Assembly: GCA_017859655.1 (NCBI GenBank)
Contig: JAFMMO010000006.1
Location: forward strand, 1-43,094
Direction: 5' to 3'
Length of the DNA stretch: 43,094 bases
DNA from: Pseudomonadota bacterium
GTDB taxonomy: Bacteria; Planctomycetota; UBA8108; UBA1146
The notes beneath the pieces are model-generated. The model ran no database searches. It saw only the letters and a program-made list of their open reading frames with translations, and was not told the origin of the DNA. Shown here in pieces: positions 1-43,094 of the stretch. A program made the translations under genes and the position numbers. Every line of letters starts with the position of its first letter. The stretch's first letter is position 1.

Positions 1-2
1 TT

Positions 3-179
3 CCCCGGGAGCGCGTGCACGGAGCGGTCTGGAACGATCCCCACGGGTCGGATGTCCGCACGGTCGACTCTCACGTGATGAACCTGCGGCGGAAGATCGA
101 GAGCGATCCCTCCACCCCCGAGCTGCTCATCACCCGGATCGGCCGGGGCTACGAGTGGACCGGCGGGGTCTCGGACTGA
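3..179 (+). CDS. Response regulator, OmpR/PhoB winged-helix C-terminus (5' partial)
   Basis: This is the last 58 residues of a protein whose start lies outside the window. The reading ends with TGA at 177-179. The sequence carries the hallmarks of the recognition helix and wing of an OmpR/PhoB-type DNA-binding domain: 'VWNDPHG', then 'RTVDSHVMNLRRKIE', then 'ITRIGRGYEW'. In this family the RTVDxHxxxLRxKIE helix contacts DNA and the GxGY hairpin forms the wing. It is therefore inferred to be the output domain of a two-component response regulator. The phosphoacceptor domain and any partner kinase are not visible. The next gene (helicase) begins 264 bases downstream after a probable hairpin terminator, so they are probably separate transcripts. 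Confidence 0.85.
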   Translation, partial: PRERVHGAVWNDPHGSDVRTVDSHVMNLRRKIESDPSTPELLITRIGRGYEWTGGVSD

Positions 180-253
180 GAGGGCCCGGCGCTGCGCCCG
201 GTCACGGTGACCACGTCCCCGCGACCGAGAGCACGCCGAGTCGTCGTGCAACA

Positions 254-290
254 GGCCCGATCTCCCTCCGGGGGGGTCGGGCTCTCTTCA
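254..290 (+). terminator. Probable terminator after the response regulator
   Basis: GCCCGA (255-260) pairs with TCGGGC (277-282) around a C-rich/G-run interior that can extend the stem. It is followed by a pyrimidine-rich CTCTCTTC tail. It lies 75 bases after the response-regulator stop and before the helicase ribosome-binding site. The U-tract is weak. Confidence 0.4.
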
Positions 291-443
291 TCCCGAACTC
301 GGAGCTTCCTGCGCGGCATCTCTCGCATTCCCCCGCTCCTCCGGTCATCCTGCTCCCCTCACCGGGAGCCCACACCTCCCTTCCCTCGCAGAGCACCTTC
401 GGAGCCGGGCGGAGCCCGATCGGCCCCGCCTCAGGAGGAACCC

Positions 444-2609
444 GTGCCGGAGATCTTCGACCTTTCCAAGGACGCGGGGGAGAACCCCGACCGCCGTCCG
501 CGCCGCAAGCCCGCCACCTCCACGGATCGGCGGCCCGATCCCTCCCCCCCACCATCCCCCGACGAGTTCTTCGATGCCTCACGGGAGGAGCGGAGCGAGG
601 TGCCCTCCCACGATCGGGAGGGACCGCCGAGGGAGGAGGAGGCCCTCTGGGAGGACGAGGAGCCGCGCGGCGCCACCGACCCCCGGGACGAGCTCCCCGC
701 GGGCGGTCACGAAGACTTGTCCGACGACGACCTCGACGACGAACTCGAGGAGGAACCTGCCGATAGCCTCGAGGACGATCCGGATGACGAGGACGAGGAC
801 GAGGACGACGAGGTGGAGGACCCCTCCGCCTTCCTCGCCCTCGGGATCGAGGAGCAGATCGCCCGCGCCGTCGCGGACGAGGGATACACCGTGCCGACCG
901 AGGTCCAGCGCCGCTCGATCCCCGACGCGATCTCCGGCCGGGATGTCATGGGGCTCGCCCAGACCGGGACGGGAAAGACCGCCGCGTTCTCGATCCCGAT
1001 CCTCCAGCGACTCCACCTCAAGCCGCGCCGGGGGAAGAGGGCGATCCGCGCCCTCGTGCTGACCCCGACCCGCGAGCTGGCGATTCAGGTCCAGGAGAGC
1101 CTGGAGACCTACGGTCGGCATCTCCCCCTGCGCTCCACCGTGATCATGGGGGGGGTCTCCGCCGTCCCGCAGATCGCCGAGCTGCGCCGCACGCCGGATG
1201 TGCTCGTGGCCACCCCGGGCCGCCTCCTCGACCTGATCTCACAGGGGCACATCCGCCTCGATCAGATCGAGATGTTCGTCCTCGACGAGGCGGACCGGAT
1301 GCTCGACATGGGGTTCATCCATGATGTGCAGAAGGTCGTCGAGAAGCTCCCCGAGCTGCGGCAGACCCTCTTCTTCTCCGCGACGATGCCGAAGGAGGTG
1401 GAGCGGCTCGCGAAGCAGCTCCTGACGCGCCCGATCCGGGTGGAGGTGACCCCTAGGACCTCCGTGCCGCGCAAGATCGACCAGCGAATCTTCATGGTCG
1501 CCCGCCTCGACAAGCGGAAGCTCCTCGCCCATCTCCTGAAGAACACCAAGGGGGCGCGCCGCGTCCTTGTCTTCGCGCGAACGAAGCGCCGGGCCGACTC
1601 GATCGTCCGACATGTGAAGAAGCTGAACGTGAATGTCGCGGCGATCCACTCGAACAAGGCCCAGGGGGCGCGGCAGAAGGCCCTCGCCGGCTTCTCCCAG
1701 GGAAAGATCCGGGTCCTCATCGCCACCGACATCGTGGCGAGGGGGATCGACGTCGAGGAGATCACCCACGTCATCAACTACGACCTCCCCTTCGAGCCGG
1801 AGAGCTATGTCCACCGGATCGGGCGCACCGCCCGCGCCGGAGCGGTCGGCGTCGCCTACAGCTTCTGCGACGGTGAGGAGATCCCCCTCCTGAAGCAGAT
1901 CGAGAAGGTGATGAAGAGCCCGATCGAGGTGGAGACCGATCACCCTTTCCACACCACGGAGTTCGAGCCGCCTCCCGAGAAGCCCGCCCCCTCGCGGGGA
2001 CGCTCCCGCGCCGCGGGCGGAGCCTCCGACCGCCCGGCGGGGCGACGGGGCGGCCGCGGGCGGGGGCGCTCCCGCGACACGGAGTTCGTGGAGGACGCCC
2101 CGCGGCGCTCCCGACGCCGCGGATCGAGGGGCGTCGCCGACCGGGAGAGGGAGCGAAGCGAGCACCGCTCCCGCCGCGATCACTCCGAGGGCGGGGAGTC
2201 CCGCCGCGCTCGACCGGAGCGGGACCGATCGGAGCCGCGTGGTTCCCGGCGCGAAGGAGGGCGGCGCCTCCCCGACGAGGGTCGCCGCCGCGAGCCGGCT
2301 GCGCGCACCGGGCGCTCGGGGAGGTCGGACTCCTTCTCCGCCGGCATCGACGACAACTTCGGAGACTCGGCGAACATCTTCGGGGGCGGCGGCCGCGCGC
2401 GACCCACCTCCGGACCGGGAGCGGGACCGGCCCGCCGGAGCTCCTCCGGGGGAGGATCCCATCGCCGGAGTGAAGGACCGGGGGGCCGATCGGGGGGTGA
2501 AGCGCGGCGACCCTCAGACGGAGGACGCCCGGGAGGCCGCTCCCGCCGCGGAGGCTCCTCCGGCGGGCGCCGCGGAGGCTCCTCCGGCGGGCGGCGCCGC
2601 TCCTCCTGA
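444..2609 (+). CDS. DEAD-box ATP-dependent RNA helicase with acidic N-terminal and RGG-like C-terminal extensions
   Basis: The start is GTG 444, because AGGAGG at 433-438 sits five bases upstream; the frame is open further upstream but has no better signal. The product is 721 residues. All helicase motifs are present: Q motif near 150, motif I AQTGTGKT at about 172-179, PTREL, TPGR, DEAD at 281-284, SAT at 312-314, 'ATDIVARGID' and HRIGRTARAG from about 457. The core resembles RhlE/CsdA-type RNA helicases that unwind short RNA duplexes in ribosome assembly or cold-shock mRNA remodelling. Two extensions flank it. One is an N-terminal segment of about 125 residues with a nearly pure Asp/Glu run (about 93-126). 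The other is a basic, Arg/Gly/Ser-rich tail from about residue 515, of a kind usually associated with RNA binding and condensate formation. Exact cellular role is not assignable from sequence. Confidence 0.95.
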   Translation: MPEIFDLSKDAGENPDRRPRRKPATSTDRRPDPSPPPSPDEFFDASREERSEVPSHDREGPPREEEALWEDEEPRGATDPRDELPAGGHEDLSDDDLDDELEEEPADSLEDDPDDEDEDEDDEVEDPSAFLALGIEEQIARAVADEGYTVPTEVQRRSIPDAISGRDVMGLAQTGTGKTAAFSIPILQRLHLKPRRGKRAIRALVLTPTRELAIQVQESLETYGRHLPLRSTVIMGGVSAVPQIAELRRTPDVLVATPGRLLDLISQGHIRLDQIEMFVLDEADRMLDMGFIHDVQKVVEKLPELRQTLFFSATMPKEVERLAKQLLTRPIRVEVTPRTSVPRKIDQRIFMVARLDKRKLLAHLLKNTKGARRVLVFARTKRRADSIVRHVKKLNVNVAAIHSNKAQGARQKALAGFSQGKIRVLIATDIVARGIDVEEITHVINYDLPFEPESYVHRIGRTARAGAVGVAYSFCDGEEIPLLKQIEKVMKSPIEVETDHPFHTTEFEPPPEKPAPSRGRSRAAGGASDRPAGRRGGRGRGRSRDTEFVEDAPRRSRRRGSRGVADRERERSEHRSRRDHSEGGESRRARPERDRSEPRGSRREGGRRLPDEGRRREPAARTGRSGRSDSFSAGIDDNFGDSANIFGGGGRARPTSGPGAGPARRSSSGGGSHRRSEGPGGRSGGEARRPSDGGRPGGRSRRGGSSGGRRGGSSGGRRRSS
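2545..2592 (+). repeat. 24-bp tandem duplication in the helicase tail
   Basis: Two adjacent identical 24-bp units (2545-2568 and 2569-2592) encode the repeated RGGSSGGR element at the extreme C-terminus of the helicase. The exact identity of the copies suggests recent expansion by slippage. Confidence 0.85.
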
Positions 2610-2660
2610 GGCTCCGCCCTCTTTCGAGGGATTCCCGGGGCGGGGATACTCTCCTGCGGG

Positions 2661-2691
2661 CCCCGGAGACTCCGGGGTCCTCAGGACCCCG
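2661..2691 (+). terminator. Two overlapping, mutually exclusive hairpins
   Basis: CCCCGGA (2661-2667) pairs with TCCGGGG (2671-2677). CGGGGTCC (2673-2680) pairs with GGACCCCG (2684-2691). The two stems share 2673-2677 and cannot form together. They lie between the helicase stop and the next ribosome-binding site. They may be a terminator for the helicase or an attenuator-like element for the DUF1592 gene. There is no U-tract. Confidence 0.4.
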
Positions 2692-2717
2692 AGGAACCAT
2701 CGCGATCGAGGAGTGTC

Positions 2718-5117
2718 GTGCGCCGGATCCCCACCCTTCCCCTCCGCCCTGCGCGTCCTCGGCTCATCGCGTTCGTGCTCATCGCTCCCCTCCTCCTCAC
2801 GGGACTCCGCGCCGGATCGAGCGCGGATCCTCCGTCCAGCGAAGCCCCGGGGTCCGCGCCGGGCTTCGTGGAGGCGGTCTCTCCCTTCCTCCAGAGCTTC
2901 TGCACCCGCTGCCACGGACCGGAAGAGAGCGAGGGGGGCCTCGATCTGGTCGACCTCCTCGACCACGCCCGGCGGGAGGGGGTCATCGAGGACCTGCAGG
3001 ACTGGCGGACGATCCGCGACAAGCTGCGCCACCGGGAGATGCCCCCGAACCGTCCGGAAGATGAGGGACTCCGCCCGGACGAGGGGGAGTATGCCGCAGT
3101 CCTGGACCTCCTCGACGGACACCTCGCCGCGTCGATCGCCGCGCTCCCCCAGGAGCCGGGAGCCGTCACCGCCCGTCGGCTGAACCGGACGGAGGCGGCC
3201 GCGACGCTCCGCGACCTCTTCGGGGTCGAGGTCGAGATCGAGCGCCATCTCCCCCCCGACGATGTCGGAGAGGGGTTCGACCACATCGGGGATGTCCTCG
3301 GGATCCCGCCGATCTTCTTCGAGAAGTGGATGGGACTCGCGGAGGAGGTCGCCCGGCGGGCGGTGGTCCTCCCGAACGAGGACCGCGCCCACGAGTGGCG
3401 GCATGAGGGGGATGCCCTCGAGGGGCGAGGCGGGGTCGGTCCGGCCTCCGGGGGCGTCTTCCGCATGTACTCACGGAGCACCGTGTCGGTGAAGCAGCTC
3501 ATCCCCGCGGATGGCGAGTACGAGCTCGGGGTGCTCGCCTGGGGAGAGCAGGCGGGGAGCGAGCCGGTGAAGCTGGCGCTCTCCGTCGACGGAGAGCGGA
3601 TCGCCGTCCTCGAGGTGCCGGAGACCCGGGAGAGCGGGGAGGGGAAGACCCTCGTCGCGAACCTCCGGGGTGGCGTCCGCGAGATCGCGGTGAGCTTCAT
3701 CAACGACTACTTCGCGCCGCTGGCGAAGGACCCCGCCGAGCGGGATCGAAACGCGATCCTCCGGGCGATCACGGTCCGGGGACCCCGAGGGGGCTGCCCG
3801 CCAACTCCCTTTCAGAGCGGACTCTGGCCGGAAGAGCCGCCTCCCTCGGAGTGGCGCTCATCGCTCGAGAGGGTCCTCCCCCCGCTCCTCGCCCGGGTCT
3901 GGCGCCGGCCGGCGGAGGCGGCGGAGATCGAGCGCCTCCTCGACCTCGTCGATGAGGTGACCCCGGAGGATGCGAACGCGAGCCGGCACCTGAGAACGGC
4001 GATCGTCGCGATGCTCGTCTCCCCGAAGTTCATCCTGCGTCTCGAGGGTGAGCGGGACGGCGCCCCGGGGAGCGTCCGCGAGCTCGATGGCTTCGAGCGG
4101 GCGACCCGGCTCTCCTTCTTCCTCCATGGCACGACCCCCTCCCCCGCGCTCCTCGCCGCGGCGGAGGCGGGGGCCCTCGACAGCGCGTCCGGCGTCCGCC
4201 GCGCGGCGCGGCGGCTCCTCGAGGAGCCCGGCGCTCGCGCCCTCTCCGAGCGGTTCGTCCCCCAGTGGCTGCAGTTCGCCCACCTCCGGGAGCACTCGCC
4301 CGACCGGCAGCGTTTCGCGGACTACGACCGGCGCCTCGCCCGGTCCTTCGAGGCGGAGACGATCGAGCTCTTCGATCACGTCCGTCGGGAGGAGCGCCCC
4401 GTCCAGGAGCTGATCACCGCGGACTACTCCTTCCTCGACGCCCGCCTCGCACGGCACTACGGCATCGAAGGAGTCGAGGGGCGTCGCCTGAGGAAGGTCC
4501 CGGTCGCGCACCCTCGCGGAGGCGGACTCCTCTCCCACGGCAGCGTGCTGACCGCCACCTCGAGCCCCCGCCGCACCTCGCCGGTCGGGCGGGGGCGGTG
4601 GCTCCTCGAGACCCTGCTCGACTCCGCGCCCCCGCCTCCCCCCGCCGACATCGGGGACCTCCCCGACCCGGGGCAGCCGGGGAGCGCGCTCCCCCTGCGC
4701 GCCCAGCTCGCGAAACACCGCCGGGATCCCCGCTGCTCCCCGTGCCATGTGCGGATGGACGCCCTGGGCTTCGCTCTCGAGGAGTTCGACGCCATCGGAC
4801 GCTGGCGGAGAGACGATCCCGACGCCATGATCGACTCCCGGGGAGAGCTCCCCGACGGACGGATCGTCGAGGGAGTCGCCGATCTCCGGCGGGTGATCGC
4901 GGAGGACCGCGGATACCTGCGGGCCCTCGCCCGCAACCTCTTCGTCTTCGCCCTCGGGCGAGGACTCACCCCGGAGGATGAGCCCGCCCTCGAGGCATTG
5001 ATCGGTCGGATCGAGGGGGAGCCCACGATCCCGGCGCTCATCGACGAGATCGTCGGGACCCGCGCCTTCCTGGAGCGGAGGGCGCCGCCGCGCGCCGCGA
5101 CCGCGAGAGAGCTCTGA
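2718..5117 (+). CDS. Planctomycete cytochrome-like DUF1587/DUF1595/DUF1592/DUF1588/DUF1585 protein
   Basis: The start is GTG 2718, with GAGGAG at 2708-2713. The product is 799 residues and has an N-terminal hydrophobic signal segment (about 14-32), so it is exported. A Planctomycete cytochrome motif CTRCH (C62, C65, H66) follows and is expected to bind haem c. The long middle part matches the DUF1587-1595-1592 arrangement ('RRLNRTEAAATLRDLFG', 'RLSFFLHGTTPSPALL'). Near residues 673-677 a second CSPCH motif lies in the DUF1588 segment ('MDALGFALEEFDAIG'), and the DUF1585 segment closes the protein. This family is one of the most amplified in planctomycetes and almost always precedes a DUF1552 gene, as here (10 bases apart). 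The biochemical function is not established; a role in extracytoplasmic redox chemistry on polymers is inference. Confidence 0.93.
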   Translation: MRRIPTLPLRPARPRLIAFVLIAPLLLTGLRAGSSADPPSSEAPGSAPGFVEAVSPFLQSFCTRCHGPEESEGGLDLVDLLDHARREGVIEDLQDWRTIRDKLRHREMPPNRPEDEGLRPDEGEYAAVLDLLDGHLAASIAALPQEPGAVTARRLNRTEAAATLRDLFGVEVEIERHLPPDDVGEGFDHIGDVLGIPPIFFEKWMGLAEEVARRAVVLPNEDRAHEWRHEGDALEGRGGVGPASGGVFRMYSRSTVSVKQLIPADGEYELGVLAWGEQAGSEPVKLALSVDGERIAVLEVPETRESGEGKTLVANLRGGVREIAVSFINDYFAPLAKDPAERDRNAILRAITVRGPRGGCPPTPFQSGLWPEEPPPSEWRSSLERVLPPLLARVWRRPAEAAEIERLLDLVDEVTPEDANASRHLRTAIVAMLVSPKFILRLEGERDGAPGSVRELDGFERATRLSFFLHGTTPSPALLAAAEAGALDSASGVRRAARRLLEEPGARALSERFVPQWLQFAHLREHSPDRQRFADYDRRLARSFEAETIELFDHVRREERPVQELITADYSFLDARLARHYGIEGVEGRRLRKVPVAHPRGGGLLSHGSVLTATSSPRRTSPVGRGRWLLETLLDSAPPPPPADIGDLPDPGQPGSALPLRAQLAKHRRDPRCSPCHVRMDALGFALEEFDAIGRWRRDDPDAMIDSRGELPDGRIVEGVADLRRVIAEDRGYLRALARNLFVFALGRGLTPEDEPALEALIGRIEGEPTIPALIDEIVGTRAFLERRAPPRAATAREL

Positions 5118-5127
5118 TCGGAGGACC

Positions 5128-6483
5128 ATGACGATGCACCGCCCCCTCTCGCGTCGCACCGTGCTGCGCGGCCTCGGCACCGCCCTCGCCCTCCCCTGGC
5201 TCGAGGCGATGACGCCCCTCCAGCGGGTCGGCGGGCGCCTCATGGCGGCGGAGCCGCTGCGGCCGCTTCGTCATGCCTTCGTCTTCTTCCCGAACGGAAC
5301 CCATCACGACGAGTGGGCGCCCACCGGGGAGGGAACGGAGGTCGCCCTCTCTCCGCTGCTCGCTCCCCTCGAGCGCCACAAGGGATCGATCACCTTCCTC
5401 CGGGGGCTCACCCACCGGAACGCGCGCGCGCTCGGAGACGGACCGGGGGACCACGCTCGCTCCGCCGCCGCGTGGTTGACGGGGGCGCACCCCTTCAAGA
5501 CTCCGGGCACCGACATCCGGTGCGGGATGTCGATCGACCAGCGCCTCGCGGAGCTGAACGGACGGCAGAGCTTCTTCCCCTCGATCCAGCTCGGGATCGA
5601 GCACGGCCGCCGCTCCGGCCAGTGCGACTCCGGCTACGCCTGCGCCTACTCGAATCACATCTCGTGGGCGGACCCCTACACCCCGCTCACCCCCGAGGTC
5701 TCCCCCCGCCAGTTCCTCGATCGCCTCTTCCTCCGCGGCCCCGCCTCGGAGACGGAGCGCGCCCGGGCGGAGCGCCTCGCCCGCCGCAGGAGCATCCTGG
5801 ACTTCGTGCAGGAGGATGTGCGACGCCTCGAAGGGCGGCTCGGCGTCCGGGACCGAAGGAAGGTCGACGCATACCTCAGCGCGGTCCGTGATCTGGAGCG
5901 GCGGATCGAGCAGAGCGAGCGGGCGGTCGCCCTCGAGGCCGAGGGCTCGGGCCTCGGCATCCCCGAGCAGGCGCCGAACTCCTACGACGAGCACGTGAGC
6001 CTGCAGATCGAGCTGATGATCCTCGCCTTCCGCCTGGACCTGACGCGGGTGGCGACCTTCATGCTGGCGAACGAGGGGAGCAACCGCTCCTACCCCTTCC
6101 TCGATGTGAACGAGGGACATCACTCCCTCAGTCACCACCGGGGAGACGAGCGCAAGATCGACGAGATCCGCCGGATCAACCTGTACCAGAGCGAGATCCT
6201 CGCGCGGCTCATCGACCGCTTCGCGGAGACCGAGGAGGAGGGGGTCCCCCTCCTGGACTCCTCACTGATCCTCTGGGGGACCGCGATCCGCGACGGCAAT
6301 CGGCACGATCATCACGACCTCCCGATGCTCCTCGCCGGTCGCGGCGGGGGACGGGTCGCGCCGGGGCGGATCGTCCACACGCCGAAGGAGACTCCGGCGT
6401 CGAACCTCTTCCTCCGGATGATCGAGTGGAGCGGGGGCGGGGACGCCGCCTTCGGGGACTCCACCGGCGCCCTCGCGCTCTAG
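5128..6483 (+). CDS. DUF1552 protein, Tat-exported
   Basis: ATG 5128 is preceded by GGAGG. The product is 451 residues. Its N-terminus has a twin-arginine signal (SRRTVLRG, R9-R10) followed by a hydrophobic stretch, which indicates export in a folded state. The body carries typical DUF1552 segments such as 'FFPNGTHHDEWAP' and 'LILWGTAIRDGN', with many His/Asp residues that suggest metal binding. The gene lies 10 bases after the DUF1592 gene and almost certainly shares its transcript; the two families are partner proteins in planctomycetes and related phyla. DUF1552 is distantly related to the alkaline-phosphatase/sulfatase-like DUF1501 group. The enzymatic activity is unknown. Its TAG stop overlaps the stop of the convergent gene. 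Confidence 0.93.
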   Translation: MTMHRPLSRRTVLRGLGTALALPWLEAMTPLQRVGGRLMAAEPLRPLRHAFVFFPNGTHHDEWAPTGEGTEVALSPLLAPLERHKGSITFLRGLTHRNARALGDGPGDHARSAAAWLTGAHPFKTPGTDIRCGMSIDQRLAELNGRQSFFPSIQLGIEHGRRSGQCDSGYACAYSNHISWADPYTPLTPEVSPRQFLDRLFLRGPASETERARAERLARRRSILDFVQEDVRRLEGRLGVRDRRKVDAYLSAVRDLERRIEQSERAVALEAEGSGLGIPEQAPNSYDEHVSLQIELMILAFRLDLTRVATFMLANEGSNRSYPFLDVNEGHHSLSHHRGDERKIDEIRRINLYQSEILARLIDRFAETEEEGVPLLDSSLILWGTAIRDGNRHDHHDLPMLLAGRGGGRVAPGRIVHTPKETPASNLFLRMIEWSGGGDAAFGDSTGALAL

Positions 6484-7685
6484 TCCTCCACCGCGCCGAG
6501 GCGGGGCAGCCACCACACCTCGCTCCCCGCGATGAGGACTCCCTGCTCCGGAGTGAACGCGCCCCGGTCGAGGAGATCGAGGAAGAGCCGCTCCTGCGCC
6601 CGCCCCGCCACGATCAGGTCGTCGAGATGGGCGAAGGGGATCGTCGTGGAGGGAACCGGAGCGAGGACCCCCGCCAGCTCCTCGGCGTAGCGCGCCCAGA
6701 GGTCCCCGTGCGGCGCGAGGAAGCCGCCGTCCACCTCGTACGCCCCGGTCCAGACGCCGACGAGGGTCGACTCGAGCTCCGCGATCGCTCCGATGGGGAG
6801 GACACGGGCGGACAGCAGCACCATGTTGACGGGAGAGAGGGTGTCGAGGCGCATGCGATGCTGGATCTCCGGGACCACGACCACCGCGCGCTGGGGCGGG
6901 GTCAGGACCGCCTCGACCTCGAGCATGGTGTCCCGCTTGAGGGTGAGCTCGTCGAGGAGCTTCGTGAGCACCCAGGAGAACTCGTCGTAGCTCGCGTTCA
7001 GCTCGGCGAAGACCCGGTCGTAGCTCTCACCGATCGCGATCAACTCACGGCTCTGGCTCGCCGCGAGGGGGAGCCCCGCCTCGCGGAGCATGGCGGCGAT
7101 CATGTTGATCAGGGAGAGGGGGTGGGTGAACTCCCCGTTCACCTGCATCGTCGCGTTGGTGGGGAGCTTGTCGAGGATCGAGACCCCGTACTTCACGAGC
7201 TTGTTGTTCTCGGTCATCACCCGCTGCTGCGCGGCCGCGCTCGGGGGATTCCCATCGCGGATGTCGGCGAAGAGCGGCTCCACCACCTCGTTGATGCTGC
7301 GAATCGCCCCGCCGAGCTCATTCCAGTCGGCGTCCCGGATCTCGGCCAGCTCTCCCCACTCCCCGAAGACGATGACCCCCTCCGGCACGGTCGCCCCCGA
7401 GCCGGCCTCCGCGAGGACCGCGGCCGCGGCGAGGGCCTCCTCCGCGCGCTCGGCCCTCTTGACGAGGGAGCCGCGCTCCGCGCGGAGCTGGACGAGCTCC
7501 TCCTCGACCCGGATCCGCCGCTCCTCCGCCGCAGCGGAGAGCTGTCGGAGGCTCTCGTAGTGGGAGACCTCGACGAGGGTCGTGCCCGGCGGCGCGGTAG
7601 AGCCCCCCGGCCCGGGCCCGAGGGTCCATCCCACCACGAGCCCGAACAGTGCCGCCAGGAGGATCTGAAAAGGAGTGCTTCGCAT
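6480..7685 (-). CDS. Signal-anchored coiled-coil protein of unknown function
   Basis: The start is ATG at 7685, preceded on its strand by GGGAGA. The product is 401 residues. Residues about 6-27 form a hydrophobic, Gly-rich membrane anchor. They are followed by a Glu/Arg-rich heptad region (about 38-85, 'EERRIRVEEELVQLRAERG') that is very likely a coiled coil. The remainder is mixed alpha/beta with no motif I recognise. The frame is open further upstream, but that part reads antisense to the next gene and has no ribosome-binding site. The gene is convergent with DUF1552; the two TAG stops share the palindrome CTAG. It is divergent from the PAS-GGDEF-EAL gene, with 312 bases between them. I cannot assign a function. 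Confidence 0.75.
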   Translation of the reverse strand: MRSTPFQILLAALFGLVVGWTLGPGPGGSTAPPGTTLVEVSHYESLRQLSAAAEERRIRVEEELVQLRAERGSLVKRAERAEEALAAAAVLAEAGSGATVPEGVIVFGEWGELAEIRDADWNELGGAIRSINEVVEPLFADIRDGNPPSAAAQQRVMTENNKLVKYGVSILDKLPTNATMQVNGEFTHPLSLINMIAAMLREAGLPLAASQSRELIAIGESYDRVFAELNASYDEFSWVLTKLLDELTLKRDTMLEVEAVLTPPQRAVVVVPEIQHRMRLDTLSPVNMVLLSARVLPIGAIAELESTLVGVWTGAYEVDGGFLAPHGDLWARYAEELAGVLAPVPSTTIPFAHLDDLIVAGRAQERLFLDLLDRGAFTPEQGVLIAGSEVWWLPRLGAVED

Positions 7686-7997
7686 CGCAACTCTCCCTCG
7701 CGTCGGAGGCTGGGCTGGGATGGGAGCCGGAGTCCGACGCGAACCTGGCTCCCCCCGGAGGACCGGCGCACCCCAGAGGGTCCCGGTCGGCGGGGAACGG
7801 TGGCGGAGGACCGTCGATCCTACTCGGCTCCCCCCGCCGGGGCCACCGGGAGCGGGATCCTGTCGGAGCGAGCGCTCAAGGATCGCCCCCCGCAGAGCCG
7901 ATGAAGGGAGGGTGGATCGTCCTCGGGGAGACCTCCCGAGGACGGAGAGCATGGAGCCCAGCGCCGCCCGTCGCGGACGCCCCGACCGGAGGTCCCC
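7686..7997. other. Divergent intergenic region with leader hairpin
   Basis: This region of 312 bases separates two divergent genes and must hold both promoters. No convincing -35/-10 pair was found. GTCCTCGGG (7919-7927) and CCCGAGGAC (7935-7943) form a 9-bp perfect stem with a 7-base loop, 55 bases before the GGDEF-EAL start. It does not match a cyclic-di-GMP riboswitch that I recognise. No coding sequence is supported here. Confidence 0.5.
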
Positions 7998-10367
7998 TTG
8001 AGAGCGATGACCCTGGTCCTCGTCGGGACCTGGCTCCTCACCACCCTGGCCCTCCTCGCCGCGCAGCTGCACTTCTCCCATGGGGAGCTGGTGGCGGAGC
8101 GACAGCGGGCCGCCATACCCCTGCTCGAGGACGGGGTGCAGCGGGCCTCCTCCCTCCTGCTCGGGGGGGACCGGACCGCGCTCGCGCGCCGCCTCGAGAG
8201 CTGGCGTCGCGGCGCCGGGGTCTCGACGGTGGAGCTCCGCGGTCCGGGAGGAGCGGTGCTCGCGCGCCTGCCCGGCGACGCCCCCTCGCCGACGACGGAC
8301 AGGGACATCCTCCGCGACCTCCGCGGCGATGGTGCCCCGACCATCCTCGAAGGCCCCCTCCGCAGCTCCCTCGCCGGTCCCGGCTCCACCGCGCTCGGCC
8401 AGCTCACCCTCGAGCTCCCCGCGGATGCGGGGCTCCTCGCCCGGTGGCGAGAGAGGCTCGTTCAGGAGCTCGCGATCACGGCCGGTCTCTGCGTCCCGCT
8501 CCTCGTGCTGCTCGTCGCTCTCCTGCGCCGCGCGGCGCGAAGAGCCCGCACCCACGAGGACCGGCTCTCCGCCACGACTCTCGACCTCGAGCAGGAGGTC
8601 GGTCGCCGCGCCCGCACCGTGGAGCGACTGCGCGTGAGCCAGGAGCGCTACGAGCTCGCCGCTCGCGGCGCCTCCGGCGGTCTCTGGGACTGGAACCTGC
8701 GTACCGATGAGCTCTTCTACTCACCCCGCTGGAAGACGATGCTCGGCTACGACGAGAGAGAGATCGAGCCGACCCTCGAGGCGTGGCTCGGCCTCGTCCA
8801 CCCCGAGGACCGGCCGGAGATGGAGAGGAAGCTCCGGCGGCATGTCGCCGGGAAGGTCGGCCTCTTCGAGGACATCTACCGCATCCGCTCCCGCTCCGGC
8901 GAGTACCGCTGGATGCTCTGCCGCGGCCTCGCGATCCGCGATGCGGGCGGCCGACCCCTGCGCGTCGCCGGGTCCCAGACCGATGTCACCGACATGAAGC
9001 GGGCCGAGGCGCGCCTGCGCCGCGAGGCGCTGCACGACCCGCTCACCGGCCTGCCGAACCGGAGTCACTTCCAGAAGGAGATCGAGGTGGCGATCGGACG
9101 GGCCCGCCTCGACGATGCCTACCGCTTCGCCGTGCTCTTCATCGATCTCGATGACTTCAAGGTCGTCAACGACTCCCTCGGCCACGAGGCCGGAGACCAG
9201 CTCCTGCGCGAGGTCTCCTCCCGCCTGAGGCGCTCGGTCCGTGTCCTCCCCCAGGAGGGGCGCCGGACGAGGGACTCGGTCGCGCGTCTGGGCGGAGACG
9301 AGTTCGCGATCCTCCTCGATGGGATCGAGTCCCGCGCCCAGGTCGAGAGCATCGCCCATCGGATCCAGGAGCGCCTGCGGGCGCCGCATCTGATCGGGAG
9401 CTCCCGGATCTCCGCCTCCGCCTCGATCGGCATCACCCTCCCGGCGGGGGCGGAGCGGAGCTCGCAGGAGCTGCTGCGGGACTCCGACACCGCGATGTAC
9501 CGGGCCAAGGCGCGGGGACGCGGCTTCCACGAGTTCTTCGACAAGAGCATGCACCTCAGCGCGGTGCAGCGAATGCAGGTCGAGCGGGACATCGAGGAGG
9601 GCCTCGAGGAGCGGCAGTTCGAGCTGCACTACCAGCCGATCCTCGACCTCAACAGCGGCTGCTTCGCCGGGTTCGAGGCCCTCGTGCGCTGGAACCACCC
9701 GACCCGGGGCTTCATCGGGCCGGGCGAGTTCATCCCCATCGCGGAGGAGACCGGGCTCATCGTCCCCCTCGGGGAGTGGCTCCTCAACGAGGCGTGCCGC
9801 CAGCTGCGCGCCTGGGCGCTCGCCGACCCCTCCCGAGCCGGGAGCTTCATGGGCGTGAACATCTCCACGCGGCAGTTCGAGCTCGGGGATGTGGCCGGCA
9901 TGACCGAGCGCGCCCTGCGGACCACCGGTCTCCCGCCGGAGCTCCTGAAGGTCGAGATCACCGAGAGCGTCATCATGGAGGGCTTCGACAAGACCCAGGA
10001 GATCCTCGAGCGACTCCGCGCTCTGGGAGTGCAGGTCGCGATCGACGACTTCGGCACGGGCTACTCGTCGCTGAGCTACCTGCACCAGCTCCCGATCGAT
10101 GTGGTGAAGATCGACCGCTCCTTCGTCGGCGAGCTCGAGTGGGACGACCAGAAGCGGATGATCGTGAACGGCATCTGCGCCCTCGTGCACGGCCTCGGGC
10201 TCGATGTCGTCGCCGAGGGGGTCGAGACGCCGGGCCAGCTCGAGATCCTCCGGGAGCTCGGCTGCCGCTTCGGGCAGGGCTTCCTCTTCTCCCGCCCGGT
10301 CCCGGCGGACCAGGCGGAGGCGTTCCTCTTCGGCCAGCCGAGCTTCGAGAACACCTCCGGCCCCTGA
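7998..10367 (+). CDS. Membrane-bound PAS-GGDEF-EAL cyclic-di-GMP turnover protein
   Basis: The likely start is TTG 7998, because GGAGG at 7988-7992 is five bases upstream; ATG 8007 is the alternative. The product is 789 residues. Two transmembrane segments (about 4-22 and 158-176) bracket a periplasmic sensor of about 135 residues. A short coiled coil leads into a PAS domain (about 212-335, 'GLWDWNLRTDELFYSP'). The GGDEF domain has an intact active site at 432-436 and an RxxD inhibitory site at 423-426 at the canonical spacing. The EAL domain keeps E560-A-L, 'EITES', and the loop-6 motif DDFGTGYSSL with D683/D684. Both diguanylate cyclase and phosphodiesterase activities are therefore plausible. 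Which dominates cannot be told. The gene is divergent from the coiled-coil protein gene and 73 bases ahead of the PhzF-like gene. Confidence 0.95.
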   Translation: MRAMTLVLVGTWLLTTLALLAAQLHFSHGELVAERQRAAIPLLEDGVQRASSLLLGGDRTALARRLESWRRGAGVSTVELRGPGGAVLARLPGDAPSPTTDRDILRDLRGDGAPTILEGPLRSSLAGPGSTALGQLTLELPADAGLLARWRERLVQELAITAGLCVPLLVLLVALLRRAARRARTHEDRLSATTLDLEQEVGRRARTVERLRVSQERYELAARGASGGLWDWNLRTDELFYSPRWKTMLGYDEREIEPTLEAWLGLVHPEDRPEMERKLRRHVAGKVGLFEDIYRIRSRSGEYRWMLCRGLAIRDAGGRPLRVAGSQTDVTDMKRAEARLRREALHDPLTGLPNRSHFQKEIEVAIGRARLDDAYRFAVLFIDLDDFKVVNDSLGHEAGDQLLREVSSRLRRSVRVLPQEGRRTRDSVARLGGDEFAILLDGIESRAQVESIAHRIQERLRAPHLIGSSRISASASIGITLPAGAERSSQELLRDSDTAMYRAKARGRGFHEFFDKSMHLSAVQRMQVERDIEEGLEERQFELHYQPILDLNSGCFAGFEALVRWNHPTRGFIGPGEFIPIAEETGLIVPLGEWLLNEACRQLRAWALADPSRAGSFMGVNISTRQFELGDVAGMTERALRTTGLPPELLKVEITESVIMEGFDKTQEILERLRALGVQVAIDDFGTGYSSLSYLHQLPIDVVKIDRSFVGELEWDDQKRMIVNGICALVHGLGLDVVAEGVETPGQLEILRELGCRFGQGFLFSRPVPADQAEAFLFGQPSFENTSGP

Positions 10368-10440
10368 TCCGCGCCAACGACCGAGATCCCCGCCCCTCGC
10401 CTCCTCTTCGGCGTATCCTCCCCCCGGAAGGAGCGCGCCC

Positions 10441-11241
10441 ATGACGATCCCCCTCTATCAGGCGGACGCCTTCACCGACCGTCTCTTCGCGGGCAACCCC
10501 GCCGCGGTCTGCATCCTCGAGGAGGAGCTCCCCGATGCGCTGCTCCTCTCGATCGCCCGGGAGAACAACCTCTCCGAGACCGCCTACCTGCGGCGAGGGG
10601 AGGACACCTGGAATCTCCGCTGGTTCACGCCGGGGGGAGAGGTGAACCTCTGCGGGCACGCGACCCTCGCGAGCGGCCACATCATCCTCACCGAGCTGGA
10701 GACCGACCGGGACCGGGTCGACTTCTCCACGGTGAGCGGCCCCCTCGGCGTCTCACGGGACGGAGGCGGCTACCGCCTCGACCTGCCATCGTGGCCGGGG
10801 CGGGAGGTGCCCGCACGGGAGGAGTGGGGCGCCGCCCTGGGGATCGAGCCCCGCGCCGTGCGGAGGACCGACCGCGACATCTACTGCCTGCTCGACTCGG
10901 AGGAGGAGGTCCGCGCCGCGGCGCCCGACTTCCGGGCCCTCGCCCGGATCGAGCTCGATGGGGTGCGGATCGATGGGGCGGGGATCGGCGCGATCGGCGG
11001 AGATGGGGACACGGTCTCCCGCTACTTCGCCCCGGCCCTCGGCATCGACGAGGATCCGGTCACCGGCTCGGCCCACTCCACCTGGGTCCCCTGGCTGGCG
11101 GAGCTCACCGGCCGAAGGGAGCAGACCTGCCGCCAGCTCTCCGCCCGCGGCGGCACGATGCGGGCGGAGCTGCGCGGGGAGCGGGTGCAGCTCATCGCGG
11201 GGGCGGTCACCTACCTGCGCGGCTCGATCGAGCTCGGCTGA
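10441..11241 (+). CDS. PhzF-family isomerase
   Basis: ATG 10441 has GGAAGGAG eight bases upstream. The product is 266 residues, close to the usual PhzF family length. Family signatures are clear: 'YQADAFTDRLFAGNPAAV' at the N-terminus, the catalytic glutamate E46 in 'LSETAYL', 'NLCGHATLA' at about 69-77 and 'DEDPVTGSAHS' in the C-terminal half. PhzF-fold enzymes carry out proton transfer (isomerase/epimerase) reactions on small carboxylates. Outside phenazine clusters their substrates are mostly unknown, and no phenazine genes are nearby. It may share a transcript with the upstream cyclic-di-GMP gene. It is convergent with the sialate esterase, with only 16 bases between the stops. Confidence 0.92.
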   Translation: MTIPLYQADAFTDRLFAGNPAAVCILEEELPDALLLSIARENNLSETAYLRRGEDTWNLRWFTPGGEVNLCGHATLASGHIILTELETDRDRVDFSTVSGPLGVSRDGGGYRLDLPSWPGREVPAREEWGAALGIEPRAVRRTDRDIYCLLDSEEEVRAAAPDFRALARIELDGVRIDGAGIGAIGGDGDTVSRYFAPALGIDEDPVTGSAHSTWVPWLAELTGRREQTCRQLSARGGTMRAELRGERVQLIAGAVTYLRGSIELG

Positions 11242-11257
11242 AGACCACCCGGGCGGC

Positions 11258-13321
11258 TCAGTTCGCCGGCGCGTCCCAGCGGAACGGCTCCATCGGCAGT
11301 CCGTCCGCGTTGACCACGTTCCCTCGCACCGGGTTGTCGCTCCAGTTGTAGCGGATGTGACGGATCACCTCTCCGAGGGGATGGGTGAGGGTCACGCTCG
11401 ACCGGGAGATCGTGCCGGTCGCCCAGTGCCACTCCTCCCCGTCGGAGGAGACCCCGAAGCCCGCGGCGGGGAGCCCGTCGGTCGTCTTCATCCCCTTCGC
11501 CTCGGTGAAGAAGACGCGGACGGTGCTCGCCACCGACCCTTCACCCTCCTCCGCCCGGACCACCTCGCTGAAGACCGGGCCGGTGTGCATCAGCCACTGC
11601 TCGTAGACCTTCGCCCGGGCCCAGAGGGCGAGCCTCCGCCCGACCTCCTTCTTGTTCCTCGGGTGAATGTCGTTCGCGTCTCCGATGTCGGTCGTGACGA
11701 CGAGGCCGGTCTCCACCGTGACGCGATGCGCGTGGCGCTGCGCGTCCCGCAGATGAGCCCAGCCTCCCTGGTTCGGGTCGTCGGAGGCGGCCTTGAACGC
11801 CGCGAGCTGCACGATGCCGAAGGGGAAGTTCCCCTGACCCCAGGCCTGTCGCCAGCTCGTGATCATCAGCGGGAGGAGCTCCCGGTACGCCTCCGCCTGG
11901 TTGGCGTTCGATTCACCCTGGTACCAGGTCGCTCCGCGGATGGCGTAGGGGATGAACGGCCGAAGCATGGCGTCATGGATCAGCCCGGGTCCCGTGCTGC
12001 GTCTCGTCGGATCGACGGGGAGGGACGGGCGACCCGCGCCGAACCGTCCGTCGAAGGCGACCCCCGCCTCGCACAGCCAGGGGCCGTGCAGGGAGAGAAA
12101 CGGCGGACGGACGGAGGCGTCGCCCGCGGGAGAGAGGCGGTAGCTGGACGGTCCGCCGGTGCCGCCTCCGGCTCCGCCGGTGTCGAGCACGGTCAGGGCG
12201 ATCACATGCCGTCCCTCGGTGACGAGCTCGGCCGGGACGGTGTAGCGCCGCGGAGTGTTGTGGCTGTGGGTCGTCTGTCCCACGAGGACCCCGTCGAACC
12301 AGACCCGGTCCGCGTCGTCGAGCGGACCGAGGGTGAGGACGAGCTCGCGCCCGACCCAGCTCCGGGGGATGGCGACCCCCCGGCGATAGCGCACGATCCC
12401 GTCGAAGTCGGCGAGGCCCTCCTGGTCGCGCCAGAGTCCCGGCAGCGGCATCGTCCCCCACTGAGAGTCATCGAAGCCGGTCTCGATCCAGTTCCCCTGG
12501 CCGCCGCCGGCGACGCGATGGTCGCGATCCCGCGCGAGCTGCTCCTCCCACCAGGGCTTCATCGACTCCTCGTAGCGGGCGACCGCCGCGGCGTGCTCCT
12601 CCCGGATCCTCGCCTGATCCCGGTTCGCCCACTTCGCGACCTCGACCTCGAACTCGGCGACCGACGCGCCGAAGAGGGGGTGCTTCCTGAGAGAGGCCCG
12701 ATCGGTCCACGGCTCCGCCCGGGTTCCGCCCCAGTGGATGGCGAGCAGGCCGACCGGCACATCGAGGGCCGCGATGAGCTCGAGCGCGAAGGCGGTCCCC
12801 ACCGCGGTGAACTCACCGATCGTCTGGGGGGTCGCGACGGTCCAGGTCGCGCCGGTGGTGAACTCCGGCTTCGTGGAGAGCAGGTGCGAAGGCCGGATCA
12901 CCCGCAGGCGGGGGTGGTCCCCGCCGAGGATCACCTCGTCGGCCCCGTCGGAGGCGCTGACCGACCACTCCATGTTCGACTGCCCGCTGCACACCCAGAC
13001 CTCACCGACGAGGACATCCTTGCAGACGATGTGCTCCTCGCCGCTTCGGATGTGCAGGGAGCGCCCGAGGTCACTCGCCTCGAGAGCGGGGAGATCGACA
13101 CGCCACGCGCCGCTCTCCTCCACCTGGGTGGAGACCTCATGAGGACCGAATTGGACGGTGACGGTGCTCCCCGGCTCCCCCCGCCCCCAGATCGGGACGG
13201 CGACGCCCCGCTGGAGGACGGCGTGATCGGAGAAGACCGATGGGACCTCGAGCTCCGCGGACAGGGTCGGCGAGACGAGGAGCAGGACGAGGAGAAGGGG
13301 TGCGAGCAGCGAGCGGGACAT
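11258..13321 (-). CDS. Secreted sialate O-acetylesterase (SGNH superfamily)
   Basis: The start is ATG 13321, preceded on its strand by AGGTGA. The product is 687 residues with a signal peptide (about 1-22). The family block 'VWVCSGQSNMEWS' contains the nucleophile S115, and 'NDIHPRNK' supplies the Asp-x-His pair (D551, H553) of the SGNH active site. Between about residues 250 and 420 an inserted jelly-roll, galactose-binding-like module is visible ('YRRGVAIPRSWVGRELVLTLGPLDDADRVWF' region), which is usual for planctomycete and Bacteroidetes members. The enzyme removes O-acetyl groups from sialic acids or other acetylated sugars outside the cytoplasm, so polysaccharide scavenging is the likely role. 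It appears to be a single-gene transcript. Confidence 0.95.
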   Translation of the reverse strand: MSRSLLAPLLLVLLLVSPTLSAELEVPSVFSDHAVLQRGVAVPIWGRGEPGSTVTVQFGPHEVSTQVEESGAWRVDLPALEASDLGRSLHIRSGEEHIVCKDVLVGEVWVCSGQSNMEWSVSASDGADEVILGGDHPRLRVIRPSHLLSTKPEFTTGATWTVATPQTIGEFTAVGTAFALELIAALDVPVGLLAIHWGGTRAEPWTDRASLRKHPLFGASVAEFEVEVAKWANRDQARIREEHAAAVARYEESMKPWWEEQLARDRDHRVAGGGQGNWIETGFDDSQWGTMPLPGLWRDQEGLADFDGIVRYRRGVAIPRSWVGRELVLTLGPLDDADRVWFDGVLVGQTTHSHNTPRRYTVPAELVTEGRHVIALTVLDTGGAGGGTGGPSSYRLSPAGDASVRPPFLSLHGPWLCEAGVAFDGRFGAGRPSLPVDPTRRSTGPGLIHDAMLRPFIPYAIRGATWYQGESNANQAEAYRELLPLMITSWRQAWGQGNFPFGIVQLAAFKAASDDPNQGGWAHLRDAQRHAHRVTVETGLVVTTDIGDANDIHPRNKKEVGRRLALWARAKVYEQWLMHTGPVFSEVVRAEEGEGSVASTVRVFFTEAKGMKTTDGLPAAGFGVSSDGEEWHWATGTISRSSVTLTHPLGEVIRHIRYNWSDNPVRGNVVNADGLPMEPFRWDAPAN

Positions 13322-13618
13322 GGGTTCACCTCCGTCGGCATCATGGGCGGGGAGCCCGGGCGTGCAAGAGACCTCGGGCGGAGAGCTCGGGGCTGGGTCC
13401 TCGGGGCTGGACTGGGCGGGAGCCCGCGAACTCTCGATGGAATGTCCTGGCCCGAGGGGGTCCCGCGGGTGACGATCCTGTTTCGCTCGGCTCGCGCTGC
13501 GGTCCTGCCGGACCCTGGCCCGGGCACCCCGCCGGAGCGAACGCCCGGATCCCCGGTCCCCCCGGGGAGGACCGCCCGGGCACCCCGAATCGTCGAGACA
13601 GCGACCGAAGGCAAGGCT

Positions 13619-13690
13619 GTGCCCCAGAGCTGGACCGTGCCCCAGAGCAGGACCGTGCCCGAGTGCTGGGCCGTGACCCGAGCTCCGGGA
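13619..13690. repeat. 18-bp degenerate tandem repeat, four units
   Basis: Units at 13619-13636, 13637-13654, 13655-13672 and 13673-13690 each begin with GTG and a C-run. The first two differ at one base; later ones are increasingly degenerate. The repeat is intergenic. Confidence 0.8.
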
Positions 13691-13850
13691 GAGCCCCACT
13701 CCCGCCCGGCCCGCCGTCGCTGCGCCGCCTCCCGCCTCCGCGCGGAGGTCACGGGAGGTGCGCGCACCCCCGACGAGGAGGATCCGAGGACGCCCACAGA
13801 GCCCCCGCCTGCGCTGGTTCTCCAGGTCAGCGTAGCGGTCTTCAGCCAGG

Positions 13851-13878
13851 AGAGCCCGAGCTTCCCCGCTCGGGCTCT
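13851..13878. terminator. Hairpin terminator downstream of the ZnuA-like gene
   Basis: AGAGCCCGAG (13851-13860) pairs perfectly with CTCGGGCTCT (13869-13878) around an 8-base loop. On the plus strand it is followed by CCCTCTTTT. It lies 44 bases beyond the stop of the last gene of the minus-strand metal operon and could also block plus-strand read-through. Confidence 0.75.
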
Positions 13879-13921
13879 CCCTCTTTTCGGCTCCTTCGCC
13901 TCCGCGACCGCGCCGCGAGCT

Positions 13922-14875
13922 TCAGCGGGGCGCGGCGCCGAGCGAGCCCAGGATCCGGGCGTTCTCCCGCATGACCGAGAGCCAGTCCCCCTCCTCGGGA
14001 GGATGCTCGCAGGCGGAGAGCACGATGCATCGGATCCCCCGCGCCTCGAACGCCGCCGCGACCGCCCCGATGGGACGGGACTCCCAGAGCAGGACCGAGC
14101 GACCGGTCTCGGCGACCGCCTCGACGAGCTCCGGCGCGGGCACCTCCTCCGGATCGATGTCGAAGTTGAGGATCTCCCAGTCGTATCGATGGGCCCCGTA
14201 GTCATACGCGGGGTGATTCGCGAGCAGAGGAGGGAGCCCCTCGACCGCCTCGAAGGCCTCGTCGAGAGACTCCAGGTCGGCGTGGAGCTCCGCCGCGCGG
14301 GCCGCGAAGGCGTCTCCGTGCTCCGGCAGGAGGTCTCGCAGCGCAGCCTGCATCCGATCCACATGCAGCTTCAGCAACTGGGGGTCGAACCAGACATGGG
14401 GGTCGACCCCCGCATGGGAGTGGTCTCCATCGGGACCGTGCTGGTGCTCGACCGCCTCGTCGAAGGTCAGCCACTGCCCGCGGTAGGCATCGGCGAGGGT
14501 CACGGTGCGGGAGGGAGCGAGGGTCACCTGATCGAGCCAGGTCTCGAGCCCCGCGCCGTTGAGGACGACGAGGCTCGCGGCCTGCAGGGCCGCCACCCCC
14601 TCGCGCGAGGGGGTCCAGTGCAGGGGATCCGCATCCTCCGGGATCGGCATGCGGACCTCGCACAGCTCTCCGGCGAGCCGGGTCGCGAGGTATCGGTTCG
14701 CCTCGATCGTGGTGATCACCACGGGCCGCCCGCCCGTCCCGCCGGCGGCGGGCGCGGGATCTCCGGGTGCTTCGGTGGAGCACCCACCGAGGAGGAGCAG
14801 GACGAGGGGCACGAGGAGGAGGCCGCGGGGCGACCGTCCGACGCCCAGTGACGAGGGCAGGGCGAGCAGGCGCAT
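13922..14875 (-). CDS. ZnuA-like metal-binding lipoprotein
   Basis: The start is ATG 14875, with GGGAGA upstream on its strand. The product is 317 residues. A lipobox LLLGGC (C32) marks it as a lipoprotein on the outer face of the cytoplasmic membrane. It matches the cluster A-I zinc/manganese substrate-binding proteins. Likely metal ligands are H86 ('PLHWTPS'), H160 in 'DPHVWFDP', H221 in 'NHPAYDYGAH' and E265. A short His-rich loop (H144-H154, 'HQHGPDGDHSH') precedes the second ligand, as in ZnuA. No ZnuB-type permease is present; the gene is the last member of an operon with an FtsX-type permease and a MacB/LolD-type ATPase, 23 bases after the permease. It is inferred to deliver zinc or to sense it for that unusual transporter. 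Confidence 0.9.
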   Translation of the reverse strand: MRLLALPSSLGVGRSPRGLLLVPLVLLLLGGCSTEAPGDPAPAAGGTGGRPVVITTIEANRYLATRLAGELCEVRMPIPEDADPLHWTPSREGVAALQAASLVVLNGAGLETWLDQVTLAPSRTVTLADAYRGQWLTFDEAVEHQHGPDGDHSHAGVDPHVWFDPQLLKLHVDRMQAALRDLLPEHGDAFAARAAELHADLESLDEAFEAVEGLPPLLANHPAYDYGAHRYDWEILNFDIDPEEVPAPELVEAVAETGRSVLLWESRPIGAVAAAFEARGIRCIVLSACEHPPEEGDWLSVMRENARILGSLGAAPR

Positions 14876-14898
14876 GGAGATTCTCCCTTCGGAGAGCA

Positions 14899-16080
14899 TC
14901 AGATTCCGAATGTGCGGTCGAGGGCGAGGACTCCGAGGATGACGGACCCCACCGCGACGAACGCGCCCGCCCCGAGGATGAGGAGGAGCTCGATCGTCGC
15001 GACCCGCAGGATCCAACCTCGGCTGGCCCCGATCTTGAGCAGGGTCTCCCGCTCCCGCTGTCGGACCTTCCAGTCGAGGGCGAAGACGAGGATGAGCAGG
15101 AGTGCGGTGGCCGTCCCGACGAGGAGGGTGTTTGCGTCGAAGAACCGCTTCACCCGCAGGACGATGGAGAGGGTCTCGTCGAGGACCTCCCGCGGCTCGA
15201 TCGACTCGAGGAGAGGATCGACGGAGAGCCGCGCCCGGAGGATCGTCCCCGATCTCGGATCGCGCGGGACGACGATGATCGCGGAGACCGGCCAGGCATC
15301 CGCCTCACCGTGGAAGTGAAAGCTGCTGCGGTTCTCATCCGTGATCTCGGTCCAGGTGCGCACCGCCGCGCTGGCGGTGACCGCTCCCTCGCCGGTCCCG
15401 AGGAGGAGCGCCGGGTCGGAGTCCGCGTCGAGGGACTCGTGCCCGTGGCCGAGCCCTCGCACCACCCAGGTGGTCCGCAGGCTGGTGAAGACCGCGCGAT
15501 CATCCGGCCCCCCCGACCGCGCGAGCACTCCGACGATCCGGAGACGGAGCGGATAGGTCGAGCCGATGTCGTAGAGCCGCCCCGAGTCGGTCAGCAGCGG
15601 ATCCCCCACCCCGACGCCGAGGGACTCCGCGACCTCCTCCCCCACCACCGCGTCTCCGAGGAGCTGCGGCAGCGTGCCGCGGCTCACCTGCAGCCCTCGA
15701 AAGGGGAAGTAGTCGAGGGTTGTCCCGACGAGGGGATGTCCACGGGCGGTGTCATCGAGGAAGAGGGGGATCGCGGTGGCGAGGGGTCGCTCCTCGATCC
15801 TCTCCTCCCCGATCCGCTCCGCATCCGCGAGGGAGAGGGTGCGGGCCGGGGTCGTGCGGAAGTAGAGGGAGTGCAGCAGGAGGTCGAACCGACTCCCCGG
15901 CGCACCGACGACGAGGGGGGTGTCCGTCGCCCGCGTGGTGATCGTCGACTCGTGACGGAGCATCAGCAGCTGGATCGCGAGGGGGAGCGCGGCGACGAGC
16001 GCGATGCAGAGCACGAGGAGGAGCGTGCGCACGCGATGATGGGTGATCGAGCGGAGGGCGAGGGAGACGGGACCGATCAC
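14899..16080 (-). CDS. FtsX-family ABC transporter permease
   Basis: ATG 16080 overlaps the upstream ATPase stop (ATGA), which indicates translational coupling. The product is 393 residues. One transmembrane helix (about 17-41) is followed by a periplasmic domain of about 280 residues. Two more hydrophobic segments lie near 323-345 and 368-390. This is the MacB/LolC/FtsX plan, but the protein ends right after the third hydrophobic segment. A fourth helix is either missing or compressed into the long last segment. Such permeases do not usually form a substrate channel; they transmit ATP-driven motion to periplasmic partners. The partner here is probably the ZnuA-like lipoprotein encoded 23 bases downstream. 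Confidence 0.88.
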   Translation of the reverse strand: MIGPVSLALRSITHHRVRTLLLVLCIALVAALPLAIQLLMLRHESTITTRATDTPLVVGAPGSRFDLLLHSLYFRTTPARTLSLADAERIGEERIEERPLATAIPLFLDDTARGHPLVGTTLDYFPFRGLQVSRGTLPQLLGDAVVGEEVAESLGVGVGDPLLTDSGRLYDIGSTYPLRLRIVGVLARSGGPDDRAVFTSLRTTWVVRGLGHGHESLDADSDPALLLGTGEGAVTASAAVRTWTEITDENRSSFHFHGEADAWPVSAIIVVPRDPRSGTILRARLSVDPLLESIEPREVLDETLSIVLRVKRFFDANTLLVGTATALLLILVFALDWKVRQRERETLLKIGASRGWILRVATIELLLILGAGAFVAVGSVILGVLALDRTFGI

Positions 16081-16784
16081 GACCCACCTCCGGGCTCCGG
16101 GGACTCGAGATCGATCACCTGCTCGAAGCGCGCGAGGAGGGAGTGGTCATGGGTGACGACGAGGACCGTCGTCCCGGCGCGCTCCGCTTCCGCGAAGAGC
16201 TGATCGAGCACGACCGCGCCCGTCCGGGGATCGAGGTTGCCGGTCGGCTCATCCGCGAGGAGGAGGCGCGGTCCGACGACGAGCGCGCGGGCGATCGCCA
16301 CCCTCTGCCGCTCCCCGTGGGACAGGCGTCGGGGGTGACGACGCAGGAGAGGACCGAGACCCAGACGCCCCGCGAGCTCCTCGACCCTCCCGCTCCTCCC
16401 CTCCGACCCCAGCGCGGGGTCGATGGCGAAGGGGAGGGAGATGTTCTCCCGGACGGAGAGATGCTCGAGGAGCTCGAACTCCTGGAAGACGAGCCCGATC
16501 CCCGCCAGGCGACGGCGTCGGCGCGCCGCCTCCGGGAGGCCGGAGATCACCTCGTCATCGAGCGTGACGGTTCCGCGGTCCGGCGACAGGATCCCGGCGA
16601 TCAGATGGAGGAGGGTGGTCTTGCCGCTGCCGCTCGGACCGATCACCGCGGTGCGCGAGCCCGGCTCGAGATCGACGGAGGCGAGGGAGAGGGAGGAGTC
16701 CCCCCCCGGGTGACGAAAGCCGAGCTCCTCGCAGCGGACGCGGGCGCCGCGCAGGTGAGGCGTTCCGGGGGTGGCCGAGCTCAC
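16077..16784 (-). CDS. ABC transporter ATP-binding protein (LolD/MacB type)
   Basis: The start is GTG 16784, which overlaps the upstream stop by four bases. The product is 235 residues. Walker A GPSGSGKTT is at 49-57, the Q-loop at Q101, the signature LSHGE at 154-158, Walker B 'LLLADEP' to about 180 followed by TGNLD, and the switch histidine H212. The 'ADEPTGNLD' wording is typical of ATPases that pair with FtsX-type permeases. It powers the permease encoded by the next gene, with which it overlaps. Confidence 0.95.
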   Translation of the reverse strand: MSSATPGTPHLRGARVRCEELGFRHPGGDSSLSLASVDLEPGSRTAVIGPSGSGKTTLLHLIAGILSPDRGTVTLDDEVISGLPEAARRRRRLAGIGLVFQEFELLEHLSVRENISLPFAIDPALGSEGRSGRVEELAGRLGLGPLLRRHPRRLSHGERQRVAIARALVVGPRLLLADEPTGNLDPRTGAVVLDQLFAEAERAGTTVLVVTHDHSLLARFEQVIDLESPEPGGGS

Positions 16785-18019
16785 AGCGCGACCTCCCGGC
16801 CGTCGTCGAGGCGCTCCTGCTCGAGCACCTCCACCCCGCCGATGCGCCAGCCATCCGCCTCGCTCCAGCGCACGCGGTACCGGGCCTGATAGCGGTTCGT
16901 CCGCCAGTGTCCGTGCCCCCAGTGGCGCACCGTTCCGATCACCTCCCAGCGGGCGACGACATCGAAGGCTGGCTCGATCGGCGCCCCCGCCATCTCCGGG
17001 CTCGCGTCGAGGGTCCGGACCGATCGGATGGTGCAGGTCGCATCCTCGGAGTACTCGAGCTTCATCCTCAGGGAGCGGTAGATCTCTGCGTAGACATCAT
17101 CGATGAGCTCCGGCGCGAGAGAGCGGGAGAGGGCATCGTAGACCGCCCCCTCATCGTCGTAGTCGAAGGCGCGGTAGATGTTGCGATGAAGCGTCTCGAA
17201 GAGCGCGCGGGCATCCTCCGGCGGAGGCAGCTCCACCCGCGCCTCCCCCGGCCAGCGGAAGGGGACGACGAGAACGGATGAGGTGAGGCCCGCACCGAGG
17301 AGGGCCGCGAGGACGAGCGCCGGGGCGCCGCGTCGACCGGCGCGGCGACGCCGCGCCCCCCCCACGAGGCCGAGGAGGGCGAGGAGCGCGGAGAGGACGG
17401 GGAGCGCTCCCTGCGGCGCCGGCACCCCCGGCGGCACCGCCTCCGGGTCGAGGGTGGGGCGGGAGCCCGGGCGACGCCACTCCGCCGCCGGGGAGTCTCC
17501 CCTGAGCTGGAGGACCCGGTAGTCCTCCGGAGAGCTGAAGACGAGGAAGGCCGCCTCCAGGGGATAGTCATCCTCGGTGTCGTAGCGGCTCCAGACGAAC
17601 TCGATCGTCCCCGGTTCGCCCGGCGCCCCATAGTGCGCGACCACCTCCGCGAACTCGAGGAAGTCGGTGTCCTGGGTCCCCTCGAGGTAGGCGAGGTCCT
17701 CGATCACAGGGCGGACATCGATGGCATCGATGGCGACCGGGGCATGAATCGCGAGGAACCGGCCGACCTCCTCGCAGCGCTCCTCGTACTCCTCGTCCCC
17801 GAGCTCGGGGAGGGTGCGGACATCGATCCCCGTCCAATGCCGGAAGAGGTAGCGATCGATGAGCAGGGAGAGCTGGAGGCGCCCGTCGCGGAGGTCCGCC
17901 TCGAGGTTGAGGGGGGCGGGGACATGCGTGCCGTCCGCCGCGCCCGCGGTCCCGCCGAGGAGCAGGAGCGCGAGGAGGAGGGATCCCGGGAAGTGGTGAC
18001 GGTGGATCGGCATCGCCAT
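16781..18019 (-). CDS. Membrane protein of unknown function, first gene of the metal-transport operon
   Basis: The start is taken at ATG 18019 (ATG 18013 is the alternative) because a signal peptide follows directly; the ribosome-binding site is poor. The product is 412 residues. After the signal sequence an extracytoplasmic domain of about 190 residues has alternating charged and hydrophobic segments ('LNLEADLRDGRLQLSLLIDRYLF'). Two adjacent transmembrane helices with an RRRRAGRR turn follow (about 210-260), then a second soluble domain with 'WGHGHWRTNRYQARYRV'. I do not recognise a family. The gene overlaps the ABC ATPase gene, so it is part of the same unit of four genes. A sensor, chaperone or substrate-handling subunit of the transporter is possible. 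Confidence 0.75.
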   Translation of the reverse strand: MAMPIHRHHFPGSLLLALLLLGGTAGAADGTHVPAPLNLEADLRDGRLQLSLLIDRYLFRHWTGIDVRTLPELGDEEYEERCEEVGRFLAIHAPVAIDAIDVRPVIEDLAYLEGTQDTDFLEFAEVVAHYGAPGEPGTIEFVWSRYDTEDDYPLEAAFLVFSSPEDYRVLQLRGDSPAAEWRRPGSRPTLDPEAVPPGVPAPQGALPVLSALLALLGLVGGARRRRAGRRGAPALVLAALLGAGLTSSVLVVPFRWPGEARVELPPPEDARALFETLHRNIYRAFDYDDEGAVYDALSRSLAPELIDDVYAEIYRSLRMKLEYSEDATCTIRSVRTLDASPEMAGAPIEPAFDVVARWEVIGTVRHWGHGHWRTNRYQARYRVRWSEADGWRIGGVEVLEQERLDDGREVAL

Positions 18020-18079
18020 GGGGTTACCGGAGTTGCCGGGGGAGCGCAAGGGGAGCCGGGACACGCGGCGCCGGAGCAC

Positions 18080-18121
18080 GAGCGTGCCCCCCCGCCCCCG
18101 GAGGGACGAGAGGGCACGCTC
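18080..18121. terminator. Hairpin terminator of the M28 peptidase gene
   Basis: GAGCGTGCCC (18080-18089) pairs perfectly with GGGCACGCTC (18112-18121). The GC-rich interior can pair further. It lies 24 bases beyond the peptidase stop and just upstream of the metal-transport operon. There is no U-tract. Confidence 0.65.
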
Positions 18122-18144
18122 CGATCGACGGGGAGGGAGGCGGA

Positions 18145-19875
<1,731 letters not shown>

Positions 19876-20123
19876 CGTGATGTTCCTCCTCGGACCGTGG
19901 GGTCCGCAGTGGCATGAGGCCCGGACATGAGATCGAAGGGGGGCGAGCGATCGGACATGGCTCACCGACGAGGTCCCGGCGGGAGCGCGGGCCTCCGAGG
20001 ACCCGGCGAGCGGGCCTCCCGATCGAGCCCGCGGGTCCGGACCGGAGACGCGGAGCACCCTGTGTCGGCAGCGGGACGGGGATCGACTCCCTCGCCCCTC
20101 AGGCACGGACGACCGCGCCCTGA

Positions 20124-20152
20124 TTGTCCACATTCCATCCCTCCGGTACACT
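20124..20152 (+). promoter_or_regulatory. Candidate sigma70-type promoter of the lectin-dockerin gene
   Basis: TTGTCC (20124-20129) and TACACT (20147-20152) are separated by 17 bases. This would start transcription near 20159, giving a leader of about 50 bases. The rest of the 333-base divergent region 19876-20208 shows no gene and no clear promoter for the peptidase. Confidence 0.45.
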
Positions 20153-20208
20153 CGAAACCGCCCCGGCATCCGGCCGGAGCGTCTATGACCACAGGACGGA
20201 GAACCCGC

Positions 20209-21390
20209 ATGACCCGCCCGATCCCTCCCCTCTTCCTCGCGCTGATCCTCCTCTTCCCGGTCAGCGCCCGCGCAGACTTCACGATCACCGACTTCTCGAC
20301 CACCACCGTCAACCTCGTCTACCCGGCGGTCCCCGCCGGCGGGGGGCCCGCGAACGTCGCCTCCGTGGTCGGGAGCGCCCTCCAGGTGACTCCGGGCGTC
20401 CTGTCGGCCCTCGGAGCGGTCTGGGTCGACACGCCGGAGGTCCTCACCGGCGGCTTCTCCACCGAGTTCACCTTCGAGTTCCTTCCCTCCCCCACCGGCG
20501 GGGGCGGCGGCAGCGGAGACGGGCTCGCGTTCGTCATCCAGAACGATCCGATCGGGCTGGACGCCATCGGGAACCACGCCTCCGCCATGGGCTACGGCGG
20601 CTTCTCCGGGAACCCCGGACGAGGGATCAACGCGAGCCTCGCCATCGAGATCGACGACTACCTCGGCGCCGGACAGAACGACCCGAACGCGAACCATGTG
20701 AGCATCCACACCCGCTACACGGGAGACAACTCGGCCGACCACGCGCTCGCCTCCCTCGCGGAGACGACGAACGTCCCCTTCTTCGGCCAGGGGAGCGGGA
20801 TCCACACGGTGGGAGTCGAGTACGACGGGCAGACCCTGAGCGTCTACTTCGACGACCCGAACACGCCGATCCTCACCCTGACGATCAACCTCGCCTCCGT
20901 GCTCGGGGGAAGCTCGGGGTACATCGGCTTCACCGGCTCCGGTGGAGGGGCCTACCAGGTCGAGAACGTGTACACCTGGAGCTTCGCCACCGGCGTCAAC
21001 GGGGCGGAGGACTGCGGCAACGGGACGGATGACGATGGGGACGGGGACATCGACTGCGCGGACAGCGACTGCAGCGGAGACCCGATCGCCTGCCCCGCCG
21101 GTGAGGCCTTCTACCGAGGAGACACGAACAACGACGGCGGCGTGAACATCGCCGACGCCGTCTACCTGCTCTCCGTCCTCTTCCCGACCGGCCCCGCGAA
21201 CGCGCTGACCTGCCTCGACGCCGGGGATGCGAATGCGGACGGGGGGCTCAACATCGCGGATGCGATCACCCTGCTGAACTCGCTCTTCGCGAGCCCGGCG
21301 CCGCCCCTGCCCTTCCCGAACGCGGGGGATGGGTGCAGCGTCGATCCGGGCAGCACCCTCGGGTGCGACAGCTTCGACGCCTGCCCCTGA
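20209..21390 (+). CDS. Secreted L-type-lectin-like protein with dockerin-like repeats
   Basis: ATG 20209 has GGAGA six bases upstream and is followed by a clear signal peptide (about 1-22). The product is 393 residues. Residues about 22-270 look like a legume/L-type lectin fold: 'GDGLAFVIQ', 'SLAIEIDDY' and 'GYIGFTGSGGGAYQ' correspond to the conserved metal and sugar-binding strands. A short Asp-rich segment with 'CGNGTDDDGDGDIDC' follows. Two dockerin-like calcium loops come next ('RGDTNNDGGVNIADAV' and 'GDANADGGLNIADAI'). The protein ends in a Cys-rich tail finishing with Cys-Pro, shared with three other proteins in this window. It is probably a surface carbohydrate-binding protein. No cohesin scaffold is visible. 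Confidence 0.85.
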   Translation: MTRPIPPLFLALILLFPVSARADFTITDFSTTTVNLVYPAVPAGGGPANVASVVGSALQVTPGVLSALGAVWVDTPEVLTGGFSTEFTFEFLPSPTGGGGGSGDGLAFVIQNDPIGLDAIGNHASAMGYGGFSGNPGRGINASLAIEIDDYLGAGQNDPNANHVSIHTRYTGDNSADHALASLAETTNVPFFGQGSGIHTVGVEYDGQTLSVYFDDPNTPILTLTINLASVLGGSSGYIGFTGSGGGAYQVENVYTWSFATGVNGAEDCGNGTDDDGDGDIDCADSDCSGDPIACPAGEAFYRGDTNNDGGVNIADAVYLLSVLFPTGPANALTCLDAGDANADGGLNIADAITLLNSLFASPAPPLPFPNAGDGCSVDPGSTLGCDSFDACP

Positions 21391-21534
21391 CCGCGACAGC
21401 GCCGGTCCAACGGCTCCCGTCCGGTCCGCCGCCAGATGGAGCCGCCAGCGGATGGAGCCGGGGCCGGAGCGGCTCCCCCACCCCGGCCCCACCCCAGATC
21501 CTCGCCCTGACCGCCGCTCCGGTCGGCGCGCCGG

Positions 21535-23235
21535 TCAGCTCCCCTTCTTCTCGATCTTCCCCCAGGTGTCCCGAAGCCCCACCGTGCGGTGGAAGGCCGG
21601 GGCTCCGTCCGCGGCGCGCACCGGGTCGTTGCAGAAGTAGCCGAGTCGCTCGAACTGCACGACCTCTCCCGGAGACGCCGAGGCGAGCGCGGGCTCCAGC
21701 CGGGCGGAGACGACCTGCCTCGAGTCCGGGTTGAGGTGAGCGAGATAGTCGTCCCCCTCCTCCGGATCGGGGCTCGCGAAGAGGTGGTCGTAGAGGATCA
21801 CCTCGGAGGTGACTGCGTGCCCCGCGCTCACCCAGTGGATGATCCCCTTCACCTTCCGGCCGTCGGAGGTCTTGCCGCCCCCCGACTCCGGGTCGTAGGT
21901 GCAGCGCAGCTCGACGATCTCCCCCGCCGCATCCTTGATCACCTCATCACAGCGGATGACGTAGGCGTAGCGGAGGCGGACCTCCCGGCCGGTGACGAGG
22001 CGGAAGAACTTGCGAGGCGCCTCCTCCCGGAAGTCGTCGCGCTCGATCCACACCTCGCGCGAGAAGGGGAGGATCCGGGTGCCCGCGCTCTCGTCGCCGG
22101 GGTTGTTGATCGCCTCCAGCTCCTCCACCTGACCCTCGGGGTAGTTGGTGATGACCACCTTCACCGGGTCGAGGACCGCCATCCGCCGCTCGGCGGTGCG
22201 GTTGAGGACCTCGCGCGTGCTGAAGTCGAACTTCGCCCAGTCGATCGTCGAGTTGTACTTGGCGACCCCGATCTCCTCGCAGAAGTGGCGGATGGCCTCC
22301 GCCGGGACTCCGCGCCGGCGGATCCCGCCCAGGGTCGGCATCCGCGGGTCGTCCCATCCCTCGACATGTCCCTCCTCGACGAGCTGGCGGAGCTTGCGCT
22401 TGCTCGTGATCGTGTGGGTGAGCTCGAGGCGGGCGAACTCGATCTGCCGCGGCCGGGCGGGGAGATCGAGGTTGTCGAGGTACCAGTCGTAGAGGGGTCG
22501 ATGGTTCTCGAACTCGAGGGAGCAGAGGGAGTGGGTGATCCCCTCGATCGCATCGGACTGACCATGCGCCCAGTCGTAGGTCGGGTAGATGCACCACCGG
22601 TCCCCGGTGCGGTGGTGCTCCTGCCGGATGATCCGGTACATGACCGGATCGCGCAGGTTGAGGTTGGGACTGCTCATGTCGATGCGCGCCCGCAGAGTTC
22701 GGCTGCCGTCCTCGAACTCCCCCGCCTGCATGCGGCGGAAGAGGTCGAGGTTCTCCTCGACCGGCCGGTCGCGGAAGGGGCTGTCCCGACCCGGCTCGGT
22801 GAGGGACCCGCGGTACGCACGCATCTCCTCCCCCGAGAGGTCGCAGACGAACGCCTTGCCGCGCTCGATCAGGGAGGTGGCGAGCTCGACGAGTCGCTCG
22901 AAGTAACCGGAGGCGTAGTAGAGGCGGTCGTCCCAGTCGAAGCCGAGCCAGCGGACATCCTCCTGGATCGCCTCGACGAAGCGGGTCTCCTCCTTGGTGG
23001 GGTTCGTGTCGTCGAAGCGGAGGTTGCAGGAGCCGCCGTACTTCTCGGCCAGCCCGAAGTTGATGCAGATCGCCTTCGCGTGGCCGATGTGGAGGAACCC
23101 GTTCGGCTCGGGCGGGAAGCGGGTGTGGACACGCCCCTCGTTCCTCCCCTGCGCGAGGTCCTCATCGATGATCTTCTCGATGAAGTGCTTCCGCTCCGGT
23201 GCCTCGTCCGCGCGGGGCTCGGCTGCATCGTTCAT
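21535..23235 (-). CDS. glnS: Glutaminyl-tRNA synthetase
   Basis: ATG 23235 has AGGAG upstream on its strand; the frame is open further but without signal. The product is 566 residues, close to the usual 550-590. The class I motifs are HIGH (49-52, in '[14 protein letters not shown]') and 'TITSKRKL' near 275, the latter in the position of KMSKS and of the form seen in GlnRS. Arg, Asp and Tyr residues around 'RFDDTNP' and 'YPTYDWAH' match the GlnRS rather than GluRS branch. It charges tRNA-Gln with glutamine in the cytoplasm. Its presence means the organism does not depend solely on the GatCAB route for Gln-tRNA. Confidence 0.95.
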
Positions 23236-23323
23236 GGCGACTCCTGACTCGGATGACCGACGCGGGTCGGGGATCGACACCGCGCTGCGGCGCATGATAG
23301 CAGCGCACCCCGGAGAAGGAGGA

Positions 23324-23995
23324 TCAGCGGCGCATCTTCGCGGGGAGCTTCTTCGCCTCCTCCGCGATGCGCTTCTTCGTGGCGGCCCAGGAGCAGATCG
23401 GGCAGGTCGCGAGGTCGTGGCCCCGGGCGGGGCAGTGCTCCCGGCCGAAGAAGATGATCTGCAGATGAAGGCGGTTCCAGCGCTCCCGCGGGAAGACCCG
23501 CTTCAGGTCCGCCTCGGTCCGCTCGACCGACTTCCCGCTGGAGAGCCCCCAGCGGGCCGCGAGGCGGTGGATGTGGGTGTCCACGGGGAACGCCGGCACC
23601 CCGAACGCCTGAGCCATCACGACGCTGGCGGTCTTGTGCCCCACGCCGGGGAGGGCCTCGAGGGCCTCGAAGCTCTCCGGGACCTCGCCTCCATGCTCCT
23701 CGACGAGGATCCCCCCGAGTCGGGCGAGGGCCCGCGCCTTCTGGGGGGCGAGCCCGATCTTCCGGATGAGCTCGCGGATCCGCTCCTCCCCGAGGGCGTG
23801 GAGGCGGGCGGGGGTGGGGGCGAGTCGGAAGAGCTCCGGGGTGACCCGGTTCACCATCGCATCGGTCGTCTGGGCGGAGAGGAGGACCGCGACGAGGAGG
23901 GTGAAGGGGTCGCTGTGATCGAGGGGAATCGGAGTCTCCGGATGCAGCTCGTCGAGGATGCGCTCGATCCTCGGGGCCTTCTCATCGCGTCTCAC
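23324..23995 (-). CDS. nth: Endonuclease III, DNA glycosylase/AP lyase
   Basis: The start is GTG 23995 because GGAGGAGG lies five bases upstream; the product is then 223 residues, near the family norm of about 211. The helix-hairpin-helix [10 protein letters not shown] contains the catalytic lysine K121, and VDTHIHRL contains the catalytic aspartate D139. It removes oxidised pyrimidines and nicks abasic sites in base-excision repair. The C-terminal iron-sulfur region is atypical: I see C188, C198 and C201 (C-x9-C-x2-C) and no fourth cysteine, where the usual pattern is C-x6-C-x2-C-x5-C. H193 lies between the first two cysteines and might replace a ligand. It is 88 bases upstream of glnS on the same strand. 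Confidence 0.93.
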
Positions 23996-24082
23996 GGGGA
24001 CCTCCTCCTTCGGATGCTGCCGCTTCGCGCGCCGACCGCTCCCGGGCGGGCGGAGAGGATTGTAGCAGGGCCCCCTACCCCG

Positions 24083-24112
24083 TTGCCGGAACCGCAGGAG
24101 GTGTGCTAGCGT
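24083..24112 (+). promoter_or_regulatory. Candidate promoter of the cohesin/dockerin-like gene
   Basis: TTGCCG (24083-24088) and TAGCGT (24107-24112) lie 18 bases apart in an otherwise non-coding gap. Transcription would begin near 24119, about 85 bases before the start codon. The match to the -10 consensus is weak. Confidence 0.3.
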
Positions 24113-24203
24113 TTCCGGTCCGGCAGAGCCCCGCCCCGCCGGATCGACGATCCGCGCCCCCTGCGGGGGTCGAGTCCACGCCCTTTCCGACCGGAGGTGA
24201 TCG

Positions 24204-25016
24204 ATGCGCTCCCGAGCCCCACTCTCCCGACCGCAGGTGACGAGGATCACGCTCACCACTGCGCTCCTCCTCACCCTGATCACCCCGGCGCTGCAGGGGC
24301 AGAACACCCCGCCGCCGCCCCCCCAGCAGACCCTCGAGGCGACGGTCCCGTCGGTCACGGTGGAGCCGGGTGCCCTGTTCACCCTCCCGGTCCTGCTCAG
24401 CGATCCCCTGCCGATCCCCGGGTTCCTCTTCCTCGCGGACACCAATCCGACGCAGCTGCAGTTTCTCTCGATCGCCCCCGGCGCGGGGATCGAGGCGCAC
24501 ACCACCGCCAACGGAGCGCCACCCGTCTGCGATCTCTTCGCCGACCCCGGGTCCTGCTTCGCGCTCTGGCAGTTCCTCTGGCCCCTCTACGATGTGGCGG
24601 TGTACGGCGAGGAGCTCCTCCTGATCACCGTGATCGCTCCCCCGACGGCAGGGACCTACCCGATCGACTGGTTCCTGGGTGCCGACACCGGCGAGTCCGC
24701 CGGCGGGACCGCCCTCATCACCGTCGCCGCGCCCCCGGACGCGGCCACCGACTTCGAGCGGGGTGATGTGAACGATGACGGGGCGTGCAACCTCGGCGAC
24801 CCCATCGCCCTCCTCGGCCACCTCTTCGCGGGACTCCCCGCGCCGAACTGCTACGACGCGGCGGATGTGGATGACGACGGCGTCGTGGGACTGGCCGATG
24901 CCGTCAACCTCCTCTCCGCCGTCTTCGGGACCGGCTTCCCCCTCGATGAGAGCTGCCAGCCCGATCTGACCGAGGACTCTCTCGGCGCCTGCGAGAGGGC
25001 CGGCTGCGCCCCCTGA
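24204..25016 (+). CDS. Secreted cohesin-like/dockerin-like protein
   Basis: ATG 24204 has GGAGG six bases upstream. The product is 270 residues with a signal peptide ending near residue 33. The middle part (about 40-190) resembles the beta-sandwich of cohesin-like domains ('PGALFTLPVLLSDPLPIPGF'), and the C-terminal part has two dockerin-like calcium loops ('RGDVNDDGACNLGDPI' and 'ADVDDDGVVGLADAV'). It ends with a Cys-containing tail, 'CERAGCAP'. Function is unknown; it is probably a cell-surface structural or adhesion protein. A 19-bp perfect hairpin follows the stop. Confidence 0.8.
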   Translation: MRSRAPLSRPQVTRITLTTALLLTLITPALQGQNTPPPPPQQTLEATVPSVTVEPGALFTLPVLLSDPLPIPGFLFLADTNPTQLQFLSIAPGAGIEAHTTANGAPPVCDLFADPGSCFALWQFLWPLYDVAVYGEELLLITVIAPPTAGTYPIDWFLGADTGESAGGTALITVAAPPDAATDFERGDVNDDGACNLGDPIALLGHLFAGLPAPNCYDAADVDDDGVVGLADAVNLLSAVFGTGFPLDESCQPDLTEDSLGACERAGCAP

Positions 25017-25035
25017 CCCTCCTGAGTCGAGGCGC

Positions 25036-25083
25036 GATGAGAGCGGGGGGAGGGGGCGCAGGCTCCCTCCCCCCGCTCTCATC
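25036..25083 (+). terminator. Very strong hairpin terminator, 19-bp perfect stem
   Basis: Bases 25036-25054 pair without mismatch with 25065-25083 around a 10-base loop. It lies 20 bases after the stop of the cohesin/dockerin-like gene. There is no U-tract, so it may act by stem strength alone or as an mRNA-stabilising 3' end. Confidence 0.8.
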
Positions 25084-25166
25084 CGCGCGGCCCTCCTCGT
25101 GATGCGGTGGAACCGACATTCGAACGGATCCACCCACGAGCCCCGGACGAACGCTACGATGGAGAC

Positions 25167-25832
25167 ATGAGCGAAGCAGAGATCCCCCACGAGCAGGACG
25201 GCGGGCTCCCGAGCGGGCGCCCCGAGCACGGACCGGGCGGCACCGAGCCTCCCGAGCACCGTGTCGTGCCCCTCTTCCCTCTCCCCGACCTCATCCTCTT
25301 CCCCGGCCAGGTCCAGCCCTTGATGATCTTCGAGACGAGATACCGCCAAATGGTGCGGGATCTCCTCGATGTGAACCCCGAGCTCGTCCTCGGCACCGTC
25401 CTCGGTGAGGACAAAAAGCGCATGGCGGAGGTCGCCCCGGTCCAGCCGGTGGCCGGGCTGGGGAGGATCGAGCAGTACCGTTCCCTCCCGGACGGGCGCT
25501 TCGTGATCCTCGTCCTCGGAACCCGCCGGGTGCTCGTCCGCCCGCTGGAGGGGGATCACCTCTATCCGGTCTGCGAGATCGAGCCTCTTCCCCTCGAGCA
25601 GGAAGTGATCGTCGACCCGATCCGCCGCACGCGCTACGAGGTCCGGCTCCGCAGTGCCCTGACCGACTGCTGGCGCGAAGACTCCCCACCGCCGGAAGGC
25701 GTGCCCCTCTTCCAGCTCGCGGACCTGCTGCAGATGCACATGGAGATGGCGCCGGAGCAGCGCTACCGGATCTACGCGACGCGCCCTCTGGAGGCGCGGA
25801 TCGAGAGCCTCCTCGAGCTCGCCACCCGCTGA
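25167..25832 (+). CDS. LON N-terminal (substrate-binding) domain protein
   Basis: The start is ATG 25167; GGAG is only two bases upstream. A TACGAT sequence at 25155-25160 suggests a possible leaderless transcript. The product is 221 residues. From about residue 32 it matches the stand-alone LON-N (PUA-like) family: 'VVPLFPLPDLILFPGQVQPL' and 'IFETRYRQMVRDLL' are diagnostic. There is no AAA+ or protease domain, so it is not Lon itself. Family members are thought to bind unfolded or specific protein substrates, but the function is unproven. The disordered N-terminus is Gly/Pro/Glu-rich. It is followed by a run of 15-bp degenerate repeats rather than a hairpin. Confidence 0.9.
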   Translation: MSEAEIPHEQDGGLPSGRPEHGPGGTEPPEHRVVPLFPLPDLILFPGQVQPLMIFETRYRQMVRDLLDVNPELVLGTVLGEDKKRMAEVAPVQPVAGLGRIEQYRSLPDGRFVILVLGTRRVLVRPLEGDHLYPVCEIEPLPLEQEVIVDPIRRTRYEVRLRSALTDCWREDSPPPEGVPLFQLADLLQMHMEMAPEQRYRIYATRPLEARIESLLELATR

Positions 25833-25980
25833 GCGATCGACCGCTGCCGAACGGATCGTCGCGGCACGCCCCGCTGCAAGACGGCTCGCTGGCCCGGGAC
25901 CCACCGACGCATCGGCTGCCCGCCTTCAGATCCCCAGACCCCAGATCTCCAGACCCCAGATCTCACGGGTGAGGCGACTC
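25831..25980. repeat. 15-bp degenerate tandem repeat filling the intergenic space
   Basis: Ten successive 15-bp steps run from the LON-N stop codon to the anti-sigma stop codon. The first units end in CCGCT/CTCGCT like the 3' end of the LON-N gene itself. The last three (25926-25940, 25941-25955, 25956-25966) are almost identical CCAGATCTCCAGACC-type units. The whole 147-base gap seems to be built from this repeat. Confidence 0.65.
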
Positions 25981-26819
25981 TAGCCTCGGGGAATCGTCGC
26001 GGTGGCGAGGAAGGGTCCGTCGGAGACGGGGACGCCACCCTTCGGCTCGAGGGTGATCACGAAGACCCCCGGGCGATCGACGACCAGGGCCGCGTCGATG
26101 GGGATCGTCTGCATCTCCGCCGCAGCCGCGACATCGAACACCCCTCCGTCGACCGGCTGGGCGTGGCCCCGATCCTCATCCACGATCCAGAGCTGATACT
26201 GCTCCACTGCAGGATCGTTCGCGGGAACTCCCGTGAGGCGGAGATAGCCCTCCTGATCGCGGTCGCACCAGATCACCTCCCCGCCGATGCCGGGGAGGCT
26301 CTCTCCCTCGACCGCGCGCCACTCCGCCCTCGCCAGCTCGGCGGGGGAGCGACGCTCGAGGAGCGCGGCGCAGGCTCGCTCCGGGGAGCTCTCCCCTCGA
26401 TTCTCGAGGAGCATGCCGACCGTGAGCCCCACGAGGAGCGCGGCGGCGAGGCCGAGCCAGCGGGAGGGGACGCGTTCGGCGGCTGGACGGGAGGACAAGG
26501 CCCCCGCCGGCCCCGGGGTCTGACGGGAACGCTGGGACCGGACGCAGATCCGTCCGCTCGCGGCGATCCGTTGGCGCAAGTGCACGGGGAGCGGCTCGAC
26601 AAGCTCGGGGAACTCCTGCTGGTGAGACACCTCGAGGGCGGCGACCGTGCGATCGTAGGCATCGGGATCGACCTCGGGATGCGCCGCGAGGAGACCCTCG
26701 AGCTCGAGCCACTCGTCGTCGGAGAGGGCCTGCGTCGCGCGATCCGCGAGCAGCTGGTCCAGACGGGACTCGAGTGGATCCGCCTCGGGGGAGCTGCGAT
26801 CGTCGGGAGGGATGTTCAC
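25980..26819 (-). CDS. Anti-sigma factor, RskA-like C-terminal domain
   Basis: ATG 26819 overlaps the stop of the sigma gene (ATGA), so the two are translationally coupled. The product is 279 residues. The N-terminal cytoplasmic part (about 1-118) is acidic and helical and is the likely sigma-binding region; it has no HxxxCxxC zinc motif. A single transmembrane helix spans about 121-138. The C-terminal extracytoplasmic domain (about 175-275) resembles RskA, with 'YQLWIVDEDRGHAQPVDGG' and 'FVITLEPKGGVPVSDGP'. It is expected to hold the ECF sigma factor at the membrane until a signal causes release, often by regulated proteolysis. Confidence 0.9.
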   Translation of the reverse strand: MNIPPDDRSSPEADPLESRLDQLLADRATQALSDDEWLELEGLLAAHPEVDPDAYDRTVAALEVSHQQEFPELVEPLPVHLRQRIAASGRICVRSQRSRQTPGPAGALSSRPAAERVPSRWLGLAAALLVGLTVGMLLENRGESSPERACAALLERRSPAELARAEWRAVEGESLPGIGGEVIWCDRDQEGYLRLTGVPANDPAVEQYQLWIVDEDRGHAQPVDGGVFDVAAAAEMQTIPIDAALVVDRPGVFVITLEPKGGVPVSDGPFLATATIPRG

Positions 26820-27376
26820 TCTCCACCCCCCTTGCCGAGGTGTGGATCCTCGCCGAGGAGCTCCCGGATCCGCATCAGGCCCCGGCGCGCGTGCGTCTTC
26901 ACGGTGCCCAGGGGGAGCCCCAGCTCGCCGGCGATGTCGCTGTGGGAGAGCCCGCGGAAGATGGAGAGGTCGAGGACCTCCTGCTGCTCCGGCCGCAGCC
27001 GGGTCATCATCATCTGGACGCGGGACGCCTCATCCGCGATCTCGACCTCGTCCTTCTCACGAGGCGCGGCGGGGTCGTTGATCTCGGAGATGACCTCGGA
27101 CTTCGGCTCGCGGCGCTTCTTGCGCCAGCGGTCGATCACGCGTCGCCGCGCGATCATCGCGATGAAGGTCTCCTCGGCGGCGACGCTCGGATCGAAGCGC
27201 GCCGAGCTCGACCAGAGGTCGATGAAGACCTCCTGCACCGCATCCTCGGCGTCGTCCACATTGCGACAGAGGCGCCGGCAGATCGTCCAGACAAGCCCGC
27301 CGTACCGGTCCATGCACTCCTGGACCGCGCGCTCATCGCCGCTGGCGATCCTCTGCAGGAGGCTCCGCTCGTTCAC
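26816..27376 (-). CDS. ECF-family RNA polymerase sigma factor
   Basis: The start is taken at GTG 27376, which gives 186 residues, the normal ECF length; the frame is open to ATG 27532, but the extra 52 residues are a low-complexity Arg/Gly region. Sigma region 2 spans about 20-88 with 'DAVQEVFIDLW' at 46-56, which melts and reads the -10 element. Region 4 spans about 120-175 with the helix-turn-helix 'SDIAGELGLPLGTVKTHARR', which reads the -35 element. It is followed by its membrane anti-sigma factor. The neighbouring photolyase and B12-binding genes on the same strand suggest control of a light or photo-oxidative response. Confidence 0.93.
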   Translation of the reverse strand: MNERSLLQRIASGDERAVQECMDRYGGLVWTICRRLCRNVDDAEDAVQEVFIDLWSSSARFDPSVAAEETFIAMIARRRVIDRWRKKRREPKSEVISEINDPAAPREKDEVEIADEASRVQMMMTRLRPEQQEVLDLSIFRGLSHSDIAGELGLPLGTVKTHARRGLMRIRELLGEDPHLGKGGGE

Positions 27377-27528
27377 CGATCTCTTTCCTTCTTCTCCGGA
27401 CCGCCGGTCCCCGGTCTTGCTCCCCCCGGCGTCTCCGCGGTTCCGACCCGCGGTCTTTCCGAGGGAGGGGCGTGGGCGGGAACGCTGCCGACCCGAGGCG
27501 CCGAGGCTTTCCGATGGACCCGCGCCGC

Positions 27529-29028
27529 TCATCCCGAATGCTCTCGGATGTACCCGCGCACACGCACCTTGCGCGCCGTGTTCTCCGAGCTCATGTAGCG
27601 GATCTTACCGAAAATCGGACGCTCCGGGCCCCAAGCCCGATCGAATCGTCCGAAGATCCAGCTGATCGCGCAGTAGGAGTTGGGGTCGCGGCCGTCGAGG
27701 GCGTACTTGTTGTTGAGGTGGAGCAGCGTGGCGTAGGCCTCCTCCGGGCTCGCCGACCAGTGAAGCACCTTCTTCCCCCACAGCATCCGCAGGTAGTTGT
27801 GGATCATCCCATGCTCCCGCAGCTGGTGCTGCGCGGCGTTCCACAGCGGATCGTGGGTCCGCCCCTCCTCGAACTCCTCGAGGGAGTAGCAGTGCTCCCG
27901 CTCATCCGCGCGGTGCTCGTCAAGGGTCCGCCGAGCCCACTCCGGCAGCGTGCAGTACTGGTCATAGTCCTCGACGAGGGAGCAGAGATTGAATCCGAGC
28001 TCCCGCCAGGTGATGAGCTGGTCGAGGAAGCCCTCCGCCGCCTCGGACATCCCCCACCACCCGCGCCGCGAGCCATCGGTCTTCGAGCCGAGGAAGCCGG
28101 GGTTCCAATCCTCCAGCGTGACGATCCGCTCGAAGAGCTCGGTGCTGGAGAGGTGCCCGAAGTGGAGCCAGGGCGAGAGGCCGCTGGTGACCGGGTCCTC
28201 CGGGTGATTTCGGGAGTCCGCGTAGCGGGGAAACCGCTCCGCGAGGAAGGTCTCCATATGGGCGAGGGCGGCCTGCTGGCCCCCACGGAGCTCGACCGGC
28301 CCGACGGCGTGATCGATGGGGAGCTCTCCGATCCAGGCGGAGTCCGCCAGCTCCTCCCTGCTCACCGCGGGCCAGCGGGAGAGGACCTCGGGAGGGATCT
28401 GCGCGGGAGGGAGATCGGGGCGGGCATCGAGGGGGGAGAGGGCGGCCCGCTCCTCGAGGTGAGGGGGCAGCTCCTTCTGGAGGAACCGGCGGAGGGAATG
28501 GGCCGTGCCGTGCGCCCGATCCGCCGCCGCCCGGGGAAGGAGTCCGTTCCCATCGACCCGCTCGAGGAGGACATCGAGCCGCTGCTCCGCCGCGGCCTGC
28601 ATCCGGGGGATGAAGAAACAGGGGTAGTCGTCGGTCACGACGACGCACGCCCGGGCGGCGAGGGACTCGAGCAGACCCGAACCATCCCCTTCGCCCCGCT
28701 CGACCCAGGGGTGGTAGGTAATCCCTGCGGCCGCGAAGGCGCGCGCCTGGTCCGCCATCCCCTCCACCACGAAGCGATGAAAGCGGTCGGAGGCGTGGGG
28801 GTAGGCGACCCGCAGCGGCTCGAGGACGAGGAGCGGCTTGCCGAGGGCGCGAGCCCAGGCGAGGGAGCGCTCGAGGGTCGGGTTCGCGCTCGTGCGTCGG
28901 GAGGCGACCATCCAGTGCAGGACGAAGTCCCGCTCCGGGCGGACCGGAGCCTCGCTCGGAAAGACCCGGATGGCGGGGACACCCCCGGGATCGGGGAGTG
29001 ATGCTCCCAGCGGCGTGGATGCAGACAT
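27529..29028 (-). CDS. Class II-like CPD photolyase
   Basis: The start is taken at ATG 29028, because GGGAGGG lies just upstream on its strand; ATG 29052 is the alternative. The product is 499 residues. The N-terminal antenna domain begins 'FVLHWMVASRRTSANPTLER', and the C-terminal FAD-binding half has 'LHLNNKYALDGRDPNSYCAI' and 'RPIFGKIRYMSSENTARK', the typical class II closing segment. Photolyases use blue light and FADH- to split cyclobutane pyrimidine dimers. The antenna part is somewhat unlike textbook class II sequences, so it may belong to a divergent subgroup or a cryptochrome-like one. The gene lies between the B12-binding gene and the ECF sigma gene, all on the same strand. Confidence 0.88.
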   Translation of the reverse strand: MSASTPLGASLPDPGGVPAIRVFPSEAPVRPERDFVLHWMVASRRTSANPTLERSLAWARALGKPLLVLEPLRVAYPHASDRFHRFVVEGMADQARAFAAAGITYHPWVERGEGDGSGLLESLAARACVVVTDDYPCFFIPRMQAAAEQRLDVLLERVDGNGLLPRAAADRAHGTAHSLRRFLQKELPPHLEERAALSPLDARPDLPPAQIPPEVLSRWPAVSREELADSAWIGELPIDHAVGPVELRGGQQAALAHMETFLAERFPRYADSRNHPEDPVTSGLSPWLHFGHLSSTELFERIVTLEDWNPGFLGSKTDGSRRGWWGMSEAAEGFLDQLITWRELGFNLCSLVEDYDQYCTLPEWARRTLDEHRADEREHCYSLEEFEEGRTHDPLWNAAQHQLREHGMIHNYLRMLWGKKVLHWSASPEEAYATLLHLNNKYALDGRDPNSYCAISWIFGRFDRAWGPERPIFGKIRYMSSENTARKVRVRGYIREHSG

Positions 29029-29174
29029 GAGCCCTCCCAACGGGTTGGTCATGGAGTTTCGACTCCGGGAGCGATCCGGATTCGGGGGGGCTGGAAAGGG
29101 AAGGCGAGCCGTCGACGGCGGGGACTCTGGCCCGGGTGACCCCAGCGAGGTGGGATCGCAGCCGGGGAGCTGCT

Positions 29175-29222
29175 GCCCCGGGGAGACTCAGCCCCGGGGA
29201 GACTCAGCCCCGGGGAGGCTCA
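29175..29222. repeat. 16-bp tandem repeat over the B12 gene stop
   Basis: Units at 29175-29190, 29191-29206 and 29207-29222 are identical except for one base in the third. The third includes the stop codon of the B12-binding protein. Each unit contains the palindrome CCCCGGGG and, on the minus strand, a TGA. Confidence 0.9.
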
Positions 29223-30350
29223 GTTTCGTGGAGGCAGGCCGACGAGCTCCCGGGCGACCCGGACTGCGCTCTCGACATCGTTCGCCTCGGCGGACGCTCC
29301 GATCTCCACGCCATAGCCGGGGATCCCGGAGAAGGCGCGCCCCCCAACGAGGATCGGGAGCGAGGCGGTCGCGGGATCTTCCCGCAGATCGGCGATGAGC
29401 CGCTCCGCGCGGTCCAGGTGGGTCACGAGGCTGGTCGAGATGGCGATGAGATCCGCGCCGAAGTCGAGCGCCCCACGACGGAGATCCCCGCCCGGCACGC
29501 TGGACCCCAGGTGCACGACCCGCCAGCCATCCATGGTGAAGAAGTCGCTGACGATGCGGATCCCCAGCTCGTGGAGCTCCCCCTCGACCGCGACGGTGAC
29601 GATCGTCTTGCCGGTCGGCTCCTTGCGCGGAAGGTCGAGATAGAGGCGGGAGATCGCGAGGGAGGTGGTCGCCGTCGCGAAGTGCTCCTCCGCCACGTGC
29701 ACCTCGCCGAGGAGCCAGAGCCGGCCGATCTCCGCGAGGGCCGGGAGGAAGACCTCCTGATACACCTCAGGAATGCTGAAGCCACCCTCCTCCCGCGCGG
29801 CATCCACGAGAGACAGCGCGCGGTCCCTCTCCCCCTCGAGGAGCGCCATGAGGTACCGGGCGGCGTACTCGCCGCGACCGGTCTCGACCCTCAGGGAGGT
29901 GGGAGGCTCGTGACCGGCGGTCCCCAGGATGCCGAGCGAGGCCTCGATCGCCGCGGCGGCTGGGCCTCCGACCTCCTCCGGCATCTCGGAGCGGAGGGTC
30001 TCGGCGAGGGATCGGAAGACGAGGGCGACCGAGTCGACCCCCATGCCGCGGGCGTGGAAGGCCCAGTGCGACCAGAGCACATGGTTCTCGAAGATCTCCG
30101 GGCGCCCGGTCCGGATCGAGGCCGCGAGGTGACCGAGGTGGGTCTCCGCGGTCGCGCGCCACTGTCCGAAGGCATCCTGGGCCCCGGGCACCGCCGTGCC
30201 CTCCTCCGAGGTGCTCGTGAGGGTGGTGGGGCCGCCACTCTGAATCTCCTCCAGAATCCGGCGCGCCGTCGCGGAGGCGAGGCCGGGGGCGGAAGAGCGC
30301 AGCAGGGTCGCTGCGAAGCGGCCGGGGGTCGGGGATCTCAAGTCGGACAT
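29220..30350 (-). CDS. B12-binding photoreceptor-like protein (CarH-type sensor module without MerR domain)
   Basis: ATG 30350 has GGAGTGA five bases upstream. The product is 376 residues. The helical 'cap' and Rossmann domains of cobalamin-binding proteins occupy about 155-370. The cap has W212 followed after nine residues by E222-H223 ('LWLLGEVHVAEEHF'), the W-x9-E-H signature that places the upper adenosyl ligand in CarH/LitR light sensors. H260 in 'GELHELG' is the expected lower cobalt ligand. The N-terminal 150 residues are helical ('FENHVLWSHWAFHARG') and show no MerR helix-turn-helix, so it is not a direct CarH repressor. Its neighbours are a photolyase and an ECF sigma/anti-sigma pair. 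I infer a light-responsive regulator acting through protein contacts. Confidence 0.9.
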   Translation of the reverse strand: MSDLRSPTPGRFAATLLRSSAPGLASATARRILEEIQSGGPTTLTSTSEEGTAVPGAQDAFGQWRATAETHLGHLAASIRTGRPEIFENHVLWSHWAFHARGMGVDSVALVFRSLAETLRSEMPEEVGGPAAAAIEASLGILGTAGHEPPTSLRVETGRGEYAARYLMALLEGERDRALSLVDAAREEGGFSIPEVYQEVFLPALAEIGRLWLLGEVHVAEEHFATATTSLAISRLYLDLPRKEPTGKTIVTVAVEGELHELGIRIVSDFFTMDGWRVVHLGSSVPGGDLRRGALDFGADLIAISTSLVTHLDRAERLIADLREDPATASLPILVGGRAFSGIPGYGVEIGASAEANDVESAVRVARELVGLPPRN

Positions 30351-30366
30351 GCTCACTCCGCGTGAC

Positions 30367-30441
30367 GGCGCCCTCAGGATCGGCGCCCTCGAGATCGGTG
30401 CCCTCGGGCAAGAGGCCCCAGAGGACGGAGCCCTTGGGTCC
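30367..30441. repeat. 15-bp degenerate tandem repeat upstream of the B12 gene
   Basis: Five units of 15 bases (30367-30381 to 30427-30441) follow the pattern GGCGCCCTCnnGATC with increasing divergence. They lie between the B12 start codon and the divergent promoter region. Confidence 0.7.
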
Positions 30442-30513
30442 CGCCGGAACTGCGGGAGTCGCCGCCCGGTTGGTGGCACCTTCGGTCGGACCTTGGCATC
30501 CTCGACCGTACGA

Positions 30514-30540
30514 GGAAACGGAGCCTTCGTCGCGACGATA
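30514..30540 (+). promoter_or_regulatory. Candidate ECF-type promoter for the DUF523-DUF1722 gene
   Basis: GGAAAC (30514-30519) and CGATA (30536-30540) are separated by 16 bases, which is the layout of many ECF-sigma promoters. Transcription would start near 30548, 64 bases before ATG 30612. If real, it could be a target of the ECF factor encoded 3 kb away. The evidence is pattern only. Confidence 0.35.
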
Positions 30541-30611
30541 CACCATTCGGGACTCTACCCGGGTCCGATTCAGCGAGGTGGGAAAGGACCTCCCCGCCTC
30601 GGAGGGCAGGC

Positions 30612-31664
30612 ATGACGGAGACGAGCGGCGTATCGGAGCAAGTCCAAGGGGCGTCGGCGGATGAAGAGATCCGGATCGGGATCTCCGCCTGCCTCCTCGG
30701 GCAGGAGGTCCGCTTCGACGGGGGACACAAGCGCGACCGGTTCGCCACCGAGACCCTTTCTAAATTCGTTCAATTCGTCCCCGTCTGCCCCGAGATGGAG
30801 ATCGGGCTCGGAACCCCACGCGAGACGCTACACCTCGAGGGGGAAGAGAACGCGATCCAGCTCGTCACCACTCGGACGCGCCGGAGCCTCACCGACACGA
30901 TGAACCGCTGGGCGCAGTCCCGTGTCGAGCAGCTGGAGCGCTCCGACCTCTGCGGGTTCATCCTCAAGAAGGACTCCCCCTCCTGCGGGATGGCGCGGGT
31001 CCGCCTCTTTCCGTCGGGGGGGCAGGGCGTGCCCTCGAGGGAAGGGGTCGGGCTCTTCGCTCGAGCCCTCATGGAGCAGCAACCCTCCCTCCCGATCGAG
31101 GAGGAGGGGCGACTGCAGGACCCGAAGCTCCGCGAGCACTTCTGCGAGCGGGTCTTCGCATACCGGCGGCTGAAGACCCTCTTCGCGGGGGCCTGGGAGA
31201 TCGGGGGGCTCCTCGCGTTTCACGCCCGGGAGGAGCTGCTCCTGCGCGCACACGACCCCGTCGGACTTGTCGAGCTCGATCGCCTGCTCGCGTGCGCCCG
31301 GGGGCTCGAGGAGGAGGAGTTGGAGAGGCGGTACCGCGAGGGGTTCATGGCGAGCCTGCGCCGCCCGGCGACTCGCGGCACGGTGACCTCGGTCCTCCAG
31401 CACGCCATCCGATCCCTGGCTGATCCCCTCGACGAGGACTCCCGGCAGGAGCTGCTCGCGCGGATCGCCGAGTATCGACGCGGGATCATTCCCCTCCTCA
31501 TCCCGGTGACCCTCCTCGCCCACCACGCTCGCCAGCACCGGATCGAGCGTCTGCTCGGACAGACCTTCCTCGAGCCCCACCCCCGTGAGTTGCTGCTGCG
31601 GGATCCTGTGGGTTCGGAAGGCGGGTTCGGAGAAGGGGCGGCCGAGGAGGAGGGAGATCCCTGA
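30612..31664 (+). CDS. DUF523-DUF1722 fusion protein (YbgA-like)
   Basis: ATG 30612 has GGAGG six bases upstream. The product is 350 residues. The N-terminal DUF523 domain (about 20-165) shows 'IGISACLLGQEVRFDGGHKR', 'PVCPEMEIGLGTPRE' and 'ILKKDSPSCGM'. The C-terminal DUF1722 (YbgA) domain (about 190-310) has 'FAYRRLKTLFAGAW' and 'LLIPVTLLAHHARQH'. The molecular function is unknown, but the family is repeatedly found beside photolyases; in Escherichia coli ybgA lies next to phr. The gene is divergent from the B12-binding gene and followed 128 bases later by a DCC oxidoreductase gene. It is therefore an expected member of a light or UV-response locus. Confidence 0.92.
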   Translation: MTETSGVSEQVQGASADEEIRIGISACLLGQEVRFDGGHKRDRFATETLSKFVQFVPVCPEMEIGLGTPRETLHLEGEENAIQLVTTRTRRSLTDTMNRWAQSRVEQLERSDLCGFILKKDSPSCGMARVRLFPSGGQGVPSREGVGLFARALMEQQPSLPIEEEGRLQDPKLREHFCERVFAYRRLKTLFAGAWEIGGLLAFHAREELLLRAHDPVGLVELDRLLACARGLEEEELERRYREGFMASLRRPATRGTVTSVLQHAIRSLADPLDEDSRQELLARIAEYRRGIIPLLIPVTLLAHHARQHRIERLLGQTFLEPHPRELLLRDPVGSEGGFGEGAAEEEGDP

Positions 31665-31792
31665 AGAATCGGAAACGAAGGAAGAGCAGAGGACGGCAGA
31701 GGCCCCGACCGCGAATCCGCCCCTCCCGCCACCTCGAAGTTCTTTCCCGAGCGAGGTCTCCCATCCCTCGCCCTGCCGGAAGCGAGAGAGCC

Positions 31793-32257
31793 ATGACCCA
31801 CCCTGCCCCGAACTCCGCTGAGGACTCCGCTGTGACCCCGGGAACGGCCCCCGAGGTGGAGGTCTTCTTCGACGGAGGCTGCTCCCTCTGCTCCCGGGAG
31901 ATCGCGCTGCTTCGGAGACTCGACCGCCGTGATCGCGTGCTCTGGACCGACATCGACGCCCCGGGCTTCGATGCCTCCCCCCTCGGGACCGATCGGGACA
32001 CCCTGATGCGGCGGATCCACGGGCGCCTCCCCGGCGGGGAGTGGATCGAGGGGGTGGAGGTCTTCCGCCGGACATGGTCCGCCATCGGGCTCGGCTGGTT
32101 GGTGCCGCTCACCCGGCTCCCCGGCGTCCGCCACCTCCTTGATGGGTCCTATGTCCTCTTCGCCCGCTGGCGCTACGCCCGTCGCGCCCGAGCCGGCGCC
32201 TGCCCCCTCCCGAATCCGCAGGCCGCCCCTTCGGGCGACCCCTCGCACTCCCCTTGA
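31793..32257 (+). CDS. DCC-family thiol-disulfide oxidoreductase (DUF393)
   Basis: ATG 31793 follows a GGAAGCGAGAG sequence. The product is 154 residues. The family motif FFDGGCSLC places the two active cysteines at C30 and C33, and 'RLPGVRHLLDGSYVLFARWRYARR' closes the typical DUF393 segment. The family is named for its DxxCxxC motif and predicted to have a thioredoxin-like redox role. It is often found near photolyases and DUF1722 genes. It is probably co-transcribed with the DUF523-DUF1722 gene. A bidirectional hairpin terminator lies 28 bases after the stop. Confidence 0.9.
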   Translation: MTHPAPNSAEDSAVTPGTAPEVEVFFDGGCSLCSREIALLRRLDRRDRVLWTDIDAPGFDASPLGTDRDTLMRRIHGRLPGGEWIEGVEVFRRTWSAIGLGWLVPLTRLPGVRHLLDGSYVLFARWRYARRARAGACPLPNPQAAPSGDPSHSP

Positions 32258-32285
32258 GCCCCGCCGGAGTCCCTCCGGACAAGGA

Positions 32286-32321
32286 GAACGGCTCGCATCC
32301 CTGGGGGGAGACGAGCCGTTC
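32286..32321. terminator. Bidirectional terminator between convergent genes
   Basis: GAACGGCTCG (32286-32295) pairs perfectly with CGAGCCGTTC (32312-32321), with a G/C-rich interior. It lies between the stops of the plus-strand DCC gene (32257) and the minus-strand small hypothetical gene (32348) and can serve both. Confidence 0.75.
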
Positions 32322-32347
32322 GGCGTGGGGGGGGTTGTGGGTCTGGT

Positions 32348-32680
32348 TCAGGCGCTCGCGGCGCGCTCCGCCGGCGGCGGGGTGCGGCGACCGAGCTCGC
32401 GCTGGAAGCGGTCTCCCGACTCCACTTCGCGGCGGACCTCCTCCGGTTGCGCGGCGTAGAACTCGCGCCACAGCTCGAGGAGGATCTTGCGCTTCGACTG
32501 GTCGGCGACCGACTCCTTGTTGCGGGCCGCCTCCGCCTTCTTGAAGTCGACGAGCCCGGCGAGCATGGCGTAGTCCTTCAGGGGGAACTCCACGGTGACC
32601 TGGACTTCATCCCCGCTCCGAACGCGCGGGCGTCCACCGAGGTTCTTCGTGCGGCGAGGTGCATCGGCTGGCTGTGTCAT
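32348..32680 (-). CDS. Small basic/acidic hypothetical protein
   Basis: The start is taken at ATG 32680, with GGAAGAG nine bases upstream. The product is 110 residues with no signal peptide. A short strand-like segment, 'EVQVTVEFPLKDYAML', is followed by two charged helices ('DQSKRKILLELWREFY'). This vaguely resembles ribbon-helix-helix proteins, and the N-terminus 'RRTKNLGGRPRVR' is basic, but no family can be assigned with confidence. It is transcribed alone, between two hairpins. Confidence 0.6.
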   Translation of the reverse strand: MTQPADAPRRTKNLGGRPRVRSGDEVQVTVEFPLKDYAMLAGLVDFKKAEAARNKESVADQSKRKILLELWREFYAAQPEEVRREVESGDRFQRELGRRTPPPAERAASA

Positions 32681-32840
32681 CGGTCTGCTCTTCCGGTCGG
32701 GATCCCGGGCGAGGAGACCGGGATCGGGGCTTGCGAGGAGCGCTTCCGGCGCGGGGCTCGTGGAGCACTCCCGCTGCCGTTTGTTGTCTCTGCAACGGAT
32801 TTCGCCCGAGCGAGAGGTCTGGATTCGCAACCCCACAAGA

Positions 32841-32879
32841 AGCCCGCCCGGGGCGCGCGTCGCGCGCCCCGGGCGGGCT
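32841..32879 (-). terminator. 18-bp perfect hairpin terminator of the dockerin-like gene
   Basis: Bases 32841-32858 pair with 32862-32879 around a three-base loop. On the minus strand the stem is followed by TTCTTG. It lies 32 bases past the stop of the gene at 32911-33999 and is the expected transcript end. Confidence 0.82.
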
Positions 32880-32910
32880 CAAAGGGCAGAAAACGGCTCC
32901 AAGACCCCGA

Positions 32911-33999
32911 TCAGGGGCAACTGAAGGAGTCGCAGGTCAGCGAGTCGCTCGTCGGATCGTCCCCGCAGGCGGGGGATGGGGCCGGCAGGCCGGGGCTCCC
33001 CGGCACGAAGAGCGCGTTCAGGAGGGTCACCGCGTCCGCGATGTTGACCCCCCCGTCGTCATTGAAGTCGGTCGCGTCCTGACAGGTGGAGGCGAGCGAG
33101 CCGGGGACGAAGAGCTGGTTCAGGAGGAAGACGGCATCCGCGATGTTGACCCCGCCGTCGTCGTTCGCATCCCCCCGGACGAACTGGCCCGTTCCGGGCG
33201 GGCAGGGGGTCGGGAGCTCGAAGAGGGCGATGTCGCTCACCGGGTGGTCCGCGGTCCCGAGGAGGGTCGCCACACCAGCGGTGGTGACCTCGTAGAGGTT
33301 GCTGGTGGTCGTTCCCCTCTGGCTCCAGATGAAGGCATCAAAGCCGAGAGACCACGCGAGCCCGGTGACCTCCGACCCCACGAGGAGCGGGTCCGGCGTG
33401 ATCGAATCGATGGTGCAGGCCAGGGGAGCCCCCGTCGCCTGCGCCTCGAACACCACGTTCGTCACCCCGGAGGCGTGGTACATGCGACTCTCGCCCGGGT
33501 GGTACCCGATCGCCTCCCCGTCGTCCCCGTTCCCGAAGAGGCAGAGGTCCGTCGGAGCCCCCGTGGTCTGGTTCAGGATGCAGAAGGAATTCGAGGGGTT
33601 GGCGCTGTCGGCGGAGACCGCGTTCAGGGTCCCGTCCGGCTGGAACTCGAGGGCGATGAAGTTGACGAGGGTGCTCCCGATCACGGTCGCGATCGCGCTC
33701 GCGTCGTCGTACTTCACGAGGAACGGCACCCCGGGGTTCGAGGGGACGTTCAGGTAGGCGAGCATGAAGATCTCCCCGGTCGTCGGGTGGACCGCGACTC
33801 CGGTGATCCCGGTGACCGGCGTCCCCACATCGACGAGGATCGTCTGGTCCACTCCCATTCCGTCCAGGTTGACCCGACGGAGGAGATTGTCCTGCTCGGA
33901 GACGGTCCAGGCGTAGGAGACATAGCAGTTCTGCGCCTGCAGACCCGCCGGGGCGAGCAGGAGGAGCGCGAGGGCTGCGATGGCAAGGAATCGAGTCAT
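32911..33999 (-). CDS. Secreted beta-propeller-like protein with dockerin-like repeats
   Basis: ATG 33999 has AAGGAGA eight bases upstream and is followed by a signal peptide (about 1-22). The product is 362 residues. The middle part reads like a repeat-propeller/TolB-like fold ('GVAVHPTTGEIFMLAYL', 'NFIALEFQPDGTLNAVSAD'). Two dockerin-like calcium loops follow ('RGDANDDGGVNIADAVFLLN' and 'FNDDGGVNIADAVTLLN'). The last residues form a tail, 'LTCDSFSCP', shared in pattern with three other proteins here. Function unknown; probably cell-surface or extracellular. Confidence 0.82.
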   Translation of the reverse strand: MTRFLAIAALALLLLAPAGLQAQNCYVSYAWTVSEQDNLLRRVNLDGMGVDQTILVDVGTPVTGITGVAVHPTTGEIFMLAYLNVPSNPGVPFLVKYDDASAIATVIGSTLVNFIALEFQPDGTLNAVSADSANPSNSFCILNQTTGAPTDLCLFGNGDDGEAIGYHPGESRMYHASGVTNVVFEAQATGAPLACTIDSITPDPLLVGSEVTGLAWSLGFDAFIWSQRGTTTSNLYEVTTAGVATLLGTADHPVSDIALFELPTPCPPGTGQFVRGDANDDGGVNIADAVFLLNQLFVPGSLASTCQDATDFNDDGGVNIADAVTLLNALFVPGSPGLPAPSPACGDDPTSDSLTCDSFSCP

Positions 34000-34223
34000 G
34001 CGAGGGTCTCCTTCCGCAGGCCGGGGGGCCCGCCAGACCGGGAGTTGCTCCTGCGAAGGCTGGCGGCCCGGGGCCGCGACGGTGGGTCTCCCCGGGGGCC
34101 ATCGAAGGCGAGGCCGCAGGGAGCCGGGCATTCAGCCCGATTCTACCGCCTCTCGGCACCGGATCAGCCCCATAGGGGAGGATCGAGCGGCAGGATCAGG
34201 CCCGGGAGACCGGGCGGGGATCC

Positions 34224-35549
34224 TCAGGGGGCCAGGAACCCGCGCGCGCGCTCCTCGAGGCGGTCGAAGGACTGGTAGCCGTAGTCTCGGCCTCGGACCT
34301 TTCCGCTCGGGTCGATCCAGTAAATCGTGGGGAAGGCGCGACACCAGTAGTCGTTGAACGCGACCCCCTCCCCGCGGAGGAGCATCTTGTATCCCAGATT
34401 CTTCTGCTCACTGAACTTACGAACACGCGCCGCCGAGTCGTTGTCGATGTTCACGCCGATGACCACGAGCCCGCGGGCGCCGTACTTCTCCTCGAGTTTG
34501 CTGAGGTGCGGAGCCTCCGCACGACACATCCCTCAGGTATAGCCCCAGAAGCTCAGGATCACCGTCTTCCCCCGATAGGAGGAGAGGGAGACCTCCTCGC
34601 CATCGAGGTCTTTCAGGGTGAAGTCCGGGGCCTCGCTGCCGATCAGCTTCTCCGCCGCCTCGTCCGGGTCGACGACCCCCGCCACCCGCTCGGCGTAGGA
34701 GATGAGGCTGGATTCCAGCTGAACGACGACCCCGGAGAGCCGGCCTTCGGGGTACTTCTCCCGATAGGTGCCGATCCCCTTCCGGGCCTTCTCGATCTCT
34801 TCAGGGTTGTTGCCGATCAGCGCCCGGGCCGCCGGCGCAAGGAGCTCGAACTCCTTGCCAAGCGCCTTCGCGTCGCGAGCCGGGAACTTCTCCCGATCCG
34901 TCAGCTCGATGCGCAGGGTGGCGTCCACCTGCTGTTCCAGGGTGCCGAAGGTCCGCACGAGGGAGTGGCTGAGGTCGAGGCGGGTGATCTCCGCGTCCTC
35001 GTCGAGGTCCGCGACCCAGCTCATCTCCTTCAGCTCCACCTTCATGTTGCCGTCCTGGACGATCGGGGCGGCGATCCCCAGGGTGACGCGGACCCCGGTC
35101 CCTCTCTCCTCCGCCCGGTGGGTGATCGGGAGTGGGCGGCGCATGCGCAGCGAAGGGACGGGCACGGTTACCGCACCCTCAGCCCCGGCCTTGCGCCACT
35201 TCGCCTCGATGAGCTGGTCGACCTCGAACCAGGTGAGGAACGCGTCCGCGAGGCGTCGCTCGCGGGGGTGCGCGAGCTCGGGGCGAGGGGTGCCCCGGGC
35301 GTCGCGGGCGATCGCCGCAATCGGGAAGCCGTCTCCCGGCTCCGGACAGAAGATCAGACGATGATCCGGGTCCTCCCCGGGAAGAGAGTAGGCCCGGACC
35401 TCCGAGGTGGTGGTCTGCCCACCCTCGATCCAGGTCACCCGGAAGGTCTGGATCTCCGCCCCGGCGCCCCGAAGGTCTCCGGGAGCCGAGATGAGCGCGA
35501 AAAAGGCCAATCCGACCGGCAGAAGGGCGTGAAACGCGGATTTCGACAT
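34224..35549 (-). CDS. Selenocysteine-containing TlpA-like thioredoxin (in-frame UGA at 34533-34535)
   Basis: The reading runs from ATG 35549 to TGA 34224 and is interrupted once, by TGA at 34533-34535. With UGA read as selenocysteine the product is 441 residues. A signal peptide (about 1-30) and a domain of unknown function (about 31-295) precede a thioredoxin domain. The latter starts 'APDFTLKDLDGEEVSLSSY', then 'VILSFWGYT-U-G-M-C-RAEAPHL'. Sec339 occupies exactly the first Cys of the usual CxxC, with Cys342 kept. The cis-proline P407 ('AFPTIYW') and the rest of the fold are intact and in frame. A SECIS-like hairpin follows the UGA. Other genes here end in UGA, so general recoding is excluded. 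The alternative is a recent nonsense mutation. It should act as an extracytoplasmic thiol-disulfide reductase. Confidence 0.82.
34501..34536 (-). promoter_or_regulatory. Putative bacterial SECIS element
   Basis: On the minus strand, GTGCGGA (34522-34516) pairs with TCCGCAC (34512-34506) around the loop GGC. The loop begins 17 bases after the UGA and its first two bases are G, as expected for bacterial SECIS hairpins. CTGAG, which contains the UGA, can also pair with CTCAG at the far end (34505-34501), enclosing a 36-base structure similar in size to the Escherichia coli fdhF element. Confidence 0.7.
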
Positions 35550-35949
35550 GGAGGCGGGCCCTTTCACGTCATTTCGAGGCGAGGAATCGCCTCCTCGGGC
35601 GGTGGACAGGCTATCCGGGGGGCTCCCGGGGTGCCAGTGGCCCCCCCCCCCGATCCCCGCGGGGATTCCTCCGACCTTGACTCCCGGAGGATCAGGCGGC
35701 AATCTGGAGAGGTTGGCGGACTCCCTCTGCGGGATCCGGAGGAGAGCGAACTCCCCTCTTCCGGTCCGGTCGACGAAGCGGGTCCTGGGACTCGCGGTAT
35801 CGAACCCAGCCTGCCGGGTGACTCCAACGCCGTGTGAGTCCTCCGGCGAGCCGACCGAGGTCGAGACCCCTCCCCCCTTGGGGAGTGGAGGTGGTCTCCG
35901 CGGCGGGGGAAGCTCTCACGAGCGCTCCTGTCCAAGGAAGGAGTGTTTG
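35550..35949. other. 400-base divergent intergenic region
   Basis: The region separates the selenoprotein gene from the vWA-like gene and must contain both promoters. It is GC-rich, with a C-run at 35641-35650. The open frames that run through it have no start signals. I see no convincing promoter, repeat or RNA. Confidence 0.5.
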
Positions 35950-36657
35950 ATGAAGCACTCGTGGCTGATGCTCCTCGCGATCGTTCTGGCCCTCCCCGCG
36001 ACGGGTCTCCTCCCGACCGTCAGCGGCAACGAGGATGTCCTCCAGCGGCGTCCCCTCGACCTCCCCAGCGGGGGCATCGCGGCGGACCAGGAGGAAGAGG
36101 ATGCCCCGGAGTCGATTCACTTCTGGGGGAGCGAGTTCGAAGGCGACCAGTTCGTCATCGTGTTCCCGGCCTACGGCTTCTGCGGAGACACCACCGTCTA
36201 TGCCGCGATCCGAGCCGAGGTCACCGCAGCGATCCATCAGCTCAGCTCCGAGGCGACCTTCGACCTCGTCTGCTTCAATGCTGCGACCTTCACCTGGCGC
36301 CCGATCGTCGTCCCCGCCTCGAACGGCAACTGCTCTGCCGCCGTCGCGTGGATGAACACCATGAGCCCGATCGAGCAGCACTGCATCGTCGAGGCCTGCA
36401 CCACCGCCCTGGGAATCTCCCAGGCCGGAGACGGCCAGTCGAAGCAGATGGTGGTCTGCGGCGCCCGCGGACCGTACTGCACCACCAGCGGCAGCAGCGA
36501 CGCCTCCGCCGCTCTCATGGCGATCACCGGCGCCAACTACCAGCAGACTCCGATGCACACCGTCTACTTCACGACGAACTTCTACTCGGGTGAAGAGGCG
36601 TTCTACCAGCAGCTCGCCGCCATGAACGGCGGGACGTTCCGACTCGTCGCGTTCTGA
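35950..36657 (+). CDS. Secreted vWA-like protein lacking a canonical MIDAS
   Basis: ATG 35950 has AAGGAAGGAG six bases upstream. The product is 235 residues with a signal peptide (about 1-26). From about residue 58 the order of strands resembles a von Willebrand A domain: 'FVIVFPAYGFCGDTTVYAAI', 'FDLVCFNAATFTWRPIVVP' and 'LAAMNGGTFRLVAF' at the end. The DxSxS metal site expected in the first loop is replaced by 'FPAYGFCGD'. Several cysteines (in 'GFCGD', 'LVCFN', 'NGNCSAA', 'HCIVEAC', 'VVCGARGPYC') probably form disulfides. No function can be assigned. It is followed by an excellent terminator, so it is a single-gene transcript. Confidence 0.8.
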   Translation: MKHSWLMLLAIVLALPATGLLPTVSGNEDVLQRRPLDLPSGGIAADQEEEDAPESIHFWGSEFEGDQFVIVFPAYGFCGDTTVYAAIRAEVTAAIHQLSSEATFDLVCFNAATFTWRPIVVPASNGNCSAAVAWMNTMSPIEQHCIVEACTTALGISQAGDGQSKQMVVCGARGPYCTTSGSSDASAALMAITGANYQQTPMHTVYFTTNFYSGEEAFYQQLAAMNGGTFRLVAF

Positions 36658-36679
36658 TCCCGCCGCGAGCCGGAACTTG

Positions 36680-36718
36680 AGAAGGCCGGGCGCCCCCGCG
36701 GGGGGCACCCGGCCTTCT
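36680..36718 (+). terminator. Intrinsic terminator of the vWA-like gene
   Basis: AGAAGGCCGGG (36680-36690) pairs with CCCGGCCTTCT (36708-36718). After one mismatch GCCCCC pairs with GGGGGC around the loop GCG. It is followed by TTTCC. The hairpin begins 22 bases after the stop. Confidence 0.9.
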
Positions 36719-36787
36719 TTCCATCCCGCCAGCCCGATCCGCCTCCCCCATCCGGTGCGTCGGCCCTCGCCGCGAGGGCATCGGCGG

Positions 36788-36815
36788 TTGCGTCCACGGC
36801 TCGATCACCTACCAT
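36788..36815 (+). promoter_or_regulatory. Candidate sigma70-type promoter of the M1 peptidase gene
   Basis: TTGCGT (36788-36793) and TACCAT (36810-36815) are separated by 16 bases. The expected transcription start near 36822 leaves a leader of about 64 bases. Confidence 0.4.
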
Positions 36816-36885
36816 CCCCACTGCGCTTCCTCTCCGATCAACCGAACCCGGGAGCGGAGAGTCCCCCCTGAGATCGAGGTACACC

Positions 36886-39591
36886 ATGCGCCAACGAGCC
36901 CCCCTGTCGCTCCTCCTCCCCCTCCTGCTCCTCCTCCCGACTCCCGTGCAGGCACACGACCCGCACGATCCGCACGACCCCGGCGTCCCCTGGCTGATCG
37001 TCGACAAGTTCGATCAGGGGGACCCGTTCCGTCAGCTGGAGGAGATCCTCCCCACGCCGACCGAAGCGCGCCTCGCGAGCGGGGCGCCGGGTCCCGGATA
37101 CTGGCAGAACCGCGCGGACCACCGCATCGAGGTCACCCTCGACGCCGACGCGCATCGGATCATCGGGAGCGAGTGGATCGACTACCACAATCACTCCCCC
37201 CATGAGCTCACCTACCTCTGGCTCCAGCTCGATCAGAATCGGTTCCGCGAGGACTCCCCCGGGCGCATGACCCAGACGGAGGACTCCCTCGAGGAGGGTC
37301 GCAGCTTCGGCTGGCTCCGGCGCCTCGCCACGGAGCGGACCTTCGACGGTGGATGCAACATCACCCTCGTCACCGACGAGGCGGGGGCGGATCTCCCCCA
37401 CACCATCGTCCACACCATGATGCGGATCGACCTCCCCGCCCCCCTCCCCCCCGGAGGCCGCTTCAAGTTCCGCGTCGACTGGAACCACTCGATCGTCAAC
37501 GCGGATGTGATCCGCGCCCGAGGCGGCTACGAGTGGTTCGAGGAGGCGGGGAACGCGATCTACGAGATCGCCCAGTGGTTCCCGCGCATGTGCGCCTACA
37601 CCGATGTCGACGGGTGGCAGAACAAGCAGTTCATCGGCTCGGGCGAGTTCACCCTGGAATTCGGGGACTACGAGGTTGAAATCACGGTCCCCTCGAACTT
37701 CGTCGTCGCCGCGAGCGGGGAGCTGCTCAACCCGGAGCAGGTCCTCACCGAGACCCAGCGCGAGCGTTTCGGGCGGGCGAAGACCGCGGCGACGCCGCTC
37801 TTCGTGATCACGCCGGACGAGGCTCTCGCGAACGAGGGAACGGAGGCGGACGGATCCCGCACCTGGATCTACCGGGCCGAGAACGTGCGGGACTTCGCGT
37901 TCGCCGCCTCGGAGAAGTTCATCTGGGATGCCTGGGGCGTGCCGATCGAGGGAGGACCCTCGGAGCCGGTCATGGCGATGTCCTACTACCCCCAGGAGGG
38001 GGAGCCCCTCTGGAGCCGCTACTCGACCCAGGCGATCGCCCACACCCTCGAGATGTTCTCGAAGCACACCATCCCGTACCCCTACCCCGTCTCGATCTCG
38101 GTCAACGGGCCGGTCGGGGGCATGGAGTACCCGATGATCTGCTTCAACGGTCCCCGCCCGGAGCCGGACGGGACCTACACGCCTCGCACGAAGTACGGCC
38201 TCATCGGGGTCATCATCCACGAGGTCGGACACAACTGGTTCCCGATGATCATCAACTCGGACGAGCGCCAGTGGACCTGGATGGACGAGGGACTGAACAC
38301 CTTCGTGCAGTTCCTCACCGAGCAGACCTGGGAGGATGCCTACCCCTCCCGGCGCGGGGAGCCCGAGAACATCGTCGAGTACCTGAAGAGCGCGCGTCAG
38401 GTCCCGATCATGACGAACTCGGAGTCGATCCAGCAGTTCGGTCGCAACGCCTACGCGAAGCCCGCCACGGCGATGAACATCCTGCGCGAGAGCATCCTCG
38501 GTCGGGAGCTCTTCGACTTCGCCTTCGCCGAGTACTCCCGACGCTGGGCCTTCAAGCGCCCCCAGCCCGCCGACCTCTTCCGGACCCTCGAGGACGCCTC
38601 GGGGCTGGACCTCGACTGGTTCTGGCGCGGGTGGTTCTACTCCACCGATCACTGCGACATCGCGATCGACCGCGTCGTGCACTACACCCTGCGCACCCGG
38701 GATCCCGACATCGACAAGGGCTATGACCGCGAGCGGCGCGACGCCGCGCCGGAGTCCCTCTCGAAGATCCTGAATCGGGATGTGCCGAAACGCACCGACC
38801 GCTTCCCCGAGCTTCTCGACTTCTACAACTCCTTCGACGACCTCGAGGTGACCGACGAGGATCGTCGGGCCTATGACCGGTTCCTGGCCCGGCTCTCCGA
38901 GGGGGACCGCGAGCTCCTTGCCGTCCCGTGGAACTTCTACGCGCTCCGATTCCGGAACATCGGAGGGCTGGTGATGCCCCTCGTCGTCCGGATCACCTAC
39001 GAGAGCGGTCGCGTGGAGGACCTCCGCATCCCGGCGGAGATCTGGCGTCGGGACGACACTCTCGTGACCCGATTGCTGGTGACGGAGGAGCCGATCGCCT
39101 CCCTGCTGCTCGACCCGCACGCCGAGACGGCGGACGCGGATCGGCACAACAATCACTTCCCGAGCACCATGGAGCGGGAGACCTTCACGATCGAGGAGCG
39201 CCCGACGCGAGACAACCCGATGCAGATCGCCCTCCGCTCGAAGCAGCGGTCCGAGACCGAGACGGCGGCGAAGAAGCTCGGCGAGCGGCTCTACGCGGAG
39301 TGGAAGCGGTCACCCGGAGAGGATGCGCCCCCCGCCGATGCGGAGGGAGACCTCCTGCGCGCCGCGGAGTCGGAGCGCCTCCTCGCCGATCCGTGGGGAA
39401 ACCGCTTCAAGATCGTCTTCTCCGCCGCTCCGGTCGGGGAGGGGGAGGAGTCGGAGACGCGGTTCGCCCTGATCCGCTGCGACGGTCCCGATCAGGAGGC
39501 GGCGACCCGGGACGACCTGCGCTTCGTCGTCTATCGCGACGGGCGGGTCGAGCCGACCGGCCGAGGGGACGAAGAGCCCGAGTCCGACTGA
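36886..39591 (+). CDS. Secreted M1-family zinc metallopeptidase
   Basis: ATG 36886 has GAGGT five bases upstream and is followed by a signal peptide (about 1-23) and a short His-Asp-Pro repeat (HDPHDPHDP). The product is 901 residues. The gluzincin site is complete: HEVGH at 445-449, then E468 after 18 residues ('WMDEGLN'). The exopeptidase motif appears as GGMEY (M413, E414), in the place of GAMEN. M1 enzymes trim residues from peptide N-termini. The part beyond about residue 600 is an extension without a family match, including 'ETAAKKLGERLYAEW' and a final segment resembling a pseudopilin-like 'DPWGNRFKIVF' strand. It is transcribed alone and ends in a strong hairpin. Confidence 0.94.
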   Translation: MRQRAPLSLLLPLLLLLPTPVQAHDPHDPHDPGVPWLIVDKFDQGDPFRQLEEILPTPTEARLASGAPGPGYWQNRADHRIEVTLDADAHRIIGSEWIDYHNHSPHELTYLWLQLDQNRFREDSPGRMTQTEDSLEEGRSFGWLRRLATERTFDGGCNITLVTDEAGADLPHTIVHTMMRIDLPAPLPPGGRFKFRVDWNHSIVNADVIRARGGYEWFEEAGNAIYEIAQWFPRMCAYTDVDGWQNKQFIGSGEFTLEFGDYEVEITVPSNFVVAASGELLNPEQVLTETQRERFGRAKTAATPLFVITPDEALANEGTEADGSRTWIYRAENVRDFAFAASEKFIWDAWGVPIEGGPSEPVMAMSYYPQEGEPLWSRYSTQAIAHTLEMFSKHTIPYPYPVSISVNGPVGGMEYPMICFNGPRPEPDGTYTPRTKYGLIGVIIHEVGHNWFPMIINSDERQWTWMDEGLNTFVQFLTEQTWEDAYPSRRGEPENIVEYLKSARQVPIMTNSESIQQFGRNAYAKPATAMNILRESILGRELFDFAFAEYSRRWAFKRPQPADLFRTLEDASGLDLDWFWRGWFYSTDHCDIAIDRVVHYTLRTRDPDIDKGYDRERRDAAPESLSKILNRDVPKRTDRFPELLDFYNSFDDLEVTDEDRRAYDRFLARLSEGDRELLAVPWNFYALRFRNIGGLVMPLVVRITYESGRVEDLRIPAEIWRRDDTLVTRLLVTEEPIASLLLDPHAETADADRHNNHFPSTMERETFTIEERPTRDNPMQIALRSKQRSETETAAKKLGERLYAEWKRSPGEDAPPADAEGDLLRAAESERLLADPWGNRFKIVFSAAPVGEGEESETRFALIRCDGPDQEAATRDDLRFVVYRDGRVEPTGRGDEEPESD

Positions 39592-39625
39592 TCGAGGCGC
39601 GATCGCGGGCCGATGAGGAGTGAGT

Positions 39626-39659
39626 TGAGGGGGGCACGCCCGTCGGCGCGCCCCCCTCA
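39626..39659. terminator. Bidirectional hairpin between convergent genes
   Basis: TGAGGGGGGC (39626-39635) pairs with GCCCCCCTCA (39650-39659). Inside it CGCC/GGCG closes a CGTC tetraloop. It lies 34 bases after the M1 peptidase stop and 28 bases after the stop of the minus-strand gene at 39687. The plus-strand tail is TTCTCTGTTC. Confidence 0.88.
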
Positions 39660-39686
39660 TTCTCTGTTCGCCGAGCCGGGCCGTCT

Positions 39687-40481
39687 CTAAGGACAGCTGG
39701 TCGACGGTAGGCTGCAAGCGAGCGAACCCAAGGTCGTTGGGTCCACTCCGCAGGAGGGGTAGGGCTGTGGAATCGTCGCGCCTCCTCCGAAGAGGAGCTC
39801 CAGAAGCGCGATCGCATCCAGAACGTTCAGAAGCTCGTCGTCGTTCGCATCGAGGCGATCCTCGCAGGCGGGGATCCCGACCGGTGTGAAGAGAATCTCC
39901 AGGATTCCGATCACATCGACGAGGCTGACTGCTCCGTCTCCGTTCGCATCCCCCCGCATGAAGATCGCCTGGTCGTTGATCTCGATGACGGACCCCACCG
40001 TCGCCGGGATCGTCTCGACGCCGGCGACGACGAGGACCAGCGCGACGGGCGGCGATCCGAGCACGGCGCACGGCTCGATCGGGACGATGGCGCCCGCGGG
40101 GGCGAGGACCGTGAGATCGATGTGCAGAAGCTCGTGGCCGACCCCCGGGGGCAGCGGGGTGTAGGGCGGGAAGAACGAGATCACCGTCCCCACCGTGACG
40201 CCGCCGGGATGAGCCTCGACGACATGGAAGTCGGGGGAGACCGCGGTGACGGCAGCGCCATCCTCGAGGCCGGCGAGGTCCACCGCAGCGGAGTCGTAGC
40301 AGACGCCGAAGGACCAGCCGCTGAGTTCACCGGAGCTGTCGACGAGAGTGGAGACTCGAACCGTGGCGCCGGGCGTCGCGACCGCCCCCGTGACCCGGAT
40401 GCTCTCCACCTGACCCTCGGCCGATCCTGAGCCGGCGAGACAGAAGAGAAGCACGAGCGAAGGGACGAGGCAGTGGGACAT
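39687..40481 (-). CDS. Secreted cohesin-like/dockerin-like protein
   Basis: ATG 40481 has AGGGAGA upstream on its strand. The product is 264 residues with a signal peptide (about 1-24). Residues about 25-165 resemble a cohesin-type beta-sandwich ('VATPGATVRVSTLVDSSGEL', 'LSGWSFGVCYD', 'LLHIDLTVLAPAG'). Two dockerin-like loops follow ('RGDANGDGAVSLVDVI' and 'RLDANDDELLNVLDAI'). The protein ends 'LACSLPSTSCP', the same tail type as three other proteins in the window. Function unknown; surface location inferred. Confidence 0.82.
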   Translation of the reverse strand: MSHCLVPSLVLLFCLAGSGSAEGQVESIRVTGAVATPGATVRVSTLVDSSGELSGWSFGVCYDSAAVDLAGLEDGAAVTAVSPDFHVVEAHPGGVTVGTVISFFPPYTPLPPGVGHELLHIDLTVLAPAGAIVPIEPCAVLGSPPVALVLVVAGVETIPATVGSVIEINDQAIFMRGDANGDGAVSLVDVIGILEILFTPVGIPACEDRLDANDDELLNVLDAIALLELLFGGGATIPQPYPSCGVDPTTLGSLACSLPSTSCP

Positions 40482-40639
40482 CGAGGTCTCCCTGAGGGAT
40501 CCGGACCGTGGCGAACCAGCAGCGGCTCGCCCCAATCAGAGGTTCCCACCGGAAGAGCCACGGAACCACGAGCTGTCAGGAAGTTCAGGAATGGACCGAT
40601 GTCAGACAGGTGAGACACACCTGCGCGGCCGAATCCGCC

Positions 40640-42829
40640 TCAGGGGATGCGCTGCAGAGGGACATCCAGAGGCGTGGTCTCCCCATCGAAGATCTGGACC
40701 TCGATCGGGTCGGGAGGCAGGAACCCATCGATGGTCGGCAGGTTGAGGGTGTACCACCCCGCCGCGGAGACGAGGATCCGATACGCGACCCCCACGCGAC
40801 CGCGGGTCACGACTCCCCCCTCGGTTCCGGGCAGCGGCGTCATCGTCGCGTGCCAGCCGGTGTCCCAGGGGACGAGGGTGTCCTCGTCGTAGAGCTGGAT
40901 CTCGAGCCCCTGCGCCGGCTCGAGCTCGAAGGTGAAGACGGCGGGCGCGCCTTCGGTGAGGGTGAGCTGCCGACTCGCGGGCCGATACGCCGGGTCGTTG
41001 CAGGAGATGATCACCCCTCCGAGCGGCGCGTCGAAGAGGAAGTTGTTGGTCCCGGGGGGATCGGCGGAGATCGCCACCGCACCCGCCCCGGGGACGCCGG
41101 CCTCCCGCACGGGCGTCCAGCGCAACACATCCGGCGTGGCGGGCAGGTTGCTTCCTGCGATCAGCGTCTGCACCTGAACGAGGACCGGCGCCGGGAGGGA
41201 GATGTTCGCATCAAGGTTGCCGGTCTCGGGGACCTGGAAGCTGACCCCGTAGCCGATGGGGAGGATCAGGGCGCCGAAGTTCCCCGGCTCGACATCCGCC
41301 GCCTGCCAGGAGTAGAGGACGCCATCCCCCATGTCGGTCGTGGTCATGTCGCCCGCGGCGATGTGCTGGGTGCCCTCCGTCACGTTCGCCCCCGGATCGG
41401 TCGGGCGAAGTCGGAGGGTGAAGTCGTCGAGCAGCCAGCCGGAGGGGACGAAGACGGTCCCTCCGAAGGGGACACGCTCCTGCTCCTGGATCTCCACGAT
41501 GGGGAGGAGGAGCGGCTGGGCCTCGCCGGCGGAGACGAAGACCTCCATGCTCCCCAGCACGAGGGGGTCCTGGGCCCAGCTCCCCGTCTCGACCGAGACC
41601 TCGTAGTTCCCCGGCTCGATGCCGTCGATCAGCATCGACTGCCCCGTCAACGGGCACTCGGCGTAGGGCTGGAGCTCTCCGAGGACCCTGAGGCGCAGGA
41701 GGGCGTTCGGCTGGTTCCAGACTCCGTCGAAGGTGATGTTCAGTGCTCCGCCCGGATCGAGCAGGATCTCCCGATCCCCCCCGTTCGACATGTCGATGAG
41801 GATCCGCCCCCAGGCGTGGCCGGGCGCGTGGACGTGGTACGCGATGCTCTGCCCAACCGGGACCCCATCCGAGGTCACGGTGAGAGGACTGCACTCCGCG
41901 GTCCAGAGCTGATCGGTGGGGAGAGGGGTCCCGGGGTGGGGACGGCTGTTGCGCATCCACTCGGGGATCCGGAGGAGGCGGAGCCCGCAGAGATCCTCAC
42001 CGGTCACGTTCGAGCGCACATGGAGGAGGGTCTGACTCGCCCAGCGCGCGGTGAGGGAGACGACCTGGCCTTCCCGGACGCCGAGGAGGTTGACGGGGGT
42101 GATGGCGGCGGGGCGGTCCGCGATGGTGGCATCGACGAACTGGAGGTTCCCCCCGGCGGGGGCGACGGTGCTCCACTCCCCGTTCGTGACGCTCACGGTC
42201 CGCGTCGTGTCGACGCCGGAGCCGGTGAAGCGGACCTCCAGGCTTCCGGACTCGCTCTCGTGCCGCGTCCCCTGGTCATCGATCGTGATGAGCGTTCCGG
42301 AGAGCGTGATCTCGTTGGCGAACGGCTCCGGCTCGCCGATGCCGCCGGCGCCGGTGAGCTGTCCGTTGGCGCCGCTCCCTCGGGAGCCGCCACCACCGGA
42401 GCCGCGACGCCCGGAGGCGCTCGGCCCTCCGCGTCGGGAGGCGTTGCTCCCGGTGCGACCGTCGCCGAGTCGGTCGGCGGGGTCATCCCCATCGAGCCAA
42501 CCCGCGTCTCCGCCGAAAGAGCCGGAAGAGCCCGACCCTCCCCCGTTTCGAGGTCGCACGCGCCCACGGGAGTCCCGCCCCTCCCGCAGGAAGCTCTCGG
42601 CGGCCCGCTCCGCTCGTGAGGCGGCGCTCTCTCGCCCACTTCCTCCCGCGGAGCCCTCGCTGGGGCCGATGCCGGGCGAGGTCCCCCGGTCGGAATCCGC
42701 CCAGGATCCCGCGGGCCCGGGGTCGCCGCCTCCGATCCCCTCCGAGAGACCGGGGGAGAGGACGACAAGCGCTCCCCCTCCGACGAGGAGGGTCAGAACG
42801 ACCGAGGCGATGACGATCTTGGCGGACAC
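40640..42829 (-). CDS. Large membrane-anchored surface protein with carboxypeptidase-regulatory-like folds
   Basis: The start is GTG 42829, with GGGAAG upstream on its strand. The product is 729 residues. Residues about 5-26 form a membrane anchor. A low-complexity Gly/Ser/Arg-rich stretch follows (about 33-155). The rest appears to be a series of small beta-sandwich modules with the wording of carboxypeptidase-regulatory-like or PEGA-type domains ('LIDGIEPGNYEVSVETG', 'LRLRVLGELQPYAECPLTG', 'GWYTLNLPTIDGFLPPDP'). Similar proteins in planctomycetes are of unknown function and probably extend from the membrane. It is not evidently co-transcribed with the dockerin-like gene 158 bases downstream. 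Confidence 0.82.
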   Translation of the reverse strand: MSAKIVIASVVLTLLVGGGALVVLSPGLSEGIGGGDPGPAGSWADSDRGTSPGIGPSEGSAGGSGRESAASRAERAAESFLREGRDSRGRVRPRNGGGSGSSGSFGGDAGWLDGDDPADRLGDGRTGSNASRRGGPSASGRRGSGGGGSRGSGANGQLTGAGGIGEPEPFANEITLSGTLITIDDQGTRHESESGSLEVRFTGSGVDTTRTVSVTNGEWSTVAPAGGNLQFVDATIADRPAAITPVNLLGVREGQVVSLTARWASQTLLHVRSNVTGEDLCGLRLLRIPEWMRNSRPHPGTPLPTDQLWTAECSPLTVTSDGVPVGQSIAYHVHAPGHAWGRILIDMSNGGDREILLDPGGALNITFDGVWNQPNALLRLRVLGELQPYAECPLTGQSMLIDGIEPGNYEVSVETGSWAQDPLVLGSMEVFVSAGEAQPLLLPIVEIQEQERVPFGGTVFVPSGWLLDDFTLRLRPTDPGANVTEGTQHIAAGDMTTTDMGDGVLYSWQAADVEPGNFGALILPIGYGVSFQVPETGNLDANISLPAPVLVQVQTLIAGSNLPATPDVLRWTPVREAGVPGAGAVAISADPPGTNNFLFDAPLGGVIISCNDPAYRPASRQLTLTEGAPAVFTFELEPAQGLEIQLYDEDTLVPWDTGWHATMTPLPGTEGGVVTRGRVGVAYRILVSAAGWYTLNLPTIDGFLPPDPIEVQIFDGETTPLDVPLQRIP

Positions 42830-43079
42830 GGAGGCTTCCCTTTCGGGTCGGGACGATCGGGAGGGGGCTCGGTGCCCCCGCGGAGACTCTCCTTCAGTCT
42901 ACCCCGCTCCCCCCGGAAGGCGCACGGCAGGGGGGGGTGGAACGAGCGGGGAGCGAATCGGCGATCCGCCGCAGGAAGGGTCTCTTCCGCGGGGACCGTT
43001 TCGGAATCTCTCCCGTCTCCGGGGCCCGGGGCGAGGAGAGAACCCCCTCCACCGCCCCCCTCCTCAGGGAGTGAGGACC
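42830..43079. other. Upstream region of the surface-protein gene
   Basis: No gene is supported. GGGGGC and GCCCCC near 42855-42875 can form a small hairpin. The promoter of the minus-strand gene must lie here, but no clear boxes are visible. Confidence 0.4.
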
Positions 43080-43094
43080 ATGGAGCCCCCCTCG
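43080..43094 (+). CDS. Possible start of a further gene (3' cut by the window edge)
   Basis: ATG 43080 is preceded by GGGAGTGAGG, which would serve as ribosome-binding site. Only five codons are visible, so this is a suggestion only. Confidence 0.25.

Follow-up and report, generated by a model that had tools for sequence, protein, structure and literature searches.

A photocobilin-like B12 photoreceptor encoded together with a photolyase and a SigK/RskA-like ECF sigma/anti-sigma pair

The locus considered here occupies positions 25980-32257 of the window (the whole stretch of DNA analyzed, 43,094 nucleotides) and combines a photocobilin-like B12 photoreceptor with a photolyase and an ECF sigma/anti-sigma pair. 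An earlier note had described it as a light-response locus of six genes; all six were found in place, and the observation as a whole is confirmed and stronger than first stated. We consider it fairly probable that this locus represents a light/photooxidative-stress regulon under the SigK/RskA-like ECF sigma factor, with the B12 photoreceptor in the circuit. In the literature that could be searched, with the main photoglobin paper lying outside that scope, no description of a photocobilin combined with an ECF sigma/anti-sigma pair and a photolyase was found. The features are listed below; no Rfam elements were found in the window.

25980..26819, minus strand: RskA-like membrane anti-sigma factor (RskA_C; 4-bp overlap with the sigma gene)
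26816..27376, minus strand: ECF sigma factor, SigK/RpoE-ChrR-like (Pfam sigma r2/r4, NCBIfam and PDB matches, tree)
27529..29028, minus strand: class II-like CPD photolyase (TIGR00591, M. mazei enzyme)
29054..29087, minus strand: predicted ECF promoter of photolyase-sigma-anti-sigma (CGAATCC-N16-CGAAA)
29220..30353, minus strand: photocobilin-like B12 photoreceptor, 377 aa (Pfam B12 domains, light signature, structure comparison)
30542..30575, minus strand: predicted ECF promoter of the photocobilin gene (TGAATCG-N16-CGAA)
30612..31664, plus strand: RudS (TudS/DUF523 + DUF1722), predicted tRNA 4-thiouridine desulfidase (PF04463, PF08349)
31709..31742, plus strand: weaker candidate ECF promoter of the DCC gene (CGAATCC-N16-CGAA)
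31793..32257, plus strand: DCC1-like thiol-disulfide oxidoreductase (PF04134, 2.7e-25)

The B12 protein had been described as carrying the CarH signature. The light-responsive B12 signature (GxxW-x9-EH, GxxH and GxxxP; PMC11796333) is indeed complete, with all four elements present and strictly or almost strictly conserved in 34 relatives, but the CarH label does not fit the whole protein: the N-terminal MerR DNA-binding domain is absent, Pfam finds no HTH, and the N-terminus is a globin, so that CarH/LitR identity was ruled out. A photoglobin domain (about residues 1-150) is followed by B12-binding_2 and B12-binding domains (about 160-375; assigned by Pfam for the B12 part). Because it has the light signature and an N-terminal photoglobin but no DNA-binding domain, the protein is, judged from its sequence, a photocobilin, with the domain order reversed relative to the solved ones. 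The AlphaFold2 model (pLDDT 93.8, pTM 0.90) is matched in Foldseek by CtMerR (8jbs, 1.9e-11) and a photocobilin (8j2w, 6.8e-10). A profile of the N-terminal domain matches solved photocobilins with E-values of 3e-11 and 3e-7, the former being a match to the photocobilin C-terminal domain; in Foldseek, the top matches of this domain are allophycocyanin and other phycobiliproteins, with TM of about 0.6-0.7 and E-values of only 0.01-0.2. Conservation sets in at Met43 of the listed reading frame, so the probable start of the gene is 30353. A longer reading frame, from 30479, is possible. In relatives, the same receptor also occurs fused to a histidine kinase.

The protein resembles SasPcob and AbDPcob in joining a CarH-type AdoCbl domain and a photoglobin without a DNA-binding domain, and it keeps the equivalent of photocobilin Trp296. 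It differs from them in being globin-first and in having ECF sigma, anti-sigma and photolyase genes as neighbors. The SasPcob biliverdin residue Asp270 corresponds to Thr at residue 68, and 9 of the 34 alignment rows have Asp at this position. Since AbDPcob, which is also named a photocobilin, has His there and binds biliverdin weakly (PMC10979010), this residue is not diagnostic of the family, although it bears on bilin use. No heme oxygenase gene was found for the window genome, and heme oxygenase, taken as a marker of biliverdin use, is not enriched with photocobilins (5/42 versus 39/350 genomes, p 0.8). Biliverdin use by this protein looks unlikely.

The remaining gene assignments of the earlier note were borne out: Pfam, NCBIfam and PDB matches support the class II-like photolyase, the ECF sigma factor and the membrane anti-sigma factor on the minus strand, and Pfam domains support the divergent DUF523-DUF1722 and DCC oxidoreductase genes. 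The sigma gene probably starts at GTG 27376. Its nearest NCBIfam families are PRK12519 (136 bits) and SigK (118.9 bits against a cut-off of 226), both below cut-off, and its PDB matches include RpoE of R. sphaeroides (1.9e-19) and SigK of M. tuberculosis (2.2e-17). In the alignment, the SigK redox cysteine pair 133/183 (PMC7509140) is absent; the shortened protein has cysteines only at 22, 34 and 38, away from the region of that pair. The adjacent gene encodes the anti-sigma factor, in which RskA_C scores above the Pfam gathering score (4.1e-09) and one TM-like stretch was judged by eye. RskA_C is also present in 15 of 19 anti-sigma factors of relatives; searches of solved structures with the anti-sigma factor, singly and as a profile, gave no relevant match.

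The photolyase matches solved class II enzymes along its full length, including the M. mazei enzyme over 463 residues (E 1.4e-69), and scores 344 bits with TIGR00591, below the cut-off of 550 of this curated class II model. Its start is likely 29028, in view of the promoter site and a GGGAGG ribosome site. The DUF523-DUF1722 protein (PF04463, 1.6e-43; PF08349, 1.2e-26; both above cut-off) is by its architecture RudS, a predicted s4U desulfidase. It contains the TudS motifs SACLLG, CPE and SPSCG and matches the solved TudS 6z92, and ThiI is encoded in the window genome.

The earlier note had counted non-conserved neighbors against its proposal, but neighbors are conserved: the comparison across relatives found that the same sigma factor adjoins the photocobilin in 18 of the 37 photocobilin genomes (window genome included), among distant relatives in the phylum, of about 30% identity, and across families f1, f3, f35, f45, f49, f53, f70 and f81, versus an expectation of about 0.003 per genome. 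The linkage of sigma and anti-sigma to the photocobilin occurs in several gene orders and exceeds in frequency that of any other gene family. When flanked relatives' loci and the window were searched, all sigma matches above 25 bits (17 loci) lay within 1.7 kb of the photocobilin gene and none further out. The two also co-occur (29/42 versus 21/350 genomes, p=1e-20, with phylogeny not corrected for). Note that 21 photocobilin-free genomes keep the orthologous sigma, which therefore can work without the photocobilin. Sister loci carry genes for photolyase, fasciclin, CMAS methyltransferase, amine oxidase, DUF1365, desaturase and DUF2878, among which fasciclin, CMAS, amine oxidase and DUF1365 are the gene set of the SigK/RskA and RpoE/ChrR photooxidative responses. 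The window contains no fasciclin gene; fasciclin genes are linked and motif-bearing in relatives, including the congener, and in the closest relative a fasciclin stands in place of RudS and DCC.

De novo motif discovery in the regions upstream of fasciclin genes in relatives yielded TGMATCC-N16-CGAA, and the window was scanned with a PWM built from the fasciclin promoters of other loci. Of 18 strict motif matches, 11 lie 5' of regulon genes, in regions that make up 3% of the sequence; the evidence is partly circular for the fasciclin promoters, from which the motif was derived. The two best matches of the whole window sit exactly 5' of the photocobilin gene (17.2 bits, p 0.003) and the photolyase gene (17.0 bits, p 0.007). 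The congener's photolyase gene has TGAATCC-N16-CGAA upstream, and photocobilin genes unlinked to sigma (L069, L073 and L074) also bear the motif, which reaches p<0.01 in only 7 of 39 photocobilin upstream regions. The DCC candidate scores 14.0 bits (p 0.005 for its region), a score that occurs about twice per shuffled window, and no ECF promoter site was found for the RudS gene (p 0.23). A genome-wide scan gave 31 sites in the window genome, too many for a regulon to be called from it. A direct scan with the SigK consensus CCATYC-N-CGAWTC was rejected (4 matches versus 2-4 expected); one of these matches, ahead of RudS, is the photocobilin promoter site read on the opposite strand and is no evidence for RudS. 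The promoter-region DNA is too diverged from that of the congener for footprinting.

Several known systems use overlapping parts. Streptomyces LitR/LitS and Myxococcus CarQRS involve a B12 regulator and/or an ECF sigma/anti-sigma pair in one light response; CarH/LitR of these organisms binds DNA, CarQRS is not B12-controlled, and we know of no photocobilin in either system. The M. tuberculosis sigK operon contains fasciclin, amine oxidase, DUF1365 and CMAS genes, the SigK promoter consensus is CCATCC-N16/17-CGAATC, and SigK/RskA controls the MPT70/MPT83 antigens. The present system resembles SigK/RskA (ECF19) of Mycobacterium in its sigma and RskA_C anti-sigma factors, in these four companions in relatives' loci and in a similar promoter; it differs in a sigma factor below the SigK cut-off and without the cysteine pair, and in the presence of photocobilin and photolyase. 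Light induces SigK-regulon fasciclins in M. kansasii. Rhodobacter RpoE/ChrR is similar in that an ECF sigma controls a photolyase, CFA-type enzymes and a fasciclin (phrA, cfaS and a fasciclin in the RpoE/1O2 regulon of R. sphaeroides), but the anti-sigma factor of the window is RskA-like and membrane-bound rather than ChrR, and no B12 photoreceptor is known in the Rhodobacter system. The earlier note knew of no described locus with this combination, and none was found in the literature that could be searched, although part of it is known: in Pseudomonas, light operons under LitR control comprise photolyase, RudS and a B12 regulator (PMC11417400, PMC9758184). In these class II LitR operons, the regulator accompanying photolyase and RudS belongs to the B12-dependent light family, but LitR is a MerR DNA-binding repressor and there is no ECF sigma/anti-sigma pair.

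The conserved adjacency of sensor, sigma and inhibitor, together with the promoter common to sensor and photolyase, suggests that light feeds into a SigK-type switch. The shared predicted promoters would let the sigma factor transcribe both the photocobilin gene and the photolyase-sigma-anti-sigma unit, and the RskA-like membrane protein, by analogy with its family, would hold sigma in the dark or without damage. The photocobilin, a putative cytoplasmic AdoCbl photoreceptor without a DNA-binding domain, would most likely add the light input by binding anti-sigma or sigma upon light-driven Co-C breakage. RudS may remove UVA-sensitive s4U from tRNA, and DCC may repair thiols, both as light protection. 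The link among B12 photoreceptor, sigma and photolyase proposed in the earlier note is supported by conserved linkage in distant relatives and by the common ECF-type motif, but its direction, direct light control of sigma, is only plausible. More tentatively, light may enter a SigK-like regulon directly through the cytoplasm, with the photoreceptor gating the pair through protein-protein contact; homology would then suggest that the ancestral SigK/RskA trigger, including that of M. tuberculosis, is light or singlet oxygen.

A less likely alternative is that the sigma regulon includes the photocobilin merely as a target: sigma would be freed, via the RskA periplasmic domain, by singlet oxygen or envelope damage, and the photocobilin would act on another partner (a kinase, an enzyme or a cyclic-nucleotide pathway). 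The sigma-type promoter of its gene, the pairs that exist without it, the RpoE-ChrR response to singlet oxygen without B12 (PMC7074977) and the control of enzymes by known photocobilins through protein contact (PMC10979010) agree with this, whereas the tight linkage to sigma/anti-sigma, seen in half of the genomes with varying gene order and unequaled by any other gene family, argues against it. It is improbable that the B12 protein instead senses cobalamin status or redox state, or carries corrinoids, in connection with oxidative stress. Its homology extends to corrinoid proteins and methionine synthase, and the window genome, which is 90% complete, yielded no cobalamin adenosyltransferase (PF01923, PF02572), though the congener carries PF01923; however, its best matches are photoreceptors, its light signature is complete, including the adenosyl-contacting W and EH, and its neighbors include photolyase and RudS. 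Chance neighbors, or one operon of unrelated stress genes, are very improbable as an account of the locus: RudS and DCC are missing from relatives' loci, and DCC may be such a neighbor, but the linkage frequency contradicts chance for sigma, anti-sigma and photocobilin, as does the motif common to the photocobilin and photolyase genes.

The SigK/RskA trigger is still called unknown (PMC7509140, PMC9861118). If the locus is the light-linked regulon favored here, a related module in which a B12 light sensor and a photolyase have persisted despite deep divergence offers a testable trigger for SigK/RskA, namely, light or photooxidative stress. In addition, photocobilins, whose cellular roles are mostly unknown, are given a conserved partner along with a predicted regulon, and the module may serve as a ready-made light-controlled sigma switch.

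As the earlier note had claimed, four genes lie on the minus strand of the locus, for a B12 protein, for a photolyase, and for an ECF sigma factor with its membrane anti-sigma factor; the DUF523-DUF1722 and DCC genes are divergent. The sigma gene and that of the anti-sigma, which is RskA-like, overlap by 4 bases. Likely gene starts were chosen from conservation and ribosome sites.

Features of the locus and its flanks
30353, minus strand: likely start of the B12 protein gene
29028, minus strand: likely start of the photolyase gene
27376, minus strand: likely start of the ECF sigma gene
29162-29225: tandem repeat of CCGGGGAGACTCAGCC (16-bp copies), in the interval from the photocobilin stop to the photolyase promoter
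32348 to ~32680, minus strand: small gene, family not known, with a promoter motif match ~115 bases upstream
24204-25016, plus strand: secreted-looking protein with Dockerin type I repeats (match below the gathering score)
32911-34131, minus strand: secreted-looking protein with Dockerin type I repeats, on the other side of the locus

Judging from its sequence and modelled structure, the B12 protein is a photocobilin-like receptor, uniting an adenosylcobalamin (AdoCbl) domain and a photoglobin domain, with the globin domain first; photocobilins of both domain orders exist (PMC10979010). This assignment is made because the sequence contains GxxW, EH, GxxH and GxxxP, a signature tied by SignatureFinder to light-responsive B12 proteins (PMC11796333), and because both parts of the protein find suitable matches. 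A profile of residues 1-150, built from 33 relatives, finds solved photocobilins through their C-terminal, biliverdin-binding domain (E 3e-11 and 3e-7); its match to allophycocyanin is weak. In a Foldseek search, a separate model of this domain (pLDDT 89.7) retrieves photocobilin, phycobiliproteins and smURFP, which binds biliverdin (TM 0.6-0.7, with modest E-values), and the whole-protein model (pLDDT 93.8, pTM 0.90) matches the solved reference proteins CtMerR and SasPcob. Of the CarH signature proposed earlier, the light-type elements are retained; the protein has no MerR domain.

When aligned with SasPcob (numbering offset 6, anchored on Trp61 and Glu71-His72), the window protein has Thr in place of the biliverdin residue Asp270 and retains Trp296. 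No recognisable heme oxygenase was found in the window's own genome or in a second genome of the genus (the congener), and the presence of heme oxygenase does not follow that of photocobilin in the 392 genomes compared. Because of this replacement and these two results, we infer that the window receptor is a B12-only sensor. In the family containing both genomes, heme oxygenase (PF01126) occurs in 13 of the 14 other members and is absent from both members of the genus, which are the only ones carrying photocobilin. No cobalamin adenosyltransferase (PF01923, PF02572) was found in the window's genome, whose assembly is 90% complete; the congener has PF01923, and the absence may be an assembly gap.

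Neighbourhood conservation, which the earlier note had suggested checking, is evident for the sigma factor. Photocobilin homologues (E<=1e-20) occur in 42 of the 392 genomes of the phylum, and in the fetched flanks a window-type sigma lies <=1.7 kb from photocobilin in 17 loci, the window counted, with no sigma match farther away. It adjoins photocobilin in 18 of the 37 photocobilin genomes searched (the window's own counted), against a chance expectation of ~0.003 per genome, and the photocobilin tree, with members ~30% identical, shows these rows scattered over several of its families. Sigma orthologues (E<=1e-40) are present in 29 of the 42 photocobilin genomes versus 21 of the 350 others (Fisher p 1e-20, not corrected for phylogeny). 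They form a single clade (100/99), to which neither the other ECFs of the window's genome nor the PDB references belong; SigK and R. sphaeroides RpoE join beside it, in an unresolved branching order.

A dyad search upstream of 15 fasciclin genes yielded the predicted ECF promoter motif TGMATCC-N16-CGAA. All loci together give 18 strict matches, 11 of them located 5' of regulon-type genes, a region that makes up 3% of strand-bases (p 2e-13, partly circular for fasciclin, the source of the motif). When the 43 kb were scanned on both strands with a weight matrix built only from fasciclin sites of other loci, the top two matches lay 5' of photocobilin (17.2 bits) and photolyase (17.0 bits). Because of this placement, the sigma is predicted to transcribe the receptor and the photolyase-sigma-anti-sigma unit. 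A weaker match lies upstream of DCC, and none lies upstream of RudS (the DUF523-DUF1722 protein) or the sigma gene. The motif also precedes photocobilin genes distant from any sigma (relatives' loci L069, L073 and L074). A further match (32797-32830, minus strand, 15.6 bits, GCGAATCC-N16-CGAAA) precedes the small gene, a possible additional regulon member.

Beside the observed gene content, receptor type, linkage, co-occurrence and motif, we propose a mechanism in which the sigma would recognise the motif and be held back by the RskA-like protein; light acting on AdoCbl would alter the receptor, whose contact would then release or adjust the sigma. Alternatively, photocobilin may be only a target of the sigma regulon and not its light input. 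The retention of the sigma in some genomes without photocobilin counts against a necessary role of the receptor. We regard the target-only alternative as less likely and moderately favour the receptor as light input. In relatives' loci L067, L077 and L080 the photocobilin architecture is fused to a histidine kinase and receiver domain, which shows that a photocobilin can act as a signal input module; in L087 a B12 domain is joined to a Cro/C1-type HTH.

The congener has the identical photocobilin-photolyase-sigma-anti-sigma order, with a fasciclin gene where the window has RudS. Among the genes added in other relatives' loci are fasciclin immediately before sigma-RskA, CMAS methyltransferase (1-2), amine oxidase, DUF1365, desaturase, DUF2878 and SRPBCC genes, almost the whole set lying within 12 kb in L072. 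Besides the window, loci L053, L068, L072 and L088 have photolyase close to the receptor. RudS-type cysteine motifs and the RudS domain pair are present in the window's TudS-DUF1722 protein. RudS strips UVA-sensitive 4-thiouridine (s4U) from tRNA and occurs in light operons beside photolyase and LitR (PMC11417400); photolyase and RudS stand together there as in the window, and ThiI, the maker of s4U, is present in the window's genome. In this part the biology is known and the setting is new.

In gene set, the photocobilin-sigma loci correspond to the M. tuberculosis sigK operon. They likewise correspond to the singlet-oxygen regulon of R. sphaeroides RpoE, which includes phrA, cfaS and the fasciclin RSP_1409 (PMC7074977), and the R. 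capsulatus RpoE/ChrR pair has been reported to be similar to SigK/RskA. The window sigma itself was not filed as SigK because its score is under the cut-off of the curated model and the redox cysteines are missing. Literature text searches, which did not cover the 2022 photoglobin paper that may mention such neighbourhoods, found no description of photocobilin with an ECF/RskA pair. The SigK signal is described as 'still unknown' (PMC7509140), and in M. kansasii, where SigK-regulon fasciclins are light-induced, SigK stimuli 'remain obscure' (PMC9861118). The present loci agree with a trigger of the broader SigK-like type that is light or photooxidative stress.
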